Assembly (NCBI GenBank): GCA_022822425.1
Contig: JAJEBS010000247.1
Coordinates: 1 to 64,000 of the forward strand
Direction of reading: 5' to 3'
Source of the DNA: Gemmatimonadota bacterium
Lineage (GTDB): Bacteria; Gemmatimonadota; Gemmatimonadetes; Longimicrobiales; Gaopeijiaceae
Length of the DNA: 64,000 nt
This document shows, in pieces, positions 1-64,000 of the stretch. The notes under the pieces are model-generated. The model ran no database searches. It saw only the letters and a list, made by a program, of their open reading frames with translations, and was not told the DNA's origin. Both the position numbers and the translations under genes were made by a program. The stretch's first letter is position 1. Every line of letters starts with the position of its first letter.

Positions 1-93
1 CCCAACTGCGTGGACTGCAAGGCGACCGACGTGCTCGGGCCGCGCTGGACGCCGAGAGAAGGGGGCAGCGGGCCGGCCTACCGCCGGATGTAG
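1..93 (+). CDS. C-terminal fragment of an unknown upstream gene
   Basis: An open frame enters from the left edge and stops at TAG, leaving 30 residues. It starts PNCVDCKATD, so it carries a Cys-x2-Cys pair, and ends in YRRM. Only the tail is visible and I do not recognise the family. The stop lies 3 nt before the GTG of the next gene, which would fit one transcription unit. In such GC-rich DNA a 93-base open frame can occur by chance, so support is weak. Confidence 0.35.
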   Translation, partial: PNCVDCKATDVLGPRWTPREGGSGPAYRRM

Positions 94-96
94 GTC

Positions 97-1305
97 GTGA
101 GATCCCCAGTGGTCCGCTCCCGCCTCGCGCTCGTGCCCGCGCTCGCGCTCGGCGCCGCGACGGCATGCGCGGACCGGGAACCGGAAGCCGCCATCGAGGT
201 CGACAGCGCCGGCGTCCGGATCGTGGAGAGCCGGGCCCCGGCGTGGCCGCCCGGGACGGAGTGGAGCGTGAATCCGGAGCCCGTCTTCCGGCTGGGCGAC
301 GCCGGGGACGATCCCTCCTCCAGCTTCTTCCGGATTCTCGATGTCGCGCTGCTCGCCGGCGGGGAGGTCATCGTGGTGGATGGCGGGTCCGCCGAAGTGC
401 GCCGCTACGACGCGGCGGGCCGTCACCTGTGGAGCACCGGCGGACGGGGCGAGGGGCCGGGAGAGTTCCGCAGCCCACGCTACCTGGGGCGGCGGGAGGA
501 CGGTGCGTTCCTGATCTGGGACCGAGCGCTCTCTCGCGTGTCCGCCATCGGGCAGAACGGAGACCGGCTCGGTACCGAGCGCCGGTCCGGTCCGGACGGA
601 TCCCCGCTGGTGGCTTTCGACCTTTTCGACGACGGCGCCTGGCTGGTCGCCTTCCCGGTCGTGAGGCAGGCGCCCGAGCGAGGCACCACGTGGACCGACA
701 GCGTCCGGCTGGGACGCTACGATCCGGTGCTGGAGGACGATGTCCGGCTGGCCACGGTCCCCGGCCAGCGATGGGTGTGGACCGGCCAATCCATGCTGCC
801 GGTGCCGTTCAGTCCAAGACCGCTGCGGGTGGCCCTGGGCGATCGCCTCGTCGTGGGCAGCGGGCCGGATCCGCAGGTTGTGGTCCACGATGCCGGCGGT
901 TCGCTGGTGGCCCGGTACCGCCTGGCGCGCGCGCGGGAGCCGGTGTCGGAAGCTGATGTCGGGCGGGTGATCGAGAGTCTCGTCGAGATCGGCCAGGGGC
1001 CCGAGGCGGTGTGGCGGCAATGGCGGGACGAGATGGAGGTTCCGGCGCACGAGCCGGCGTTTGACCGGCTGCTTGCGGACGGCGATGGCAACCTGTGGGC
1101 ACGGCGATTCACGGCCGACCCGCTCTCGCGCGAGCCCCCGTCGTGGGACGTATTCGACCCGGCAGGGACCTGGCTTGGCGTGGTTGCGACGCCGGGCGGC
1201 ATGACGGTGACCGCCATCCGTGACGGCCTCGTGGCGGGGGTATACCGGGATGAGCTGGGCGTCGAGTACGTCAGCGTGCATCGCCTGGAGATGGGCGGAC
1301 GCTGA
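97..1305 (+). CDS. six-bladed beta-propeller lipoprotein
   Basis: A 402-residue protein with a GTG start, a short basic and hydrophobic leader and a lipobox-like ATAC around residue 25, so it is probably an exported lipoprotein. The mature part begins with the DSAGVRIVES-type motif and contains GRGEGPGEF, both typical of the six-bladed propeller (NHL-like) lipoproteins that are abundant in Gemmatimonadota and Bacteroidota. No catalytic residues can be assigned, and the ligand is unknown. It resembles the proteins at 22755 and 51351 in layout but is more divergent. The start is uncertain because no good ribosome binding site precedes the GTG. Confidence 0.75.
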   Translation: MRSPVVRSRLALVPALALGAATACADREPEAAIEVDSAGVRIVESRAPAWPPGTEWSVNPEPVFRLGDAGDDPSSSFFRILDVALLAGGEVIVVDGGSAEVRRYDAAGRHLWSTGGRGEGPGEFRSPRYLGRREDGAFLIWDRALSRVSAIGQNGDRLGTERRSGPDGSPLVAFDLFDDGAWLVAFPVVRQAPERGTTWTDSVRLGRYDPVLEDDVRLATVPGQRWVWTGQSMLPVPFSPRPLRVALGDRLVVGSGPDPQVVVHDAGGSLVARYRLARAREPVSEADVGRVIESLVEIGQGPEAVWRQWRDEMEVPAHEPAFDRLLADGDGNLWARRFTADPLSREPPSWDVFDPAGTWLGVVATPGGMTVTAIRDGLVAGVYRDELGVEYVSVHRLEMGGR

Positions 1306-1316
1306 TTCGGAGCGGT

Positions 1317-2117
1317 CTACTCGTCCAGAATGCTCACCTTCACCCCGGCCGCCGTTCGCACCAGGGCGGGCATGATGGCCGGGATGTCGCGCGTCCGGTA
1401 ATGTGCCAGCACCGCGTCCGCCGTGGAAAACGCGCTCAGCTGCTCCAGCGTGCGAATGGTGGGGAAGATCATCGGGAGCTGCCCCGCGCGGTGCCGGTCG
1501 AGCGCGTCGCCGGGGGAAAGCCAGAGCGAGTCGGTCATCTCGCGCGGGTCGGGGGCCGAGCGCGACCCCGGCGGCGCAAGCGCCGCGAAGAAGCGGGTGT
1601 CGTAGCGACGCGTCTCGGCCTCGGGGGTGATCCAGTGGGCGATGTATTCGAGGGCGGCCCCGTCGATGCCCACGCCCAGGTCGTCCAGGACCTCGGCGAA
1701 TCCCGTGGCGCCCGCCAAGAGGTGCTCGCGCAGGCGAATCAGGTGCGCGCGGCCCGACGTCGTGTCCGGCAGGAATCGCCCTCCTGGCCGGGCGACCAGC
1801 ACCGTTGCTTCCTCGAAGGCCTCGCGCGCGGCGGCCAGATAGTACGCGATGGCGGGCGGATCCCCGCCGGGAAGGGTGAGTCGGTCGGCCGCCTCCGCCG
1901 GCGTGAGCCGCTCCAGGCGCATGACGAGCGCGGGATCGGCGTCCTGCGCATCCACCCGCCCCCCGGGAAAGACGTAGGCCCCGGGCACGAATCCGGCGGA
2001 GCGGTTGCGCCGCATCAGCAGGAGCTGGAAGCCCTGCCCGTGCTCGCGCAGCAGGACGACGGTCGCGGCCGGATGTGGCACCACGCCGGAGGGCGGCAGG
2101 CGTTCAAACCGGTCCAT
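1317..2117 (-). CDS. NUDIX hydrolase family protein
   Basis: A 266-residue protein. The N-terminal half reads VVLLREHGQGFQLLLMRRN, then PGAYVFPGGRVD, then AAREAFEEATVLVA. This matches the NUDIX box layout (GG, then REAFEEAT with the metal-binding glutamates), although the usual GX5EX7REUXEEXGU spacing is stretched by an insertion, as in the larger NUDT19/CoA-pyrophosphatase-like members. The substrate is probably a nucleoside diphosphate derivative or a CoA ester and cannot be fixed from sequence. Its ATG shares one base with the TGA of the gamma-glutamyltransferase gene (TGATG), so the two are probably translationally coupled. The ORF track joins it to an unrelated frame up to 3701; that extension is a shadow. 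Confidence 0.85.
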   Translation of the reverse strand: MDRFERLPPSGVVPHPAATVVLLREHGQGFQLLLMRRNRSAGFVPGAYVFPGGRVDAQDADPALVMRLERLTPAEAADRLTLPGGDPPAIAYYLAAAREAFEEATVLVARPGGRFLPDTTSGRAHLIRLREHLLAGATGFAEVLDDLGVGIDGAALEYIAHWITPEAETRRYDTRFFAALAPPGSRSAPDPREMTDSLWLSPGDALDRHRAGQLPMIFPTIRTLEQLSAFSTADAVLAHYRTRDIPAIMPALVRTAAGVKVSILDE

Positions 2118-3691
2118 CAGCGCCCCACCGCCATCCCGTCCTTGCGCGGGTCCGACCCCGCCGCCCAACCCCGCTCCAGCCGCATCACCGCCTGTCCTCC
2201 CCCGAAGGAGGTAAGCGACGGATCGATCACGCGATGGCCCATGAGGGCAAGCGCGACCTCCGTTGTGCGGCCCAATCCCTCGACCGCGACATCCCGTCCG
2301 GCCGTGTGGCGAAAGCGGGGGGCCTCGATGGCGGCCTGCAGCTCCATGCCGAAGACGAGGAGGTTGAGCAGCACCTGAACGTGTCCCTGGGGTTGCATGG
2401 AGCCGCCCATGACACCGAACGCCAGCCACGGTTCCCCGCCGCGGGTGACGAACGCCGGGATGATGGTGTGCAGCGGCTTCTTGCGGGGCGCGACCTGGTT
2501 CGGATGCCCTTCCTCGAAGGTGAAGCAGGCGCCGCGGTTCTGGAGGGCAAACCCGGTTCCCGGGATCACCACGCCGGAGCCGAAGCCTTCGTAGAGGCTG
2601 TTGATGAACGACACCATGTTGCCGTGCTCGTCCGCCGTGCACAGGTAGATGGTCTCGCTCTCCGGGACCACCGCGCCCGGGTCCACCCGGTCGGCGGCCG
2701 CGCGCCGGTTCAGCAGCGCCCGGCGGGAGTTCACATGGTCGTCGGCGAGCAGTGCCCGAGGCGGGATCCGCATATGGTCCGGGTCGCCCACATGGCCCGC
2801 GAAGTCGGCGAAGGCCAGCTTCTTGGCCTCGATGAGATGATGCAGGTACGCCGGGCTGTTGTGACCCATGACGCCGAGATCGAATCCTTCGAGGATGCGG
2901 AGCATCTCGAGCGCGGCGATCCCCTGCCCGGCCGGCGGAAGTTCCCAGAGGGTGTGCCCCGCGAAATCGGTGGAGAGCGGCGTCACCCAGCGCACCTCGT
3001 GGCCAGCGAGGTCCTCGCGCGTCAGGAAGCCGCCCAACCCCTCCAGCCCCTCGACCAGCCGCCGGCCCAGGGCGCCTGTATAGAAGGCCTCCGCCCCCCC
3101 GCGCGCGACCAGGCGGAGGCTCGCGGCCAGGTCCGGCGACCGAAACCACTCCCCGGCGCGCGGGGCGCGCCGCCCCCCGACCAGGCAGGTGGCCGCGGCC
3201 CCGGGGTCGGCGCGCAGCTTGTCGGCCGCGGCGGCCCACTGCCCCGCGATGATGGGGGTGACCGGGAAGCCCTCCTCCGCCACCCGGATGGCCGGCGCGA
3301 GCACCTCCGCGAAAGTCATCCTCCCGAACCTCTCCAGCAGGGCCGCCCATCCCGCGACCGCGCCCGGCACCGTCACCGATCCGGGCCCGCTCGCGGGCAC
3401 GTCCCCCAGCCCCGCGGCCGCGAGCGCCTCGCGCGACATGCCCGACCCCGACCGTCCGCTCGAGTCGAGCCCCGCCAGCCGGCCCTCCTCCGCCGACCAC
3501 AGCAGCGCGAACATGTCGCCGCCCATCCCCGTCATGTGCGGCTCGACCACGTTCAGCATCGCCGCGGCGGCGACGGCCGCGTCGACCGCATTCCCGCCCC
3601 GCTCCATAACCGAGACCGCCGCCCGGCTGGCCAGCGGCTGACTGGTGGCGGCGGCGCTCCTGGGCGCGTAGACGGTGGATCGTCCGGTCAC
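2117..3691 (-). CDS. ggt: gamma-glutamyltransferase family protein
   Basis: An Ntn-hydrolase of the gamma-glutamyltransferase family, which transfers or hydrolyses gamma-glutamyl groups of glutathione-like compounds. The N-terminal RGGNAVDAAVAAA and TGMGGDMF motifs are diagnostic. The likely autocatalytic and nucleophilic threonine is Thr347 in SETIYLCTAD. Cleavage there would give subunits of about 346 and 178 residues, the usual arrangement. The Ser-Ser/Gly-Gly region appears as GVMGGSMQPQGH. I chose the GTG at 3691 (524 residues, normal length) over the track start at 4042, because the extra N-terminus is low-complexity and non-conserved. No signal peptide is evident with this start, so the form may be cytoplasmic, as in YwrD-like members. 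Confidence 0.85.
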   Translation of the reverse strand: MTGRSTVYAPRSAAATSQPLASRAAVSVMERGGNAVDAAVAAAAMLNVVEPHMTGMGGDMFALLWSAEEGRLAGLDSSGRSGSGMSREALAAAGLGDVPASGPGSVTVPGAVAGWAALLERFGRMTFAEVLAPAIRVAEEGFPVTPIIAGQWAAAADKLRADPGAAATCLVGGRRAPRAGEWFRSPDLAASLRLVARGGAEAFYTGALGRRLVEGLEGLGGFLTREDLAGHEVRWVTPLSTDFAGHTLWELPPAGQGIAALEMLRILEGFDLGVMGHNSPAYLHHLIEAKKLAFADFAGHVGDPDHMRIPPRALLADDHVNSRRALLNRRAAADRVDPGAVVPESETIYLCTADEHGNMVSFINSLYEGFGSGVVIPGTGFALQNRGACFTFEEGHPNQVAPRKKPLHTIIPAFVTRGGEPWLAFGVMGGSMQPQGHVQVLLNLLVFGMELQAAIEAPRFRHTAGRDVAVEGLGRTTEVALALMGHRVIDPSLTSFGGGQAVMRLERGWAAGSDPRKDGMAVGR

Positions 3692-4054
3692 GGCCGTCCA
3701 TTCCGGTTTGAGCGTGGACCCATTCTCCCTCCCCGAGGCTCGGTTCGGCTGGCGCAAACGCGCGTGCCGCGCCAAGCTAGGGGGAGCGAACGGAGCCTGC
3801 CAGCCTCCCCGCGTGCGGAACCCCGGTCTGCCAGAATGGCAGTCCCGGCACGCGAGGTCTGCCATTATGTCAGGCCCGATTCGTGCATCTGGGCCCGACA
3901 CCATGCATTTCGTCAACATGCAAGGCGAGCGAACCGCCTGGAAGCCGGGGCATCTGCCTTTCTGACAGGTCAATCGCGCGGCGGCCCGAGGCAGGGCCGG
4001 CTTCGCGGGGCAGACCACCCGTCTCGCCAGGGCTAACGACAAGGAGTCGGATCC
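3692..4054. other. divergent intergenic region between ggt and lon
   Basis: About 360 bases without a convincing gene; the short ORFs in the track here have no recognisable family. It contains a perfect dyad TGAC-AG-GTCA at 3963-3972, about 85 bases before lon. The same decamer CTGACAGGTC recurs upstream of the sigma factor gene at 44619. A good Shine-Dalgarno AAGGAG at 4041-4046 lies 8 nt before the GTG of lon. I see no clear -35/-10 pair. Confidence 0.5.
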
Positions 4055-6595
4055 GTGGGTGAACGATACAGGCTACCCGTCCTTCCGTTGCGGGACACGG
4101 TGGTGTACCCGGGCGTGGCGGTGCCCATCTCGGCCGGTCGACCCGGCACCATAGAGGCCGTTCAGGCTGCCCTCGAGGGAGACCGCAAGCTGCTTGCGGT
4201 GGCCCAGCGGGAGAACGTGGACAAGCCGACCCCCGAGGGGCTGTACGAGGTCGGCACGGTGGTGCGCGTCATTCAGACCCACCGCGTGCGGGCCGGAATC
4301 CAGCTCCTGGTGCAGGGGGACCGGCGGGCCCGGGTCGTCTCCTACGAGAAGCGCGGCAAAGCCATGCTCGCCGCCATCGTCCTGGACCTCGAGAGAATCC
4401 CGCCACGCAGCGAACAGGATCCCGCCTTCCAGGCCCTGGACCGCGAATTGCGCGACCGGGCGGCCGGGTTGGGAACCCGGCGTGGCGTCCCCGCCGAATC
4501 CCTGAACCAGCTCATTCAGGGGGTGGACGAACCGGGTGCGTTCGCGGACCTGGTGGCATTCTACCTCGATTTGCAGACCGCCGAGAAGCAACGGCTGCTG
4601 GAGGTGCTCGACGACGAGGACCGCATGCGTCAGGCGCTTGTGGCCGTGGAGCGCGAGCTGGTGCGGCTCAGCGCGCAGGAGGAAATCCAGGCCCGGGTGC
4701 AGGAGGAGCTGGGCGAGCGCCAGCGCGAGATGCTCCTGCGCGAGCAGATGAAGCAGATCCGGCGCGAGCTGGGCGACGAGGACGAGAAGGCCGAACTGGA
4801 CGATCTGCGCGAACGGATCGAGGCGTTGCGGCTCAACGAAGATGCTCGCGCCGAAGTCCAGCGGGAGCTCAAGCGCCTGGGAAGGACGAATCCCCAGTCG
4901 GCGGAATACCAGGTCATCCGGACCTACCTCGAGTGGATCACGGAACTGCCCTGGGATGATCGCACCGAGGACAAGATCGACCTGGAAGCGGCAGCGGAGG
5001 TGCTCGCCGAAGACCACTACGGGCTGGAGGACGTCAAGGACCGCATCCTCGAGTTCCTGGCCGTGCGCAAGCTGCACGCGGAACGGGCGCCGGACGCGGA
5101 AGAAGTGGAAGACGAGGATGCCGGAGCGGAGGAAGGTCTGCAGGAGGCCGAAGTCGGGGCCGCGCGGAACGGCTCCCGGACCGGGGACGAGCCGGCCGAC
5201 ACGCCGCCCGCGAGCGGCCAGGGGCCAATCCTGCTCTTCGTAGGCCCGCCCGGCGTCGGCAAGACCAGCATCGCGCAGTCCATCGCCCGCGCGATCGGAC
5301 GCAAGTATGTGCGCATCTCGCTGGGCGGCGCGCGCGACGAAGCGGATATCCGGGGCCATCGGCGGACCTACGTGGGCGCCATGCCGGGCCGCATCATCCA
5401 GGGAATGCGCCAGGTGAAGTCGAAGAACCCGGTGTTCCTGCTCGACGAGGTCGACAAGCTGGGCGTCTCCTTCCAGGGGGATCCCAGCGCGGCGTTGCTC
5501 GAAGTGCTGGACCGGGCCCAGAACTGGACCTTCACCGACCACTATCTGGGGATCCCCTTCGACCTGTCGGAGGTGCTGTTCGTCGCGACCGCGAACTACT
5601 GGGACCGCATCCCGCCCCCGCTGCTCGACCGCATGGAGCGGGTCGACTTCAGCGGATACACCGAGCAGGAGAAGCTGGAGATCGCCAGGCGCTACCTGCT
5701 GCCCAGGCAGCTGGAGGAGAACGGCCTGCTCGACGAGGAGATGGAACTGGGCGACGAGGCGATCCTGAACGTGATCAGCGAGTACACGCGCGAGGCAGGC
5801 GTCCGCCAGCTGGAGCGCGAGATCGGAAAGCTGGCGCGCAAGGTGGCGCGCAGGATTGCCGGCGGCGGATGCGAGCAGATGGTCGTTGACCAGGATGTCG
5901 TGCGCGAACTTCTGGGCCGCCCGCGGGTGCACCCCGAGGTGATGGCGGAGGAGGACCGGGTGGGGGTGGCCACCGGCATGTTCTACACACCCACCGGCGG
6001 CGACATCATGTTTGTGGAGGCCAGCGTCATGCCGGGGAACGGGAAGCTGGTGCTCACCGGGCAGCTGGGCGACGTGATGAAGGAATCGGGGCGGGCGGCG
6101 CTGACCTATGCCCGCAGCCATCACAAGAGCCTCGGGATGTCGGTCGAGGACGTGCTGGACAAGGAAGTGCACATCCACGTGCCCGCGGGCGCGGTGCCGA
6201 AGGACGGTCCCTCGGCGGGGATCACGATGGCGACCGCCCTGATCTCGGCGCTTTCGGGACGGCCGGTAAGGCGTGACGTGGCCATGACCGGCGAACTGAC
6301 GCTGACGGGCAGGGTGCTCCCCATCGGCGGCCTGAAGGAGAAGATCCTGGGCGCCGTGCGCGCCGGCATCCAGGAGATCGTGCTCCCCGCCGACAACCAC
6401 GCCGACCTCGAAGACCTCTCCGACGAGGTGCGCGCCGACCTGGTTCTGCACCTGGTCGACGGCCTCGACGACGTCACCCGGGTGGCGTTCGCGGGCGGAC
6501 TGGCACCCGAAGCGGATCCGGTCGAGGCCGCCGACCCGATGGCGCTGCTCACCTCCGGCGGCTCGTCCTCCGCGCCCGAGGTCGCGACGCACTGA
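4055..6595 (+). CDS. lon: ATP-dependent protease Lon
   Basis: Lon is a cytoplasmic homohexameric protease that unfolds and degrades damaged and regulatory proteins. The 846-residue protein has an N-terminal LAN substrate domain, a long helical region rich in Glu and Arg, an AAA+ module with Walker [10 protein letters not shown] (Lys403), and a C-terminal protease domain. The catalytic dyad is Ser720 in KDGPSAG and Lys763, the same 43-residue spacing as in E. coli Lon. Between the helical part and Walker A lies an acidic, Gly/Glu/Ala-rich linker of about 45 residues, longer than usual. The GTG start follows AAGGAG at 8 nt. ygfZ follows after 32 nt on the same strand. Confidence 0.97.
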
Positions 6596-6627
6596 CCTCG
6601 CCGACCCTCGAGGTCGCGCCCGGCGCC

Positions 6628-7728
6628 GTGATGGGGCGGCACCACGGGCGGCCGGCGGCCCGTCACTTCGGACGGCCCGACCTGGAGTACCGGGCCGCCG
6701 TGGGCTCCGCGGCCGTCCTCGATCGCTCGCACCGCAGCCGGCTGGCGGTCTCGGGGCGGGCGCCCGTGCGCATGCTGGGCGGCGTGCTCACCAACAGCGT
6801 CCCGCCACCCCCCGAGCCGACCCCCTCCGGGCTGCTCGCCGGGCGTACGGCCTACAGCGCCGTGCTCATCCCCAAGGGGCGCATGGTCACCGACCTGGTG
6901 GTCGCCTGGAGGGGCACCCGCGAGGACCGCCACGGCCTCTGGCTGCACCTGCCGGCCGCCGGGCATGCACCCCTCGTCGCCCATCTGCGCAAGTTCCTGC
7001 CGCCCCGGTTCGCCTTCGTCGACGACGTCACCGACGCGACCGGCACCGTCACCGTCACCGGTCCGGACGCGGCCGGGATGGTGGAGGCCGCCCTCGGGGT
7101 CGCCTCAGGCGAGGTCGCGGCGCTCGACGAGGACGGCTGCCTCATTACCGGTCGGCCGCCGGACGGCCTCCTGGTCGCGCGGCTCGCCGAGGTCCGTTTG
7201 CCAGCCTTCGACATTCTGGGTGACCGGGCCGCGCTCGCACGGCTGGGTGCCGAGCTGGTTCGCCTGGGCGCGGCGCCGACCGGCATGGGCGTCTTCGAGA
7301 CGCTGCGCATCGAGGCGGGGCGGCCCGAGTTCGGCCTCGACATGGACGAACGCACCATCCCCACGGAAGCGGGCATCGACGCGCGCGCCATCGACCACGC
7401 CAAGGGCTGCTATACCGGACAGGAAGTGATCGTGCGCATCCGCGATCGCGGCCACGTCAACCGTCATCTGCGGGGCCTCCTGCTCGGCGATGTGCCCACT
7501 CCGGCGCCGGCGACTCCCCTGTACTCGGGTACGCAGGCCAAACCGGTCGGGCAGGTGACCAGCGCGGCCCTGTCGCCCGCCTTCGGGCAGACCATCGCGC
7601 TGGGTTTCGTGCGCCGGGAGGTCGTCCCGCCCGCCGAGCTTCGGCTGGGGGGCCCGGACGGGGCGCCGGTGGGGGTGCGGGCGCTCGGGGAAGGCGGCTG
7701 GGAGCTTCAGCCGGGTGATCTGAGCTGA
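6628..7728 (+). CDS. ygfZ: YgfZ/GcvT-fold folate-binding protein
   Basis: A 366-residue protein of the aminomethyltransferase fold. It carries the signature [10 protein letters not shown], whose cysteine is the hallmark of YgfZ (COG0354), and a preceding segment [19 protein letters not shown], typical of the GcvT/YgfZ superfamily. YgfZ uses folate in the assembly or repair of certain iron-sulfur proteins; it is not the glycine-cleavage T-protein despite the fold. No other gcvT appears in the window, although gcvH and gcvP are present further on. It starts at GTG 6628, directly followed by ATG, either of which could be used. It is probably co-transcribed with lon and converges on ypdA. Confidence 0.85.
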
Positions 7729-7753
7729 GGGGGCGGGCACCCCTCGAACGCGG

Positions 7754-8791
7754 TCAGCCGTCCCGCGAGGCCTTGAAGTGGTCCACGATCAGCCCACCGT
7801 GGAAGCGCCCGTTCTCGATGAAGATCTTGTTGGCGTCGTAGCCCGCGGCGAGCACTCCCGCGATGTAGATGCCGGGCGTGTTGGTCTCCATGGTGGCGCG
7901 GTCGTGACGGGGAATACCGGTTTCCCCATCGATTCTGACGCCCACGCTCTTCAGCAGCAGCGGTGAAGCCCGCCAGCCGGTCATGGCGAAGACCCAGTCG
8001 TTGGCGAGTTCGGTGACTTCGCCCGTCTGCAGATGCTCGAGTACAACGCTGCGTTGCCGGATCTCCGCGACCCGTGTCGTGAAATGGGTCGCGATCTCCC
8101 CGAACCTGATCCGGTTGGTGATGTCCGGAACCACCCACGGCTTCACGCCCTGGTCTATGCCGTCGAAGATGTGGACCAGCGTAACCCGTGCATGGGCCCG
8201 GAAGAGCTCCAGCGCGGCCTCCACCGCGGAGTTCCGCCCCCCCACCACGAGAACGTCCTGGTCGTAGTAGGGATCGGGCTCCCTGTAGTAGTGGTGCACC
8301 TTGGGCAGGTCCTCTCCCGGAACGCCCAGGTAGTTGGGCTCATGGAAGCTGCCGGTGGCGATCACCACGGCGCGCGCGCGGTGGCTTGCCCGGGCACCGT
8401 CACGGCGGCGCGTACGCAGCAGGAAGTCGCCCCTGCGGCCCTCGATCGCCATGACCTCTTCATGCTGGCGCACATCCAGCCCGAAATGCCGCACGACCCG
8501 GCGGTAGTAGACGAGCGCATCGCGGCGCGACGGCTTGCCGGAAGCCAGAATGAAGGGCACACCCTCGATCTCCAGCTTCTCCGCCGTGGAGAAGAAGGTC
8601 ATGTAGGGCGGATAGTGGACGATCGATTCGGTGATGAACCCGCGGTCGAACGCGATGGCCGAGACCCCTCCGACCCTGGCCGCGCTCGCCGCCGCCAGGC
8701 CGCAGGGCCCCGCACCCACAATCGCCAGGTCGACGGGTTCGCCTGCGCTGGCCATCCCGCCTCCGGCGGAAAGCGCTTCCATATCGGACAT
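7754..8791 (-). CDS. ypdA: YpdA-type bacillithiol disulfide reductase
   Basis: A FAD-dependent pyridine nucleotide oxidoreductase of 345 residues. The FAD-binding motif VGAGPCGLA lies near residue 25 and the NADPH-binding motif VVGGRNSAVEAALE in the middle. The conserved YPPYMTFFSTAEKLEI and HHYYREPDPYYDQ segments are typical of YpdA, which recycles oxidised bacillithiol (BSSB) without a CxxC redox pair, and none is seen here. Its presence suggests bacillithiol as the low-molecular-weight thiol. A Shine-Dalgarno AAGGAAG precedes the ATG. It converges on ygfZ. Confidence 0.88.
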   Translation of the reverse strand: MSDMEALSAGGGMASAGEPVDLAIVGAGPCGLAAASAARVGGVSAIAFDRGFITESIVHYPPYMTFFSTAEKLEIEGVPFILASGKPSRRDALVYYRRVVRHFGLDVRQHEEVMAIEGRRGDFLLRTRRRDGARASHRARAVVIATGSFHEPNYLGVPGEDLPKVHHYYREPDPYYDQDVLVVGGRNSAVEAALELFRAHARVTLVHIFDGIDQGVKPWVVPDITNRIRFGEIATHFTTRVAEIRQRSVVLEHLQTGEVTELANDWVFAMTGWRASPLLLKSVGVRIDGETGIPRHDRATMETNTPGIYIAGVLAAGYDANKIFIENGRFHGGLIVDHFKASRDG

Positions 8792-9023
8792 CTTCCTTGC
8801 GTCGTCGGTTTTCGCGGCGCCGACCCGAGAAACATCTACGCTCTGAACCTACTAATCTATGCTCCGAACCCGGAACTCCAGAGGCGTATGTCCTCCCGGA
8901 CATGCACGGGTTGGTGCCCGGGACGCCTGCGCGCCATCCCGCGGATGGACACCCGCGCGGGAACGCCGCTCGGGCTGGAGCGTACCGATGGAGCACCTGC
9001 CACATCCTCAGGGAGCGTCGAAG

Positions 9024-9296
9024 ATGGCACAGGCCGAAGCGGAGGCGCGCAGAGCTGTAAATCGACTGCGGCGGGCGCTGGAGAAGGCGCACCGGGAAAT
9101 CGATGCGCTGGAAGGGGCGCTCGCCAGAGCGGAGGGCGATGACTTCCCCGGGCACGCATACGAGGAAGCCCGGGGGCGGCTCAGCCAGGTGGTGGAATTC
9201 GTGGACGATGAGTCGCGCCGGCTGCAACACAAGATCCTCGTGGCGGGAGGCCTGGAGCCCGGACGAATTCGGCGTGCCTCCGCCCGGAATGGATGA
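9024..9296 (+). CDS. small coiled-coil protein upstream of LuxE/LuxC-like genes
   Basis: A 90-residue, charged, helical protein. The first 40 residues (RRAVNRLRRALEKAHREIDA) show heptad spacing compatible with a coiled coil. The rest, EFVDDESRRLQHKIL, is also helical and there is no signal peptide. I chose ATG 9024 because AGGGAG precedes it by about 8 nt; the longer frame in the track starts in non-coding sequence. Its stop overlaps the ATG of the LuxE-like gene by 4 nt (ATGA), so it is coupled to that gene. I do not recognise the family. A structural or scaffolding role for the two downstream enzymes is only a guess. Confidence 0.7.
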   Translation: MAQAEAEARRAVNRLRRALEKAHREIDALEGALARAEGDDFPGHAYEEARGRLSQVVEFVDDESRRLQHKILVAGGLEPGRIRRASARNG

Positions 9297-10399
9297 ACGG
9301 CACCCGCCTCCGTGACGATCTGATCGGCGTCATGGGAGCGGGGGTCGGCACGCCCCTGTCCGACGCGGATTTCGACGACCTCGCACGCCGGGCGTCCGCA
9401 CACCAGTGCGAGCGCAACCCGGCATTCGCCCGCTTCTGCGAGGCGCGCGGCGTTCAGCCGGGCTCGTGGTCCTCGTGGCGGGACCTGCCGCCGGTGCCCG
9501 CGCGCGCATTCCGGGAGCGCGGCCTCGTCTCCCGGGGGCCGGCGCAGGCCGTTTTCCGCACCAGCGGCACCACAGGCGGCGGGGCGGAGCGCGGAGAACA
9601 TCGCGTCCCGGACCTGTCGCTCTACCACGCCTCGCTGCTCCCCAACTTCGAGGCACATCTGCTTCCCGATGGCGCGCGCCTGCCGATGCTCTCGCTCATC
9701 CCGCCTCCGTGCGAAGTTCCGGATTCCTCGCTCAGCCACATGATCGGCGTCGTGGAAGCCGAACTGGCGCCCGGGACCCGCTATTTCGTGGACAGGGACG
9801 GCAGGCTGGACGAGCACCGGTTGCGATCCGCCCTTGGCGACGCAGAGGGCGCGCGCGATCCGGTACTGGTGGTGGGCACCGCCTTCGCGTTCGTCCACCT
9901 GCTGGATGCCCTGGCGAGGGAGAGCACCCGCTTTCGGTTGCCGGGCGGCTCGCGGGTGATGGAGACCGGGGGGTTCAAGGGACGCAGCCGCACCGTTCCG
10001 AGGGAGGAACTCTACGCGGCCATCGACAGCCGACTCGGCATTCCGTCGGACCGGATCGTGAACGAGTACGGCATGACGGAGCTGCTCTCCCAGTTCTACG
10101 AGCCCGTGCTCACGGGGGGAGCGCGTCTGCACCATCCCCCGCCGTGGGTGCGTACGCGCGTGCTCGACCCGGCGACGCTGGAGCCGCTTCCTCCCGGCCG
10201 CGTGGGGCTGTTGTGCCACTTCGACCTCGCCAACCTGGGCTCCGTCTGCTGCGTTCTCACCGAGGACCTGGGCGTAGAGCCCCCGGAGGCGGAGGGACAC
10301 GGTTTCCGCGTGCTGGGCCGGAACCCCGGCGCGGAGCCGCGCGGCTGCTCGCTGGCGATGGACGACCTGATGACCGCCCTCCGCGGCCCGGCATGGTGA
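9293..10399 (+). CDS. LuxE-like acyl-protein synthetase / adenylate-forming enzyme
   Basis: A 368-residue protein of the acyl-protein synthetase LuxE family (adenylate-forming, cytoplasmic). The P-loop-like AMP-binding motif RTSGTTGG is near residue 84, followed by METGGFKGRSR and then NEYGMTEL, the usual adenylation motif. LuxE activates a fatty acid as acyl-AMP and passes it on for reduction by LuxC. Here it is fused by overlap to a LuxC-type reductase (the next ATG lies 7 nt inside this gene) and to a coiled-coil protein upstream. No LuxA, LuxB or LuxD is present, so light production is not implied. The physiological acid is unknown. Confidence 0.82.
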   Translation: MNGTRLRDDLIGVMGAGVGTPLSDADFDDLARRASAHQCERNPAFARFCEARGVQPGSWSSWRDLPPVPARAFRERGLVSRGPAQAVFRTSGTTGGGAERGEHRVPDLSLYHASLLPNFEAHLLPDGARLPMLSLIPPPCEVPDSSLSHMIGVVEAELAPGTRYFVDRDGRLDEHRLRSALGDAEGARDPVLVVGTAFAFVHLLDALARESTRFRLPGGSRVMETGGFKGRSRTVPREELYAAIDSRLGIPSDRIVNEYGMTELLSQFYEPVLTGGARLHHPPPWVRTRVLDPATLEPLPPGRVGLLCHFDLANLGSVCCVLTEDLGVEPPEAEGHGFRVLGRNPGAEPRGCSLAMDDLMTALRGPAW

Positions 10400-11802
10400 C
10401 GACATTCCCGGCCTGGTGGCTGCCCCCCGGGGTGCCGGACGGCGGGCCCGCGATGCTCTCCACCGCCCCCGTGAGCGACGACCTGCGGCTCCGCTTCCCC
10501 ACCCCCGACCCCGCGTTTGCGCGCCGCCTGTGCGACCAGCTGGTCGAAGCGGGCGCCCGCCTGCACGAGCGCCGCACCGACTCGCTGGTGGCGTCGCTGG
10601 GCCGTGCCGGTTCGCGCTTTCTGGATCCCGCCGACCCGATCCGCAAGGCGGCGCTCGACCTGCTGCCCGCCGCCGCCGGGCTCTCCACCGCCATGGCCCG
10701 GGAGGTCCTCGACGGGATGGCGCGCGACTGGACCGCGGACCGCCTGACGCAACTGGTGCGCGCGCAGTTCCCCGACCCGGCGGTGCTGGACGGCTTCCGG
10801 CCGCGGCCGGGTGGGTCGCGGGTGCGGGCGTTCGGCCACCGCCTGATCGTGCAACTGGGCGCGGGCAACGTGGCCGGCGTGTCGGTCGGAGGGGTGGCGC
10901 GGGCGCTCCTGGCGCGCTCGCCCGTGCTCCTCAAGCCCGGCCTCCACGACGCCGTGCTGCCGGTGCTCTACGCCCGCGCCCTGGCCGACTGCGACCCGGG
11001 GCTGGCGGCAGCCCTGGCCGTGCTCTACTGGCCGGGCGGCGCCGACACGGTGGAGACGGAGGTGCTCTCCCGCGCCGGCCTGGCAGTGGTGTACGGCGGC
11101 GCCGACACGGTGGAGGCGGTGCGCGAGCGCATCCCCGCCACCACCGCCCTCGTGGCGTACTCCCACAGGGTCGGGGTCGCCCTGGTGGGCCGGGAAGCGC
11201 TCGCCGCCGGGCAGGCGAACCGAACCGCCATGGACGCCGCGCGCGCCGTAGCGGCATTCGACCAGAGGGGTTGCGTTTCCCCCCACCTCTTCTGGGTGGA
11301 GGAAGGCGGCGCGCTCACCCCCGCCGAGTGGGCTGCCCGCCTGGCTGCCGCCATGGCCGCGCTCGAGCGGAATCTCCCCGCCGGTCCCCCTCCCCCGGAG
11401 GTCGCATCGAAGGTGCAGCAGTTGCGCGGCACCTGGGAGCTGAAGCAGGCAGCCGGCGAGGGGGTGCGCGTCTTCCGCCCGGCGGGCGCGGAGTGGACGG
11501 TCGCCTACGACCCCGACCCGGCCTTCTCGCCGTCCTGCCTGGGCCGTTTTGCCTGGGTGAAGCCCGTTCCCGACCTGGAGCGGGTCGCCGGGCTCCTCGC
11601 CGGACTGCGCCCGTTTCTGCAGACCGCCGGACTGTGCGGGGCCGGGGCGCGCACCGCCTCGCTGGTCGAACAGCTCGGCGCGGCGGGCGTCACCCGGGTG
11701 GCCTCGCTACGGCGGATGGCGTGGCCGCCCGCCTGGTGGCACCACGACGGCGGCGACCCCTTGCGGGCGCTCGTCCGCTGGGTCGACTGGGAAGTGGAGT
11801 AG
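10393..11802 (+). CDS. LuxC-like acyl-CoA/acyl-protein reductase
   Basis: A 469-residue enzyme of the LuxC acyl-CoA reductase family, related to aldehyde dehydrogenases. The dinucleotide-binding region includes VQLGAGNVAGVSVGG near residue 157, and the presumed thioester-forming nucleophile is Cys294 in DQRGCVSPHLFW. The reaction would be NADPH-dependent reduction of an activated acyl group to an aldehyde. The 798-residue track ORF begins far upstream in the LuxE frame shadow; ATG 10393 gives the normal family length and overlaps the luxE-like stop by 7 nt. With the upstream gene it forms a complete acid-to-aldehyde module. The fate of the aldehyde is not visible in the window. Confidence 0.85.
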   Translation: MVTTFPAWWLPPGVPDGGPAMLSTAPVSDDLRLRFPTPDPAFARRLCDQLVEAGARLHERRTDSLVASLGRAGSRFLDPADPIRKAALDLLPAAAGLSTAMAREVLDGMARDWTADRLTQLVRAQFPDPAVLDGFRPRPGGSRVRAFGHRLIVQLGAGNVAGVSVGGVARALLARSPVLLKPGLHDAVLPVLYARALADCDPGLAAALAVLYWPGGADTVETEVLSRAGLAVVYGGADTVEAVRERIPATTALVAYSHRVGVALVGREALAAGQANRTAMDAARAVAAFDQRGCVSPHLFWVEEGGALTPAEWAARLAAAMAALERNLPAGPPPPEVASKVQQLRGTWELKQAAGEGVRVFRPAGAEWTVAYDPDPAFSPSCLGRFAWVKPVPDLERVAGLLAGLRPFLQTAGLCGAGARTASLVEQLGAAGVTRVASLRRMAWPPAWWHHDGGDPLRALVRWVDWEVE

Positions 11803-11817
11803 AAGACCCGCGCCCCC

Positions 11818-12009
11818 CTAGTCGTCTTCCGGCTGGTCCTCCGAGCGCCAGACAACCAGCTGACGCGACCCGTTCGAAGCCTCCACCCTCACCCGCAGCA
11901 TGTCCCCCTCCACGATGCCGAGCTCGTCGCGCATCTCCTGGGGGATGGTGATCCTGCCCCCAACTCCCACGACAACGTCGCCGTAGTACAGCGAGCGATA
12001 GATGGCCAT
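11818..12009 (-). CDS. AbrB/SpoVT-family DNA-binding protein
   Basis: A 63-residue protein with a swapped-hairpin AbrB fold signature: VGVGGRITIPQEMRDELGIVEGDMLRVRVE, followed by an acidic tail. Such proteins are transition-state regulators or antitoxins (MazE/VapB type). No toxin gene lies next to it in either direction: the upstream side is about 236 bases of apparent non-coding DNA and the gene converges on the luxC-like gene. The start is the ATG at 12009, preceded by GGGAAAG. The 137-residue ORF in the track extends into the upstream non-coding region. Confidence 0.8.
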   Translation of the reverse strand: MAIYRSLYYGDVVVGVGGRITIPQEMRDELGIVEGDMLRVRVEASNGSRQLVVWRSEDQPEDD

Positions 12010-12245
12010 GGCTTTCCCTGTGGTTGGAATCGAATCAAGACCGGAAGTGGTTTCCTGGTGTGGCCTGGCAGAGCAGGCCCCAAGGGCGCGTCCCGGGCCG
12101 GAACGTTGGTGCACGCCCATCTTCCAACTTAGAGAGAACGCAAGACCTTTGCACAGGGCTGCAGCCGGTCTCCCCCGGATTCCACATCCCGCCCGCCCAC
12201 CCTGCCCCAGGTCCGGACGCGGGTGCCGCACCCTGACGGGTGCCC

Positions 12246-14519
12246 TTATCGGGGGTCGTCCTCCGGCCTGCGGATGGCAAGCTCGCGCTCGACGCTGACG
12301 GAGGCTCCGGTGGTCCGGTCGGTGATGGCGATGATGAGCCGGTGCGCTCCCTCCCCGGCTTCATCGGCGGAGACGGAGAAGTACTCGGGCACCACCCCGT
12401 CGACGGGCTCGACGTTGCGCACGAAACGGACGGCCAGATCGCCTTCCGCGCCGCCTATCAGGTTGCCCAGCGAGCGCAGGAGGCGCGCGCCCACGCTGCG
12501 CCGCTCCGCGTCCTGCAGCGTCACCTCCACGGTGTACTCCGAGGAGCCCAGGAAGTCGGTGGTCAGACCGTAGATTTCCAGATAGACGTGGATGTCGTCG
12601 TGCGCGTCGAAGACCAGGTCGCGCGAGGCGCCGATGGCGAAATCGCGCCATCCGCCGGGCCGGTCGACACGGGGCACCACGCCCCCGGCCAGGACCAGAT
12701 CGGACGTGGACAGGCCCATGCGCGGTACGGGAATGGCACTGATCGTCCCCCGGTTGCGCGCGGCCACGCGGGACTCCGCCGCCAGCCCCTCGAGCGAGTA
12801 TTCGAAGGTTCCGCGGGGCAACTCGAAGGTGAAGAGAACGTTGCCCGTGTCTTCGGCCTTCACCGCGTGCGTCACGCTGGCCGAGTCCTGGTAACTCCGG
12901 TTGAACAGGAACATGCCGACGCGCACGGAGTCGCCCTCGAACAGGTTGAAGGAGTCCGGGTCGGCGCGCAGGAAGGCCAGCACCTCCACCTGCCCGGGAG
13001 CGGCACCCCGGAACCGGGCGATCTGCGCGGGGATCTCCGTCCAGCGGTTGACGGCACGGCTCTCGAAGGTGGTGGTGGCCTCGGTTTCGCTGACCTGGCG
13101 CAGGTACTGTCCCGTGTTGGCGTCGAAGTCGAAGTGGACCCGGTTGTACCCGAGCTCTCGGCTGAACACGAAGCTGGGCACCTCCAGCCGGTAGTTCCAG
13201 AAGATCCACCGCCCGTTGGCGCCCGCGCCGGCACCGTCCTGACGCAGCATCCAGATGCTCTCCGGCAGGCCGTAGCGTATGAGGACCTGGCCCCGATCGC
13301 TGCTCCAGCCCGGCAGGCGGCGCTCGGGGTCTCCGAAGGCCAGCTCCGCGTATGTGACGCGCGCGATGTGCTCCATCGCCCGCTCGTTTTCCGGAATCAG
13401 GAAGAGCGGATCGGACTTGGCCCAAAGGATGCGCTCGTATTCCCGCGCCTGCTCCGCTTCGAGCTGTCCGTACGAGGCCCTGTCATCCTCGTCAAGCAGG
13501 AAGGACACGTTGTCGTAGGGGGCTCGCTCGGCCGGAGGCATGAGGGCGAGGCCGGTGTCGAAGGCATCGCGGGCGGCGGTCCAGTCCAGCGACTCGTAGA
13601 ACGCCAGCCCGAGGAAGATGTGCGCGTAGGGGTCGTCGGGGTTCACCTCGGCCAGGCGCTGCGCCTCGGTCGCCATGTCCTCGAAACGGCCTTGGCGATG
13701 GAGCAGCGCGAGCAGTCCGCGGGCGGCCTGCGGGTGGTCGGGTACGTACGACAGAGCAGCCCGGTATTGGGCCTCGATGCGCGGCGGATAGTCCACGTCC
13801 CGGTCGCTGGCGCGGCCCGCGCCGGCCAGTTGGCGGTTGAAGGTACGGGGTTCCGTGTAGTTGAGGCAGAAGGCCTGGACCCCGGCGGGACAGCGCGTCG
13901 ATCCCGCGTATTCGTCGGTCCCCGGCGACCCGTCCCGCCGCCATCCTGCGGGCAGGAAGACCAGATGCTCGAAGTCCTCCATCTCCTCGGTGAGGATGCG
14001 GGCCAGCACAAAGTGCGATTGGGCCAGGACCCGGGGTTCCACGGCGCGGCTGCTTTCGGACGCCACCGTGCGCTCCAGAATCCTGCGCGCGTCCACGCGC
14101 ATGAACTGGCGCCGCTTGAGCAGCGCCATCTCCAGCAGCACCCCTGCGTCCTCGTGGAGTCCCGCGTACGCCTCCTCCAGCAGCGCTTCGGCCTCCATCC
14201 GCTGTCTGAAGTCGGTCTCTTCCAGGGGTGCGGTGCGCGCCAGCAGCCTGCCGAGGGAGAAGGCGATGTGGGGATCTCGATCGTCTTCCTCCCGCGCCCG
14301 GCGGAGCAGCCCGAGCGCGGCGGTCGTGTCCCCGGCTTCGAGCAGGCTCGTGGCCCGGGCCACGGCGCGCGGGACGGGGGCTGCCTGCGCGGACGGCTCC
14401 TGAGGCGCGGATGCCGCGGGCCGGACGGCGTTCGCGGAAGCCGAGGCGGGCAGGGGCATTACCAGCGCGCACGTCAGCCACGCCAGGATTCCCCGGGGTC
14501 CCGGAAGCGACCGGCTCAA
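12246..14519 (-). CDS. secreted TPR/GWxTD-domain protein
   Basis: About 757 residues. The N-terminus has a hydrophobic leader (ILAWLTCALVMPLPASASA), so the product is exported. The first half contains TPR-like helices (PHIAFSLGRLLA, and DPYAHIFLGLAFYES with its WTAARDAF continuation). The centre carries a GWxTD-type motif, GWSSDRGQVLIRYGLPESIW, followed by beta-rich segments. GWxTD proteins are secreted proteins of Gemmatimonadota, Acidobacteriota and Bacteroidota with no established function. The start is uncertain: TTG 14519 is the only in-frame start just before the signal peptide, 5 nt after the preceding small gene, and lacks a clear ribosome binding site. The longer track ORF overlaps that small gene and is not credible. 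Confidence 0.75.
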   Translation of the reverse strand: MSRSLPGPRGILAWLTCALVMPLPASASANAVRPAASAPQEPSAQAAPVPRAVARATSLLEAGDTTAALGLLRRAREEDDRDPHIAFSLGRLLARTAPLEETDFRQRMEAEALLEEAYAGLHEDAGVLLEMALLKRRQFMRVDARRILERTVASESSRAVEPRVLAQSHFVLARILTEEMEDFEHLVFLPAGWRRDGSPGTDEYAGSTRCPAGVQAFCLNYTEPRTFNRQLAGAGRASDRDVDYPPRIEAQYRAALSYVPDHPQAARGLLALLHRQGRFEDMATEAQRLAEVNPDDPYAHIFLGLAFYESLDWTAARDAFDTGLALMPPAERAPYDNVSFLLDEDDRASYGQLEAEQAREYERILWAKSDPLFLIPENERAMEHIARVTYAELAFGDPERRLPGWSSDRGQVLIRYGLPESIWMLRQDGAGAGANGRWIFWNYRLEVPSFVFSRELGYNRVHFDFDANTGQYLRQVSETEATTTFESRAVNRWTEIPAQIARFRGAAPGQVEVLAFLRADPDSFNLFEGDSVRVGMFLFNRSYQDSASVTHAVKAEDTGNVLFTFELPRGTFEYSLEGLAAESRVAARNRGTISAIPVPRMGLSTSDLVLAGGVVPRVDRPGGWRDFAIGASRDLVFDAHDDIHVYLEIYGLTTDFLGSSEYTVEVTLQDAERRSVGARLLRSLGNLIGGAEGDLAVRFVRNVEPVDGVVPEYFSVSADEAGEGAHRLIIAITDRTTGASVSVERELAIRRPEDDPR

Positions 14520-14524
14520 GGCTG

Positions 14525-14818
14525 TCAGGGAAGAATGGACCGGAGCAGCGCTTCCAGTTGATGGCGCCTGAAGCTCTGGGCCTTTTGCACCGCGAGCTCG
14601 TACGATTCCTCGACAAAAATGGCCGCGGTCTGCGCGGCGTCCCCGGATTCGCCATCGGCCGGCGAGTAGACGAGCTTCGCCCGGCACGGTTCCCCGCTCG
14701 CGGAACGCTTGGTCTCGAATTCCAGATAGACGTCCCAGATTCGATTCTGGTACGTGATGGTGGCGAGATGCTGGCCCGGCATGGGCCTCAGGTCGGAGGG
14801 TACCGCAGGGTCGATCAT
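14525..14818 (-). CDS. small conserved-looking protein of unknown function
   Basis: A 97-residue soluble protein without signal peptide or membrane segment. It mixes short beta-strand-like pieces (LATITYQNRIWDVYLEFET) with a C-terminal helix (ESYELAVQKAQSFRRHQLEALLRS). I do not recognise the family. It lies directly before the GWxTD gene in the same orientation and is probably co-transcribed with it. It is preferred over the overlapping frame of the 897-residue ORF because it has an ATG and ordinary protein composition. Confidence 0.6.
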   Translation of the reverse strand: MIDPAVPSDLRPMPGQHLATITYQNRIWDVYLEFETKRSASGEPCRAKLVYSPADGESGDAAQTAAIFVEESYELAVQKAQSFRRHQLEALLRSILP

Positions 14819-15171
14819 GGTCGCTTACATTATCATCCGCAGCCCCGGAAATCCAGCGCCCGGACCCGGGCAGGCCGGGTACCGCGGGCGCTCTCCCGTG
14901 GCGGTCTCGTCGCGTGCCCTGCCGTCGTGACGCGGTCATACTGCAGCAGCCTCCTCGCGCGAGCGCTCGCGCATCCGTTCCAGTGAGTGTTCTTTCGCGA
15001 ACGGCGGTCTCCGGGTTCCAACCGATCCACTGGACCCGTTCCGTTGACGCTCGCCATCGGTGCCCCTAACTTGCGGCCCGAACCAAATGGGCCGCGTGTC
15101 TCCGTCGCCGCCGGATGCGAACGGCGCGAACCCTTCCCGAAACCTCCACCCGCCGAGGAACCGCGCGCTTC
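14819..15171. other. divergent intergenic region upstream of the act operon
   Basis: About 350 bases between divergent genes with no convincing coding frame. It contains a perfect 16-base palindrome GCGCGAGCGCTCGCGC at 14957-14972, an A/T-rich TGATAATGT immediately before the minus-strand gene, and a candidate promoter for the act operon listed separately. Confidence 0.5.
15044..15072 (+). promoter_or_regulatory. candidate promoter of the act operon
   Basis: TTGACG at 15044-15049 and TAACTT at 15067-15072, separated by 17 bases, about 100 bases before the start of actA. The -35 is close to consensus; the -10 is moderate. Seen by eye only. Confidence 0.5.
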
Positions 15172-15744
15172 ATGAAGGGAAAGCGGACTGCCGTTCTGGC
15201 CGGAGTCGTCGCGACGCTCGGCGCACTCGCCTTCGTTCAGGAGGGCGACACCCCCCAGGAGAGCCAGGACGCCGCCGCCGAGATCGCGGCCGCGGATCCG
15301 GATCCGCTGGCGCAGCCCATCGCATTTCCCCATGACATCCACGCCGGCGAATTCGGCATGGACTGCCAGTACTGCCACTTCTCCGCCGAGCGCTCCGTCG
15401 ACGCGGGCATCCCCCCGGTGGCCACCTGCCAGGGCTGCCATCTGGTCGTGGCGGGACGCAACAATCCGGAGGAAGTGGCCAAGGTGCGCGACTATGCCCA
15501 GCGCCAGGAAGCCATCCCGTGGGTGCGCATCTACAAGGTCTCGGACCACGTGCGCTTCCCGCACATGCGGCACGTCGCGCCCGACCAGTCCGGCGAACCC
15601 CGGGTCCAGTGCCAGGAGTGCCACGGCCCGGTGCAGGAGATGGCGGTCATCGAGGCGGTGAACCAGCCCCTGTCCATGGGATGGTGCGTCCAGTGTCACG
15701 TGGAGCGCGACGTCTCCCGGGACTGCGCGGTCTGTCACTACTGA
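15172..15744 (+). CDS. actA: alternative complex III pentaheme cytochrome c subunit ActA
   Basis: A 190-residue periplasmic multiheme cytochrome, first gene of the alternative complex III operon. An N-terminal hydrophobic leader is followed by five CxxCH haem-binding motifs: CQYCH, CQGCH, CQECH, CVQCH and CAVCH, the last at the C-terminus. Five haems is the expected number for ActA, which passes electrons from the iron-sulfur subunit ActB toward ActE, soluble cytochrome c or an oxidase. ATG 15172 begins the signal-anchor; the track start at 15115 adds an unconserved extension. actB follows after 89 bases. Confidence 0.93.
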   Translation: MKGKRTAVLAGVVATLGALAFVQEGDTPQESQDAAAEIAAADPDPLAQPIAFPHDIHAGEFGMDCQYCHFSAERSVDAGIPPVATCQGCHLVVAGRNNPEEVAKVRDYAQRQEAIPWVRIYKVSDHVRFPHMRHVAPDQSGEPRVQCQECHGPVQEMAVIEAVNQPLSMGWCVQCHVERDVSRDCAVCHY

Positions 15745-15833
15745 GCGAACCGGAATCAAGAGCAGCTAACGGCCGGGAGCGAGAACGCGGAGCCCATGAC
15801 CAGAAGCGGCACACCAGTGAGAAGCGAGAACCC

Positions 15834-18800
15834 ATGAGCGGCGGCATCCAACGCCGGGACTTCCTGCGGGTGGTGGGCGCATCCGGGGCCGGGGCCACCA
15901 TGTTCGGCTGCTCCACGGACAACGTGGAGAAGCTGATCCCGTATGTGGTCCCGCCCGAGGAGATCACGCCGGGGGTCGCGACCTGGTACGCGTCCGTGTG
16001 CGGAGAATGCCCGGCCGGGTGCGGCACCTGGGTGCGCACGCGCGAGGGGCGCGCCGTCAAGATCGAGGGCAACCCCGGGCATCCGGTCTCGGGGGGGGCG
16101 CTGTGCGCGCGTGGGCATTCGGCCCTTCAGGGGCTGTACAATCCCGATCGCCTCACGGGCCCGATGACGCGCGACGGCGACGGTTTTTCTCCGGTCAGCT
16201 GGGAGGATGCCGAGGCGCAGCTCGTCGACCGGCTGGGCGCGGCGGGCGGAAACGTGCTGCTCCTGACGGGGAGCGCTGGTGGAGCGCTCGGTCACCTCTT
16301 CGATCGGTTCGTGGAGGTGACCGGCGGTACGCGCGTCGAATACGAGGCACTGTCGGAGGCCCCGCTGCGGGCGGCTGCGCGCATCGCCTTCGGACGCGAT
16401 GTGGTTCCCGCCTACGACTTCGAAGCGGCCCGCTTCGTGCTTTCCTTCGGCGCCGATTTCCTTGAGACCTGGCTGTCGCCGACGGCGTACGGCCGAGGCT
16501 TCGCGCGCACCAGCGCCATCGACCAGATGGGCTCCAAGGGACGCTTCGTCTTCCTCGCGCCAAGGCTCTCGCTGACGGGCCAGAACGCCGACGAGTGGTT
16601 CCCCATCCGTGCGGGATCCGAGGCGGCGATCGCGCTCGCCATGGCCGCGGTGATCGCGGGTGACGGGGCCGACGCAGGACCCTACGGGGAGCTGCTGGGC
16701 AGCTTCGACGTTGCCGCAGCGGCCGGTGCCGCCGGGCTCTCGGAGGAGGAAGTCGCGGACCTGGCACGGCGCTTCGTGGCCGAAGGGCCCGGACTCGCGC
16801 TGGGACCCGGCGTGAGCGGACAGCATCGAGGCGCCACCGGCGCCAACCTGGCGGCGCTGGTGCTCAACCACGTCGCAGGCAACATCGGGCGCTCCGTGCA
16901 CCTGGCTTCGCCGGATCAGGCAGCCGCGTCCTCGCCCTACGCGTCGCTCGAGTCCGCCATGGGTTCGATGCGGGCGGGGGAGGTTGCGGTCGCGCTCGTG
17001 CACGGCGCCAACCCGGCCTATTCGCTGCCGCCCGCCGCGGGCTTCGCGGACGCGTTCGGCGCGGTGCCCTTCAAGGTGTCCTTCGCCTCGGCGCTCGACG
17101 AGACCGCGCACCTCGCCGACCTGATCCTCCCCGACACCCACCCGCTCGAGTCGTGGGGAGATTCGCACCCGCGCCCGGGCGTGCACGCCGTGCAGCAGCC
17201 GGTCATGAGACCGGTTCCCCTGTTCGACGCCCGCGCCACCGGAGACGTGCTGCTGTCCACGGCGAACGCCCTGGGCCTGGATCTTGGCGCCGGCGACTTC
17301 CAGGGGTATGTGCGCGCGCGCTGGCAGGAGATGGGGCTCGCGGGAGGTGATGACTTCGACGGCTTCTGGCGCGAAGCCCTGCGCCGGGGCGTGGTCTTCT
17401 CCGCGACCGGCGAGCAAGAGGACGCAGCGGAGCTGCTTGCGCCGGACCCCGCCGTCGGGTTCGACGTACCCGCCCTGGACGGCGACCAGGACGGTCTGGC
17501 GCTGGTCGTGTACCCGTCTTCCCGCTTCGGGGACGGACGCCAGGCCAATCGCTCCTGGATGCAGGAACTCCCCGACCCGGTCAGCAAGATCACCTGGCAT
17601 TCCTGGGTGGAGTTGCATCCGGCCACGGCGGAGCGACACGGGCTACGCGAGGGCGACATCGTGCGCGTAAGTTCGCCGCACGGCCAGGTGGATTTGCCCG
17701 TGTGGCCCTACGCGGGCGTGCGGGAGGACGTCGCCGCCATCGCCATGGGCGGCGGACACACGGGCTACGGCCGCTACGCCGACGGCAACGGGGTGAACCC
17801 CATGGCGCTGCTCCCGGCCGAGTCGGAGCAGCCCTCGGGCGGTCTGGTCCATCTCGCCACCCGCGTGACGGTCGAGCCCACCGGCGAGTGGCGCAAGCTC
17901 GCGAGCGTTCACGGCTCGGGACATACCCAGGAAGACCGCAACATCGCGCCCGCCGTCGCGCTCGCCGACATCGGCCACGCCGAAGAGGAGCACGCCGAGC
18001 ACGACCTCTACGAATTGCAGGAGGTCGGCGGGTTCGTCCCCGTCCCCGCGGACGGGGAGCCCGGTGATTTCCCGCTCCCGGGAGCCCGGCACGGTGAGTA
18101 CGATCCGGAAACGACTCCGCGCTGGGCCATGGCCATCGACCTGGACAAGTGTACCGGGTGCAGCGCCTGCGTGACCGCCTGCCAGGCCGAGAACAACGTG
18201 CCCGTCGTCCAGGAAGAGCAGCTCCTCATGGGCCGCGACATCCAGTGGATGCGCATCGAGAACTACCTGGAAACCGTTGACGCGTCTCACGCGGGCCCGG
18301 TCGACGTGCGCTTCACGCCCATGCTCTGCCAGCACTGCGGCAACGCGCCCTGCGAGCCGGTGTGCCCGGTGTTCGCGGCCTACCACACCCCGGACGGGCT
18401 GAACGCGCAGGTGTACAATCGCTGCGTCGGTACCCGCTACTGCGCCAACAACTGCCCCTACAAGGTGCGGGTGTTCAACTGGTACGAGTATTCGGACGTG
18501 CCCGAGCCCCTCAACTGGCAGTACAACCCGGACGTCACCGTGCGGGGCGAGGGGGTCATGGAGAAGTGCACGTTCTGCGTGCAGCGGATTCGCGAGGTCG
18601 AAAACCAGTCGGTACTGGAAGGACGGTCCATCGCGGACGGCGAGGTGGTGACGGCCTGCCAGCAGAGCTGCCCGGCCGAAGCCATCGTCTTCGGCAACAT
18701 CCGGGATCCGAACTCGCGGGTGGCCCAGGTCACCGCGAACGAGCGTTCGTACCGGGTGCTCGACGATCTGATCAACACACAGCCGGCGGTCACCTATCAG

Positions 18801-18842
18801 CGGAAGGTGACGTTCCACGAGCCGGCGGCGGCGGGACACTAG
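15834..18842 (+). CDS. actB: alternative complex III iron-sulfur subunit ActB
   Basis: A 1002-residue subunit combining a molybdopterin-oxidoreductase-like domain (about residues 45-740) with a C-terminal ferredoxin-like domain. The N-terminus has a twin-arginine-type signal, RRDFLRVVGASGAGA. The C-terminal part holds four Cys-rich clusters: KCTGCSACVTAC, LCQHCGNAPCEPVC, RCVGTRYCANNC, and KCTFCVQRI with CQQSC. Unusually, the N-terminal domain also keeps a complete CGECPAGC...LCARG motif of the kind that binds a 4Fe-4S cluster in true molybdoenzymes. ActB relays electrons from quinol to ActA and is not expected to bind molybdenum. It lies between actA and actC as in other act operons. Confidence 0.93.
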   Translation: MSGGIQRRDFLRVVGASGAGATMFGCSTDNVEKLIPYVVPPEEITPGVATWYASVCGECPAGCGTWVRTREGRAVKIEGNPGHPVSGGALCARGHSALQGLYNPDRLTGPMTRDGDGFSPVSWEDAEAQLVDRLGAAGGNVLLLTGSAGGALGHLFDRFVEVTGGTRVEYEALSEAPLRAAARIAFGRDVVPAYDFEAARFVLSFGADFLETWLSPTAYGRGFARTSAIDQMGSKGRFVFLAPRLSLTGQNADEWFPIRAGSEAAIALAMAAVIAGDGADAGPYGELLGSFDVAAAAGAAGLSEEEVADLARRFVAEGPGLALGPGVSGQHRGATGANLAALVLNHVAGNIGRSVHLASPDQAAASSPYASLESAMGSMRAGEVAVALVHGANPAYSLPPAAGFADAFGAVPFKVSFASALDETAHLADLILPDTHPLESWGDSHPRPGVHAVQQPVMRPVPLFDARATGDVLLSTANALGLDLGAGDFQGYVRARWQEMGLAGGDDFDGFWREALRRGVVFSATGEQEDAAELLAPDPAVGFDVPALDGDQDGLALVVYPSSRFGDGRQANRSWMQELPDPVSKITWHSWVELHPATAERHGLREGDIVRVSSPHGQVDLPVWPYAGVREDVAAIAMGGGHTGYGRYADGNGVNPMALLPAESEQPSGGLVHLATRVTVEPTGEWRKLASVHGSGHTQEDRNIAPAVALADIGHAEEEHAEHDLYELQEVGGFVPVPADGEPGDFPLPGARHGEYDPETTPRWAMAIDLDKCTGCSACVTACQAENNVPVVQEEQLLMGRDIQWMRIENYLETVDASHAGPVDVRFTPMLCQHCGNAPCEPVCPVFAAYHTPDGLNAQVYNRCVGTRYCANNCPYKVRVFNWYEYSDVPEPLNWQYNPDVTVRGEGVMEKCTFCVQRIREVENQSVLEGRSIADGEVVTACQQSCPAEAIVFGNIRDPNSRVAQVTANERSYRVLDDLINTQPAVTYQRKVTFHEPAAAGH

Positions 18843-18894
18843 AAGCAGGGCGCCCGCCGGCCCGCTGGCCGACGGAGACGCGCCCGGGAGAAGG

Positions 18895-20267
<1,373 letters not shown>

Positions 20268-20271
<4 letters not shown>

Positions 20272-20792
20272 GCGCGCAAGCCGGCCTGCTGGCCTCCTTC
20301 GACTACCTCGACGGCGCGGTGGACGCCGTGAAGGCGCTGCGCAAGTCGGGGTTCCGCAAGATCACCGCCTACTCCCCGCTTCCCGAGCATCATCTGGAGG
20401 AAGCCCTGGGGTACGACCAGAGCCCGGTGCGCGTCTTCGCGCTGGTGGGCGGCCTTACCGGCGCCGCGACCGGCTTCGCGTTCACCACCTGGACATCGAT
20501 GGACTGGCCGCTGGTAACGGGCGGCAAGCCCATCGTGTCGATCCCGGCCTACTTCATCATCGCCTTCGAGATGGCGGTGCTGTTCGGAGCGCTCTCCACC
20601 GTCATCGGCGTCTTCATCAACGCAAGGCTCCCCCGCCTGCGCCCGCCCGTGGTCTACGATCCCGGGTTCAGCGGCGGACGCTTCGGGGTGCACGTGAGCG
20701 CCCCCGCGGACCGCATTGAAGAAGCCCGCCGGATCCTCAACGGAAGCGATCCGGCCGAACTCACGGAAGAACCGGCCCCGTCCCATGGCTGA
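20268..20792 (+). CDS. actD: alternative complex III subunit ActD
   Basis: A 174-residue small membrane protein with two central transmembrane segments (VFALVGGLTGAATGFAF and AYFIIAFEMAVLFGALSTVI) flanked by soluble ends that begin GLLASFDYLDGAVDAVKALR, the usual ActD/DUF3341 opening. ActD helps anchor and assemble the complex and has no known cofactor. ATG 20268 follows AAGGAGG at 7 nt and overlaps actC by 4 nt; its own end overlaps actE by 8 nt. Confidence 0.92.
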
Positions 20793-21420
20793 CCGACCTC
20801 GCCCACGCACCCCCGTCCGCTTCGTCGCGGTGGCCCTGCTGGCCGGGCTGGTGAGCGCCTGCTCGCCCTTCGACGACCTCATGGTGCAGATCTTCGGGCG
20901 CAGCATGCGCGACCAGCGTTCGTTCGACCCGTACGAGAACACGCTGCTGCCGCCGGAGGGTTCGGTGCCCTTCTCGGCCGGCAACTTCTCCGCCGGCCCG
21001 AACCAGGTCTCCCTGGGACAGCCGGACCCGTCGGCCGAGATGCCGCCGTTCTTCACGATGGCGGAGGTGGCCGGCGAGGCGCCGGTGGTGATGGAGATGG
21101 TGAACCCGGTGGAGGCCGACGCGGCATCGCTGGCGGAAGGCGAGAGGCTCTACAACCGCTTCTGCGCCCCGTGTCACGGCGTGGACGGTGTGGGCGCCAG
21201 TGCTGTCCTCGCCCCGGTGCATCCCGTGCTGCCGGTCTACAACCTCTCAAGCGCGGTCACGGCCGCGCGCCCGGACGGCTACATCTACGGGGTCATCCGG
21301 GTGGGCCGGGCACTGATGCCCGCCTACGGGCACCAGATTCCGCACTACGACCGCTGGCACATCGTCAACTACGTCCGGCAGCTGCAGGCGCAGGCGGGCA
21401 ACCCGGCGCCGGGGGAGTAG
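20785..21420 (+). CDS. actE: alternative complex III monohaem cytochrome c lipoprotein ActE
   Basis: A 211-residue lipoprotein cytochrome. The leader LLAGLVSAC supplies the lipobox. A single haem motif CAPCH lies near residue 131, and the axial methionine is probably in ALMPAYGHQIPHYDRWHIVNYVRQLQ. ActE sits on the periplasmic face and accepts electrons from ActA. The overlapping start within actD indicates coupled translation. Confidence 0.92.
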   Translation: MADRPRPRTPVRFVAVALLAGLVSACSPFDDLMVQIFGRSMRDQRSFDPYENTLLPPEGSVPFSAGNFSAGPNQVSLGQPDPSAEMPPFFTMAEVAGEAPVVMEMVNPVEADAASLAEGERLYNRFCAPCHGVDGVGASAVLAPVHPVLPVYNLSSAVTAARPDGYIYGVIRVGRALMPAYGHQIPHYDRWHIVNYVRQLQAQAGNPAPGE

Positions 21421-21424
21421 CGGT

Positions 21425-22723
21425 ATGGCCCACATCCACGTCCCGGCGGACATCCCGGTTCGCCACCTGGAGCGTTCGCGGGGCTTCTCGATGTTCTGCG
21501 GGGCCCTCTTCCTCGTCGGCGTGATCTCGCTCTTCGTGCTCCGCGCCGCCGATCCCGCGCGCGCCGAGCAGGCCTACTCGGCCAACTGGCTTTTCTTCTT
21601 CGCCGTTGCCGAGGGCGCGATGCTCCTGTGCGCGGTGACCACCATCGTAAAGGCGAAGTGGAACTGGTCGGTGCGCCGCGTCAGCCTCGCCTTCGCCGCC
21701 TACCTGCCGATCGCGTTCATCCTCTTTCTCCCCATGCTGGGGCTCCGGGAGTCGTACTTCCCCTGGATCGAGGCGATGGAGAGCGATGCCATCGTGCAGG
21801 CGAAGGCCGCGTACCTGAACATCCCCTTCCTGGTCGCCCGCAATGTCGCCGGCTTGCTGCTCCTCATCGGGCTGAGCCTCTACGGGGCCTACCTGGCCGT
21901 GCGTCCGGACATGGGGCTGGTTGAAGGCGATGGCGATGCGGGGCGCAAGCGCTGGCGCGCCACCCTTACCGCGGGATGGATGGGGCAGGAAGCCGAGGAG
22001 ACCGCCAGCGCGCGCAGGATGGGCCGTCTGGCTCCCGCCTTCATCCTGGTCTACGCCGCCGTGATGAGCATGGTGGCCTACGACTTCGCCATGTCGCTCG
22101 AACCCCACTGGTTCTCGACCATCTTCGGGGCCTGGTACTTCATGGGCGGCTTCTGGGGAGGAATCGCGTCCACTGCGCTGATCGTCGTGCTGCTGAAACG
22201 CCGGCACGCGGATCTGAATGGCCTGATGGGCATCCAGCAGATGCACGACCTGGGGAAGCTGACCTTCGCCTTCTGCGTGTTCTGGACCTACATCGTCTTC
22301 GCCCAGTACATCGTCATCTGGTACGGCAAGCTGCCGTGGGAGCAGGCGTGGATCGTACATCGGACCGGCGAGACCTGGGGAGGGTTTTCACTCGCCCTGG
22401 TGCTGATGTGCTTCGTGATTCCCTTCGCGGGACTCATCGGGCGCCGGCCCAAGATGAACCCGGTGATTCTCGGTAGCTTTGTCTGCGTCATCCTTGCGGG
22501 GCTCTGGCTCGAGCACCATCTGCTGATCGCGCCCTCGCTGCGCCTGGATGGACCGACGATCGGCGCATGGGAGGTGCTGGTGACGCTGGTCTTCCTGGGC
22601 CCGCTGCTGTGGAGCCTGCGCTGGTTCCTGAGCACGTTTCCGGTGGTTCAGGTCTGGCAGCCGCCGGAGCAGCTGGAGATGGTCGATCTGGAGGTGACGC
22701 GGGAGGAAGCCGGGGTCCGTTAG
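21425..22723 (+). CDS. actF: alternative complex III membrane subunit ActF (NrfD-like)
   Basis: A 432-residue polytopic membrane protein, second NrfD-like subunit of the complex. About ten hydrophobic segments can be seen, including MFCGALFLVGVISLFVL and ARNVAGLLLLIGLSLYGAYLAV. ActF pairs with ActC and is implicated in proton movement rather than in the main quinol site. It starts 4 nt after actE and is the last act gene; no cytochrome oxidase genes follow in this window, although act operons are often followed by them. Confidence 0.92.
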   Translation: MAHIHVPADIPVRHLERSRGFSMFCGALFLVGVISLFVLRAADPARAEQAYSANWLFFFAVAEGAMLLCAVTTIVKAKWNWSVRRVSLAFAAYLPIAFILFLPMLGLRESYFPWIEAMESDAIVQAKAAYLNIPFLVARNVAGLLLLIGLSLYGAYLAVRPDMGLVEGDGDAGRKRWRATLTAGWMGQEAEETASARRMGRLAPAFILVYAAVMSMVAYDFAMSLEPHWFSTIFGAWYFMGGFWGGIASTALIVVLLKRRHADLNGLMGIQQMHDLGKLTFAFCVFWTYIVFAQYIVIWYGKLPWEQAWIVHRTGETWGGFSLALVLMCFVIPFAGLIGRRPKMNPVILGSFVCVILAGLWLEHHLLIAPSLRLDGPTIGAWEVLVTLVFLGPLLWSLRWFLSTFPVVQVWQPPEQLEMVDLEVTREEAGVR

Positions 22724-22754
22724 CCGATCCGCCTCAGGAGGTGTTTTCGAGGCG

Positions 22755-23987
22755 ATGAAGTGCACTTCGTTTGGTCCGGACGGGCGTTGGCGCACCCTTC
22801 CACTCACGCCGCAAAGGCGCTTCGGCCTTGCTGCAGGGACGGAGATTGCGGTTGCGCTGGCGGTGGTGGCCGCAGCCTCGTGCGGGAGCGAGGAGCGGGA
22901 CGGCGGCACATCGGCCGTTTACGACTCCGCCGGCGTGACCATCATCGAGAACCCCGGGCTCGACCGGCCGCTGGGTGTCCAGGTCACGCCGCTGGCCGAT
23001 CTCATACCTCCCGACAGCGCCCTCACGGTGGTTGCCCAGGGCGTCACGGTCGATGAGGCGACGGGGCGGGTTTTCGTGGCGGATCGACCCAATGACCGCG
23101 TCGTCGTGTTCGAACCCTCGGGAGTGTACGCGGGCACTCTGGGGCGCCCCGGGGACGGGCCGGGAGAGTTTCGCGACCCCGACGCGGTTTCCATGGATCC
23201 CTCCGGATCGCTTGTTGTGTGGGACAGCCGTCGGCGTATCCTCAGTCGCTGGTCGAGCGGAGGCGATTTCCTGGGCGAAGAACGTCCGGATCTGGACTAC
23301 GGGGGGCCCGGGTTCGCGGTGGGAGACGATTGGCTCGCAGTAGTGGCGGACATGGCGACGGGAATAGTCCCGGGGCGGCAACTGGGACTCGTTGTGCACG
23401 AGGAAGGAAGCACCACGACGTTGCACGAAGTCACGGAGGAGGTGGGCCTCCTGGAATTGGGTCGGGGGTCTATTCCAGCCTCGAAGCTGTTCTCCCCCAT
23501 AATCGTCTGGACGAACCGGGGAGACTCCATCTTCTTCCTGAACGGGCCGGACTATCGCATCGACAAGAGCGTCGGTGGCGTGCTGGAGCTGAGTTTCAGG
23601 CGGTCGATGGATCCCATCGAGGTGACGCGGGAGCTGGCCGTCGGGAAGATCAAGTCGGGTCCCGGACCGTATTCCGCCATCCTGCGCCGGTCCGGCCTGG
23701 AGGCGGAGGACATCGTGACCGCCCTCGGATACGAGGAGCGGATCCCGCCCGTCATGAGGGTGACTGCGGCCCCCGGAGGGCGGTTCTGGGTCACCCGCAC
23801 CCTTGACGGGTTCACTCCCCACGCCGTTGATGTCTTCGACGCTTCCGGCAGGTACGAGGGCACGTTCGATGCGCCGGGGGTTCCGGTTGCGTTCGTGTCC
23901 GATTCCACCTTCGTGGCGCTTCGGCTGGAGGAGTTCGGAGAGACAGTCCTGGCGCTCCACCGGTTACGCAGGAACGAAGGGAGCTGA
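22755..23987 (+). CDS. six-bladed beta-propeller lipoprotein
   Basis: A 410-residue protein with a hydrophobic leader ending in AAASC, a likely lipobox. The mature part begins with YDSAGVTIIENPG and carries GRPGDGPGEFRDP, followed by four-stranded repeat blades to the C-terminus. It is a close paralogue of the propeller half of the protein at 51351; short stretches such as the one encoding GDSIFFLNGP are nearly identical even in DNA. It lies 31 bases after actF on the same strand with its own strong AGGAGGTG, so it may be read through from the act operon. Its ligand and role are unknown. Confidence 0.8.
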   Translation: MKCTSFGPDGRWRTLPLTPQRRFGLAAGTEIAVALAVVAAASCGSEERDGGTSAVYDSAGVTIIENPGLDRPLGVQVTPLADLIPPDSALTVVAQGVTVDEATGRVFVADRPNDRVVVFEPSGVYAGTLGRPGDGPGEFRDPDAVSMDPSGSLVVWDSRRRILSRWSSGGDFLGEERPDLDYGGPGFAVGDDWLAVVADMATGIVPGRQLGLVVHEEGSTTTLHEVTEEVGLLELGRGSIPASKLFSPIIVWTNRGDSIFFLNGPDYRIDKSVGGVLELSFRRSMDPIEVTRELAVGKIKSGPGPYSAILRRSGLEAEDIVTALGYEERIPPVMRVTAAPGGRFWVTRTLDGFTPHAVDVFDASGRYEGTFDAPGVPVAFVSDSTFVALRLEEFGETVLALHRLRRNEGS

Positions 23988-24084
23988 AGAGACCGTCGGA
24001 GCGGCAGTCGGCGCCGGACCGGGCCGGCCTGACCAGCCAGTGCGCGAGGCGCCGGTGGTCCATGACCGAGCCCGGCACTGTGCT

Positions 24085-24891
24085 TCAGCGGGCCGGGTCG
24101 GCTCCCTGGGCCAGCAACTTCAGCACCCGCGGGTGGAGTGCGGGATTGCTGGAAACCCCCGAGCCGCCGTGGATCGTGGGCTCGCCCGACACGTCCGTGA
24201 AGCACCCGCCCGCCTCCGTGACGATGGTCAGCAGGGGCGCCGCATCCCAGGAGGCGAGCACCGGGTCCACCATGACCTGAGCCCGGCCCGTGGCGACCAG
24301 GACGTGGCCGTAGCAGTCGCCCCAGCTGCGGGTCATGCGTGCGGCGGCGGCCAGGGCCCGCCATCCCGCCTCGCCGGAGTGACCGTGAAAGGCCGCCTCG
24401 TCGGTGGTGAGCAGGAGGCTCCGGTCCAGCCGGCTCTCGCTGGAGACGGAGCAGGGCTCGCCGTTCCAGCGGGCTCCCAGGCCCCTGGCGGCCGTCACCG
24501 TCTCCCCGAGTGCCGGGAGGTGGACGACCCCGACCACCGGCTCGCCCTCCACTTCGATGCCGATGAGGACGCCCCACAGCGGCACCCCGTGAACAAACGA
24601 CTTCGTGCCGTCGATGGGATCGAGAATCCAGCGCACCGAAGCTCCGGGAAGCACTTCTCCGTGCTCTTCGCCGACGATGCCGTGATCCGGGAAACGCCGC
24701 CGGATCTCCGCGCGCAACAGGCTCTCGGCTTCCCGGTCCGCGATGGTGACCGGGGTGTCGTCGGCCTTGGTTTCGACCCCGATCCGGGTGCCGAAATACC
24801 CGAGCGCGACCTCTCCGGCGGCGCGCGCAAACCCTTCGGCCGTGCGCGCCAGGTCACCGAGTTCGATGGGGGTCGGATGGGTTGCGTTCAT
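24085..24891 (-). CDS. hisN: histidinol-phosphatase / inositol monophosphatase family enzyme
   Basis: A 268-residue Mg-dependent phosphatase of the inositol monophosphatase superfamily. The metal-binding motifs are GEEHGEV, then DPIDGTKSFVHGVPLWG, then SWDAAPL near the C-terminus. The DPIDGTKSF...PLWG variant is typical of HisN, which removes phosphate from L-histidinol phosphate in histidine synthesis, but other IMPase substrates cannot be excluded. ATG 24891 lies inside the end of the GGDEF gene (38-nt overlap). It is the last gene of a minus-strand run. Confidence 0.82.
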   Translation of the reverse strand: MNATHPTPIELGDLARTAEGFARAAGEVALGYFGTRIGVETKADDTPVTIADREAESLLRAEIRRRFPDHGIVGEEHGEVLPGASVRWILDPIDGTKSFVHGVPLWGVLIGIEVEGEPVVGVVHLPALGETVTAARGLGARWNGEPCSVSSESRLDRSLLLTTDEAAFHGHSGEAGWRALAAAARMTRSWGDCYGHVLVATGRAQVMVDPVLASWDAAPLLTIVTEAGGCFTDVSGEPTIHGGSGVSSNPALHPRVLKLLAQGADPAR

Positions 24892-25594
24892 GGTGGAGAT
24901 CGGACGAGGTGCGGCGACGAGTCGGTGCTCCGCGGGGGGCGGGGAAGCCCGCGCACGCCGAGCACTTGCGCCCAAAGGTACCGAAAGCCCCGGTCCGCCG
25001 GGAGCGGACGGCCGCGCGACGACGACGGAGATCCCGGTCCGCTGCCGCCAGGGCGTCCCGCCAGCGGCACAGGACGGCAAGACCGAAGCTGACCGTAACC
25101 CCGTGCGGCGAGAGCAATGGATGCCGTGCGACCGCCCGCGCGATGCCGTCCGCAGCCGCGCGAACCCGGCCGGCCCTCATATTCGCGAAGATGACGACGA
25201 ACTCGTCGCCGCCCAGCCGCGCTGCAAATGGCGAACCGGGTATGGAACCGGAATGACCGGACGGACCGTGGTGCGACTCGGGCCGATCGGAGAACCCGCG
25301 CGATTCCAATCGCCTCGAGGCGTTGGCCGAGGCTCTTGAGAACACATTGGCCACCGCGGCCAGCACCCGGTCGCCCTCAGGGTACCCGTGTCGGTCGTTG
25401 AAGCGCTTGAAGTCGTCCACGTCGAACAGAGCCAGCGAGAACGGGCACAGGCGAGAACCGGTCTGGCGGGCAGCCGCGGGGACACCGCGAGCCAGGACCC
25501 GATCCAGATGGCGCTCCAGGTGGCGGCGATTCGGGAGACCGGTCAGCGGATCGGTCAGCGCCAGCCGCCGATTGGCTTCCGCGATCCGCTCCAT
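24854..25594 (-). CDS. GGDEF-domain protein (probable diguanylate cyclase), short form
   Basis: About 246 residues, nearly all GGDEF domain: TDPLTGLPNRRHLERHLDRVL, then FDVDDFKRFNDRHGYPEGD with the metal-binding Asp, then the intact signature ARLGGDEF. Such domains make cyclic di-GMP from two GTP. Two oddities stand out. Between the metal site and GGDEF there are about 29 extra residues, Ser/His/Gly-rich. The C-terminus after FGLAVL becomes Arg-rich and loses the usual end of the fold. No sensor domain or good start lies upstream; ATG 25594 follows GAGG at 9 nt, but a helix continuing upstream in frame hints at a lost N-terminus. It may be degenerate. Confidence 0.6.
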   Translation of the reverse strand: MERIAEANRRLALTDPLTGLPNRRHLERHLDRVLARGVPAAARQTGSRLCPFSLALFDVDDFKRFNDRHGYPEGDRVLAAVANVFSRASANASRRLESRGFSDRPESHHGPSGHSGSIPGSPFAARLGGDEFVVIFANMRAGRVRAAADGIARAVARHPLLSPHGVTVSFGLAVLCRWRDALAAADRDLRRRRAAVRSRRTGAFGTFGRKCSACAGFPAPRGAPTRRRTSSDLHHERNPSDPHRTR

Positions 25595-25866
25595 CCGGCG
25601 CAACCTCAGCTCCAGCTCCCGAACGTAGCGAGCGTCGAGAGGGCAGTGGGTGCCGGGGCTCGGCCTTCGCCCTCCGGCGGGGGACCCGGGCCGATTTCTG
25701 CTTGGAGCGTCCGTCTGAATACGCCTTGGGCCCGGAGGGATGTGCCAAGAGCGAGATCCCGCGCGGAGTGTGGACGGACGGGCGACCCATGAGGCTATCG
25801 CCAAGCCCCGTGCGCAGGAATGGTAGATCGGGACCGATCGAGTCCCGGCTTGCGCGCTGGCGCGCG

Positions 25867-26757
25867 TTAGTCGGCCCGCTCCGCCGGAGCCGAGGCGGCC
25901 GACCCGGTCTCGATGGAATCGGCCCCGTCGGCGGATTCGGCCTCGTCGGCGGGTTGAGCCCCATCGACGGATTCGGCCCCGTCGCGCCTGGCCGCCAACC
26001 CTTCCGCGCGCTCCGCGTAGCGCCTGATCTCGTAGCCGACGGCGCGCAGGATCCCAGCTTCCTGGGTGTCCGGCTCGGCGCGCGCGATGATCGTACGCAG
26101 GGTGCGCATCACCCCTTCGGGCGCGCGGCGGGTGAAGAAGGCGATGCGGTCGAGTCCGCGTTCGAGCACCGCGTAGGTTTCCTCCAGTTCGGCACTGCTG
26201 GCGGGTTCGGTCGCGCGCCGCCCCCGGGGCAAATCCGCCGGGTCGTGCGCCGCCAGGAAGATCTCGTAGGCCAGGATGAGCACCGCCTGGGCCAGGTTGA
26301 GGCTCTTGTACTCGGGGAGCGTGGGAACGATTGCCACCCGGTTGCACAGGTCCAGCGCCTGATTGGAGAGCCCCCGGTCCTCGCGGCCGAAGAGCACCGC
26401 CACGGTGCCCCGCGTGGCGCGCTCGACCACCTGGGCCGCCAACTCGCGCGGCCGCCCGTAGTTGCGGTGGGCGGTGCGGGCGCGCGCCGTGGTGCCGAGC
26501 ACGAAGGTGGTGTCGGCCAGCGCGTCGGCCAGGGTGTCGTGGATCTCGGCGCGCTCGACCACGTGGTCGCTGCGGTGGGCGATCCCGGTGATGCGCCAGG
26601 CGTCGAATTCGGCGGGACGAACCAGGCGCAGCCGGTCGAGCCCCATGTTCATCATCGCCCGCACCGTACCCGCGATGTTGACCAGGTTCTGCGGCTCGTG
26701 CAGCACGACCACGACGTTGGAGAGCGGAGAGGCCTCCGCCGGCACATCTCCCGGCAT
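25867..26757 (-). CDS. trmJ: TrmJ-like tRNA (cytidine/uridine-2'-O)-methyltransferase
   Basis: A 296-residue SPOUT-family RNA methyltransferase. VVVVLHEPQNLVNIAGTVRAMMNMG opens the domain, and the knot-forming SAM-binding motifs appear as AVLFGREDRGLSNQAL and the IVPTLPEYKSLNLAQAV segment. TrmJ methylates the ribose at position 32 of some tRNAs. The C-terminal 40 residues form an Ala/Asp/Glu-rich, repetitive low-complexity tail (ADEAESADGADS) not expected in the family core. It lies 74 bases after tatA in the same direction. Confidence 0.85.
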   Translation of the reverse strand: MPGDVPAEASPLSNVVVVLHEPQNLVNIAGTVRAMMNMGLDRLRLVRPAEFDAWRITGIAHRSDHVVERAEIHDTLADALADTTFVLGTTARARTAHRNYGRPRELAAQVVERATRGTVAVLFGREDRGLSNQALDLCNRVAIVPTLPEYKSLNLAQAVLILAYEIFLAAHDPADLPRGRRATEPASSAELEETYAVLERGLDRIAFFTRRAPEGVMRTLRTIIARAEPDTQEAGILRAVGYEIRRYAERAEGLAARRDGAESVDGAQPADEAESADGADSIETGSAASAPAERAD

Positions 26758-26831
26758 GGGGCGGGTCAGCGACGTGGTCGGGCGCGGATGCAGCGCCGCT
26801 CGAATGCCGGGCGCGGTGCGTCCACGGGCCG

Positions 26832-27065
26832 TCAGGACTCGCGGGCTACTTCTTCCTCGGGCGCCTCGGGGAGCTGGGGCAACTCATCCGCCTGCCCTTC
26901 CTTCAGGCCGCGCTTGAAGTTCTTGATGCCCGTGCCCACCCCGCGGGCGAACTCGGGAATCTTGCGGCCTCCGAAGAAGAGGACCAGGAGACCCAGCGCC
27001 AGAAGGATCTCGTTGAATCCCAGCAGCAGGGGCAGCGCCACAAAGACCAGGTCTGGACCGAACAT
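26832..27065 (-). CDS. tatA: twin-arginine translocase subunit TatA
   Basis: A 77-residue protein with one N-terminal hydrophobic helix (EILLALGLLVLFFGGRKIPE), the FGGRKIPEFARGVG amphipathic helix and an acidic tail. This is the TatA/TatE arrangement, forming the pore of the twin-arginine export system, which would be needed for the RRDFLR signal of ActB. No tatC is seen in the window. It lies between the acyl-CoA dehydrogenase and trmJ. Confidence 0.9.
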   Translation of the reverse strand: MFGPDLVFVALPLLLGFNEILLALGLLVLFFGGRKIPEFARGVGTGIKNFKRGLKEGQADELPQLPEAPEEEVARES

Positions 27066-27131
27066 GTTCTCGCCTCGATGTCGTGGGTCGACCTGTGGAA
27101 GGTAGCAGCCCGTGGATGAATTCGCCCGCTG

Positions 27132-28313
27132 TCAGTTTCCCGCCTCTCGCAACAACAGCTTCGCGATGGTCTGAAGCTGCATGTTGGTCGTCCCTTCGTA
27201 AATGGTGCCGATCTTCGCGTCGCGGTAGAGCTTCTCGACGGGGTACTCGCTGGTGAAGCCGTATCCGCCGTGCAGATCCACGCACTCCGACGCCACCCTC
27301 TGCGCCGTCTGCGATGCGAACAGCTTGGCCATCGCCGCCTGACGAATGTAGGGGAAGCCACCGTCGCGCAGGCGTGCCGCATTGTACACCAGCAGGCGCG
27401 CCGCCTCCACGTCGGTGGCCATCTGCGCGAGCTGGAACTGAACCCCCTGAAACTCGGAGACCGAACGGCCGAACTGCTCCCGCTCGCGCGTGTAGCGGAG
27501 GGTGTGGCCGAGCGCTCCCTGCGCCAGCCCCACCATCTGTGCGCCGATTCCGATGCGTCCCTCGTTGAGGGTGGCGATCGCGATCCTGTACCCGAGGCCG
27601 ACTTCGCCCAGCAGGTTTCCGCCGGGGACCCGGCAGCCGTCGAGCACCACCTCGGTCGTCGACGACGCGCGAATCCCCAGCTTCTGCTCCCTCCTGCCCA
27701 CCGAGAGACCCGGTGTTTCCCTCTCCACGAGAAACGCGGTGATGCCGCGGTATCCCGAGTCCGGATCGACGTTGGCGAAGACGATGTAGAGCCCGGCTTC
27801 GGCTCCGTTGGTGATCCAGAGCTTCTGGCCGTTCAGAATCCAGTCGTCGCCCGCGCGCACCGCGGTGCATCGGAGGGCGAAGGCGTCCGACCCGCTTCCG
27901 GCCTCCGAGAGCGCATAGGCGCCGACCGTATCGGAAGCCAGGCGCGGCAGATGGCGGCTCTGCTGCTCCTCGGTGCCGTAGCGGAGGAGCGCATTGATGA
28001 CGAGGGTGTTCTGCACATCCACCAGCACGGCCACGGCGGGGTCCACGGCGGAGAGCTCCTCGACGACGAGCACGGCCGCGAAGAACGAGCTGCCCGCTCC
28101 CCCGAAGCGTTCGGGAATCTCCACCCCCATGAGCCCCAGCTCGAACAGCTTGCGGATCAGCGCCGGATCCATGGCGTGCGCAGCGTCCATCGCGGACACC
28201 CTGGGTGCGATCTCGCTGCGCGCGAAGTCCCGCACTGCCTGCTGAAAGAAGCGTTCCTCCTCGCCAAGGGAGGTCAGCGCGGCGCGCATTCCGTCCGCGA
28301 AGCCTGCCTGCAT
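27132..28313 (-). CDS. acyl-CoA dehydrogenase
   Basis: A 393-residue FAD enzyme, normal for the family, oxidising acyl-CoA to 2-enoyl-CoA. Visible are the YALSEAGSGSDAFALRCTAV and WITNGAEAGLYIVFANVD segments of the middle domain. In the C-terminal domain, YTREREQFGRSVSEFQGVQF precedes GGYGFTSEYPVEKLYRDAKI and then IYEGTTNMQ. The catalytic base is Glu373 of IYEGT, as in short-chain/butyryl-CoA dehydrogenases. I chose the ATG at 28313; the longer track ORF adds Gly/Ser-rich non-coding sequence. It is the first gene of a minus-strand run with tatA and trmJ and is divergent from gcvH. Confidence 0.92.
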   Translation of the reverse strand: MQAGFADGMRAALTSLGEEERFFQQAVRDFARSEIAPRVSAMDAAHAMDPALIRKLFELGLMGVEIPERFGGAGSSFFAAVLVVEELSAVDPAVAVLVDVQNTLVINALLRYGTEEQQSRHLPRLASDTVGAYALSEAGSGSDAFALRCTAVRAGDDWILNGQKLWITNGAEAGLYIVFANVDPDSGYRGITAFLVERETPGLSVGRREQKLGIRASSTTEVVLDGCRVPGGNLLGEVGLGYRIAIATLNEGRIGIGAQMVGLAQGALGHTLRYTREREQFGRSVSEFQGVQFQLAQMATDVEAARLLVYNAARLRDGGFPYIRQAAMAKLFASQTAQRVASECVDLHGGYGFTSEYPVEKLYRDAKIGTIYEGTTNMQLQTIAKLLLREAGN

Positions 28314-28505
28314 GAAAAACTCCGTTCCTGCGCTGGAAGTGGAAGAAAGACCGGTCCATGAACCGCCTCCCGATCCGTGGGCGGTGCCCGGAGCACCATG
28401 CGCGCACGGCGCGCCGTACAACCCCTTGAGGCCAGCCGGCGTTCCCCCGAAGAACCCTGAGCCCCGGGCCGATCCGGCTTTGGCGCCGGGGTGCCGGCAT
28501 CGGGG

Positions 28506-28535
28506 TTGACGGGGCGGGAACGCGCTTTCTATAGT
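28506..28535 (+). promoter_or_regulatory. candidate promoter of the gcvH-gcvP unit
   Basis: TTGACG at 28506-28511 and TATAGT at 28530-28535 with an 18-base spacer, about 46 bases before the ATG of gcvH. The leader is too short to hold a glycine riboswitch. Confidence 0.65.
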
Positions 28536-28581
28536 CCCGAACCGAAATCCACCCCCGATCACTCCTGTGCCCGGAGCACCC

Positions 28582-28971
28582 ATGTCCGACATCCCCGAGC
28601 ATCTCTACTACACCGAGGAGCATGAGTATGTGGGGGAAACCGACGAGGAGAGCGTCTACGTCGTCGGGATCACCGACTACGCGCAGGGGGAGCTGGGCGA
28701 CATCGTGTACGTGGAACTGCCGAGAGTCGGCACGCACTTCGACCGCATGGAGGTGTTCGGCGTCATCGAGGCAGTGAAGGCGGTCAGCGATCTCTACTGC
28801 CCGATCGCGGGCGAGGTCGTCGAGATCAACGAGGCCATCGACCTCGATCCGGCGCTGGTGAACGGCGATCCCTACGGGGACGGCTGGATGATCAAGCTGC
28901 GCGCGGAGGACGACGACGCACTCGAGGGCCTGATGAGCCCCGAGGACTACGAGTCCCACATCGACGGGTGA
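28582..28971 (+). CDS. gcvH: glycine cleavage system H protein
   Basis: A 129-residue lipoyl carrier of the glycine cleavage system. The lipoylation site is Lys66 in [20 protein letters not shown], and the fold-typical GDIVYVELP and SPEDYESHI segments are present. It shuttles the aminomethyl group between the P, T and L proteins. ATG 28582 lies after a GGAG; gcvP follows 37 bases later. A lipoate-attaching enzyme is encoded two genes downstream. Confidence 0.95.
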
Positions 28972-29008
28972 GGAGCAGAGCATCCGCGCTTCGCGGATCC
29001 CCCGACTG

Positions 29009-31882
29009 ATGCCCGACATCGCGCACGAGAACCGATTCCCCCGCCGACATCTCGGTCCCGGGCCCCGGGATGTGCGCGCGATGCTGGAGGAGCTGGGCTA
29101 CGAGTCCCTCGACGGGCTGGTCGCGGACACGGTGCCCGAATCCATCCGCCTGCGGCGCGAACCGGATCTTCCCGAGGGGATCTCCGAGCACGAGCTGATC
29201 GGTCGGCTGCGGGAGATCGCCTCGCGCAACCAGGTGTTCCGCTCCTACCTGGGGATGGGCTACGCGGGCACCATCACCCCGCCGGTGATTCTCCGCAACA
29301 TCCTGGAGAACCCGGGATGGTACACGCAGTACACCCCCTATCAGGCGGAAATCGCACAGGGCCGGCTGCAGGCGCTGCTGAACTTCCAGACCATGGTGGG
29401 AGATCTCACGGGCTGCGCGGTCGCCAACGCATCGCTGCTGGACGAGGCCACCGCCGCTGCCGAGGCCATGACGCTCTGCCTGGCGTCCACCCGCGACCGC
29501 GGCCGCAACCGCTTCCTGGTCGCCTCCGACTGCCACCCGCAGACCATCGAGGTGGTGCGTGCCCGAGCGGAGCCGCTCGGCATCGAGGTGGTGGTCGAAC
29601 ACCCGCGCGACTGGGCGCTCGACGACAACGTGTTCGGCACGCTGGTGCAGTACCCGGGCACCGACGGCAGCGTGCGCAACTACCGGGCGCTCTCGGACGC
29701 GGTTCACGCGGCGGGAGGGCTCGTGGTCATGGCAACCGACCTGCTCGCGCTCACCCTGCTCACCTCCCCGTGGGAGATGGGCGCCGACATCGCGGTGGGC
29801 AACAGCCAGCGCTTCGGCGTCCCCCTCGGCTACGGCGGCCCGCACGCCGCCTTCATCGCCGCGCGCGACAACATGCGCCGCCAGATGCCGGGCCGGATCA
29901 TCGGCGTCTCCATCGACGCCCACGGCAATCCCGCGCTGCGCATGGCGCTGCAGACCCGGGAGCAGCACATCCGCCGCGAGCGGGCCACCTCCAACATCTG
30001 CACCGCCCAGGTGCTGCTGGCCGTCATGGCGGGCATGTACGCGGTCTACCACGGGCCGGACGGGCTGCGGCGCATCGCCACCCGGGTGCGCAACCTCACG
30101 GGCGTGCTGGCGGAGGGCGTGCGCAGACTGGGCCACCGGGTGGTGAACGAGGTCTTCTTCGACACCCTGACCATCGAGCCCGCGGGCGTGAGCGCGCGCC
30201 GGATCGTGGAGCGGGCGCGGGAGCGCGGAATCAACCTGCGCGAGGGCGCCGGGCACGTGAGCGTGTCGCTGGACGAAACAGTGGGACCGGAGGACCTGGA
30301 CGATCTCTTCGCCGTCTTCTCGGGCGAGGGCGGGCCAGGGTTCGACGCCGCGGGTCTCGCCCGGGAGACCGACGTGCCGCCCCTGCCCGCGAAGCTCGCC
30401 CGGGAGACGGTGTTCCTCGATCACCCCGTCTTCAACAGCTATCACTCCGAGACGGAGATGCTGCGCTACATCCGCCGTCTGGAGAGCCGCGACCTGTCGC
30501 TGACCACGAGCATGATCCCGCTCGGCTCGTGCACCATGAAGCTGAACGCCACCGCGCAGATGACGCCCGTCTCGTGGGCGGAGTTCGGCGCCATGCACCC
30601 CTTCGCGCCGCCGGAGCAGGCTGAGGGATACCGGCGAATCGTCGCGGACCTGGAGCGGTGGCTGGCCGAGATCACCGGGTTCGCCGCGACCTCGCTGCAG
30701 CCCAACTCGGGGGCCCAGGGGGAGTACGCCGGCCTGCTGGTCATACGCGCCTACCACCACGACCGCGGCGACACCCATCGCGACGTATGTCTCATCCCCT
30801 CCTCGGCGCACGGCACCAATCCGGCCAGCGCGGTCATGGTGGGGATGAAGGTGGTGGTGGTGAAGTGCGACGCGGACGGCAACATCGATGTCGATGACCT
30901 GCGCGCCAAGGCCGACCGGCACGCCGACCGCCTGAGCGCGCTCATGGTCACCTACCCGTCCACGCACGGGGTCTTCGAGGAGCGCATCCGCGAAGCCTGC
31001 GACATCGTGCACGAGCGCGGGGGGCAGGTCTACCTGGACGGCGCCAACCTGAACGCCCAGGTGGGGCTGGCGCGGCCCGGCGACTACGGCGCGGACGTGT
31101 GCCACATCAACCTGCACAAGACCTTCGCCATCCCGCACGGCGGCGGCGGACCCGGGATGGGCCCCATCTGCGCCGCCGAGCACCTGGCCCCCTTCCTTCC
31201 CGGCCATCCGCTGGTGAACACGGGAGGCGAAAAGGCGATCGGCGCCGTCTCCGCGGCTCCGTGGGGGAGCGCGAGCATCCTCCTCATCTCGTGGGCCTAC
31301 ATCGCCCTGCTGGGGCGCGAGGGGACGCGGAAGGCGACGGAGGTGGCCATCCTGAACGCCAACTACATGGCGAACCGGCTGGAGAAGCACTTCCCGGTCC
31401 TCTACAAGGGCGCGCGCGGCCGGGTGGCGCACGAGTTCATCCTCGACCTGCGGCCGCTCAAGCGGGCGACCGGGATCACCGACGAGGACGTGGCCAAACG
31501 CCTCATGGACTACGGCTTTCATGCGCCCACCATGTCGTTCCCGGTGCTGGGCACGATCATGGTCGAGCCCACCGAGAGCGAGTCGAGGGAAGAGCTGGAC
31601 CGCTTCTGCGACGCCCTGGTCTCGATCCGGGCGGAGATCCAGCAGATCGAGCTGGGGCTGGCCGACCGCAAGGACAATGCGCTCAAGAACGCCCCGCACA
31701 CCGCGGCGGTGGTCGTGAGCAGCGAGTGGAATCACGCCTACAGCCGGGAGCAGGCCGCGTTTCCGGCTCCCTGGACGAAAGAGGCGAAGTTCTGGCCCTC
31801 GGTGGGCCGGGTCAACAACGCATTCGGGGACCGCAACCTGGTCTGCGTCTGTCCCCCCGTGGAGAGCTATTCGGAGGTCTGA
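29009..31882 (+). CDS. gcvP: glycine dehydrogenase (decarboxylating), single-chain P protein
   Basis: A 957-residue PLP enzyme that decarboxylates glycine and loads the aminomethyl group on GcvH. Both halves of the fused alpha/beta form are present: [11 protein letters not shown] at the start, GSCTMKLN near the middle, and the PLP lysine Lys704 in [18 protein letters not shown]. The length matches the single-chain E. coli type rather than the split form. It is 2 nt from the next gene. gcvT and lpd are not in the window. Confidence 0.96.
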
Positions 31883-31884
31883 CC

Positions 31885-32580
31885 ATGGCCAGCCTGACGT
31901 ATCACGGACACGCCACCTTCCTGCTCGAGCTGGGCGACGGCACGCGCATCTCGATCGACCCCTGGTACGAGGAGAGCCCCGCCAACGACCTGTCGCTCGC
32001 GGATCTGGGCGACGTCGACTACGTGTTCTGCTCGCACGGGCACTTCGATCACTTCGCGGACGCCATCCCGCTCGCGAACGCCACCGGCGCCACGCTGGTG
32101 TCGACCTTCGAGATCGTGGCTTTCGCCCAGACCCAGGGGGTCGAGAACGCGCACCCGATGCACATCGGCGGCGGCTTCAACTTCCCCTTCGGGCGCGTGA
32201 AGATGACCCCCGCGCTGCACGGCGGTCAGGTGCACGGCGACAACACGGGGGCGTACACGACGGTCCCGGGCGGGCTGCTCTTCCACGCCGACGGCACACG
32301 GGTATATCACGCCGGCGACACCGCGCTGCTCACGGACATGAAGCTCCTGCGCGGCCAGGTGGACGTGGCCCTGCTGCCGATCGGCGACAACTTCACCATG
32401 GGCCCGGAGGACGCGGCCATCGCGGTAGACTTCATCCAGCCCTCGGTGGTGGTGCCGATCCACTACAACACCTTCCCGCCCATCGTGCAGGACCCGGAGG
32501 CGTTCCGCGCGCTGGTGGGGGACGCCGCGCGGGTCGAGGTGATGGCCAGCGGAGACGTGCTGGAGCTGGGCGGAGGCTGA
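31885..32580 (+). CDS. UPF0173-type metallo-beta-lactamase-fold hydrolase
   Basis: A 231-residue MBL-fold metal-dependent hydrolase. The metal-binding motif is SHGHFDHFAD, and the LTYHGHATFLLE start, HAGDTALLTDM and VVPIHYNTFP are typical of the UPF0173/YtkL group. The substrate is unknown. It follows gcvP by 2 nt, so it is expressed with glycine cleavage, but no functional link is established. Confidence 0.88.
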   Translation: MASLTYHGHATFLLELGDGTRISIDPWYEESPANDLSLADLGDVDYVFCSHGHFDHFADAIPLANATGATLVSTFEIVAFAQTQGVENAHPMHIGGGFNFPFGRVKMTPALHGGQVHGDNTGAYTTVPGGLLFHADGTRVYHAGDTALLTDMKLLRGQVDVALLPIGDNFTMGPEDAAIAVDFIQPSVVVPIHYNTFPPIVQDPEAFRALVGDAARVEVMASGDVLELGGG

Positions 32581-32660
32581 CCGGCCCCGGATCCCTGAGC
32601 GATCCCTCGGCCGCCCGGGATGCGGCCGGCGCAGCCGGGTGGCGCGAGACGGTCCGCCGA

Positions 32661-33440
32661 ATGGCTCGCCTCCGGTGGACGGTCGTCTTCGACCCGCCTC
32701 GTGACGGCCCGGCCAACATGGCCGTGGACCACGCCCTCGCCGAGGCCGTCGAGCCCGACGCGGCGTGGCTGCGGCTGTACCGCTGGGTCCGGCCCACCCT
32801 TTCGCTGGGCCGCAACGAGCCGGCCGCGGGCGCCTACGACTTCGGGCGCGCCGAGCGGCTGGGGGTCGACGTGGTGCGCCGTCCCACCGGCGGCCGGGGC
32901 GTGCTGCACGACGCCGAGTTGACCTACGCGGTGGTCGCCCCGGTCGCCGCGGTCGGGCGGGTGCGGGCGGCCTACGGGGTGGTTCATGCGGGCCTGGCCG
33001 CCGGGCTGCGCTCCCTCGGGGCGGACGCCCGGTTGGCCGCGGGGGTGGCGCCGGGCCCGCCGCGGGCGGGAGCATGCTTCGACGCGACTGCCGGGGGGGA
33101 GGTGGTGGCGGGGGGGCGGAAGCTCGCCGGCAGCGCGCAGGCCCGCATCGCCCGGGCACTCCTGCAGCACGGGTCCGTGCTGATCGACGGCACCCAGGAA
33201 CTGATCGGCGAACTGCGTCGACCGTCCCCGGACCCGGACACACCACCCGCCTCCACGACCCTCCGCGAACAACTCGGCCACGCACCAGCGTGGCGGGAGG
33301 TCGCGACGGCGGTCACGGAAGGGCTCGCCGCGGAGCTGGGAACGGAACCGTTCATCGGCGAACTGCCTCAGGCGGCGGAGCGGTTGATTCCGGCGCTGGA
33401 GCGGCGCTATCGGTCGCATGAGTGGACTTTGCGCCGGTGA
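32661..33440 (+). CDS. lipM: LipM-like octanoyltransferase (LplA/LipB/BPL superfamily)
   Basis: A 259-residue enzyme of the biotin/lipoate protein ligase superfamily. RRPTGGRGVLHD and GGRKLAGSAQARI (Lys154) mark the fold. Cys139 in AGACFDAT corresponds to the acyl-accepting cysteine of LipM-type octanoyltransferases, which transfer octanoate from acyl carrier protein to GcvH, the first step of lipoyl synthesis. True LplA ligases lack this cysteine. Its place after gcvH-gcvP fits that role. The start is ATG 32661; an upstream in-frame start is not evident. No lipA or lipL is seen nearby. Confidence 0.8.
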   Translation: MARLRWTVVFDPPRDGPANMAVDHALAEAVEPDAAWLRLYRWVRPTLSLGRNEPAAGAYDFGRAERLGVDVVRRPTGGRGVLHDAELTYAVVAPVAAVGRVRAAYGVVHAGLAAGLRSLGADARLAAGVAPGPPRAGACFDATAGGEVVAGGRKLAGSAQARIARALLQHGSVLIDGTQELIGELRRPSPDPDTPPASTTLREQLGHAPAWREVATAVTEGLAAELGTEPFIGELPQAAERLIPALERRYRSHEWTLRR

Positions 33441-33555
33441 GTCAAAGATGATGCGTGGACCGGGCGGGTACGTTGACCTTCGGTAAGGAACCGCCAGATT
33501 TCGCGCTGTGCCAGCCTTGTGGCGAGTCACATGCGCCTCTTCTCCCGTGATCGAT

Positions 33556-34809
33556 ATGGTTCCGACCAGCCAACCGGTCGAGCACACCGGCAATCAGGTT
33601 TTCGTCTCCGGCAGCTTGAGCTTCGACTCGTTTCGCGGCCTGCTGGCAGCGATACACCAGGCCGCGATCGAGAAAGGTCACGCCGAAGTTACGCTCGACT
33701 TTTCCGCCACGACCTGGGTGGACCCCGGCCCGATGGTCGCCGTACTCGCATTCTGCATCCAGCTCCGCGACGAATTCGATGTGGGTTTTTCCCTGGTTCG
33801 CCCAGGCGCGGGAAAGGTGTGGCGCCTCTTTTCGAACGCCAACTGGGCGCATCTGGTAGCACCGCAGAAATTCTCGAAGTCAACGTGGCACCCCCCCTCC
33901 GGGCTGCCCGCCAGCCGGTTCAGATCGCCGAAGGAGCAGGATGAAATCGTGAGCCGGATCGTCGATGCGGTGCTTACTTCTCCCGCGGGGCTCGCGCGTC
34001 CAGGTCTCGCGGCCTTCGAGTGGGCGGTGAACGAGATTACCGACAATGTGCTTCAACACGCCGACTCGGCGCAGGGCGGGTTGGTGCAGCTGAATCACCA
34101 TCCCAACAGGAAGCAACTGGAGTTCACCGTAGCCGATGCCGGTCGAGGAATCCCCGATACCATGAGAACCACGAGGCCTTCGATTTCGGACCCGGATGCG
34201 TTGCAGCTCTCCATCCAGCGTGGAATCACTCGTGACAAGGAAGTAGGGCAGGGAAACGGCCTTTTCGGGACGCACCGGGCGTCCAAAGTGGGTACGGGTG
34301 ATTTCGTAATCCATTCTGGACATGCCAGCATCCGCTCCAACCTGAGGGCTCGCGAGGAAACGGTGCCCGTCGCCGGTACCCTGGTCGTCGTCACGCTCGA
34401 CTATTCCGACCCGGAGGCGCTGTGGCGAGCCCTCGACATCCACGACACCGGCGCCGACCCGGCCGGCGACTACATCGAGAACCGCTATGAGGATGATAGC
34501 GACGCTGTTCTGCACTTCGTGGTGCGAAGCGAGGCGAGTTCCGTCGGATCGAGATCGTCCGGCAGGCTGTCCCGCGCGAAGATCGAGAACCTCATGGCGA
34601 TGTATCCGAACTACCCGGTCAACATCGACTTCGGCGACATATCGGTCGTCTCGAGCAGCTTCGCGGACGAGTTTCTCGGCAAGCTCTTCGTACGCACGGG
34701 AGCGCTCCGCTTCATGAACACCGTCCGGTTGCGAAACGTGTCCCCAACGGCTCGAGCCGTGCTCGACCGCGCGATCCTGCAACGGGCAGCGCAGGCATCG
34801 GAGGACTGA
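33556..34809 (+). CDS. STAS-HATPase-DUF4325 regulator protein
   Basis: About 417 residues with three parts. Residues 1-115 look like a STAS domain (QVFVSGSLSFDSFRGLLAAI, HAEVTLDFSATTWVDPG). Residues about 140-275 are a GHKL ATPase: N-box EWAVNEITDNVLQHA, G1 ADAGRGIPDTM, G2 GQGNGLFGTHRAS. Residues about 330-415 resemble the STAS-like DUF4325 (NIDFGDISVVSSSFADEFLGKLF). Separate kinases and STAS antagonists form partner-switching pathways for sigma factors; here both are on one chain. No sigma factor or phosphatase lies nearby. Base composition looks more A/T-rich than the flanking genes, suggesting transfer. ATG 33556 is my choice; GTG 33508 or 33547 is possible. Confidence 0.75.
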   Translation: MVPTSQPVEHTGNQVFVSGSLSFDSFRGLLAAIHQAAIEKGHAEVTLDFSATTWVDPGPMVAVLAFCIQLRDEFDVGFSLVRPGAGKVWRLFSNANWAHLVAPQKFSKSTWHPPSGLPASRFRSPKEQDEIVSRIVDAVLTSPAGLARPGLAAFEWAVNEITDNVLQHADSAQGGLVQLNHHPNRKQLEFTVADAGRGIPDTMRTTRPSISDPDALQLSIQRGITRDKEVGQGNGLFGTHRASKVGTGDFVIHSGHASIRSNLRAREETVPVAGTLVVVTLDYSDPEALWRALDIHDTGADPAGDYIENRYEDDSDAVLHFVVRSEASSVGSRSSGRLSRAKIENLMAMYPNYPVNIDFGDISVVSSSFADEFLGKLFVRTGALRFMNTVRLRNVSPTARAVLDRAILQRAAQASED

Positions 34810-34871
34810 CGCCAGGCTCGGATCTGCCTTCCGCGGAGTGGCGGACGCCGGGCTCCATCGGAGGTATTCCC

Positions 34872-34943
34872 ATGAACGGCATCGCCATCGATGGCACCGG
34901 CTGCGGTGCCGCCCCGGATGTGTCAGGCATTCCGCAGTTATGA
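34872..34943 (+). CDS. possible 23-residue small ORF
   Basis: ATG to TGA encoding MNGIAIDGTGCGAAPDVSGI plus three more residues, too short for the ORF track. A consensus Shine-Dalgarno GGAGGT at 34860-34865 lies 6 nt before the ATG, unusually good for this window. It contains one cysteine, no membrane segment and no known family. It lies in the gap between the STAS-HATPase gene and the TolQ-like gene, just before a candidate promoter. Chance cannot be excluded. Confidence 0.35.
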   Translation: MNGIAIDGTGCGAAPDVSGIPQL

Positions 34944-34980
34944 CTCGACCCCCTGCCCGGAGCGCGGTGCGCTGGCACCC

Positions 34981-35009
34981 TTGACACATCCCGGGACTAC
35001 TTTCATCTT
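34981..35009 (+). promoter_or_regulatory. candidate promoter of the TolQ-like gene
   Basis: TTGACA (consensus) at 34981-34986 and CATCTT at 35004-35009, spacer 17 bases, about 85 bases before the start region. The -10 resembles the TATCTT of the imuA promoter. Confidence 0.5.
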
Positions 35010-35093
35010 GCCTGCTCCGATGCTAGGATAAGTTCCGGCAGACTCGGTGGGCTGTCCGCTGTGGGCAGTCATTCGTTTGCTTGCAACCCGCTC

Positions 35094-35813
35094 ATGGAGG
35101 GCACTCCCTTGGCCGCACTTACTCCCCTTTACGTCGCGTTGATGCAGATCCCCGGGATGGAAGCGCCGGACCAGACTCTCGGCGAGCAGATGGGCTTCAT
35201 CTGGGACCAGACGGGCTTCATGCGCTACCCGCTGGCCGCCTGCATCGTCGTCGGCATCATCGTCATCATCTGGAAGTTCTTCGACCTGATGGCCAAGAGC
35301 GGACGCACCAAGAAGATCCTCTCCGAGGTTGACGCGCTGCTTGCCGACGCCCAGTTGCAGGAGGCGATCGAGGTCACCCGCGAGTCCAACTCGCCCGCCG
35401 CGAACATTCTCTACGCCGGCCTCGAGCGGCACGAGGAAGGCACCGACCGGGTCATGAAGGCCATCGAGAACCAGGGACTCATCGAGTTGAGCCGCCTCGA
35501 GCGCGGCCTGGTGGTCCTGGCGACCCTCACCAACATCGCCCCGCTCCTCGGCTTCCTGGGCACGGTGATCGGGATGATCATCGCGTTCCAGTCCATCGAG
35601 CTGGCCGGCGAGGTCGAGGCGACGCTGGTGGCGGGCGGCATCAAGGTGGCGCTCCTCACGACCGCGGCCGGTCTCACGATCGCGATCCCCGTAAGCATCG
35701 CCCACAACTTCTTCGTCTCCCGCATCGACTCGCTCGTCATCGACATGGAGGAGTCGGCCCAGAAGATGATCGATGCGCTCCACGCGATGGAGACCGGGAG
35801 GGCGTCCATATAG
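35094..35813 (+). CDS. MotA/TolQ/ExbB-family proton channel protein
   Basis: A 239-residue inner-membrane protein. One N-terminal helix (YPLAACIVVGIIVIIWKFF), a cytoplasmic helical domain, then the paired helices TNIAPLLGFLGTVIGMIIAF and VEATLVAGGIKVALLTTAAGLTIAIP, the TolQ/ExbB signature. Such proteins make proton-driven stators with an ExbD/TolR partner, but none is next to it; a lytic transglycosylase follows. The start is ambiguous: ATG 35094 has no ribosome binding site, while TTG 35109 in the same frame has GGAGG 8 nt upstream and may be the true start (234 residues). Confidence 0.87.
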   Translation: MEGTPLAALTPLYVALMQIPGMEAPDQTLGEQMGFIWDQTGFMRYPLAACIVVGIIVIIWKFFDLMAKSGRTKKILSEVDALLADAQLQEAIEVTRESNSPAANILYAGLERHEEGTDRVMKAIENQGLIELSRLERGLVVLATLTNIAPLLGFLGTVIGMIIAFQSIELAGEVEATLVAGGIKVALLTTAAGLTIAIPVSIAHNFFVSRIDSLVIDMEESAQKMIDALHAMETGRASI

Positions 35814-35835
35814 CCGGAACCCGAGGTTTCGCAGT

Positions 35836-35871
35836 CGAAAGGTCACCCCAAGGGGTGGCCTTTCGTCATTT
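35836..35871 (+). terminator. intrinsic terminator after the TolQ-like gene
   Basis: A 14-bp stem CGAAAGGTCACCCC / GGGGTGGCCTTTCG with one G-U pair and a two-base AA apex, followed by TCATTTT, starting 22 bases after the stop codon. Confidence 0.75.
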
Positions 35872-35889
35872 TCAGGCAGGCGTTTGAAG

Positions 35890-38217
35890 ATGAAACCATC
35901 GTCCGTGAACGTACTGATTCTCGCCACCGCGGCGTCCCTGACCATCGCCAGCCCCGCCGCTGCCTCGCCCCTGTCCCTGTCGCGGCCCGGAGCGACTCCC
36001 CAGGCCGCGGCAACGGGGAGCCGTGACCGGATCGAACGGCCCTGGCAGACCGCGGTCGCGCTGAGGGAGGCACTCGCCGGAACCGATTCCCCGGAACCCG
36101 CCGCCATCCTGGAGCTGGCCCGCGCCGAGGCGGGCTGGCGGAACTGGACACAGGTGAACGAGCTGCTCGCGGGCGCGGAGTGGCTCGACGAGGTGAATTC
36201 CGGGGAAGGATGGTTCCTTCTCGGCCGGGCAGCCGAGGTGGAAGGCGACTGGGCAGCCGCCGAGCAAGCCTTCGGCGCCTACCTGGCCGGTGGAAACCGC
36301 GACGAGGAAGCTGTCCTGCGCCTGGTCCCGATTCGAGCCCGTCTGAACCGTTCCGGAGACGCGCTCGAGACGCTTGAGGCGATCGCCTCGGGTCGCACGG
36401 GCTTCTTCAGCAGCCGCATGCGGCTGGAGGTCGCGGACATTCTCGCCCCGCTGGGCGACACCGCCGGCGTGCGGCTGGCGAGCGCGGGCATCACCGACGA
36501 CGAGATCCGGGAACGAACCTGGCTGCTCCGCTCCGACGCATACCTGACCGTGGCCGACAGCGCCGCCGCAGAGATCTTCCTCGACCAGACCGTCACCTCG
36601 ATCTCGAACGACGGACGACGGGCGCGCGGATGGGCGATGCTGGGCGAACTGCGACAGGCGCGCGGCGACCGGGAAGGCGCGCTCTCGGCCTTCCGGGCCG
36701 TGCTCGACGCCGTCGACCGGGGAAGCGCCGCCACCCTTGCCGCCACCGCCCTGGCCGAATCGGGCACCGCCTCGACCGACGACCTCCCGGCCCTGGGGCG
36801 CGTCCTCCAGCGCGGAGGCGAGACCGGACTCGCGCTCGAGGTCTACGATCGCTACCTGGAGGAAACCTCCACCGCTCCCCCGGCCACCCTGCGCCTGGCG
36901 CGCGCGCGCCTGATGGCGGGCTCGGGGCGGCTTTCGGAAGCCAGGGACGAGTTCACCAGCCTCGCCGGAAGCGATGACCCGGAGGTGGGCGCACCGGCCC
37001 TCGACAACCTGGCCCGGGTGCAGCGGCGGCTCGGTGCGGGAGGAGCAGCGGAGGCGGCGCAGGAGCAGATGGTGGAGCGCTTCCCGGGGAGCCGCGCGGC
37101 GGTCGACTTCATCTTCTTTCGCGCAGACGCGGACCACGACGCGGGCCGGCTCTCCCGGGCCATGGAGGGGTACGGGCAAACCGCATCGATGGCGCCCACC
37201 ATGGATCGCGCCGGTCTGGCGCGCATGCGGCTCGGCCAGCTCCACATCGGCGCTGGCGATCACCGGCAGGCGGCCGAGGTCTTTGAAGACTACCTCGCCG
37301 ACTTTCCCCGGGGGCGGCGCTGGCAGGAAGCCGCCTACTGGGCTGCGTGGACCCGCCTTCGGCTGGGCGAGCGCGAGCTCGCTACCGGGCATGTGGCGCT
37401 CGTCACCCGCGGCGATCCTCTTTCCTACTACGCCTTCCTCGGAGCGGAGCTGCTCGGCGAGGACTACGACCCCGAACTGGAGCCCGATCCCCCCTTCGAC
37501 GAGTCCACCGTCTTCTGGATGTATGAGCCGCTGCGCGAAGCCGCGCTCCTGAGGCGCGCGGGAATGAGCTCGGCCGCCGCGGACATCGCGGCACGATTGC
37601 TGGAGCGGGCCGAAGGGTCTCCGGGAGCGCTGCTCCGGCTGGCAGAAGGGCTGATCGCCGAAGGCATGTACATCGAGGGCATCCGCATCGGGGGACGGGC
37701 CCAGAGCGCCGGATATCCCCGCTCGCCGCGGCTCGTGCGCGCGGCCTATCCGCTCCCCTATCGGAACCTCATCTTCGACGAGGCGGCCCGGCACGAAGTG
37801 GACCCGTTCCTGATGGCCGCCCTGATGCGCCAGGAATCCGCCTTCGACGCGGAAATCGTCTCCAGCGCGGGAGCGATCGGGCTCATGCAGGTGATGCCCG
37901 CGACCGGACGCGAGCTCGCGCGCCGGGGAGGACCGAACCCCTTTTCGGCCACGGCCCTGCGGGTCGCCGATGTCAACCTGCGCCTGGGTTCGCGCTACCT
38001 CGCGCAGATGCTCGGCCGCTACGACGGCCGGCTGCCGCTGGTGCTGTCGGCCTACAACGCGGGTCCCTCCCGCGCCAACCGCTGGCGCCGCCTTCCGGAA
38101 GCCTCGGACCTCCAGCGCTTCACCGAGCGGATCCCCTTCTTCGAGACGCGCAACTACGTGAAGAGCGTCGAGCGCAACCTGAGGATCTATCGCTGGCTGT
38201 ACGGCGACGACTCATGA
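35890..38217 (+). CDS. Slt-type soluble lytic murein transglycosylase with TPR-like domain
   Basis: A 775-residue exported enzyme cleaving peptidoglycan glycan strands. An N-terminal signal peptide (VLILATAASLTIASPAAASP) precedes a long alpha-helical superhelix of TPR-like repeats (about residues 50-620), then the catalytic SLT domain. The catalytic residue is Glu649 in LMRQESAFDAEIVSSAGAIG, followed by LMQVMPATG and LSAYNAGPSRANRW. The arrangement matches Slt70. It follows a terminator, so it is probably transcribed separately from the TolQ-like gene, and it lies 16 bases before polA. Confidence 0.9.
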   Translation: MKPSSVNVLILATAASLTIASPAAASPLSLSRPGATPQAAATGSRDRIERPWQTAVALREALAGTDSPEPAAILELARAEAGWRNWTQVNELLAGAEWLDEVNSGEGWFLLGRAAEVEGDWAAAEQAFGAYLAGGNRDEEAVLRLVPIRARLNRSGDALETLEAIASGRTGFFSSRMRLEVADILAPLGDTAGVRLASAGITDDEIRERTWLLRSDAYLTVADSAAAEIFLDQTVTSISNDGRRARGWAMLGELRQARGDREGALSAFRAVLDAVDRGSAATLAATALAESGTASTDDLPALGRVLQRGGETGLALEVYDRYLEETSTAPPATLRLARARLMAGSGRLSEARDEFTSLAGSDDPEVGAPALDNLARVQRRLGAGGAAEAAQEQMVERFPGSRAAVDFIFFRADADHDAGRLSRAMEGYGQTASMAPTMDRAGLARMRLGQLHIGAGDHRQAAEVFEDYLADFPRGRRWQEAAYWAAWTRLRLGERELATGHVALVTRGDPLSYYAFLGAELLGEDYDPELEPDPPFDESTVFWMYEPLREAALLRRAGMSSAAADIAARLLERAEGSPGALLRLAEGLIAEGMYIEGIRIGGRAQSAGYPRSPRLVRAAYPLPYRNLIFDEAARHEVDPFLMAALMRQESAFDAEIVSSAGAIGLMQVMPATGRELARRGGPNPFSATALRVADVNLRLGSRYLAQMLGRYDGRLPLVLSAYNAGPSRANRWRRLPEASDLQRFTERIPFFETRNYVKSVERNLRIYRWLYGDDS

Positions 38218-38233
38218 ACCGCGGCCACGGGCC

Positions 38234-41002
38234 ATGAACCGCCCTACCCTCTTCCTGATCGACGCCTACGCGCTCATCTATCAGTCGTTCTTCGCCTTCG
38301 CCAACCGGCCCCTCACCAACTCCCGGGGCGAAAACACGTCCGCTGAGTGGGGCTTCCTCAACTACCTGATCCGGATCCGGGAAGAGTTCGCGCCCGATTA
38401 TCTCGCGGTGGTCTTCGACGCCGGATCGAGTCAGCGCAAGAAGCTCTATCCCGAGTACAAGGCGACGCGGGAGAAGATGCCCGAGGATCTGCGCGAGAGC
38501 CTGGGACGCATCCGGTCGGTGCTGGATGCCCTCCACCATCCCGTGGTCGAAGTCGAGGGATTCGAGGCGGACGACGTGATCGCTTCGCTGGCACGGCAGG
38601 CCCTCGCGCTCGAGGAGGACATCGAGGCCGTCATCGTTTCGGGAGACAAGGATTTCTACCAGCTCCTGCGCCCCGGCCTGCGGCTGTTCCGGCCCGCGCG
38701 CGGGGGACGCGCCGGCACTTCGGCGGAGTGGGTCGACGAGTCGAATGCGAGCAGGCGGTTCGGGGTCCCTCCCGATCGCATCATCGATTACCTCGCGCTG
38801 ATCGGAGACTCCTCGGACAACGTGCCCGGAGCGCCGGGCATCGGGCCCAAGACCGCGGTCAAGCTCATCGAGCAGTATGGAGATCTGGACAGGATTCTCG
38901 CGCACGCGGAAGATGTGCGGGCCAAGCGTCCCCGAGAGTCGCTGCTCAACCACGCGGATCAGATCCGGCTTTCGAGGCAGCTGGTGACCATGCTCACCGA
39001 CGTGGACGTGACCTTCGATCTCGATAGCGTGGCCGTGCGCGCTCCGGACCGCGAGCGGATGCGCGAACTGCTGCTGGAACTCGAGTTCCACACCCTCCTG
39101 GAGCGCTTCGCGAGTTCGCCGGGAGCCGGGGGGCCGGCATCCAGGGAGGAGGACGTCGATTACCAGCTGGTGCGGGACCGGGCCGGGGTCGACGAGGTGG
39201 TCCGGGAAGCGCGCGCGCAGGGTGAAGTCGCGGTCGCCGTACTCACGGCGTCCCCCGATCCCATGCGGGGACCCATCGCCGGAATCGCCCTCTCGAGCCG
39301 GCCGGGCGTGGGCCGCTACCTCCCTCTGGCCCACGAAGCCGCGCTCGATCTGGAGATGGGGGCTCTGGCGGAGTCCGCGGCGTCGGTGAACAATCTGCCC
39401 GGGCTCGATTCCCCCGCCTTGGCCCCGCTTCGCGATCTGCTCGAGGACCCCGGGGTGGCCAAGACCGGGCACGATCTGAAACACGGCATCGTAGCGCTGG
39501 CAGAGGCCGGCATCGCGCTCGCCGGGGCCCGCTTCGATACCATGGTGGCTTCCTATCTCCTCGAACCGGAGCTTCGAGGCCACGAACTGGAGACCCTGAC
39601 GGAAAACAGGCTCGGCCTTGAGACCACCCGGCTCAAGGAGCTTGTCGGCACGGGCAAGAAGGAGGTGCCGCTGACCCGGCTCGGGCCCGAGCCGGTCCTC
39701 CGTTACGCCTGCGAGCGTGCCGACTGCGCAGGACGGCTTCGGGAACACTTCCGGCCCAGACTCGAGGGACACGCTCTGGACGGACTGTTTCGCGACGTCG
39801 AGATGCGCCTGGTGCCGGTGCTGGCGTGCATGGAGCGAAACGGAGTCCGCATCGATCCGCTCTTCTTCAGCGAGATGAGCCGGGAGCTGGAGCACGAACT
39901 CGAGCGGGTGCGGAAGGAGATCTTCAGGGAGGCGGGATCCGAATTCAATCTCAACTCGACGCCCCAGCTGCGCACCGTGCTCTTCGAGGACCTGGGGCTC
40001 CCGGTCATCCGCAAGACCAAGACCGGGCCCTCCACGGCCGCCTCGGTGCTGGAGGAACTCGAGGCGCTCGGCCATCCGGTGCCGCGGCTGCTGATGAAGT
40101 ATCGCCGCATGGAGAAGTTGCGCAGCACCTACATCGACGCCCTCCCCGGTCTCGTCCATCCGCGCACCGGGCGCATCCACACGCACTTCAACCAGACCGT
40201 GGCGGCGACCGGCCGGCTGTCTTCCAGCAACCCCAACCTGCAGAACATCCCCATCCGCACCCGGATCGGGCGCGAGATCCGCAAGGGTTTCGTGGCCGCA
40301 CCGGGACACGTGCTGCTGACCGCGGACTACTCGCAGATCGAGTTGCGCATCCTGGCGCACTTCTCGGGCGATCCCGCATTCGTGACCGCGTTCCGCGAAG
40401 CCAGCGACATCCACCGCCAGACCGCCGCCGTGATCTTCGATGTGCCCGTGGACGAGGTGAGCCCGCGCATGCGCGACCAGGCCAAGACCATCAACTTCGC
40501 CACCCTGTACGGGCAGGGAGCCTTCTCCCTTGGGCGGCAACTGGGCATTCCGCAGGACGAGGCGCGGCGCTTCATCGACCAGTACTTCGAGCGCTTCAGC
40601 GGCGTGCGCGCCTTCCTCGACGAGCAGGTCTCCCTGGCGAAGGAACGGGGCTACGTCGAGACGCTCGCGCGGCGGCGGCGCTACGTGCCCGAGCTGGCCT
40701 CGCGCAACTGGAACATCCGTGCGCACGGGGAGCGGATCGCGCGCAACACGCCCATCCAGGGTACGGCCGCGGATGTCATCAAGAAGGCGATGATCGAGGT
40801 TCAGCAGGCTCTGGAGGAAGCTGGCTCGGGGGCGATGATGCTCCTCCAGGTGCACGACGAGCTGGTGCTCGAGACGCCCGCCGCAGAGCTGGAGACGGTG
40901 CGGGACATGGTCGTGTCGCACATGGAGAACGCGGCCGCGCTCGAAGTGCCGCTGGTCGTGGATACCGGAGCTGGCGAAAGCTGGTTCGAGTGCAAGGGCT
41001 GA
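38234..41002 (+). CDS. polA: DNA polymerase I
   Basis: A 922-residue replication and repair polymerase. The N-terminal 5'-3' exonuclease has FLIDAYALIYQSFFAF, VFDAGSSQRKKLYPEYKATR, VEGFEADDVIA and VSGDKDFYQLL. The polymerase motifs are ADYSQIELRILAHFSGD (A), RDQAKTINFATLYGQGAF (B) and LLQVHDELVLE (C). The middle 3'-5' exonuclease domain is present as a fold, but its metal-binding acidic residues are gone: the DTE of motif I aligns with LTA, the motif II Asp with Gly (GHDLKHG) and the motif III Asp with Arg (YACERAD). Proofreading is therefore probably absent. The start is ATG 38234, just after the transglycosylase gene. Confidence 0.96.
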   Translation: MNRPTLFLIDAYALIYQSFFAFANRPLTNSRGENTSAEWGFLNYLIRIREEFAPDYLAVVFDAGSSQRKKLYPEYKATREKMPEDLRESLGRIRSVLDALHHPVVEVEGFEADDVIASLARQALALEEDIEAVIVSGDKDFYQLLRPGLRLFRPARGGRAGTSAEWVDESNASRRFGVPPDRIIDYLALIGDSSDNVPGAPGIGPKTAVKLIEQYGDLDRILAHAEDVRAKRPRESLLNHADQIRLSRQLVTMLTDVDVTFDLDSVAVRAPDRERMRELLLELEFHTLLERFASSPGAGGPASREEDVDYQLVRDRAGVDEVVREARAQGEVAVAVLTASPDPMRGPIAGIALSSRPGVGRYLPLAHEAALDLEMGALAESAASVNNLPGLDSPALAPLRDLLEDPGVAKTGHDLKHGIVALAEAGIALAGARFDTMVASYLLEPELRGHELETLTENRLGLETTRLKELVGTGKKEVPLTRLGPEPVLRYACERADCAGRLREHFRPRLEGHALDGLFRDVEMRLVPVLACMERNGVRIDPLFFSEMSRELEHELERVRKEIFREAGSEFNLNSTPQLRTVLFEDLGLPVIRKTKTGPSTAASVLEELEALGHPVPRLLMKYRRMEKLRSTYIDALPGLVHPRTGRIHTHFNQTVAATGRLSSSNPNLQNIPIRTRIGREIRKGFVAAPGHVLLTADYSQIELRILAHFSGDPAFVTAFREASDIHRQTAAVIFDVPVDEVSPRMRDQAKTINFATLYGQGAFSLGRQLGIPQDEARRFIDQYFERFSGVRAFLDEQVSLAKERGYVETLARRRRYVPELASRNWNIRAHGERIARNTPIQGTAADVIKKAMIEVQQALEEAGSGAMMLLQVHDELVLETPAAELETVRDMVVSHMENAAALEVPLVVDTGAGESWFECKG

Positions 41003-41122
41003 CCCCTGCCGGACCGGGGCCTCGATCGGCTCATCCTGTCATTCCTTCGCCCGGATTTCCCCGCGAACATGAGAGTCGTCGGGAGGAATCCAGTTTCACG
41101 CGCAAAGGAAGGAGAGACGCCG

Positions 41123-41464
41123 ATGAGCCGGTCCGTCAACAAGGTAATCCTGATCGGGAACGTCGGGCGGGATCCGGACGTCCACGAGACCCAGGGACGC
41201 AAGAAGGTGGCGCACTTTTCGCTCGCCACCAACCAGCGGATCCGCCGCGGGCCGAACGACGTGGAGGAGCGAACGGACTGGCACCGCATCACGGTGTGGA
41301 ACAGGACCGCCCAGTTCGTCGAGGACTACGTGCGGAAGGGAGACCGGGTGTATGTGGAGGGCCGGCTCGAGTACGACTCCTATGAGCGGGACGGCGTCAC
41401 CATTCCCACAGCCGACGTGAGCGCGCGCGAGTTGGTGCTGCTCTCGCAGCGGAGCGACGACTAG
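41123..41464 (+). CDS. ssb: short single-stranded DNA-binding protein
   Basis: A 113-residue OB-fold SSB: VNKVILIGNVGRDPDVHETQ, VAHFSLATNQRIRRG, TDWHRITVWNRTAQFVEDYV, GDRVYVEGRLEYDSYERDG. It ends at LLSQRSDD and lacks the long disordered linker and acidic DDDIPF-type tip through which normal SSBs recruit repair and replication proteins. ATG 41123 follows AAGGAAGGAGAG; the longer track start has no site. A second, full-length SSB is probably encoded elsewhere. Confidence 0.9.
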   Translation: MSRSVNKVILIGNVGRDPDVHETQGRKKVAHFSLATNQRIRRGPNDVEERTDWHRITVWNRTAQFVEDYVRKGDRVYVEGRLEYDSYERDGVTIPTADVSARELVLLSQRSDD

Positions 41465-41473
41465 CAGTCCTCA

Positions 41474-41513
41474 AGGCACCCGGTGAGTCCGGCGCCACGC
41501 CGCTCCGGTGCCT
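41474..41513. terminator. possible bidirectional hairpin between convergent genes
   Basis: AGGCACCCGG pairs with CCGGTGCCT across about 21 bases with one bulged C. It lies between the ends of ssb and the minus-strand barrel gene. No clear T-run is present, so termination is only suggested. Confidence 0.4.
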
Positions 41514-41535
41514 GCGCGGATTCATCCCCGGAATC

Positions 41536-43551
41536 CTAGAAGAGGTCGCGGAAGCGCCGGTTGAGGTCGAGAACGATCTCCCAGGAACCGCCGTTCAGGC
41601 CGCGCACCACATCGACCTGGACGAGATCCCAGCCGAGGGCGAGTCCCAGCCCGGCGGAGAAGCGGGTGATCCGGGACGGGTGGGCGTCCCACGCTTCCGG
41701 AACCTCGGCCGAGCCGAGCCGGGTGCGTCCGGCCGCGCCCACGCCGCGGAGCCGCAGCCATGGGCTGAGGAGTTGGCGGGAGCCTTCGACCCGGAGCAGC
41801 CAGAAGGCGTTGCCGGCCAGGGAGCGGTAGTCGTATCCGGGAAGGGTCTCGCGGCCTCCCAGGAGGTAGAGCGACTGCGACGGCGCGCCCCCGGACACGG
41901 CAGCGGCGTCCAGGGTCGAGCGGAGTGCCACGCCATGCTCGAGCCAGCGGCGGCCGGCGGCGAGACGCAGGGACGCCTCCCGGTAGGGGGCGCCGTCGAA
42001 GGCGGCCCAGGCGGCGCCTGCTTCCGCGAACAGGCGGTCGGGAGAGCCGAGCGACGCGGACAGCCGAACGGCGGTCAGGTCGCCTTCGTCGATGGCCCGC
42101 ACCGGACGCCAGCCGCCTGGCTCCCCGCCGGAGACGACACCCGCGCCCTGATGTCGTTCGTAGCGCACGTCGGCGCGCGCCGAGACCGGGCCGAAGGAGC
42201 GGGTTGCGCGGGCACGGGCGCCCGTCGCGAAGTAGGGGTCCGTCCAGTCGGTCTGGCGGAGCAGCGAAGAGAGGGTGTTCATGATCCGGCTGGACCCGGG
42301 CACCGGCCCGATGTCGCGCGGCTCGCGCAGGAAGACGTCGAAACCGACGGTGCTCGGTCGCTCGCGGTCCGGGTCCTCGAACACGGCGCTCACGCGACCC
42401 AGGGGACGGTCTCCGGCATGGGCGTAGCCCAGCAGGGTTCCGACCTGCAGGCGGTTGGTCGCGCGAAGGTTGAAGCCGCCCTGGGTAACCCAGCCCTCGG
42501 CACGGTTGTAGCGTACCGTTTCGGAGAGGGGCGGCATCGCGAGACGCAGGCGGCCGAGCCCGCTCAGGTATCGGCCGCGCACCAGCCGGTTCGCCTCGGC
42601 CTCGATGTCGATCAGTTCGGCGGTGGGGGCGAGCCCCTCCTCATCGACCTGGGCGTAGAGATCGCGCTCGAAGGGGAAGGCCAGCATCGGATCGGGGTTG
42701 CGCACGATCGGCGGCCCCATGAAGAACAGGTCGGGGAGATCGGCTTGGAATTCGTAGCCGGCGATTTCCCAGCGGCCCCGAATGACGCTGCCCACGGGAA
42801 GATCCAGGAACCGGAGTTTTCGCCGGATCTCGAGGCTCTGCCGGTGGGGGAGCCAGTACCGGCGATCCCAGAGGGCGTTCTCCAGCGACACACGGATGTA
42901 GTCGAGCTGCCGGTCGACGTAGGACGCGGGCGTGAACGTGAAGTTCATGCGCACGACCGCCGCCGTCTCCCGATCGAGAAAAAGGGTGCCCACGAAGCCG
43001 GGCTGGTCCGGATCGCGCGGCCGCACCTGCACCTCGTACACCCGGACGGGAGCGAGGCCGTCCCCGAAGGCCACCGTGATCGAGTCAGCCAGCAGGTACT
43101 CGTAGCGGGTGGCCGCGCCGGGAGCGAGGGGATGGATAACCGACGACACCTCGTCCCCGTCCCCGATCCTTATCACGTCGCCGAAGTTCTCCTGGATGAT
43201 GACCAGGTGGTCGAGGTGGTAGCGGATGTTGGTGGGCATCCGCCGGTCGTCGCGGCGACCGAGAATGTGCTGCCTGGTCAGGCCGGGCGCCTTCCAGTAC
43301 ACCCGCACCGCGAGCTGGTCGGTCTTGATCAGGTTGCGTTCCTCGCCGGCCTGACGGTCGAGGAAAAAATAGACGTAGCCGCGTGCGTCGGCCGTATACG
43401 CGCGAAGGCCGTCCATGGCGGCGGCCTGTCGGGTGGCGGTCCCCCGCTCGACGAGATCGAGCACCCGAAGATCGTCCCAGGAGGAAGCCTGCTGGGCCGA
43501 GGCGGGAAACGCGCCGGTGGCGAGGGCGAGCGCCAGACCGACAGTGCGCAT
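41536..43551 (-). CDS. outer-membrane beta-barrel protein with N-terminal beta-rich domain
   Basis: A 671-residue exported protein: signal peptide VGLALALATGAFPASAQQ, then a beta-rich periplasmic-like domain with YEVQVRPRDPDQPGFVGTLF, reminiscent of LolA-like outer-membrane folds, then a C-terminal half of alternating strands (RLSASLGSPDRLFAEAGAAW, LRLRGVGAAGRTRLG) ending in RFRDLF with a C-terminal Phe, as usual for outer-membrane barrels. This resembles the DUF5686/surface-antigen (D15-like) layout, but family assignment is tentative. It starts at ATG 43551; the 1024-residue ORF in the track merges it with a shadow of the sigma gene. Confidence 0.75.
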   Translation of the reverse strand: MRTVGLALALATGAFPASAQQASSWDDLRVLDLVERGTATRQAAAMDGLRAYTADARGYVYFFLDRQAGEERNLIKTDQLAVRVYWKAPGLTRQHILGRRDDRRMPTNIRYHLDHLVIIQENFGDVIRIGDGDEVSSVIHPLAPGAATRYEYLLADSITVAFGDGLAPVRVYEVQVRPRDPDQPGFVGTLFLDRETAAVVRMNFTFTPASYVDRQLDYIRVSLENALWDRRYWLPHRQSLEIRRKLRFLDLPVGSVIRGRWEIAGYEFQADLPDLFFMGPPIVRNPDPMLAFPFERDLYAQVDEEGLAPTAELIDIEAEANRLVRGRYLSGLGRLRLAMPPLSETVRYNRAEGWVTQGGFNLRATNRLQVGTLLGYAHAGDRPLGRVSAVFEDPDRERPSTVGFDVFLREPRDIGPVPGSSRIMNTLSSLLRQTDWTDPYFATGARARATRSFGPVSARADVRYERHQGAGVVSGGEPGGWRPVRAIDEGDLTAVRLSASLGSPDRLFAEAGAAWAAFDGAPYREASLRLAAGRRWLEHGVALRSTLDAAAVSGGAPSQSLYLLGGRETLPGYDYRSLAGNAFWLLRVEGSRQLLSPWLRLRGVGAAGRTRLGSAEVPEAWDAHPSRITRFSAGLGLALGWDLVQVDVVRGLNGGSWEIVLDLNRRFRDLF

Positions 43552-43670
43552 GAGGAGGGGTATGTGCCTGCAGCCCTCGGAGGTGGGGTGCGGTCCGAGC
43601 CTGCGAGCGCGCCGGCGGCGGGATGCCGGAGGCGCAAACCAGCGAGGAATGTCCTGAACCGAAGACCGGG

Positions 43671-44531
43671 TCAGTTCGCGCTCCAGAAACCCGACAGCGA
43701 ATCCCCGTGCGGGCTGTCGCGAAGCTTCTCGAATGCGCGGTTGCGAATCTGGCGAATCCGTTCGCGCGTGACCCCCAGAAGCACGCCGATCTCCTCGAGC
43801 GTGCGCTCCTCGCCGTCGTCCAGGCCGTAGTAGAGGTAGAGGATCTTGCGTTCGCGTTCCGTCAGGTACTTCTCGAACATGTCCTCCATGAAGGCCCGGC
43901 GGGCCAGCGCCTCCACGTCCAGCTCGATGTCCGCGGCCTCCACGCCGGCAAAGCGTTCGCCGAAGCTCGAGCTGTCCCGGTCCCGGCGGTCGATGGGAGC
44001 GTCCAGGCTGAGTTCGGTCGCGGCCACCCGGCGCAGCGCGCGGATGGTCTCGACGGGCTCCTGCATCTCCTTGGCGATCTCCTGATCGGTGGGAGAACGG
44101 CCCAACTCCTGGGTCAGCGCGGTGTCGGTGCGCGCCAGCTTGGCGAGGTTGGAGTTCTGGTTGAGCGGGATGCGCACCGAACGGGTCTGTTCGGCCAGCG
44201 CCTGCAGGACGGTCTGCCGGATCCACCAGACCGCGTAGCTGATGAATTTGACCCCCTTGTCGGGGTCGAATTTCTTGACCGCCTTCAGCAGCCCCTCGTT
44301 GCCGATGCACACCAGTTCGGCCAGGCCGAGACCACGGCCCTGGTACTTCTTGACGTAGGAAATGACGAAGCGAAGGTTCGCCGTCACCAGCCGTTCGGCC
44401 GCTTCTATGTCCCCCGTCCGGGCACGCCGGGCCAGTTCGCGTTCTTCTTCGGGATCCCGGATCAAGGGGTACTTCTCTACGTCCTGAAGATATTGATCGA
44501 AGGAATCCAGACCACGGGAGGATGAGAACAT
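43671..44531 (-). CDS. primary-type sigma-70 factor (short RpoD/SigA-like)
   Basis: A 286-residue sigma factor without region 1.1. It shows region 1.2 (DSFDQYLQDVEKYPLI), region 2 with the core-binding and -10 recognition helix (AVKKFDPDKGVKFISYAVWWIRQTV), region 3, and region 4 with helix-turn-helix EEIGVLLGVTRERIRQIRNRAFEKLR. The short form resembles the primary sigma factor of Bacteroidetes; it could also be a group 2 factor, so no symbol is assigned. The upstream gap contains a repeated TGACAGGTC motif. It lies downstream of dnaE2 on the same strand but with a 222-base gap. Confidence 0.85.
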   Translation of the reverse strand: MFSSSRGLDSFDQYLQDVEKYPLIRDPEEERELARRARTGDIEAAERLVTANLRFVISYVKKYQGRGLGLAELVCIGNEGLLKAVKKFDPDKGVKFISYAVWWIRQTVLQALAEQTRSVRIPLNQNSNLAKLARTDTALTQELGRSPTDQEIAKEMQEPVETIRALRRVAATELSLDAPIDRRDRDSSSFGERFAGVEAADIELDVEALARRAFMEDMFEKYLTERERKILYLYYGLDDGEERTLEEIGVLLGVTRERIRQIRNRAFEKLRDSPHGDSLSGFWSAN

Positions 44532-44618
44532 CCAGTGCGCGCCTACCGGGGGTGGGGTCTACAAAACGGCGATGGCTGGCCCAGAAACAGCAAGTCAGGC
44601 AACATAACACCGCCGATC

Positions 44619-44652
44619 CTGACAGGTCTACCTCTTGATTCTCCGACAGGTC
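44619..44652. repeat. paired GACAGGTC direct repeat upstream of the sigma gene
   Basis: CTGACAGGTC at 44619-44628 and CGACAGGTCA at 44644-44653 share GACAGGTC with starts 24 bases apart, about 90-120 bases before the sigma gene ATG. The decamer CTGACAGGTC also occurs once upstream of lon. The flanks also form a dyad, CCTGAC...GTCAGG. Confidence 0.45.
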
Positions 44653-44753
44653 AGGACCCGGTTTTGTTGTGTCTCCGGACGCGGGGAGCCCGGATATGAG
44701 GTGATGGAACGCGTCCCCGCTCCCGGTGCTCGCACGGATTTACCTGCGCGTCG

Positions 44754-47700
44754 CTAGTGGAAAAATCGTCCTCTGCCCACGAATGCGCCCCCCGGAATCG
44801 CTCCCGGTCTTCCGGCCAGGCCGTCCAGCCAGTCGTTGAGGGAGTCGATGCGGTCGGCGATCACATGGATCACTCCCTGTTCCTTCTCCAGCCGGCCGCG
44901 GCAGACCATCAGCCGCGCGGTGAGCAGGGCGCGGCGGCAACGTTCCTGGACCGAGGGAAACACCACCAGGTTGGAGGATCCGGTCTCGTCTTCCAGGGTC
45001 ACGAACACGATCCTGCCCGCCGTACCCGGCCGCTGGCGGCACAGCACGATGCCGGCGACGGTGACGCGCGCCCCGGCGGGGACCTCCTCCAGGTGGCTGG
45101 CCGGGCACACCCCCCGGTCGGCCAGCCGCTCCCTCAGCAGGGCGGTGGGGTGCTGTTTGAGGGACAGCCCGGTGGAGCGATAATCGGCCACCACCTGCTC
45201 GCCGGCGGACAGGACGGGCAGGGCGGGTTCAGGGCGGGGCGGCTCCGCCTCCCCGGGCGGATCGAAGAGCGGCAGCGGCTCCACCTGGTCCAGGGAACGG
45301 ATCGACCAGGCGGCCTGGCGGCGGTCCAGCCCGGTTGAGGTGAAGGCATCCGCCCTGGCCAGACGCGTCAGAACGGCCGGACTGGTTCCCGCCCGCTGCC
45401 GCAGTTCGGCCGGGGAGCGATACCCTTCCTCCCGGGCCGTCACGATACGGGTGGCATCCTCTTCCCTCAGACCGCGGATCTGACGCAGCCCCAGCCGCAA
45501 CGCCATGCGGGGTGGCAGGCGCGGCGGCTCCAGGGTGCAGTCCCACTCCGAGTGGTTGACATCCACCGGGCGCACTTCCACCCCGTGCCTGCGCGCATCG
45601 CCCACGATCTGGGCAGGCGCGTAGAAGCCCATGGGCTGGCTGTTGAGGAGGGCGCAGGCGAAGACCTCCGGGTAGTGGTGCTTCAGCCACGAGGAGATGT
45701 AGACCAGGAGCGCGAAGCTGGCCGCGTGGCTCTCCGGGAAGCCGTAGTCGCCGAACCCCTCGATCTGCTTGAAGCAGCGCTCGGCGAACTCCAGCTCGTA
45801 CCCTTTCCCCACCATCCCATCCACGAATTTGTCGCGGAAGCGATGGATGGTGCCGTAGTTGCGGAAGCTGGCCATGGCCCGGCGCAGCTGGTCGGCCTCG
45901 GCCGGGCTGAACCCGGCCCCGACGATGGCGATCTTCATCGCCTGTTCCTGAAAGAGCGGCACGCCCAGCGTCTTCCCCAGCACCTCGCGCAGATCCTCCG
46001 AAGGATATTCCACCGGCTCGACGCCCCTGCGCCGGCGCAGGTAGGGGTGGACCATGTCCCCCTGGATAGGTCCCGGACGCACGATCGCCACCTCGATCAC
46101 CAGATCGTAGAAGGTGGCCGGCTTCAGCCGGGGGAGCATCGCCATCTGCGCCCGGCTCTCGATCTGGAACACGCCGATCGTGTCCGCCCGCTGGATCATC
46201 CGGTAGACTCCCGGGTCCTCCGCGGGCACGTCTCCCAGGGTGTGGCGGACGCCGTAGTGCGCTCGCAGCAACTCGAAGGAGCGCCGGATGCAGGAAAGCA
46301 TGCCGAGCCCCAGCACATCCACCTTGATGAGCCCCAGCGCCTCGAGATCATCCTTGTTCCACTCGATCACCGTGCGATCCTCCATGGCGGCGTTCTCGAT
46401 GGGGACGATCTCGCACAGCGGCCCGCGGGAAATGACGAACCCGCCCGTGTGCTGGGACAGATGGCGGGGGAAGCCCTGGAGTTCGCGGGCCAGCTCCAGG
46501 GTCAGGCGCAGCCGCCGGTCCTTCGGGTCGAAACCTTCCTCCCGGGCGCGTTCCTCGTCTACCGGCTTCGACCAGACCGAAGCCATGGAGAGCAGCCGGT
46601 CGACCGTATCCTTGCTCAGTCCCATGGCCTTGCCGGTGTCGCGCAACGCGCTGCGCACGCGGTAGGTCACCACCGTCGCGGCCAGCCCGGCCCGCTCCCG
46701 GCCGTACTTGCGGTAGATGTACTGGATGACCTCCTCGCGGCGCTCGTGCTCGAAGTCCACGTCGATGTCGGGTACTTCGCCCCGTTCTGCGGAGATGAAG
46801 CGCTCGAACAGCAGGTCGATGCGGTCCGGGTCGACCGATGTGATCTCCAGGCAGTAGCACACCGCCGAGTTGGCGGCCGAGCCACGCCCCTGGCACAGGA
46901 TGCCCATGCCGCGGGCGGTCCGGACGATGTCGGCCACGGTCAGGAAATAGGGGGCGAATTCCAGCTCTCCGATGAGCGCCAGCTCGTGTTCCAGCATCGC
47001 CCGCACCCTGGGAGGGATGCCCCCGGGATAGCGCCGGGCCGCGCCCTCCCATGTCAGAATCTCCAGCTCCCGCTGGGGCGTGCGGCCTTCGCCGACCACC
47101 TCCTCGGGGTATTCGTAGCGCAGCTCTCCGAGAGAGAAGCGGCAGCGTTCGGCGATCTCCACTGCATTGGCCAGGGCGCGGGGATGATCGCGGAAGAGCG
47201 CGGCCATTTCCGCGGGGGACTTGAGATGACGCTCGGCGTTGGCCGCCAGGCGCCAGCCGGCGGTGTCGATGGTGCAGCGTTCGCGGATGCAGGTGAGCAG
47301 GTCGTGGAGCCGACGCCGCTCAGGGATGTGCTGGTGCACGTCGCCGGTCGCGACCAGGGGCACGCGCTCCGTCTCCGAGAGGGATGCGAGAGCGGCCAGG
47401 CGGCGGACGTCGTTGCCCCGGTGGTTGTAGGTGGCGGCCAGGTAGAGAGGTGTGTCCAGCCGCTCCCGGTACCATGCCAGCCGTTCGGCGAAACCGGGAC
47501 CGGGCACCTCCGGCGGCAGGGCGACGAAGATCTGCTCTCCGGCCGCTTCCACGACATCCCCGCGCACGAGCCGGCACTCCCCCTTGGGGGCGCGTCTGCG
47601 CCCTCGGGTGATCAGGCGGGCCAGGCGGCCGTAGCCCTTCCTGGAGACGGGCAGGCAGAGCAGGGGTGGTCCGTCCTCGAAGTCGAGGCGGGCGCCGGGA

Positions 47701-47960
47701 ATGAAGCGCAGTTCGGTCTGCCGGGCGGCGTGATGGGCGCGCACGACTCCCGCCAGGGTGTTGCGGTCGGTGAGCGCCAGAGCGCGGTAGCCCAGCGCAT
47801 GCGCCCGCTCCACCAGTTCCTCGGGCTGGGAGGCGCCGCGCAGGAACGAGAAGTTGCTGGTGACCTGGAGTTCCGCGTAGCCGCCCTCCCGGGCCGCCGA
47901 GCTTCCCCCCACGCGACCGCCGGGGATGCGCGCCGCGGGATCGCCCCCGGCCGCGCTCAC
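44754..47960 (-). CDS. dnaE2: error-prone DNA polymerase III alpha homologue DnaE2 (ImuC)
   Basis: A 1068-residue C-family polymerase used in translesion synthesis with ImuA and ImuB. The N-terminal PHP domain begins YAELQVTSNFSFLRGASQ; the polymerase active-site region reads GRGSAANSAVCYCLEITSVDP and PDIDVDFEHERREEVIQYI. The C-terminal OB-fold appears as VTVAGIVLCRQRPGTAGRIVF. Length and the ELQVTSNFSFLRGAS start distinguish it from replicative DnaE. The GTG start overlaps the imuB stop (GTGA). The mutasome is typically induced by the SOS response; here regulation is inferred from the upstream promoter of imuA. Confidence 0.95.
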   Translation of the reverse strand: MSAAGGDPAARIPGGRVGGSSAAREGGYAELQVTSNFSFLRGASQPEELVERAHALGYRALALTDRNTLAGVVRAHHAARQTELRFIPGARLDFEDGPPLLCLPVSRKGYGRLARLITRGRRRAPKGECRLVRGDVVEAAGEQIFVALPPEVPGPGFAERLAWYRERLDTPLYLAATYNHRGNDVRRLAALASLSETERVPLVATGDVHQHIPERRRLHDLLTCIRERCTIDTAGWRLAANAERHLKSPAEMAALFRDHPRALANAVEIAERCRFSLGELRYEYPEEVVGEGRTPQRELEILTWEGAARRYPGGIPPRVRAMLEHELALIGELEFAPYFLTVADIVRTARGMGILCQGRGSAANSAVCYCLEITSVDPDRIDLLFERFISAERGEVPDIDVDFEHERREEVIQYIYRKYGRERAGLAATVVTYRVRSALRDTGKAMGLSKDTVDRLLSMASVWSKPVDEERAREEGFDPKDRRLRLTLELARELQGFPRHLSQHTGGFVISRGPLCEIVPIENAAMEDRTVIEWNKDDLEALGLIKVDVLGLGMLSCIRRSFELLRAHYGVRHTLGDVPAEDPGVYRMIQRADTIGVFQIESRAQMAMLPRLKPATFYDLVIEVAIVRPGPIQGDMVHPYLRRRRGVEPVEYPSEDLREVLGKTLGVPLFQEQAMKIAIVGAGFSPAEADQLRRAMASFRNYGTIHRFRDKFVDGMVGKGYELEFAERCFKQIEGFGDYGFPESHAASFALLVYISSWLKHHYPEVFACALLNSQPMGFYAPAQIVGDARRHGVEVRPVDVNHSEWDCTLEPPRLPPRMALRLGLRQIRGLREEDATRIVTAREEGYRSPAELRQRAGTSPAVLTRLARADAFTSTGLDRRQAAWSIRSLDQVEPLPLFDPPGEAEPPRPEPALPVLSAGEQVVADYRSTGLSLKQHPTALLRERLADRGVCPASHLEEVPAGARVTVAGIVLCRQRPGTAGRIVFVTLEDETGSSNLVVFPSVQERCRRALLTARLMVCRGRLEKEQGVIHVIADRIDSLNDWLDGLAGRPGAIPGGAFVGRGRFFH

Positions 47961-49555
47961 GCGAAGAACCCGTGCAGGAACCAGCGCGGCGGAGAACCGG
48001 AGCCGTCGCCGGGGCGTTCACAATAGAGCCAGTAGCGCCGGCCTTCCTCATCTCCGGCCAGGTAGTAGTCGCGGGAAGGGGCGTCCCCCAGCCACCATTC
48101 GCACTCCAGCCGCTCGGGCCCCTCGGTCACGCGCAGCCGGTACCGCCGCCCGCGCCACCGGAAGAAGACCGGCGCGCCCGTTGGCGCCATCCCGCCGGAT
48201 TCGCGGGCGACGGCCTCCACCCGTTCCGGGGGAGACAGCAGGCGCACCGGCCGATGCCGTCCTTCCGGCCAGCCCGGGACGGGAACCTGCGGCGCGGCCA
48301 GAGGTTCACGCAGCTCGACCGCGCTCTCGGGCAGCCAGCTCTGGCGCGGGACCGGACAGGCGACGCTTTCGAACCCGAAGCGGTTCCCCAGCCGGTCGAG
48401 GAGGCCGGCCAGTTCTTCGCGGCCCGTCCCACCCTCTCCTCCGATCCATCCGCCGCAGCCCGCTGCTGCTGCTTCGGCCCGCGCGAACCAGTCCTCCTGC
48501 TCCTCCTCGACGACCTCGACCACTTCGGCGGACAACACCATCTCCTCGATGCCGAAACCCGGGTCGATCCGCTCCAGCTTCCCGGAGAGCAGGTTCATGA
48601 GGAGCCTTGAGCGGCGCAGGGGTCGGCTGGTACCCGCCACCAGAACCGAACGCGCTCCATCCCCTCGATGGCAGACGAGCCGCATGCGCCGCACGCCCTC
48701 GCCTGCCCGGCTCAGGTTCCGGCACAGATCCTCCAGCAGGGCTTCCACCGCCGCGTGGATGGCGTCCACTGTCGAGATCGGCTCCGCAAAGGCACGGCGG
48801 GCCTCGCGCGGAAGCGGAGGCGGAAGAGAGATGACCGGTTCCCGAGCGAAGCCGAGAGCCTGCTCCAGACGGCGGCGCGGGGCAGGGCCGAACCTCTTCG
48901 CCAGGGCTCCGGGGTCGAAGGGATAGAGGGCTCCGATCCTGTCCAGGCCGAAGGAAACCAGTGCCTCCACGACATCGGTATCGAGCCTGAGGGCGGCGAC
49001 GGGAAGCCGGGACAGTGCCTCCCTCACCTCGTCCGGACCCGCGGACCGGGGCACGATGGCCGGAGACTCCTCGCCGTGGCGGGCCAGCGCCCAGGCCGCC
49101 CCGGGCGTGCCGGCGAGCGCCAGCCGAGAGGTGAGCCCAAGCCCCCCCAACCCCGCTCCCAGCGCCGCCAGCAGCTCCTCCTCGCCGCCATGGAGATGCG
49201 TGCACCCCCCGACATCGAGGAAGAGCCCGTCCGCGCCGGCCGGCATGACCCGGGGGGTGAAGCCGTCCGCCCACCGGGCCAGCCGCTTCAGCGCATGGGC
49301 GTCGGCGGCGGGATCGGCGGGGTGGGCGATCACGTCGGGCGCGATGGCCCGCCCGTCGGCCAGCGGCATGCCCGGCGCCAGCCCCGCCCCCGCCGCGAGC
49401 GGGTTGACCGCCTCGATCATCAGCCGCCCCCGCTGCTCGCCGATGGTCACGAAGGGCCGGGTGCGCGCCTCGGGACAGCGCCAGGCCAGCCTCTCCACCG
49501 GCCACCAGGGGAACCAGGCGACAAGGATGCGGCGGGGGGTGAAAAGGACGCTCAT
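47957..49555 (-). CDS. imuB: ImuB, catalytically inactive Y-family polymerase-like protein
   Basis: A 532-residue protein with an N-terminal Y-family fold (LVAWFPWWPVERLAWRC, ADGLFLDVGGCTHLHGG) in which the acidic catalytic residues are not in the usual places, as in other ImuB proteins. ImuB acts as a hub joining DnaE2 to the beta clamp. The C-terminal part (GRRYRLRVTEGPERLECEWW, RDYYLAGDEEGRRYWLYCE) is the conserved ImuB C-terminal region. I see no obvious QLxLF clamp motif. It starts 14 bases after imuA and overlaps dnaE2 by 4 nt. Confidence 0.92.
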   Translation of the reverse strand: MSVLFTPRRILVAWFPWWPVERLAWRCPEARTRPFVTIGEQRGRLMIEAVNPLAAGAGLAPGMPLADGRAIAPDVIAHPADPAADAHALKRLARWADGFTPRVMPAGADGLFLDVGGCTHLHGGEEELLAALGAGLGGLGLTSRLALAGTPGAAWALARHGEESPAIVPRSAGPDEVREALSRLPVAALRLDTDVVEALVSFGLDRIGALYPFDPGALAKRFGPAPRRRLEQALGFAREPVISLPPPLPREARRAFAEPISTVDAIHAAVEALLEDLCRNLSRAGEGVRRMRLVCHRGDGARSVLVAGTSRPLRRSRLLMNLLSGKLERIDPGFGIEEMVLSAEVVEVVEEEQEDWFARAEAAAAGCGGWIGGEGGTGREELAGLLDRLGNRFGFESVACPVPRQSWLPESAVELREPLAAPQVPVPGWPEGRHRPVRLLSPPERVEAVARESGGMAPTGAPVFFRWRGRRYRLRVTEGPERLECEWWLGDAPSRDYYLAGDEEGRRYWLYCERPGDGSGSPPRWFLHGFFA

Positions 49556-49569
49556 GGGTTTCGGCCGGG

Positions 49570-50238
49570 TCAGCCGGCGCGGCGCGCAAGATCGCGGGCA
49601 GCCATCCCCACCACCCAACACCCCGGTCTTCCTCCCCGGCAGTGCACCACTTCCACGCGCCACCGGGTCAGCCCGGTCCCCGGAACGGTGGTGACCCGCC
49701 ACCGGCTGTCGGCCGTGGGTACCCTGACCCGGCCCGCTCCTCCTGCCCCGGCTTCAGGCCACAGCACCAGCCCGGGCACGCCCGAGCCTTCGGCGGCCAG
49801 CATCAGGCGCCGGGAGGCCGCCCGGTCGAGAGTGTCCAACTCCGCCACGACCCCCCTCAGGGCCCGGCAGCGCAGCGCCTCCTCCATGGCCCACAGCATG
49901 TCGGCCCGCCGCCGCAGCCTCGAAGCGACCAGCAACCGCCCCGGTTCGATCCCGTATCGGACCAGCCCCGGCAGATAGAGGTCATTCCCGCGCGCCAGCC
50001 ACAGGAGCGGCCCGCCGGCACGGGCCAGGAGGACGGCGCAGAAACCGGTCGCGGCTTCGTCCCCGCCGATCTCATGGACGCACCCCGCGCGCAGCCCGCC
50101 TCCGGGCAGGGCGCCATCGATTTCCGGGATGCCCAGCGGCAGGCACGCCGCCCCGGCTTCGCCCGGAATCTCGATCCGGCGGATCTCTTCGCGCAGCGCC
50201 TCCAGCGCTCGCCGCTTCGTCTTCGGCACGTGAGACAT
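49570..50238 (-). CDS. imuA: ImuA, RecA-like mutasome accessory protein
   Basis: A 222-residue protein of the ImuA/SulA-RecA-like family: LPLGIPEIDGALPGGGLRAGCVHEI is the RecA-like opening, without an intact Walker A, and LLWLARGNDLYLPGLVRYGI and EALRCRALRGVVAELD follow. It is required for ImuB/DnaE2 mutagenesis. I place the start at ATG 50238, giving MSHVPKTKRRAL, and not at the track start, which would include the promoter. It is the first gene of imuA-imuB-dnaE2. Confidence 0.88.
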   Translation of the reverse strand: MSHVPKTKRRALEALREEIRRIEIPGEAGAACLPLGIPEIDGALPGGGLRAGCVHEIGGDEAATGFCAVLLARAGGPLLWLARGNDLYLPGLVRYGIEPGRLLVASRLRRRADMLWAMEEALRCRALRGVVAELDTLDRAASRRLMLAAEGSGVPGLVLWPEAGAGGAGRVRVPTADSRWRVTTVPGTGLTRWRVEVVHCRGGRPGCWVVGMAARDLARRAG

Positions 50239-50246
50239 GGGCCGAC

Positions 50247-50285
50247 AAGATACCGAAGAAAAACCGTAAGTGTCAAATGGCGGTT
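50247..50285 (-). promoter_or_regulatory. imuA promoter with overlapping dyad
   Basis: On the minus strand, TTGACA (complement of 50271-50276) and TATCTT (complement of 50247-50252) with an 18-base spacer, 9 bases before the ATG. A dyad AACCG-N14-CGGTT at 50262-50285 covers the -35 box, where a LexA-like repressor could bind. No classical E. coli or Gram-positive SOS box is present. Confidence 0.6.
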
Positions 50286-50475
50286 CCTTGCTCTCGAGCG
50301 CTCCAAAAACATGCAAATGGCGCGAAAAGCAGCATCAACACGACGGAAACGCGGGTCCGAACCATCCCATCCCGGAAAGGGTAGGATGACGTGTGGCAGG
50401 GTTCGTTCTCTTCTTCGCGTAATCGGACTACCGCGGAGGGAACGCCGCCAATCCCATTCTCAGGAGCTTCGGACA

Positions 50476-51153
50476 ATGTCCTCAAAGAAAAATCGTCAGC
50501 CGATATCCTTCGGACTCCTCCTCGTCCTGCTGCTCGTCCCGACCACCCTCGCGCTGACGGCCTGCGAAAGCTCTACAGAGCCGGACGGGGACCAGATGAC
50601 CCAGAACGAAGCCAACGCCCTCGTGCAGGGGCTGTACGGTGGAAGCCTTCTGTCCTACGGAGGGCTGCTTCTCCAGGCCGATCCGGAAATGCTCACGCTC
50701 GTTCCGCCTGGAGCGCCTCTTCCCCTGGAGGGTGCCGCTCCCTGCACCGGAGGCGGCGAAGCCGGGTTCTCGGGAAGTGCGACGATCTCCATAAACGAGG
50801 CTCAGGGTTCCATAGAGCTGGCGCTGGCGGGGACCCTGACCCCCAGCGGCTGCACGTTCACCGGCGGTGGCGCCACCTTCGTCCTGGACAGCGATCCGGG
50901 TCTGGCACAGACGGGCACCATCTTCATTTCACTGGAAGCCTTCAGCTTCTCGATCAACATCATGTCTACCGGTTCGTTCAGCTGGACGAGCGGGACCAGG
51001 TCGGGCAGCTGCGATCTCGACAACACCATCACCTCCGAAATATCGCTCATGGATGCCGCCCTCAGCGGCACCGTTCCGACCGCGATGATCACCGGCTCCG
51101 TATGCGGCCTCAGCGTCAACCGTGACATCGAACTGACTGCCATGACCTCCTGA
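50476..51153 (+). CDS. putative lipoprotein of unknown function
   Basis: A 225-residue exported protein. The signal sequence FGLLLVLLLVPTTLALTAC ends in a lipobox with Cys near residue 30. The mature part is Ser/Gly/Thr-rich with beta-strand-like segments (GFSGSATISINEAQGSIELALAG, GTIFISLEAFSFSINIMS) and several cysteines that could form disulfides. I do not recognise the family. ATG 50476 lies 9 nt after AGGAG. It is divergent from imuA and followed by a hairpin. Confidence 0.7.
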   Translation: MSSKKNRQPISFGLLLVLLLVPTTLALTACESSTEPDGDQMTQNEANALVQGLYGGSLLSYGGLLLQADPEMLTLVPPGAPLPLEGAAPCTGGGEAGFSGSATISINEAQGSIELALAGTLTPSGCTFTGGGATFVLDSDPGLAQTGTIFISLEAFSFSINIMSTGSFSWTSGTRSGSCDLDNTITSEISLMDAALSGTVPTAMITGSVCGLSVNRDIELTAMTS

Positions 51154-51160
51154 CGCGGAC

Positions 51161-51197
51161 AAACCGCCGGGGACATCCCGACGGCTCGGCGGGTTTT
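51161..51197 (+). terminator. intrinsic terminator after the lipoprotein gene
   Basis: CCGCCG pairs with CGGCGG around an inner GGGACATCCC hairpin, followed by GTTTT, starting 8 bases after the stop codon. Confidence 0.55.
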
Positions 51198-51267
51198 CAC
51201 GTTTCCGCATCTGCAGGACGGGCCGACAGGCACCGTCGAGTCCCTTCCGGAGAAGTTCACTCGGGCC

Positions 51268-51297
51268 TTGCGATGATATATCGGTAATCGATATAAT
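51268..51297 (+). promoter_or_regulatory. promoter with embedded inverted repeat, upstream of the PadR operon
   Basis: TTGCGA at 51268-51273 and a perfect TATAAT at 51292-51297, spacer 18 bases. Inside the spacer and -10 is the perfect dyad TATATCG-GTAAT-CGATATA (51277-51295), and similar GATATG elements continue to about 51325. A dyad between -35 and -10 is the normal position for a repressor, and a PadR gene is second in the operon. The assignment to PadR is an inference. Shine-Dalgarno GGGAGGAGG follows at 51334. Confidence 0.65.
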
Positions 51298-51350
51298 GTT
51301 GTCTGATATGACGGTGGCCGATATGTTGTCCCCGGGAGGAGGTTTCGGAA

Positions 51351-53495
51351 ATGCGCAAGCGTTCGCGTTTCATCCGGCCACGCGGCGTCATGCAGCGTCG
51401 CTCATCGCAAGCAGGCATTCCATGGATCGCCGCCTTGCTGACGCTGACTACCAGTTCGTGCGACCCGGCGGGCCGCGATGCCCAACCTGCGCCTGCGCGC
51501 GATTCCGCGGGCGTGACCATCATCGACAACGACGGCCCCGACGAAATGCTTGACATCCGAGCCGTGCGAACGGTCGATCTCGTACCCCCCGACAGCGCGC
51601 TTACGGCGGTTCCGTGGGGTGTGGCCGCGGATCCGATGACAGGCCGGATCTACCTGGCGGACTGGACAGGGGAGAGAGTCGTGGCCTTCGACGCTTCAGG
51701 AGCCTATGCAGGCAGCTACGGACGCTCGGGGGACGGACCCGGAGAGTTTCGCAATCCCGCCGCCGTATCCATGGACCCGTACGGAGCTCTCACGGTGTGG
51801 GACACCGGCCGGCAGATCCTGAATCGCTGGTCGAGCGAGGGCGATCTCCTGAACGAGCAGCGCCCGGAGCTGGCCTACTGGGGTCCGGGATTCGCGATCG
51901 GAAGCGACTGGCTCGCCACGGTGACGAGCGCCACGTCGTCATCGGGAATGGTCACGGAGCAGCGACTCGTCGTCGAGAGAGGACAAACGACGACGACGCT
52001 GCACGAGGTCCCGATGGAACTGGCGGTCATGGAGTTCGGCGGCGGATCCTTTCCGGGGCCCAGGGTGCTTGCTCCCTCGGTCATCTGGACGCACCGGGGA
52101 GACTCCATCTTTTTCCTGAACGGGCCGGGCTATCGCATCGACAAGCATGCCGGCGGCTCGGTGGTGTCGAGCATCAGACGGTCCGTGGATCCGATCGACG
52201 TTACACGGGAGATGGCCGTAAGAGGTGCGGAGTTCGGCCCCGGTCCCTATGGAATGTTCATGCGGCGCTTCGGGCTGGAGGCGGAGGATATCGTGGCCGC
52301 GGTCGGATACGAGGAGCAGGTCTCGCCGGTGCTGAGTATGGTCGCAGCTCCCGGAGGCCGGCTGTGGGTGACGCGCAGCACCGACGGAATGACGCCCCGC
52401 ATCGTCGACATCCTCGATTCCTCCGGAGGGTACGCGGGCTCGTTCGAGCTGCCCGGGGTTCCCGTTGCGTTCATCTCCGACTCGATCTTCGCGGGTCTCC
52501 GCCTGGAGGAAACCGGAGAGACGATCGTATCGCTCTACCGTCTGGCCGATGCGGACTCCAGTCGGGAGCCGGCGGACTCCGGTCGGGAGCTGGCGACGGA
52601 GAGCGGTGCGGCCGTGAACCCGCCGGTTCCGACATCGGCCGGATTTCACGAGTTCCGCGACTGCCCGGAATGCCCCCTGATGGTCGAACTGCCTCCAGGC
52701 GAGTTCGTGATGGGACGAGGCGCGCACGAGCAGCCGGATCCCGGAAACCCGCCGCCACCCGAGTGGCTGGTGGAGGCGCAGAACCCGCCCACCGAGGTGC
52801 GGATCGCTTACTCCTTCGCCATCGGCAAGTACGAGGTGACGTTCGGGGAATGGGACCTCTGCGTCGACGCCGGAGGGTGCACGTATGTGCCCGGCGACAA
52901 CGGCTGGGGACGCGGCGACCGGCCGGTGATCAACCTCGCCCGTCCCGATGTCGACCAGTACGTCACATGGATCGGCGAGCGCACGGGCCGGGCCTACCGC
53001 CTGCCCAGCGAGGCGGAGTGGGAATACGCCGCGCGAGGCGGCACGACGACAACCCGCTACTGGGGGGACGGGCCCGGCGCCGGCATGCTCACCTGTGAAG
53101 GCTGCCCGGGCCGCCGATGGGAACTCAGGAACACAACTCCCGCAGGGTCGTTCCCGGCCAACCCGTTCGGACTCCACGACACAATCGGGAACGTGACGGA
53201 ATGGGTTGCCGATTGCTGGAATGCCACTCACGCCGGTAATCCCGGCGACGGCTCCGCGAGGATAGAAGAATCTCCATGGTGGCAGGACGGCGGTTGCATA
53301 CGGCCTGTCAAGCGAGGCAGCAGCTGGTCATCCTACTCGTGGTCGGTAACGGCCGCCTACCGCCGCTACCATTGGCCGGGCCCGTGGAACGACCGGGAAA
53401 CCATGACCGGCTTCCGACTGGTTCGACCCATCGCATCGGACCCGGCGGACGGTCCAGCACTCGACGCGCACTCACGGAGGCAAGATCAGCCATGA
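51351..53495 (+). CDS. beta-propeller fused to a formylglycine-generating-enzyme-like domain
   Basis: A 714-residue exported protein. The N-terminus (Arg-rich start, then SSCDPAGRDAQPAPARDSAG) indicates a lipoprotein-like signal. Residues about 50-400 are a six-bladed propeller closely related to the protein at 22755 (AGVTIIDN, GRSGDGPGEF). A short Ser/Glu linker leads to residues about 430-710, an FGE/SUMF1-type domain: ECPLMVELPPGEFVMGRG, IGKYEVTFGEWDLC, YRLPSEAEWEYAARGG, FGLHDTIGNVTEWVADCW, MTGFRLVRP. The Cys pair of catalytic FGE is not found (VKRGSSWSSYSWSV), so it is probably a binding domain. It is the first gene of a four-gene operon; its stop overlaps the PadR gene by 4 nt. Confidence 0.82.
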   Translation: MRKRSRFIRPRGVMQRRSSQAGIPWIAALLTLTTSSCDPAGRDAQPAPARDSAGVTIIDNDGPDEMLDIRAVRTVDLVPPDSALTAVPWGVAADPMTGRIYLADWTGERVVAFDASGAYAGSYGRSGDGPGEFRNPAAVSMDPYGALTVWDTGRQILNRWSSEGDLLNEQRPELAYWGPGFAIGSDWLATVTSATSSSGMVTEQRLVVERGQTTTTLHEVPMELAVMEFGGGSFPGPRVLAPSVIWTHRGDSIFFLNGPGYRIDKHAGGSVVSSIRRSVDPIDVTREMAVRGAEFGPGPYGMFMRRFGLEAEDIVAAVGYEEQVSPVLSMVAAPGGRLWVTRSTDGMTPRIVDILDSSGGYAGSFELPGVPVAFISDSIFAGLRLEETGETIVSLYRLADADSSREPADSGRELATESGAAVNPPVPTSAGFHEFRDCPECPLMVELPPGEFVMGRGAHEQPDPGNPPPPEWLVEAQNPPTEVRIAYSFAIGKYEVTFGEWDLCVDAGGCTYVPGDNGWGRGDRPVINLARPDVDQYVTWIGERTGRAYRLPSEAEWEYAARGGTTTTRYWGDGPGAGMLTCEGCPGRRWELRNTTPAGSFPANPFGLHDTIGNVTEWVADCWNATHAGNPGDGSARIEESPWWQDGGCIRPVKRGSSWSSYSWSVTAAYRRYHWPGPWNDRETMTGFRLVRPIASDPADGPALDAHSRRQDQP

Positions 53496-53863
53496 GCGAA
53501 ACACACCCCACCGGCGACCAGGAATTCGACGCGCAGGGCTTCGCCCGGGGAATCCACGAGCTGCTGGTCCTCGCCGCGCTGCGGGAGAGCCCCAGGCACG
53601 GCTACCAGATCGCCCTGGACGTGGAGGCGCACAGCAACGGGGTCTTCCGGTTCCGGCACGGCACCCTGTATCCGATCCTGCACCGGATGGAGGGGAACGG
53701 GCTCATCCAGGGCCGCTGGTCGAGCGGGGGCGGGCGGAGGAGGAAGGTATATTCGCTCACCGACATCGGCCGCAGGCACCTCAGCGGAGAAACGGACCGG
53801 GTTCAGGAGATCCTGTCCGGGCTCATGCGGATGCTTCGCCGCGCGCGGGAGCTCCCGGCGTGA
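53492..53863 (+). CDS. PadR-family transcriptional regulator
   Basis: A 123-residue winged-helix regulator: HELLVLAALRESPRHGYQIALDVE, then RFRHGTLYPILHRMEGNGLIQGRW, then RRRKVYSLTDIGRRHL, the PadR N-terminal domain. Such regulators often sit with membrane-protein genes and repress their own operon. GGAGG precedes the ATG by 11 nt. It overlaps both neighbours by 4 nt (ATGA before, GTGA after). The inverted repeat in the operon promoter is a likely target. Confidence 0.9.
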   Translation: MSETHPTGDQEFDAQGFARGIHELLVLAALRESPRHGYQIALDVEAHSNGVFRFRHGTLYPILHRMEGNGLIQGRWSSGGGRRRKVYSLTDIGRRHLSGETDRVQEILSGLMRMLRRARELPA

Positions 53864-54675
53864 GTGCGTTCCAGCCGACGCTTCGCAGGTTGGACCGCGA
53901 TCTGACGGTTCCCATTCCGGACCGCCTCAGGATCCTGCGCGAGCTCGAGTACGACCTCGAGGCGCTCTCCGGCGAACTCGAAGCCCGGGGTACGCCCCAG
54001 GACGAAGCCCGCGCCCGTGCGCTGGACGCCCTCGTACCGGATGGGGCGACGCTCCGCGAACTCGACCGCCTCCACGCCTCCCACTACCGCCGGCTCACCC
54101 GCCACTTCAGCCCCGGCCGCCTGCGAACCATCGAGCGGTCGGCGCTGGCCCTAGCCACCGCGGTTGTGCTCTTCGCGGAGACCTTCCTGCTCCTGCGGGC
54201 CGACTGGCTCCGCCATGCATCGCCCTTCCTGTGGCCGGTTCTCGGGCTGGGCACACTCCTTTTCGCAGCCATCGCCACGCTTTCGTTCAGGCTGTGGGTC
54301 AAGCGCGACCACCAGGATCCGGCCGCGAACCTCCGCGTCATCCTGTTCCTGTCCGGCCTGACGCTCGCCACCGGCATCTTCGGCGCCCTTGCCGACCTCC
54401 TGCGGCTCGCGGGGGTTCTGGAGGCCGAGCCCGGACTGGCCGGATCGCTCCTGCTCGAATGGCTGCCCGCGAGCAGCGTCCTGCTCTCGTTCTCACTGCT
54501 CCTGGCCCTCGCCGGAGGGCTGGCCTGGTTCATTCCGGCACACTGGCTCGCACTTGTTTCCGGCGCGCACGCCGAGCTGCTGGGCCATCCCATGCCGGAC
54601 GCTCGCCCCGGGGCGCCGCGGTCACTCGACCCTGCGCGTCCACACCAACCCGCATCCCTGGGAGAATCATCATGA
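53860..54675 (+). CDS. membrane protein with N-terminal helical HAAS-like domain
   Basis: A 271-residue protein: residues 1-90 are a soluble helical domain (RILRELEYDLEALSGELEARG, EARARALDALVPDG) like the HAAS/DUF1700 regions that accompany PadR regulators. It is followed by four transmembrane segments (SALALATAVVLFAETFLLL, WPVLGLGTLLFAAIATLSF, VILFLSGLTLATGIFGALA, SSVLLSFSLLLALAGGLAWF). No enzymatic motif is seen. Its GTG start overlaps the PadR stop and its own end overlaps the TolQ-like gene (ATGA). Confidence 0.75.
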   Translation: MSAFQPTLRRLDRDLTVPIPDRLRILRELEYDLEALSGELEARGTPQDEARARALDALVPDGATLRELDRLHASHYRRLTRHFSPGRLRTIERSALALATAVVLFAETFLLLRADWLRHASPFLWPVLGLGTLLFAAIATLSFRLWVKRDHQDPAANLRVILFLSGLTLATGIFGALADLLRLAGVLEAEPGLAGSLLLEWLPASSVLLSFSLLLALAGGLAWFIPAHWLALVSGAHAELLGHPMPDARPGAPRSLDPARPHQPASLGESS

Positions 54676-55073
54676 CCGCGATGGAAGCCTTCGAAGCCCT
54701 CGGCGTCATCCGCTGGCCACTCACCTTCTCGCTGCTGGTGGTCGTCGCCCTGGCGCTGTGGTCGCTCGCGCTGGTGTGGCACAGTGCCATGCCGGGCCGG
54801 CACGCCAAGGCCTGGATCGACGCCATCCTGTTCTGGGGAGGGTTCGCGGCCATCAGCGGCGTGCTGGGCACACTGGTCGGCATCATCATCACCTTCCAGT
54901 TCATCGAGTTGGCCGGCGAGGTCGTGGCGACGCTGGTGGCGGGAGGCATCAAGGTCGCGCTCCTCAGTTCGGCGCTCGGCACCCTGATCCTGGCCGTCGC
55001 TTCCCTGCTCTGGTTTGGACTGCAACTGCGCTGGCGCTTCCTGGTCGCGGAACACGCGGGCGGTCCGGCGTAG
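54672..55073 (+). CDS. minimal MotA/TolQ/ExbB-like membrane protein
   Basis: A 133-residue protein with three transmembrane helices. The segment GVLGTLVGIIITFQFIELAGEV, continuing into ATLVAGGIKVALLSSALGTLI, is nearly the same as the channel core of the TolQ-like protein at 35094, but the long cytoplasmic domain of TolQ/ExbB is absent. No ExbD/TolR partner is near. It is the last gene of the PadR operon and ends next to the convergent DUF5916 gene. Confidence 0.75.
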   Translation: MTAMEAFEALGVIRWPLTFSLLVVVALALWSLALVWHSAMPGRHAKAWIDAILFWGGFAAISGVLGTLVGIIITFQFIELAGEVVATLVAGGIKVALLSSALGTLILAVASLLWFGLQLRWRFLVAEHAGGPA

Positions 55074-57398
55074 TTACCGCGAGAACAGGTACGTGACCTT
55101 GACGATCAGCTGGCGCTCGCGGAAGGACGCGAACTCGTTGTACCTGCCGAACTCGTCGTATGCGTTCCGGCGCAGCTCGTCGTAGACGATGTAGATGTCG
55201 CTCCCCGGACGGTAGATGTAGTTGAAGCGCGCCGCGGTGCTCCACTGGTCGGTGAGCGAGTTGTACTGCGTGACGGTGCGCAGCGTCATCGCCGGGGAGA
55301 GCGCGTAGTCGACGCGGAACGAGGCGATGTCGGCGCTGAAGTCACCCCCGGGCAGGCGGACGTCGTTGCGCGTGAACGCCCCCTCGGCCGCCAGCTGGCT
55401 GGTCAGCCTGAAGCCCGCGCTGGCGCTGTAGTCGGTGCGGTCGCCGTCGAAGAAGGTCTGTGGAGAGTAGTAGACGGTCCCGTAGAGCCTGCGCGACGGG
55501 TCGCTGTTGAACGAGAAGCGCCAGTCGCCGAAGCGGTAGGTCCCCGGCGCCACGACGATGTCGGGCCGCACGCGGAAGGGATCGTCCAGCACCTCCAGGT
55601 TGGCGTTGTACCAGACGTTGATGTAGGCCCCGTTCTGGAGCCTCGTCCCCAGCATGTGGTGGATGCGGCGCGTCACCAGCCGGTTGTTCTGGTCGGTGGT
55701 GTACGTGATGTTGACCATCGGGTCGAAGACGCGCACCCCGAAGCGGCCCGGCCTGGGATTGCGCTCCAGGTGGAGCTTGCTGATGCGGATCCCGTTGCGC
55801 GGCAGGAAGCCCACCTCCGGGTTGAAGTTCTCCTGGAAGTCCGAGTACTCGCCGTAGACGTTCCAGTCCTCGTCCAGCCATCCGAGACGGATGTAGCCGG
55901 CCAACTGACCGTCGGTGACCCCCGTGGTCGAGGTCTTGGCGATGAAGCTGTTGACCAGGAAGGCCGGGTGCGGGGCCAGCGTCATGTCCGCGGCGAAGGT
56001 GCGGTTGATGTAGTGGCCGTCGCCCACATGCTTGTTGATGATCAGCGCGCCCACCTTTGAGCGCGCCATGATGTCGCGGCTGTAGCGGGCCACGAAGAAG
56101 TTCTCGCCGTCGCGGCCGGGCATTCCCCCGGCAACGTCGCCGGGCAGGCCGTCCGTCTGGATGTCCATGATGGCGATGTTGTTGCGGCCCACCTTTCCGG
56201 TCAGCCGCGCGCCCCCCAGGATCGGGATGGGATCACCCGTCTCGGACAGGCCGATGCGCCGGCTGAAGAACAGGTCCGCCACGCGCATGAAGGCGCTGTT
56301 GGTGCCGACGTTGAACTGGCCCGAGTTCTCCAGGAAGAACTCCCGCTTCTCGGGATAGAAGAGGGCGAAGCGGGTGAGGTTGACCTGCTCGTCGTCGACT
56401 TCGGCCTGGGCGAAATCGGTCCTGTAGGTGATATCCAGGTTCAGCCCGGCCGAGACCCCGTACTTGACGTCGAAGCCGATATCCCGTTGCCCGTCGTTCT
56501 CTACCACGCCCCCGGTCGCCACCCGCGTCCCGCCCCCGGTGACGAAAGGCTTGACGCGCAGGTCCATGCCCCGGTTGAGCGACTCCAGGCCGGTGAGGTT
56601 GCCGGCCAGGCTGACGCGCGTGAGGGTGTAGGGCTTCGGGATGCCCGCCCAGAACGCCTGCTCGTTCTTGCGGCGGATGTTGCGCATGAAGTTGATGCCC
56701 CACTCCTGGCGCTCCTGGTCGGGGAAGCGCAGGGTGACCATCGGAATGGCGATCTCCGCGGCCCAGCCGTCGTCGGTTCTGCGCGCGCCGACGTGCCAGA
56801 CCCCGTCCCAGTCCTTGTTGATGTTGGTCGCCACGCCAAAGCCGCGCCGGCTCCCTCCCTCCCCCTCCTCGAAAACCTGCTGCTCCAGCTTCGCCCCCAG
56901 AGGAGTGGTGACGAACATGTAGGCGGAGCGGTAGTCCTTGAAGGAGTCGAGGATGATCTGGAAGTTGTCCTCCTCCAGGATTCGGTCGGAATCGCGGCGC
57001 ATCTCGGTGGCGATGACGCCGTCCGGCTCCGAGTCGAATGCCCGCACCCCGATGTAGAGGTTCTCCCCGTCGTAGAGGATCCGCGCCTCGGTGCGCTCCG
57101 ACGCAGGAGCTCCCTCGTCGGGCTCCTGCTGCACAAAGGCGTCGATGGCTTCGGCCGCGCTCCAGAACGGCTCGTCGAGGACTCCGTCCAGGACCGGCGC
57201 CACGTCCACGCGGGAGGCGGCGACGCTGTGGCCGTTCTGACCGTTCTGGCCGTTCTGGGCGGAGAGCGGCGCAGTGGCCACGATGGCCACAAGAGCCGCG
57301 ACCGCCAGGGCGTGTATGCTGTGGTACATTCGGTGAGCACGGAAACGATCACGCGCCAGGGGCCGGATCGCTGCCAGGAACACGGTGGTTGCTCGCAC
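55074..57398 (-). CDS. DUF5916 outer-membrane barrel with CBM9-like domain
   Basis: A 774-residue exported protein. The leader (LAVAALVAIVATAPLSAQ) is followed by a Gln/Asn/Gly repeat. Residues about 60-230 form a CBM9-like beta-sandwich (PVLDGVLDEPFWSAAEAIDAF, DGWAAEIAIPMVTLRFPDQE) and the rest is a DUF5916 barrel (FALFYPEKREFFLENSGQF, DPMVNITYTTDQNNRLVTRR), ending in KVTYLFSR. The DUF5916 family has no proven function. It shares its architecture and motifs with the protein at 60953. GTG 57398 gives a long basic leader; ATG 57329 is an alternative that starts right at the hydrophobic stretch. Confidence 0.88.
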   Translation of the reverse strand: MRATTVFLAAIRPLARDRFRAHRMYHSIHALAVAALVAIVATAPLSAQNGQNGQNGHSVAASRVDVAPVLDGVLDEPFWSAAEAIDAFVQQEPDEGAPASERTEARILYDGENLYIGVRAFDSEPDGVIATEMRRDSDRILEEDNFQIILDSFKDYRSAYMFVTTPLGAKLEQQVFEEGEGGSRRGFGVATNINKDWDGVWHVGARRTDDGWAAEIAIPMVTLRFPDQERQEWGINFMRNIRRKNEQAFWAGIPKPYTLTRVSLAGNLTGLESLNRGMDLRVKPFVTGGGTRVATGGVVENDGQRDIGFDVKYGVSAGLNLDITYRTDFAQAEVDDEQVNLTRFALFYPEKREFFLENSGQFNVGTNSAFMRVADLFFSRRIGLSETGDPIPILGGARLTGKVGRNNIAIMDIQTDGLPGDVAGGMPGRDGENFFVARYSRDIMARSKVGALIINKHVGDGHYINRTFAADMTLAPHPAFLVNSFIAKTSTTGVTDGQLAGYIRLGWLDEDWNVYGEYSDFQENFNPEVGFLPRNGIRISKLHLERNPRPGRFGVRVFDPMVNITYTTDQNNRLVTRRIHHMLGTRLQNGAYINVWYNANLEVLDDPFRVRPDIVVAPGTYRFGDWRFSFNSDPSRRLYGTVYYSPQTFFDGDRTDYSASAGFRLTSQLAAEGAFTRNDVRLPGGDFSADIASFRVDYALSPAMTLRTVTQYNSLTDQWSTAARFNYIYRPGSDIYIVYDELRRNAYDEFGRYNEFASFRERQLIVKVTYLFSR
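57232..57258 (-). repeat. three tandem 9-bp units coding for NGQ
   Basis: CCGTTCTGA, CCGTTCTGG and CCGTTCTGG on the plus strand, encoding NGQNGQNGQ just after the signal peptide of the DUF5916 protein. In-frame tandem repeats can expand and contract by slippage. Confidence 0.8.
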
Positions 57399-57423
57399 GG
57401 GGAATCCTGTCCGGGTTGAAAGG

Positions 57424-57460
57424 AAAGAGCGCCGGGAGAAGGTATCTCCCGGCGCTCTTT
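57424..57460 (-). terminator. strong intrinsic terminator after the Tyr-rich protein gene
   Basis: A perfect 16-bp stem AAAGAGCGCCGGGAGA / TCTCCCGGCGCTCTTT with a five-base loop, followed on the minus strand by a T/C-rich tract. It lies between the stop of the gene at 57491 and the start of the DUF5916 gene, so the latter has its own promoter. Confidence 0.85.
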
Positions 57461-57490
57461 CGGCGCCAGCCCGACCGGTTCCCGGCTCCG

Positions 57491-58690
57491 CTAGCTGCCA
57501 CCTCCCCGCCTGCGCGCGGTGCGGCCGGTCGAACTCCGCGACCCACCGCCTCCGCCGGACGAGACGCCGGCCGAAGAGCCTCTGCCATCACGTCCCGCGG
57601 TGGCGACGCCGCGGGGCAGGCTGCCACCGCTGCGCGTATATCCCTGACCCCGGACCAGCCTTCCCCGGGAGGATTCCACGCGCGGTTCGACCGACACCAC
57701 GACCGGACGATAGCCGACGCCGTAGAGGCTGTTGTATCCCAGCCCGTAGCCGCCGTACCCGTAGCCGTAGGGCGAATAGCCGTACCTGTACGGGGAATAC
57801 CCGTACCCGTAGTACCCGAAGCCGAAAGGCGAGTAGTATCGCGGCCAGCCGAAGCTGCTGCGCTCACGGACCCGCCCACGCTGCGCAATGGCGGTTCCCG
57901 TCTGGTCTTCCTCCTGCAGCCGGAAACGCCGGGGGTGGGACACCGCGACCACGACATCGATCACATCCGAGGCAACCCCGGCGTCCGCCATGCGGATCAG
58001 CTGTTCCGCATTCACGTTCATGTCGGGCGCGCTTTCCACCAGCCAGGCCTGGACGGTTTCGGCATGCAGCACCTGGCTGGCCTCGACGATCGAGGTGACG
58101 GTAGGCGCCGTGGTCGAATACATGCGGGCCGCGCGGACCGCCATCTCCTGTCCGGTGGCCAGGTCGCCGTACCCGGCAGCCTCCGCGGCCTCGGGGGTCG
58201 CCATGCGATAGTGCTGAACCCAGGGCGTAACCTGACCTTCCACCTCCACCGAACTGACATCCATCCACTCGGTGGGGTTCACCATCACCATCATCCCCGA
58301 CCCCTTCCGGTTCACCGCGTTGTCGCAGACGTGTTCGGAGCGGTGGTAGACGCGGTGCCCGTCAGCGGAGAAGCGCCAAGTGGTGGTGCCCTCGCACCCT
58401 TCCTGGGTGGCGTCAACCGGTCGCCCATCGGCGCGCGCCACCTCGCGCGAGACGACCTCGCTGCCGCGCACGGTCACGAACTCCGCCGATACCCGGTCGT
58501 CGCCGGGGATCACGCACAGCGTGGACGCGTCCTCGACATCCTGGCCGATGGGTGCCCAGCACCCCTGGAAAGCCAGCCAGCTGCCGACAGGGGACTGTCC
58601 TTCAATGGGGACGGTGCCGACCAATAGCAGCAGCGCGACGGCCGAACACCGCCGGATCACAGCCGCCGAGACTTCCTGACGTGCTCTCAT
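57491..58690 (-). CDS. secreted protein with Tyr/Gly-rich region
   Basis: A 399-residue exported protein. The signal segment CSAVALLLLVGTVPIEGQ is followed by a first domain with conserved-looking cysteines (FQGCWAPIGQ, DASTLCVIPG, HVCDNAV). A helical part follows (ASQVLHAETVQAWLVES, NAEQLIRMADAGVASDVI), then a Tyr/Gly/Pro-rich stretch (YGYSPYRYGYSPYGYGYGGY) and an Arg/Gly/Ser-rich C-terminus. I do not recognise the family. ATG 58690 is preceded by GGAGGGAAGGAG; the track start at 58741 is weaker. It is upstream of a strong terminator. Confidence 0.75.
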   Translation of the reverse strand: MRARQEVSAAVIRRCSAVALLLLVGTVPIEGQSPVGSWLAFQGCWAPIGQDVEDASTLCVIPGDDRVSAEFVTVRGSEVVSREVARADGRPVDATQEGCEGTTTWRFSADGHRVYHRSEHVCDNAVNRKGSGMMVMVNPTEWMDVSSVEVEGQVTPWVQHYRMATPEAAEAAGYGDLATGQEMAVRAARMYSTTAPTVTSIVEASQVLHAETVQAWLVESAPDMNVNAEQLIRMADAGVASDVIDVVVAVSHPRRFRLQEEDQTGTAIAQRGRVRERSSFGWPRYYSPFGFGYYGYGYSPYRYGYSPYGYGYGGYGLGYNSLYGVGYRPVVVSVEPRVESSRGRLVRGQGYTRSGGSLPRGVATAGRDGRGSSAGVSSGGGGGSRSSTGRTARRRGGGS

Positions 58691-58737
58691 GCTCCTTCCC
58701 TCCGCTGACGCCTTCCGTACCTTCAGGGGCGCCGTGG

Positions 58738-59493
58738 TCAACCGCCCATGCGGATTCCAAAGCCCGCGAGGACCTGGAATCCGGACAGGTCGATGTTGTC
58801 AAAACCCTCGAACGCGCGATCCATGGGGCCGCTGGACCAAGAATAACGCCCTTCCGCCGTCAGCACGAATCGCGGCCCCATTGCGAACTCCACGCCGCTG
58901 AAGACGTGTACGAAGGGGGTCGTGCCGTCCGACAGCAACTGGTCATGGAAAATGTCCAGCGTCTCGACATCGACGAAATCCCCGTCCTGCTCGAACCTGT
59001 AGTAGTTGCCGCCGCCGCCCGCCCCGACGTAGGGCACGAAGCCGGACGGTACCCACGCAAAACGGCCCAGGCTGCGGCCGCGGTCCCGCAGGTAGTAGCG
59101 CACGCTCAGCGTGAACGGGAGCTTCGAGTGCGTGGTCACCTGCTCGATGGGCTGGCCATCGGTGTCTTCCCAGTCGCGGAACTCGGAGGGGGTCTCGCTC
59201 TTCGCGTAGCCCACGCCCGCCACCAGGTCGAGCCTGTCGCTCAGCCGCACACCGAGATCCACCCCGAAGACCGGGGCGGCGAAGCTGCTCTTTTCCAGCG
59301 TGAGCAATTCGCTCGTATAACTGAAGATGTCGCTCCCCGCGCGCGGGATGTCGTACCCGGTGCGGATGGACAAGGTGGCCCCGGGGCGACCGAAGAGAAA
59401 ACCGTCTCCGTCCTGCGCCCGAGCCATCGAAGGCAGCGCCGCCGCGCCCGCTGCCGCCGCAACCAGAAACGACACAATGGCCTGTCGATTCAT
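58738..59493 (-). CDS. small outer-membrane beta-barrel protein
   Basis: A 251-residue exported protein: signal peptide IVSFLVAAAAGAAALPSMARAQ, then alternating amphipathic strands (LSIRTGYDIPR, VFGVDLGVRLSDRLDLVAGVGYA, FVPYVGAGGGGNYYRFE, FVLTAEGRYSWSSG) ending in GFQVLAGFGIRMGG. This fits an OmpW/opacity-type eight-strand barrel. No specific ligand can be given. GGGAG precedes the ATG, and the gene lies 47 bases upstream of the Tyr-rich protein gene in the same direction. Confidence 0.7.
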   Translation of the reverse strand: MNRQAIVSFLVAAAAGAAALPSMARAQDGDGFLFGRPGATLSIRTGYDIPRAGSDIFSYTSELLTLEKSSFAAPVFGVDLGVRLSDRLDLVAGVGYAKSETPSEFRDWEDTDGQPIEQVTTHSKLPFTLSVRYYLRDRGRSLGRFAWVPSGFVPYVGAGGGGNYYRFEQDGDFVDVETLDIFHDQLLSDGTTPFVHVFSGVEFAMGPRFVLTAEGRYSWSSGPMDRAFEGFDNIDLSGFQVLAGFGIRMGG

Positions 59494-59602
59494 GGAGCAC
59501 TCCCGATATAATTGGATGCCGGTCCCGCACCTCAGCCGCTTGCGCATCCGGAACCACGTTCTACACGATTTCCGGTTACGCGTTCGCCGCTCCGGCTCAT
59601 CA

Positions 59603-59627
59603 TGGTTCTCCGCTGGGTGGAGAACCA
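59603..59627 (+). promoter_or_regulatory. perfect inverted repeat upstream of the NHL lipoprotein
   Basis: TGGTTCTCC-gctgggt-GGAGAACCA: a perfect 9-bp dyad with a 7-base spacer, ending 32 bases before the ATG. It could be an operator or a leader hairpin; no T-run follows. Confidence 0.5.
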
Positions 59628-59659
59628 CGCTGCAATCATCGTGCCGAAGGAGTCACGCC

Positions 59660-60853
59660 ATGAACCGCCCACGCACCTTTTCCTACGCGCTGACCTGCGT
59701 CGCCGCCGCCGGTATCATGGTACTCTCCTCCTGTACCATCGAGTCGGCGAGCCAGACGCCCGACATGTCGGGCGAGGCGCCCATCTTCGAGGTGGATCCG
59801 CTCTGGCCCAAACCGCTGCCCAACCACTGGATCCTGGGCTCGACCATCGGCGTGGGGGTCGACTCGCGCGACCACGTCTTCATCATCCACCGCCAGACCA
59901 CCTTCAGCGAGGTAAACGAGATCGGCGCGACCCTCGACCCGCCCACCAGCGAGTGCTGCGTGCCCGCGCCCAACGTGCTCGAGTTCGATCCCGAGGGGAA
60001 CCTGGTCAACTCCTGGGGCGGCCCCGGGGAGGGCTACGACTGGCCCACCTCCAACCACGGCCTCAGCGTGGACCACCACGACAACATCTGGATCGGGGGC
60101 AACGGCGGCCCGGACGGCCAACTGCTCAAGTTCACCCGCGACGGCGAGTTCCTGATGCAGGTGGGGGTGGCCGACGCGCAGCCCAACAGCAGCTCCACGG
60201 AGCACTTCTCGCGGGTGGCCAAGATCTCCTTCGACGGCACCACCGACGAGGCCTTCGTCGCCGACGGCTACGGAAACCGCCGGGTGGTGGTGCTCGATTC
60301 CAACACCGGGGAATTCAAGCGCTACTGGGGCGCCTACGGCAACGAGCCCAGCGACGACCTGGTGCCCTCGCACACGCCCGACGGCCCGCCGCAGCAGCAG
60401 TTCCGCACCCCGGTGCACTGCGCCGACCCCTCGGCGGACGGGCTCGTCTACGTCTGCGACCGCGCCGGCAACCGGATCCAGGTCTTCCAGACCGACGGCA
60501 CCTTCGTGCGCGAGGCCATCATCGCCAACCAGACCCTCGGCGGGGGATCGGTGTGGGACATCACCTTCTCGCGCGATGCCGGCCAGCGCTTCCTGTACGT
60601 GGCCGACGGCATGAACAAGGTGGTCCACGTGCTGGACCGCGAGAGCCTCGAGGTGCTCACCAGCTTCGGCGGCGGGGGCCGCCAGCCGGGCCAGTTCTAC
60701 GGGGTGCACAGCGTCGCCACTGATTCGCAGGGCAACCTCTACACCACCGAGACCTACGAGGGCAAGCGGCTGCAGAAGTTCGTCTTCATGGGAACCGGGC
60801 CGGTGACCGCGGAGCACCAGGGGGCTCTGTGGCCGCGGAGCGGGGGTGAGTAG
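59660..60853 (+). CDS. NHL-repeat beta-propeller lipoprotein
   Basis: A 397-residue exported protein. The leader AAAGIMVLSSC provides a lipobox. The mature part shows repeated NHL blades, such as PNVLEFDPEGNLVNSWGGPGEG, EAFVADGYGNRRVVVLDSNTG, YVCDRAGNRIQVFQTDGTFVR and QFYGVHSVATDSQGNLYTTE. The family resembles peptidyl-alpha-hydroxyglycine lyase-like propellers, but no active-site assignment is made. AAGGAG precedes the ATG. The longer ORF in the track begins in the intergenic region. Confidence 0.82.
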   Translation: MNRPRTFSYALTCVAAAGIMVLSSCTIESASQTPDMSGEAPIFEVDPLWPKPLPNHWILGSTIGVGVDSRDHVFIIHRQTTFSEVNEIGATLDPPTSECCVPAPNVLEFDPEGNLVNSWGGPGEGYDWPTSNHGLSVDHHDNIWIGGNGGPDGQLLKFTRDGEFLMQVGVADAQPNSSSTEHFSRVAKISFDGTTDEAFVADGYGNRRVVVLDSNTGEFKRYWGAYGNEPSDDLVPSHTPDGPPQQQFRTPVHCADPSADGLVYVCDRAGNRIQVFQTDGTFVREAIIANQTLGGGSVWDITFSRDAGQRFLYVADGMNKVVHVLDRESLEVLTSFGGGGRQPGQFYGVHSVATDSQGNLYTTETYEGKRLQKFVFMGTGPVTAEHQGALWPRSGGE

Positions 60854-60863
60854 ACGCGTCGGG

Positions 60864-60892
60864 CCGGTGATCCTGAACGGCGAGATCACCGG
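60864..60892. other. hairpin between the NHL gene and the DUF5916 gene
   Basis: CCGGTGATC pairs perfectly with GATCACCGG around an 11-base loop, starting 11 bases after the stop codon. There is no T-run. It could limit readthrough or protect the 3' end. Confidence 0.4.
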
Positions 60893-60952
60893 AGAGAAGC
60901 CCGGACGCTGGATCCGGGGCCCGGTGCATGAGCCGCGGGAGGGTTTGGGCGA

Positions 60953-63280
60953 ATGAATTCGCGCGGGCCCGGGGTGAATTCCCGGGCCGCTTCTCCCCTG
61001 GACATGGCTGGAGCAGGGCTTCGAGCCACGGCGCTGCTGTTGGAGATGTTGCCGGCAGGTGCGGTCCCCCTGCTGGCTTGTCTGCTGGCCACCCTGCTGG
61101 CGCCCGTCCCCATCGCCGCCCAGGAAAACGGTCCCGAGGCGCGCGCCACCGCCACCCCCGTCCCTCGTCCGCCCACCATCGACGGGGTGCTCGACGAGCC
61201 CTTCTGGGCGATGATCGAGCCGGTCACCGACTTCCGCCAGCGCGACCCGGTGGACGGCGCGCCCGGCAGCGAGCCCACCGAGGTGCGCATCGGCTACGAC
61301 GCCAACGCCCTCTACTTCGGCTTCGTCTTCCACGACTCCGAGCCCGGGCTCATCCGGCGGAGCATCCTGCACCGGGGCGGGCGCATCGACAAGGACGACC
61401 GGGTCATCGTCGCGCTGGACACGTATCACGACCGCCGCAACGCCTACATCTTCGAGGTCGGCGCGCTGGGGACGCAGGACGACGCCCTCATCTCCGACGA
61501 GAGCATGACCCTGGACGACTGGAACTGGGACGGGGTCTTCACCAGCGAGACGCGCGTGACCGAGGACGGCTGGGTGCTGGAGCTCGAGATTCCCTTCACC
61601 ACCATCCGCTTCCCGGACACCGACGAGCCCACCATGGGCATCGCCTTCATGCGCTCGATCCGGCGCAAGAACGAAAGCGTGGTCTGGCCGCACATCGGGC
61701 AGGAGTACCGCTCGGGGATCTCGCAGGTGTCACGCTACGCAACCCTGGACGGACTCAGCGGGCTCCGGCGCGGCCGCTATGCGGAGGTGAAGCCGTTCGC
61801 GATCGCGGGAACACAGCGCATGGCGGGGGACGACGCCTTCGAGGGGCAGACCGACCTGGGCGTCGACGTCAAGTATTCCCTGACCTCGAACCTCACCTTC
61901 GACCTCACCTGGAACACCGACTTCGCGCAGGTGGAGTCCGACAACGTCCAGATCAACCTCACCCGCTTCGACCTCTTCTATCCCGAGAAGCGGGAGTTCT
62001 TCCTGGAGCGCGCCGGGCTCTTCCAGTTCGGGACCCCGCGCCAGACCGAGGTCTTCTTCAGCCGGCGGGTCGGTCTCCAGGGCGACATCGCGGGGGGCGG
62101 GCGGCTGACGGGTCAGGCGGGACCGTTGTCGATCGGGGCACTGGCTTTGCGCACGCGCGGGTATTCGGACGATGCGGTCGCGCTGCCGGCGGCGTGGAAC
62201 TCGGTGGTGCGGCTCAAGACCGACCTGCGGCCGCGCACCACGCTGGGCGGGATCATCACCAGCCTCGACCACGAGAGCGGCTGGGACCGGAGCGCCGGAG
62301 CTGACTTCTCCAGCCGCTTCTGGAGCAGCAGCTCGTTCAACCTGTGGGCGGCGCGGGTGTGGAATCCGGATTTCATGCGGCCGGCGATGGATGGCTCGGG
62401 ATCCCCCGCAGACGACGCGGGATCCGCGGTTCCGCGGGAAGCCGCCAGCGCCAACGCCGCCTCCGCCGAGCTGCTGCTTCAGAACGACCTGTACTCGGTG
62501 GGCGTCTCGCGCCTGATCGTCGACGACGGCTTTCAGCCGGCCCTCGGCTTCGTTCCCCGCACCGACCAGGACCGGTGGCAGGGCGGCGTCGGGGTCACCC
62601 CCCGCTTCGAGTCCAGCACGTGGGCGCGCCAGCTGCTGCTGGACGTGAGCGGCCACCACATCCGGGGCCGGGACGGCGCCAAGCAGACGCATCAGCTGCG
62701 GGCGGGCGCCGGCCTCAACTTCCAGACCGGGGAGTTCGCCAACATCGCCTTCAGCGAGCGCTTCGAGAGGCTGGAGTTCCCGGCGCGCATCAGCGGACGC
62801 CGTCTCGCGGCGGGCGACTATCGTTTCCGGCGCTTCACCGCCAGCATGCGCACCAACGACAGCCGCACCTTCTCGGGGGCGCTGCAGGGATCCGTCGGCG
62901 ACTTCTGGTCCGGGACGCGCACCGAGATCGGGGGCGGCGCCACCTGGATCACCGGCCCGCACCTCACCATCGGCGGGAGGTATGCGTGGAACGGCGTCTC
63001 GCTGCCGGTGGAGGACGGGGACTTCTCGACCCACCTGGTGAGCGCGAACATCCAGGGCGCGGTCAGCCGCAAGCTCTTCGCCAACGCGCTCGTACAATGG
63101 GACAACCACTCCCGGGAACTGCAGGCCAACATCCGCATCGACTGGATCCACACCCCCGGCAGCGACCTCTTCGTGGTGATCGACACCGGTTACCTGACCG
63201 GCGACCTCCTCGACCCGCGCGAGCCGCGCTGGCAGCGGCGCACGGGGGTGGTGAAGCTGACGTATCTGAAGGCGTTCTGA
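60953..63280 (+). CDS. DUF5916 outer-membrane barrel with CBM9-like domain
   Basis: A 775-residue exported protein and paralogue of the one at 55074. Hydrophobic leader VPLLACLLATLLAPVPIAAQ, then the CBM9-like domain (PTIDGVLDEPFWAMIEPVTDF, DGWVLELEIPFTTIRFPDTD), then the barrel (FDLFYPEKREFFLERAGLFQF), ending DIDTGY-like strands and KLTYLKAF with a C-terminal Phe. It may start at ATG 60953 or at the ATG 61004, which is directly before the signal peptide. The presence of two paralogues separated by four other features suggests duplication. Function unknown. Confidence 0.87.
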   Translation: MNSRGPGVNSRAASPLDMAGAGLRATALLLEMLPAGAVPLLACLLATLLAPVPIAAQENGPEARATATPVPRPPTIDGVLDEPFWAMIEPVTDFRQRDPVDGAPGSEPTEVRIGYDANALYFGFVFHDSEPGLIRRSILHRGGRIDKDDRVIVALDTYHDRRNAYIFEVGALGTQDDALISDESMTLDDWNWDGVFTSETRVTEDGWVLELEIPFTTIRFPDTDEPTMGIAFMRSIRRKNESVVWPHIGQEYRSGISQVSRYATLDGLSGLRRGRYAEVKPFAIAGTQRMAGDDAFEGQTDLGVDVKYSLTSNLTFDLTWNTDFAQVESDNVQINLTRFDLFYPEKREFFLERAGLFQFGTPRQTEVFFSRRVGLQGDIAGGGRLTGQAGPLSIGALALRTRGYSDDAVALPAAWNSVVRLKTDLRPRTTLGGIITSLDHESGWDRSAGADFSSRFWSSSSFNLWAARVWNPDFMRPAMDGSGSPADDAGSAVPREAASANAASAELLLQNDLYSVGVSRLIVDDGFQPALGFVPRTDQDRWQGGVGVTPRFESSTWARQLLLDVSGHHIRGRDGAKQTHQLRAGAGLNFQTGEFANIAFSERFERLEFPARISGRRLAAGDYRFRRFTASMRTNDSRTFSGALQGSVGDFWSGTRTEIGGGATWITGPHLTIGGRYAWNGVSLPVEDGDFSTHLVSANIQGAVSRKLFANALVQWDNHSRELQANIRIDWIHTPGSDLFVVIDTGYLTGDLLDPREPRWQRRTGVVKLTYLKAF

Positions 63281-63351
63281 GGGGCGCTGCGGACCGGGCG
63301 TCACCTTCGACCCGTTCAAGCCAGGCCGCGTGTTGGCGGGCGGGCGCGACT

Positions 63352-64000
63352 TCAGCGGATCTGCTCCGGCAATCGCCTGATCGTGATGACCGGGACGTCA
63401 AACTCATCCGTTTCGAGGAAGGCGGCAAGACCATCGGGGCCGAACGCGTCCGGCATTGCGAGTTGCCCCACGGCGAACGTGCCCACGTATCGACCGTCCG
63501 GTGTGAGCACGTCGATCGGACCCGGCTCACTCGTGCCCGGCTCCGAACTGCGCTCCACCCACAGGCTTCCCTCCCAGGTGACCTGCACCGCCGCAACCAC
63601 CGGCACTTCGGGGTAGAACCGCATGTTCTCGAGCGCCGCCCGCTGAGTCGCTCGGACACGGTTGATCATCTCCCGGACCCCCGCGGGCGGTTCGCCCCCC
63701 CGTTGGGTAAATTGCCGGTTCGCCTCGCGCTCGAGGCGGCGCTCGCGCTCCGCGCGCCTCATCCGCTCCGTCACAGGCAGCGGCCGAATGGCTCGACGCA
63801 GGACACGCGAGATCGCGCCGGATGCGTCGGTGACCTTGATCGCGTAGGCCGACGAGTCAGAGAATGCGACTCCGCCCGCTGGTAGTGCGTCGAACAGAAC
63901 TTCCGGTTCAAATCCCCATTCTTCGCCCATCCTGTCCAGCATGTCCTCGAAGTCTGCGACGGCGGGGAACTCGGTGGGCGCTCGTGGAGCCCAGGCCTCC
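63352..64000 (-). CDS. six-bladed beta-propeller protein, C-terminal part
   Basis: The open frame continues off the right edge, so only the last 215 or so residues are visible. [63 protein letters not shown] and [29 protein letters not shown] are typical end blades of Gemmatimonadota-type propeller proteins. A basic helix ([16 protein letters not shown]) interrupts the blades. The track start at 63942 is internal; the frame upstream of it is open to the edge. It converges on the DUF5916 gene. Confidence 0.75.

Follow-up and report, generated by a model that had tools for sequence, protein, structure and literature searches.

A luciferase-free LuxE-LuxC gene pair of Gemmatimonadota and its possible role in queuosine biosynthesis

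A LuxE-LuxC gene pair in a 64,000-nucleotide stretch of DNA from a Gemmatimonadota bacterium (hereafter the window) may encode a two-protein carboxylic acid reductase of queuosine biosynthesis, which would convert 7-carboxy-7-deazaguanine (CDG) to an aldehyde and replace QueC and QueF. To this reading, drawn from genomes only, we give a probability of roughly 0.55. CDG is the product of QueE, and the known route from it to preQ1 employs QueC and QueF (CDG to preQ0 to preQ1). In the proposed route QueE would likewise supply CDG, whose carboxylate LuxE would adenylate before taking the acyl group on Cys352; LuxC would receive the acyl group on Cys294 and reduce it with NAD(P)H to 7-formyl-7-deazaguanine; and a putative aminotransferase would convert this aldehyde to preQ1 (7-aminomethyl-7-deazaguanine), so that the nitrile preQ0 is bypassed. 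TGT would then put preQ1 into tRNA, and QueA and QueG would complete queuosine. Start and end are those of QueC and QueF, but the proteins are unrelated and the intermediate would be an aldehyde instead of an amide and a nitrile. Behind this proposal stand the genes themselves with their catalytic residues intact, their occurrence in genomes that also have QueE and QueA, the absence of canonical QueC and QueF, and a QueE-LuxE-LuxC operon in one lineage; from these we infer the substrate, the direction, the acyl transfer and the final amination.

Three overlapping open reading frames (ORFs) occupy positions 9024-11802 of the window, where an earlier note on this DNA had placed them. The features that bear on the argument are as follows.

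9024..9296, forward strand: helical-hairpin protein, 90 aa; a real conserved gene, judged not to be part of the enzyme unit; no Pfam family above cut-off
9293..10399, forward strand: LuxE-type ATP-dependent acid-activating enzyme, 368 aa, ANL/PaaK fold; Pfam PF04443, E=2.7e-21
10064..10066, forward strand: codon of LuxE Glu258, the x of NxYGMTE; pocket role presumed from knowledge of ANL enzymes
10346..10348, forward strand: codon of LuxE Cys352, the predicted acyl acceptor, in a GCSL motif
10393..11802, forward strand: LuxC-type acyl reductase, 469 aa; Pfam PF05893, E=1e-65
11272..11274, forward strand: codon of LuxC Cys294, the predicted thioester nucleophile

The small gene and LuxE overlap by 4 nt (ATGA), and LuxE and LuxC by 7 nt with an ATG at 10393, both as described before; an alternative GTG start at 10396 would reduce the second overlap to 4 nt. 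Because the pair and the small ORF are kept at about 30-90% identity across many genomes, we regard all three as real genes and not chance ORFs. Lon, YgfZ, YpdA, AbrB, TPR, cytochrome and MoFeS genes surround them, and luxA, luxB and luxD were not found in the locus, in keeping with the earlier report of a unit free of luciferase and LuxD. The single PF00296 member of the source genome is no evidence of luciferase, since this broad family also matches E. coli and B. subtilis. Further along the window, on the reverse strand (14525-14818), is a gene for a 97-aa protein, conserved in 48 loci, where it separates the AbrB/LuxC end from the genes of alternative complex III; its relative in locus L080 matches no Pfam family.

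Both enzymes belong to their Pfam families, LuxE scoring 76.4 bits against PF04443 (curated cut-off 24.9) and LuxC 222.5 bits against PF05893 (cut-off 21). Against the NCBIfam long-chain lux equivalogs they score far below the cut-offs, at 53 of 550 bits for LuxE and 49 of 750 for LuxC. The lux LuxC-LuxE complex (PDB 7xc6) is the only solved structure that either matches by sequence (LuxE to 7xc6_E, E=3.6e-15; LuxC to 7xc6_A, E=2.5e-10). The window pair shares with it the two families, the paired genes and a cysteine in each protein; it differs in having neither LuxD nor luciferase at its locus, in a LuxE 21% identical to that of a lux operon, and in the combination of Glu258 with a canonical YGMTE where lux LuxE has FNQVE. 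The ATP motifs RTSGTTGG and NEYGMTEL are present in the window LuxE. In an alignment of 64 LuxE and 72 LuxC proteins from the phylum, Cys294 is found in 72/72 LuxC proteins, and in all others aligned. Cys352 of LuxE, which the earlier note overlooked, is kept in 63/64 (one row has X), in 8/8 LuxE proteins of the TPP-riboswitch type described below and in 6/6 others. The conserved nucleophilic cysteines and ATP motifs give good support to a unit that turns an acid into an aldehyde, as does the gene order, LuxC coming after LuxE in 65 of 67 called loci, and the activation and reduction that had been suggested for the pair probably hold. Searches for viral relatives of LuxE and phage relatives of LuxC found none. 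A predicted structure of LuxE (pLDDT 88.5) has PaaK ligases as its best PDB matches; any member of the family would be expected to resemble these aromatic-acid ligases, and the match does not decide the substrate. EhpF, which we take to be an ANL enzyme of phenazine antibiotic synthesis that activates an aromatic acid for reduction, belongs to another family. Its structures (PDB 3l2k, 3hgv) also match the fold of the model.

The 90-aa protein had been put forward as a coiled-coil partner of the two enzymes. It is predicted to form two helices (residues 2-40 and 43-74), and its model gave no significant fold match. The neighbourhood survey suggested in the earlier note was run on 80 loci, with genes called by a codon-usage scorer and then clustered; it argues against the partnership, because the coiled-coil gene is not conserved beside LuxE-LuxC. 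We denote families of the phylum by number (f1-f11), genomes by G labels and loci by L labels. The small gene is present in 76 of 298 genomes, confined to f1 and f2 apart from one weak match. The next gene downstream in f1 is an amidohydrolase in 19 cases versus LuxE in 14, with 4-nt overlaps in 11 and 6, respectively; in f2 the gene is found at a different locus, with YgfZ as a neighbour and a 4-nt overlap with a GGACT gene. It is present in G035, which has neither LuxE nor LuxC, and the pair in f3, f7, f8 and f9 comes without the small gene. Its place before LuxE in part of one family is a local arrangement and not a conserved partnership. A ternary unit in which the small protein scaffolds LuxE and LuxC would agree with the adjacency and overlap seen in f1 and with the strong conservation of the protein, but the commoner amidohydrolase neighbour, the GGACT overlap and the patchy co-occurrence make it very improbable, and the protein was rejected as a functional partner on its shifting neighbours and that patchiness. 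That one small family is coupled by 4-nt overlaps to LuxE, to an amidohydrolase and to a GGACT gene, each downstream of it, is an observation in its own right.

Across the phylum, LuxC was found in 102/298 and LuxE in 104/298 genomes, in nearly identical sets. Both are near-universal in the order of the window (f1-f3), and some members of f7, f8, f9 and f10 have them too; families f4, f5, f6 and f11 are without them, apart from a few weak LuxE-like matches. In f3 the two genes stand apart and both are kept. The genomes nearest that of the window are metagenome bins, one of them named BD2-11 clade.

The distribution of the pair is mirrored by that of the queuosine genes. We profiled the pathway in 80 genomes, 52 with the pair and 28 without; LuxE-LuxC state and family were the sole criteria of choice. 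Canonical QueC is present in 0/52 genomes that carry the pair and in 20/28 of the others (Fisher p 9e-13, a significance exaggerated by kinship), and QueF in 0/52 versus 17/28 (p 2e-10, likewise exaggerated); this opposition favours CDG as the substrate. Some proteins match the QueF profile at only E~1e-5, much more weakly than genuine QueF does; they are presumably FolE, a relative. QueA is present in 78/80 genomes, so preQ1 is needed with or without the pair. QueE occurs in nearly all LuxE-LuxC genomes and, where QueC and QueF are both lacking, it is kept in 49/50 genomes with the pair versus 1/7 without, a retention that again favours the CDG route. The source genome (89% complete) fits the same pattern, having QueE, QueG, TGT and QueA but neither QueC nor QueF; its relatives, up to 99% complete, are alike. 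In that genome QueE and QueG share one locus and QueA overlaps TGT.

Gene order also supports CDG reduction. An f8 operon has the order QueE-LuxE-LuxC, and an f10 contig carries QueE-LuxE and ends where LuxC is expected. The QueE-LuxE junction is a 4-nt overlap in G178 and G294, and the LuxE-LuxC junction of G178 is another. Where f4 and f5 genomes were inspected, a different type of QueE adjoins QueC. Family f7 provides the cleanest case of exchange: genus g63 has QueC and QueF without LuxE-LuxC, the other sampled genera have the reverse, and this too favours the route. QueD was seen in f8 and f9. Near a QueD-like gene of G097, a genome with the QueE-LuxE-LuxC operon, lies a gene (L204, 8135-8746, reverse strand) for a divergent QueC-like protein with a zinc motif and FPDATP replacing YPDC.

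Counts over related genomes exaggerate the association. On a RuvB-QueA-TGT tree the LuxE-LuxC state changed independently about 3-4 times, and QueC/QueF moved in the opposite direction in 2-3 of about four changes and never in the same one (sign test p=0.25), which weakens the case for CDG. So few switches would suit an unlikely alternative in which LuxE-LuxC acts on a different small acid, QueC and QueF are missing alongside it through common descent, and preQ1 or queuine is taken up. Genomes with QueA that lack LuxE-LuxC, QueC and QueF do exist, and these must therefore salvage. Such uptake, however, leaves unexplained why QueE, lost in 6/7 genomes lacking all three, is retained beside the pair, and why it shares an operon with LuxE-LuxC.

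CDG reduction is further weakened by the scarcity of candidates for the amination step. A kynureninase-like class V PLP enzyme is encoded near QueE in G136, G288 and G187 only, and not in the QueE locus of the source genome; these genes (L194, 5282-6406; L195, 4037-5182; L200, 7-573) may supply the amination enzyme in some genomes. Also against the route, LuxE-LuxC is not beside QueE in the window; f8 keeps a divergent QueC-like gene, which falls below the NCBIfam cut-off and is without the YPDC motif; the QueE-like matches of f3 are all weaker (1e-31 to 1e-34); G235 (83% complete) has LuxE-LuxC but no QueE match; and no preQ1 riboswitch was found at LuxE, QueE or QueC loci.

The nearest relatives outside the phylum, in plasmid records, are LuxE-LuxC pairs of Pantoea, Azospirillum, Pseudomonas, Niallia, Priestia and lactobacilli, with LuxE at 34-43% identity. 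Where annotated, they are accompanied by an SDR and usually by an importer (an NMT1/THI5-like ABC system or a nucleobase permease), and a TPP riboswitch lies upstream of the operon in 9/10 loci inspected (L157, 7719-10471; L158, 7740-10558; L159, 1390-6321; L161; L162; L164; L165; L173; L174). The Niallia locus (L164) has two TPP riboswitches in tandem, and these operons are annotated as long-chain fatty acid ligase plus acyl-CoA reductase. The riboswitches suggest that the cassettes most likely salvage a thiamin-precursor acid as the alcohol. In the LuxE tree and in the LuxC tree alike, the Gemmatimonadota proteins form the sister group of the TPP type, with the SSL and YGMTE motifs common to both. 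The other outside LuxE proteins (lux, Salmonella, Deinococcus, Chloroflexota, Streptomyces and a second Priestia LuxE) have no TPP riboswitch upstream and are split off by a long, well supported branch. On a Salmonella plasmid (L166, 4923-9800), a LuxE-type acyl-protein synthase, an AMP-binding protein and a PaaK-type ligase stand in a row.

This kinship invites the thought that the window pair also salvages a thiamin precursor, by reducing the carboxyl group of a pyrimidine or thiazole to an aldehyde (and alcohol). We consider this improbable and decided against it on the riboswitches, ThiC and the pocket. Positions 1-24000 of the window gave no Rfam match, and none of the other Gemmatimonadota loci scanned has a TPP riboswitch at LuxE. 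Such riboswitches were found in 66/90 genomes of the window's order, mostly near thiC among the positions listed; none was found before LuxE and none in the window's genus. A ThiC profile matched in the source genome and most of its relatives, which therefore make the thiamin pyrimidine themselves, and neither SDR nor importer accompanies the Gemmatimonadota pairs. Position 258 of LuxE, the x of NxYGMTE, we take to be the acid-pocket position of ANL enzymes (Ala322 in GrsA). It is Glu in 64/64 Gemmatimonadota proteins, Met in 8/8 of the TPP type and I, G, F, F, M and T in the others; position 150 is Met in Gemmatimonadota and Tyr in the TPP type, again without exception, and positions 103 and 196 differ as well. 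Given this pocket, the presence of ThiC and the absence of a TPP riboswitch before LuxE, the Gemmatimonadota enzyme probably acts on a different substrate from its sister group. The reduction of CDG is favoured both by the invariant Glu258 and by a sister clade that, judged by its riboswitch, acts on another small heteroaromatic precursor.

The earlier view made the pair a classical fatty acid reductase, whose fatty aldehyde would go into lipids, wax or the modification of a protein. We now think it doubtful: family membership speaks for it, but the long branch separates the pair from lux-operon luxE and from the LuxE that is ACP/AMP-ligase-associated, and an invariant Glu sits in the acid pocket. 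In the 80-locus survey no lipid gene is conserved beside LuxE-LuxC across families, and the profile tracks queuosine genes instead. A lipid role would suit the ceramide-type genes near the pair in f7 and the patatin-like gene of f8; these were set aside as a general clue, other families being without them. In the f7 loci (L106, L107, L108, L110, L111), LuxE-LuxC lies downstream of a block of alpha-oxoamine synthase-like, GNAT and epimerase genes that resembles bacterial ceramide synthesis genes. An amidohydrolase (F11), a glutamate dehydrogenase (F53) and a DUF255 protein (F34) were also dismissed as conserved partners, being lineage-specific. Luciferase-free LuxE-LuxC pairs have already been reported in flagellin glycosylation islands (PMC7874193, PMC4875605), where they occur with acyl carrier protein, FabG and glycosyltransferases; none of these was seen at the window locus. 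Genome profile and pocket together point away from lipid, wax or pigment and towards a small acid of the aminopyrimidine type.

Among the openly licensed papers searched, which are no proof of absence, none links LuxE or LuxC to queuosine, 7-deazaguanine or TPP riboswitches. At about even odds, we hold the fuller view that LuxE and LuxC replace QueC and QueF by reducing CDG and belong to a wider subfamily that acts on small heteroaromatic acids and has a second branch controlled by TPP riboswitches. The proposal, if correct, would mean that a textbook tRNA-modification pathway has two chemically distinct routes between the acid CDG and the amine preQ1, with enzymes so far known from bacterial light put to use for a tRNA base. 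It would explain how part of the Gemmatimonadota make queuosine without QueC and QueF, correct many annotations as 'acyl-CoA reductase' or 'long-chain fatty acid ligase', and add a sister branch linked to thiamin.
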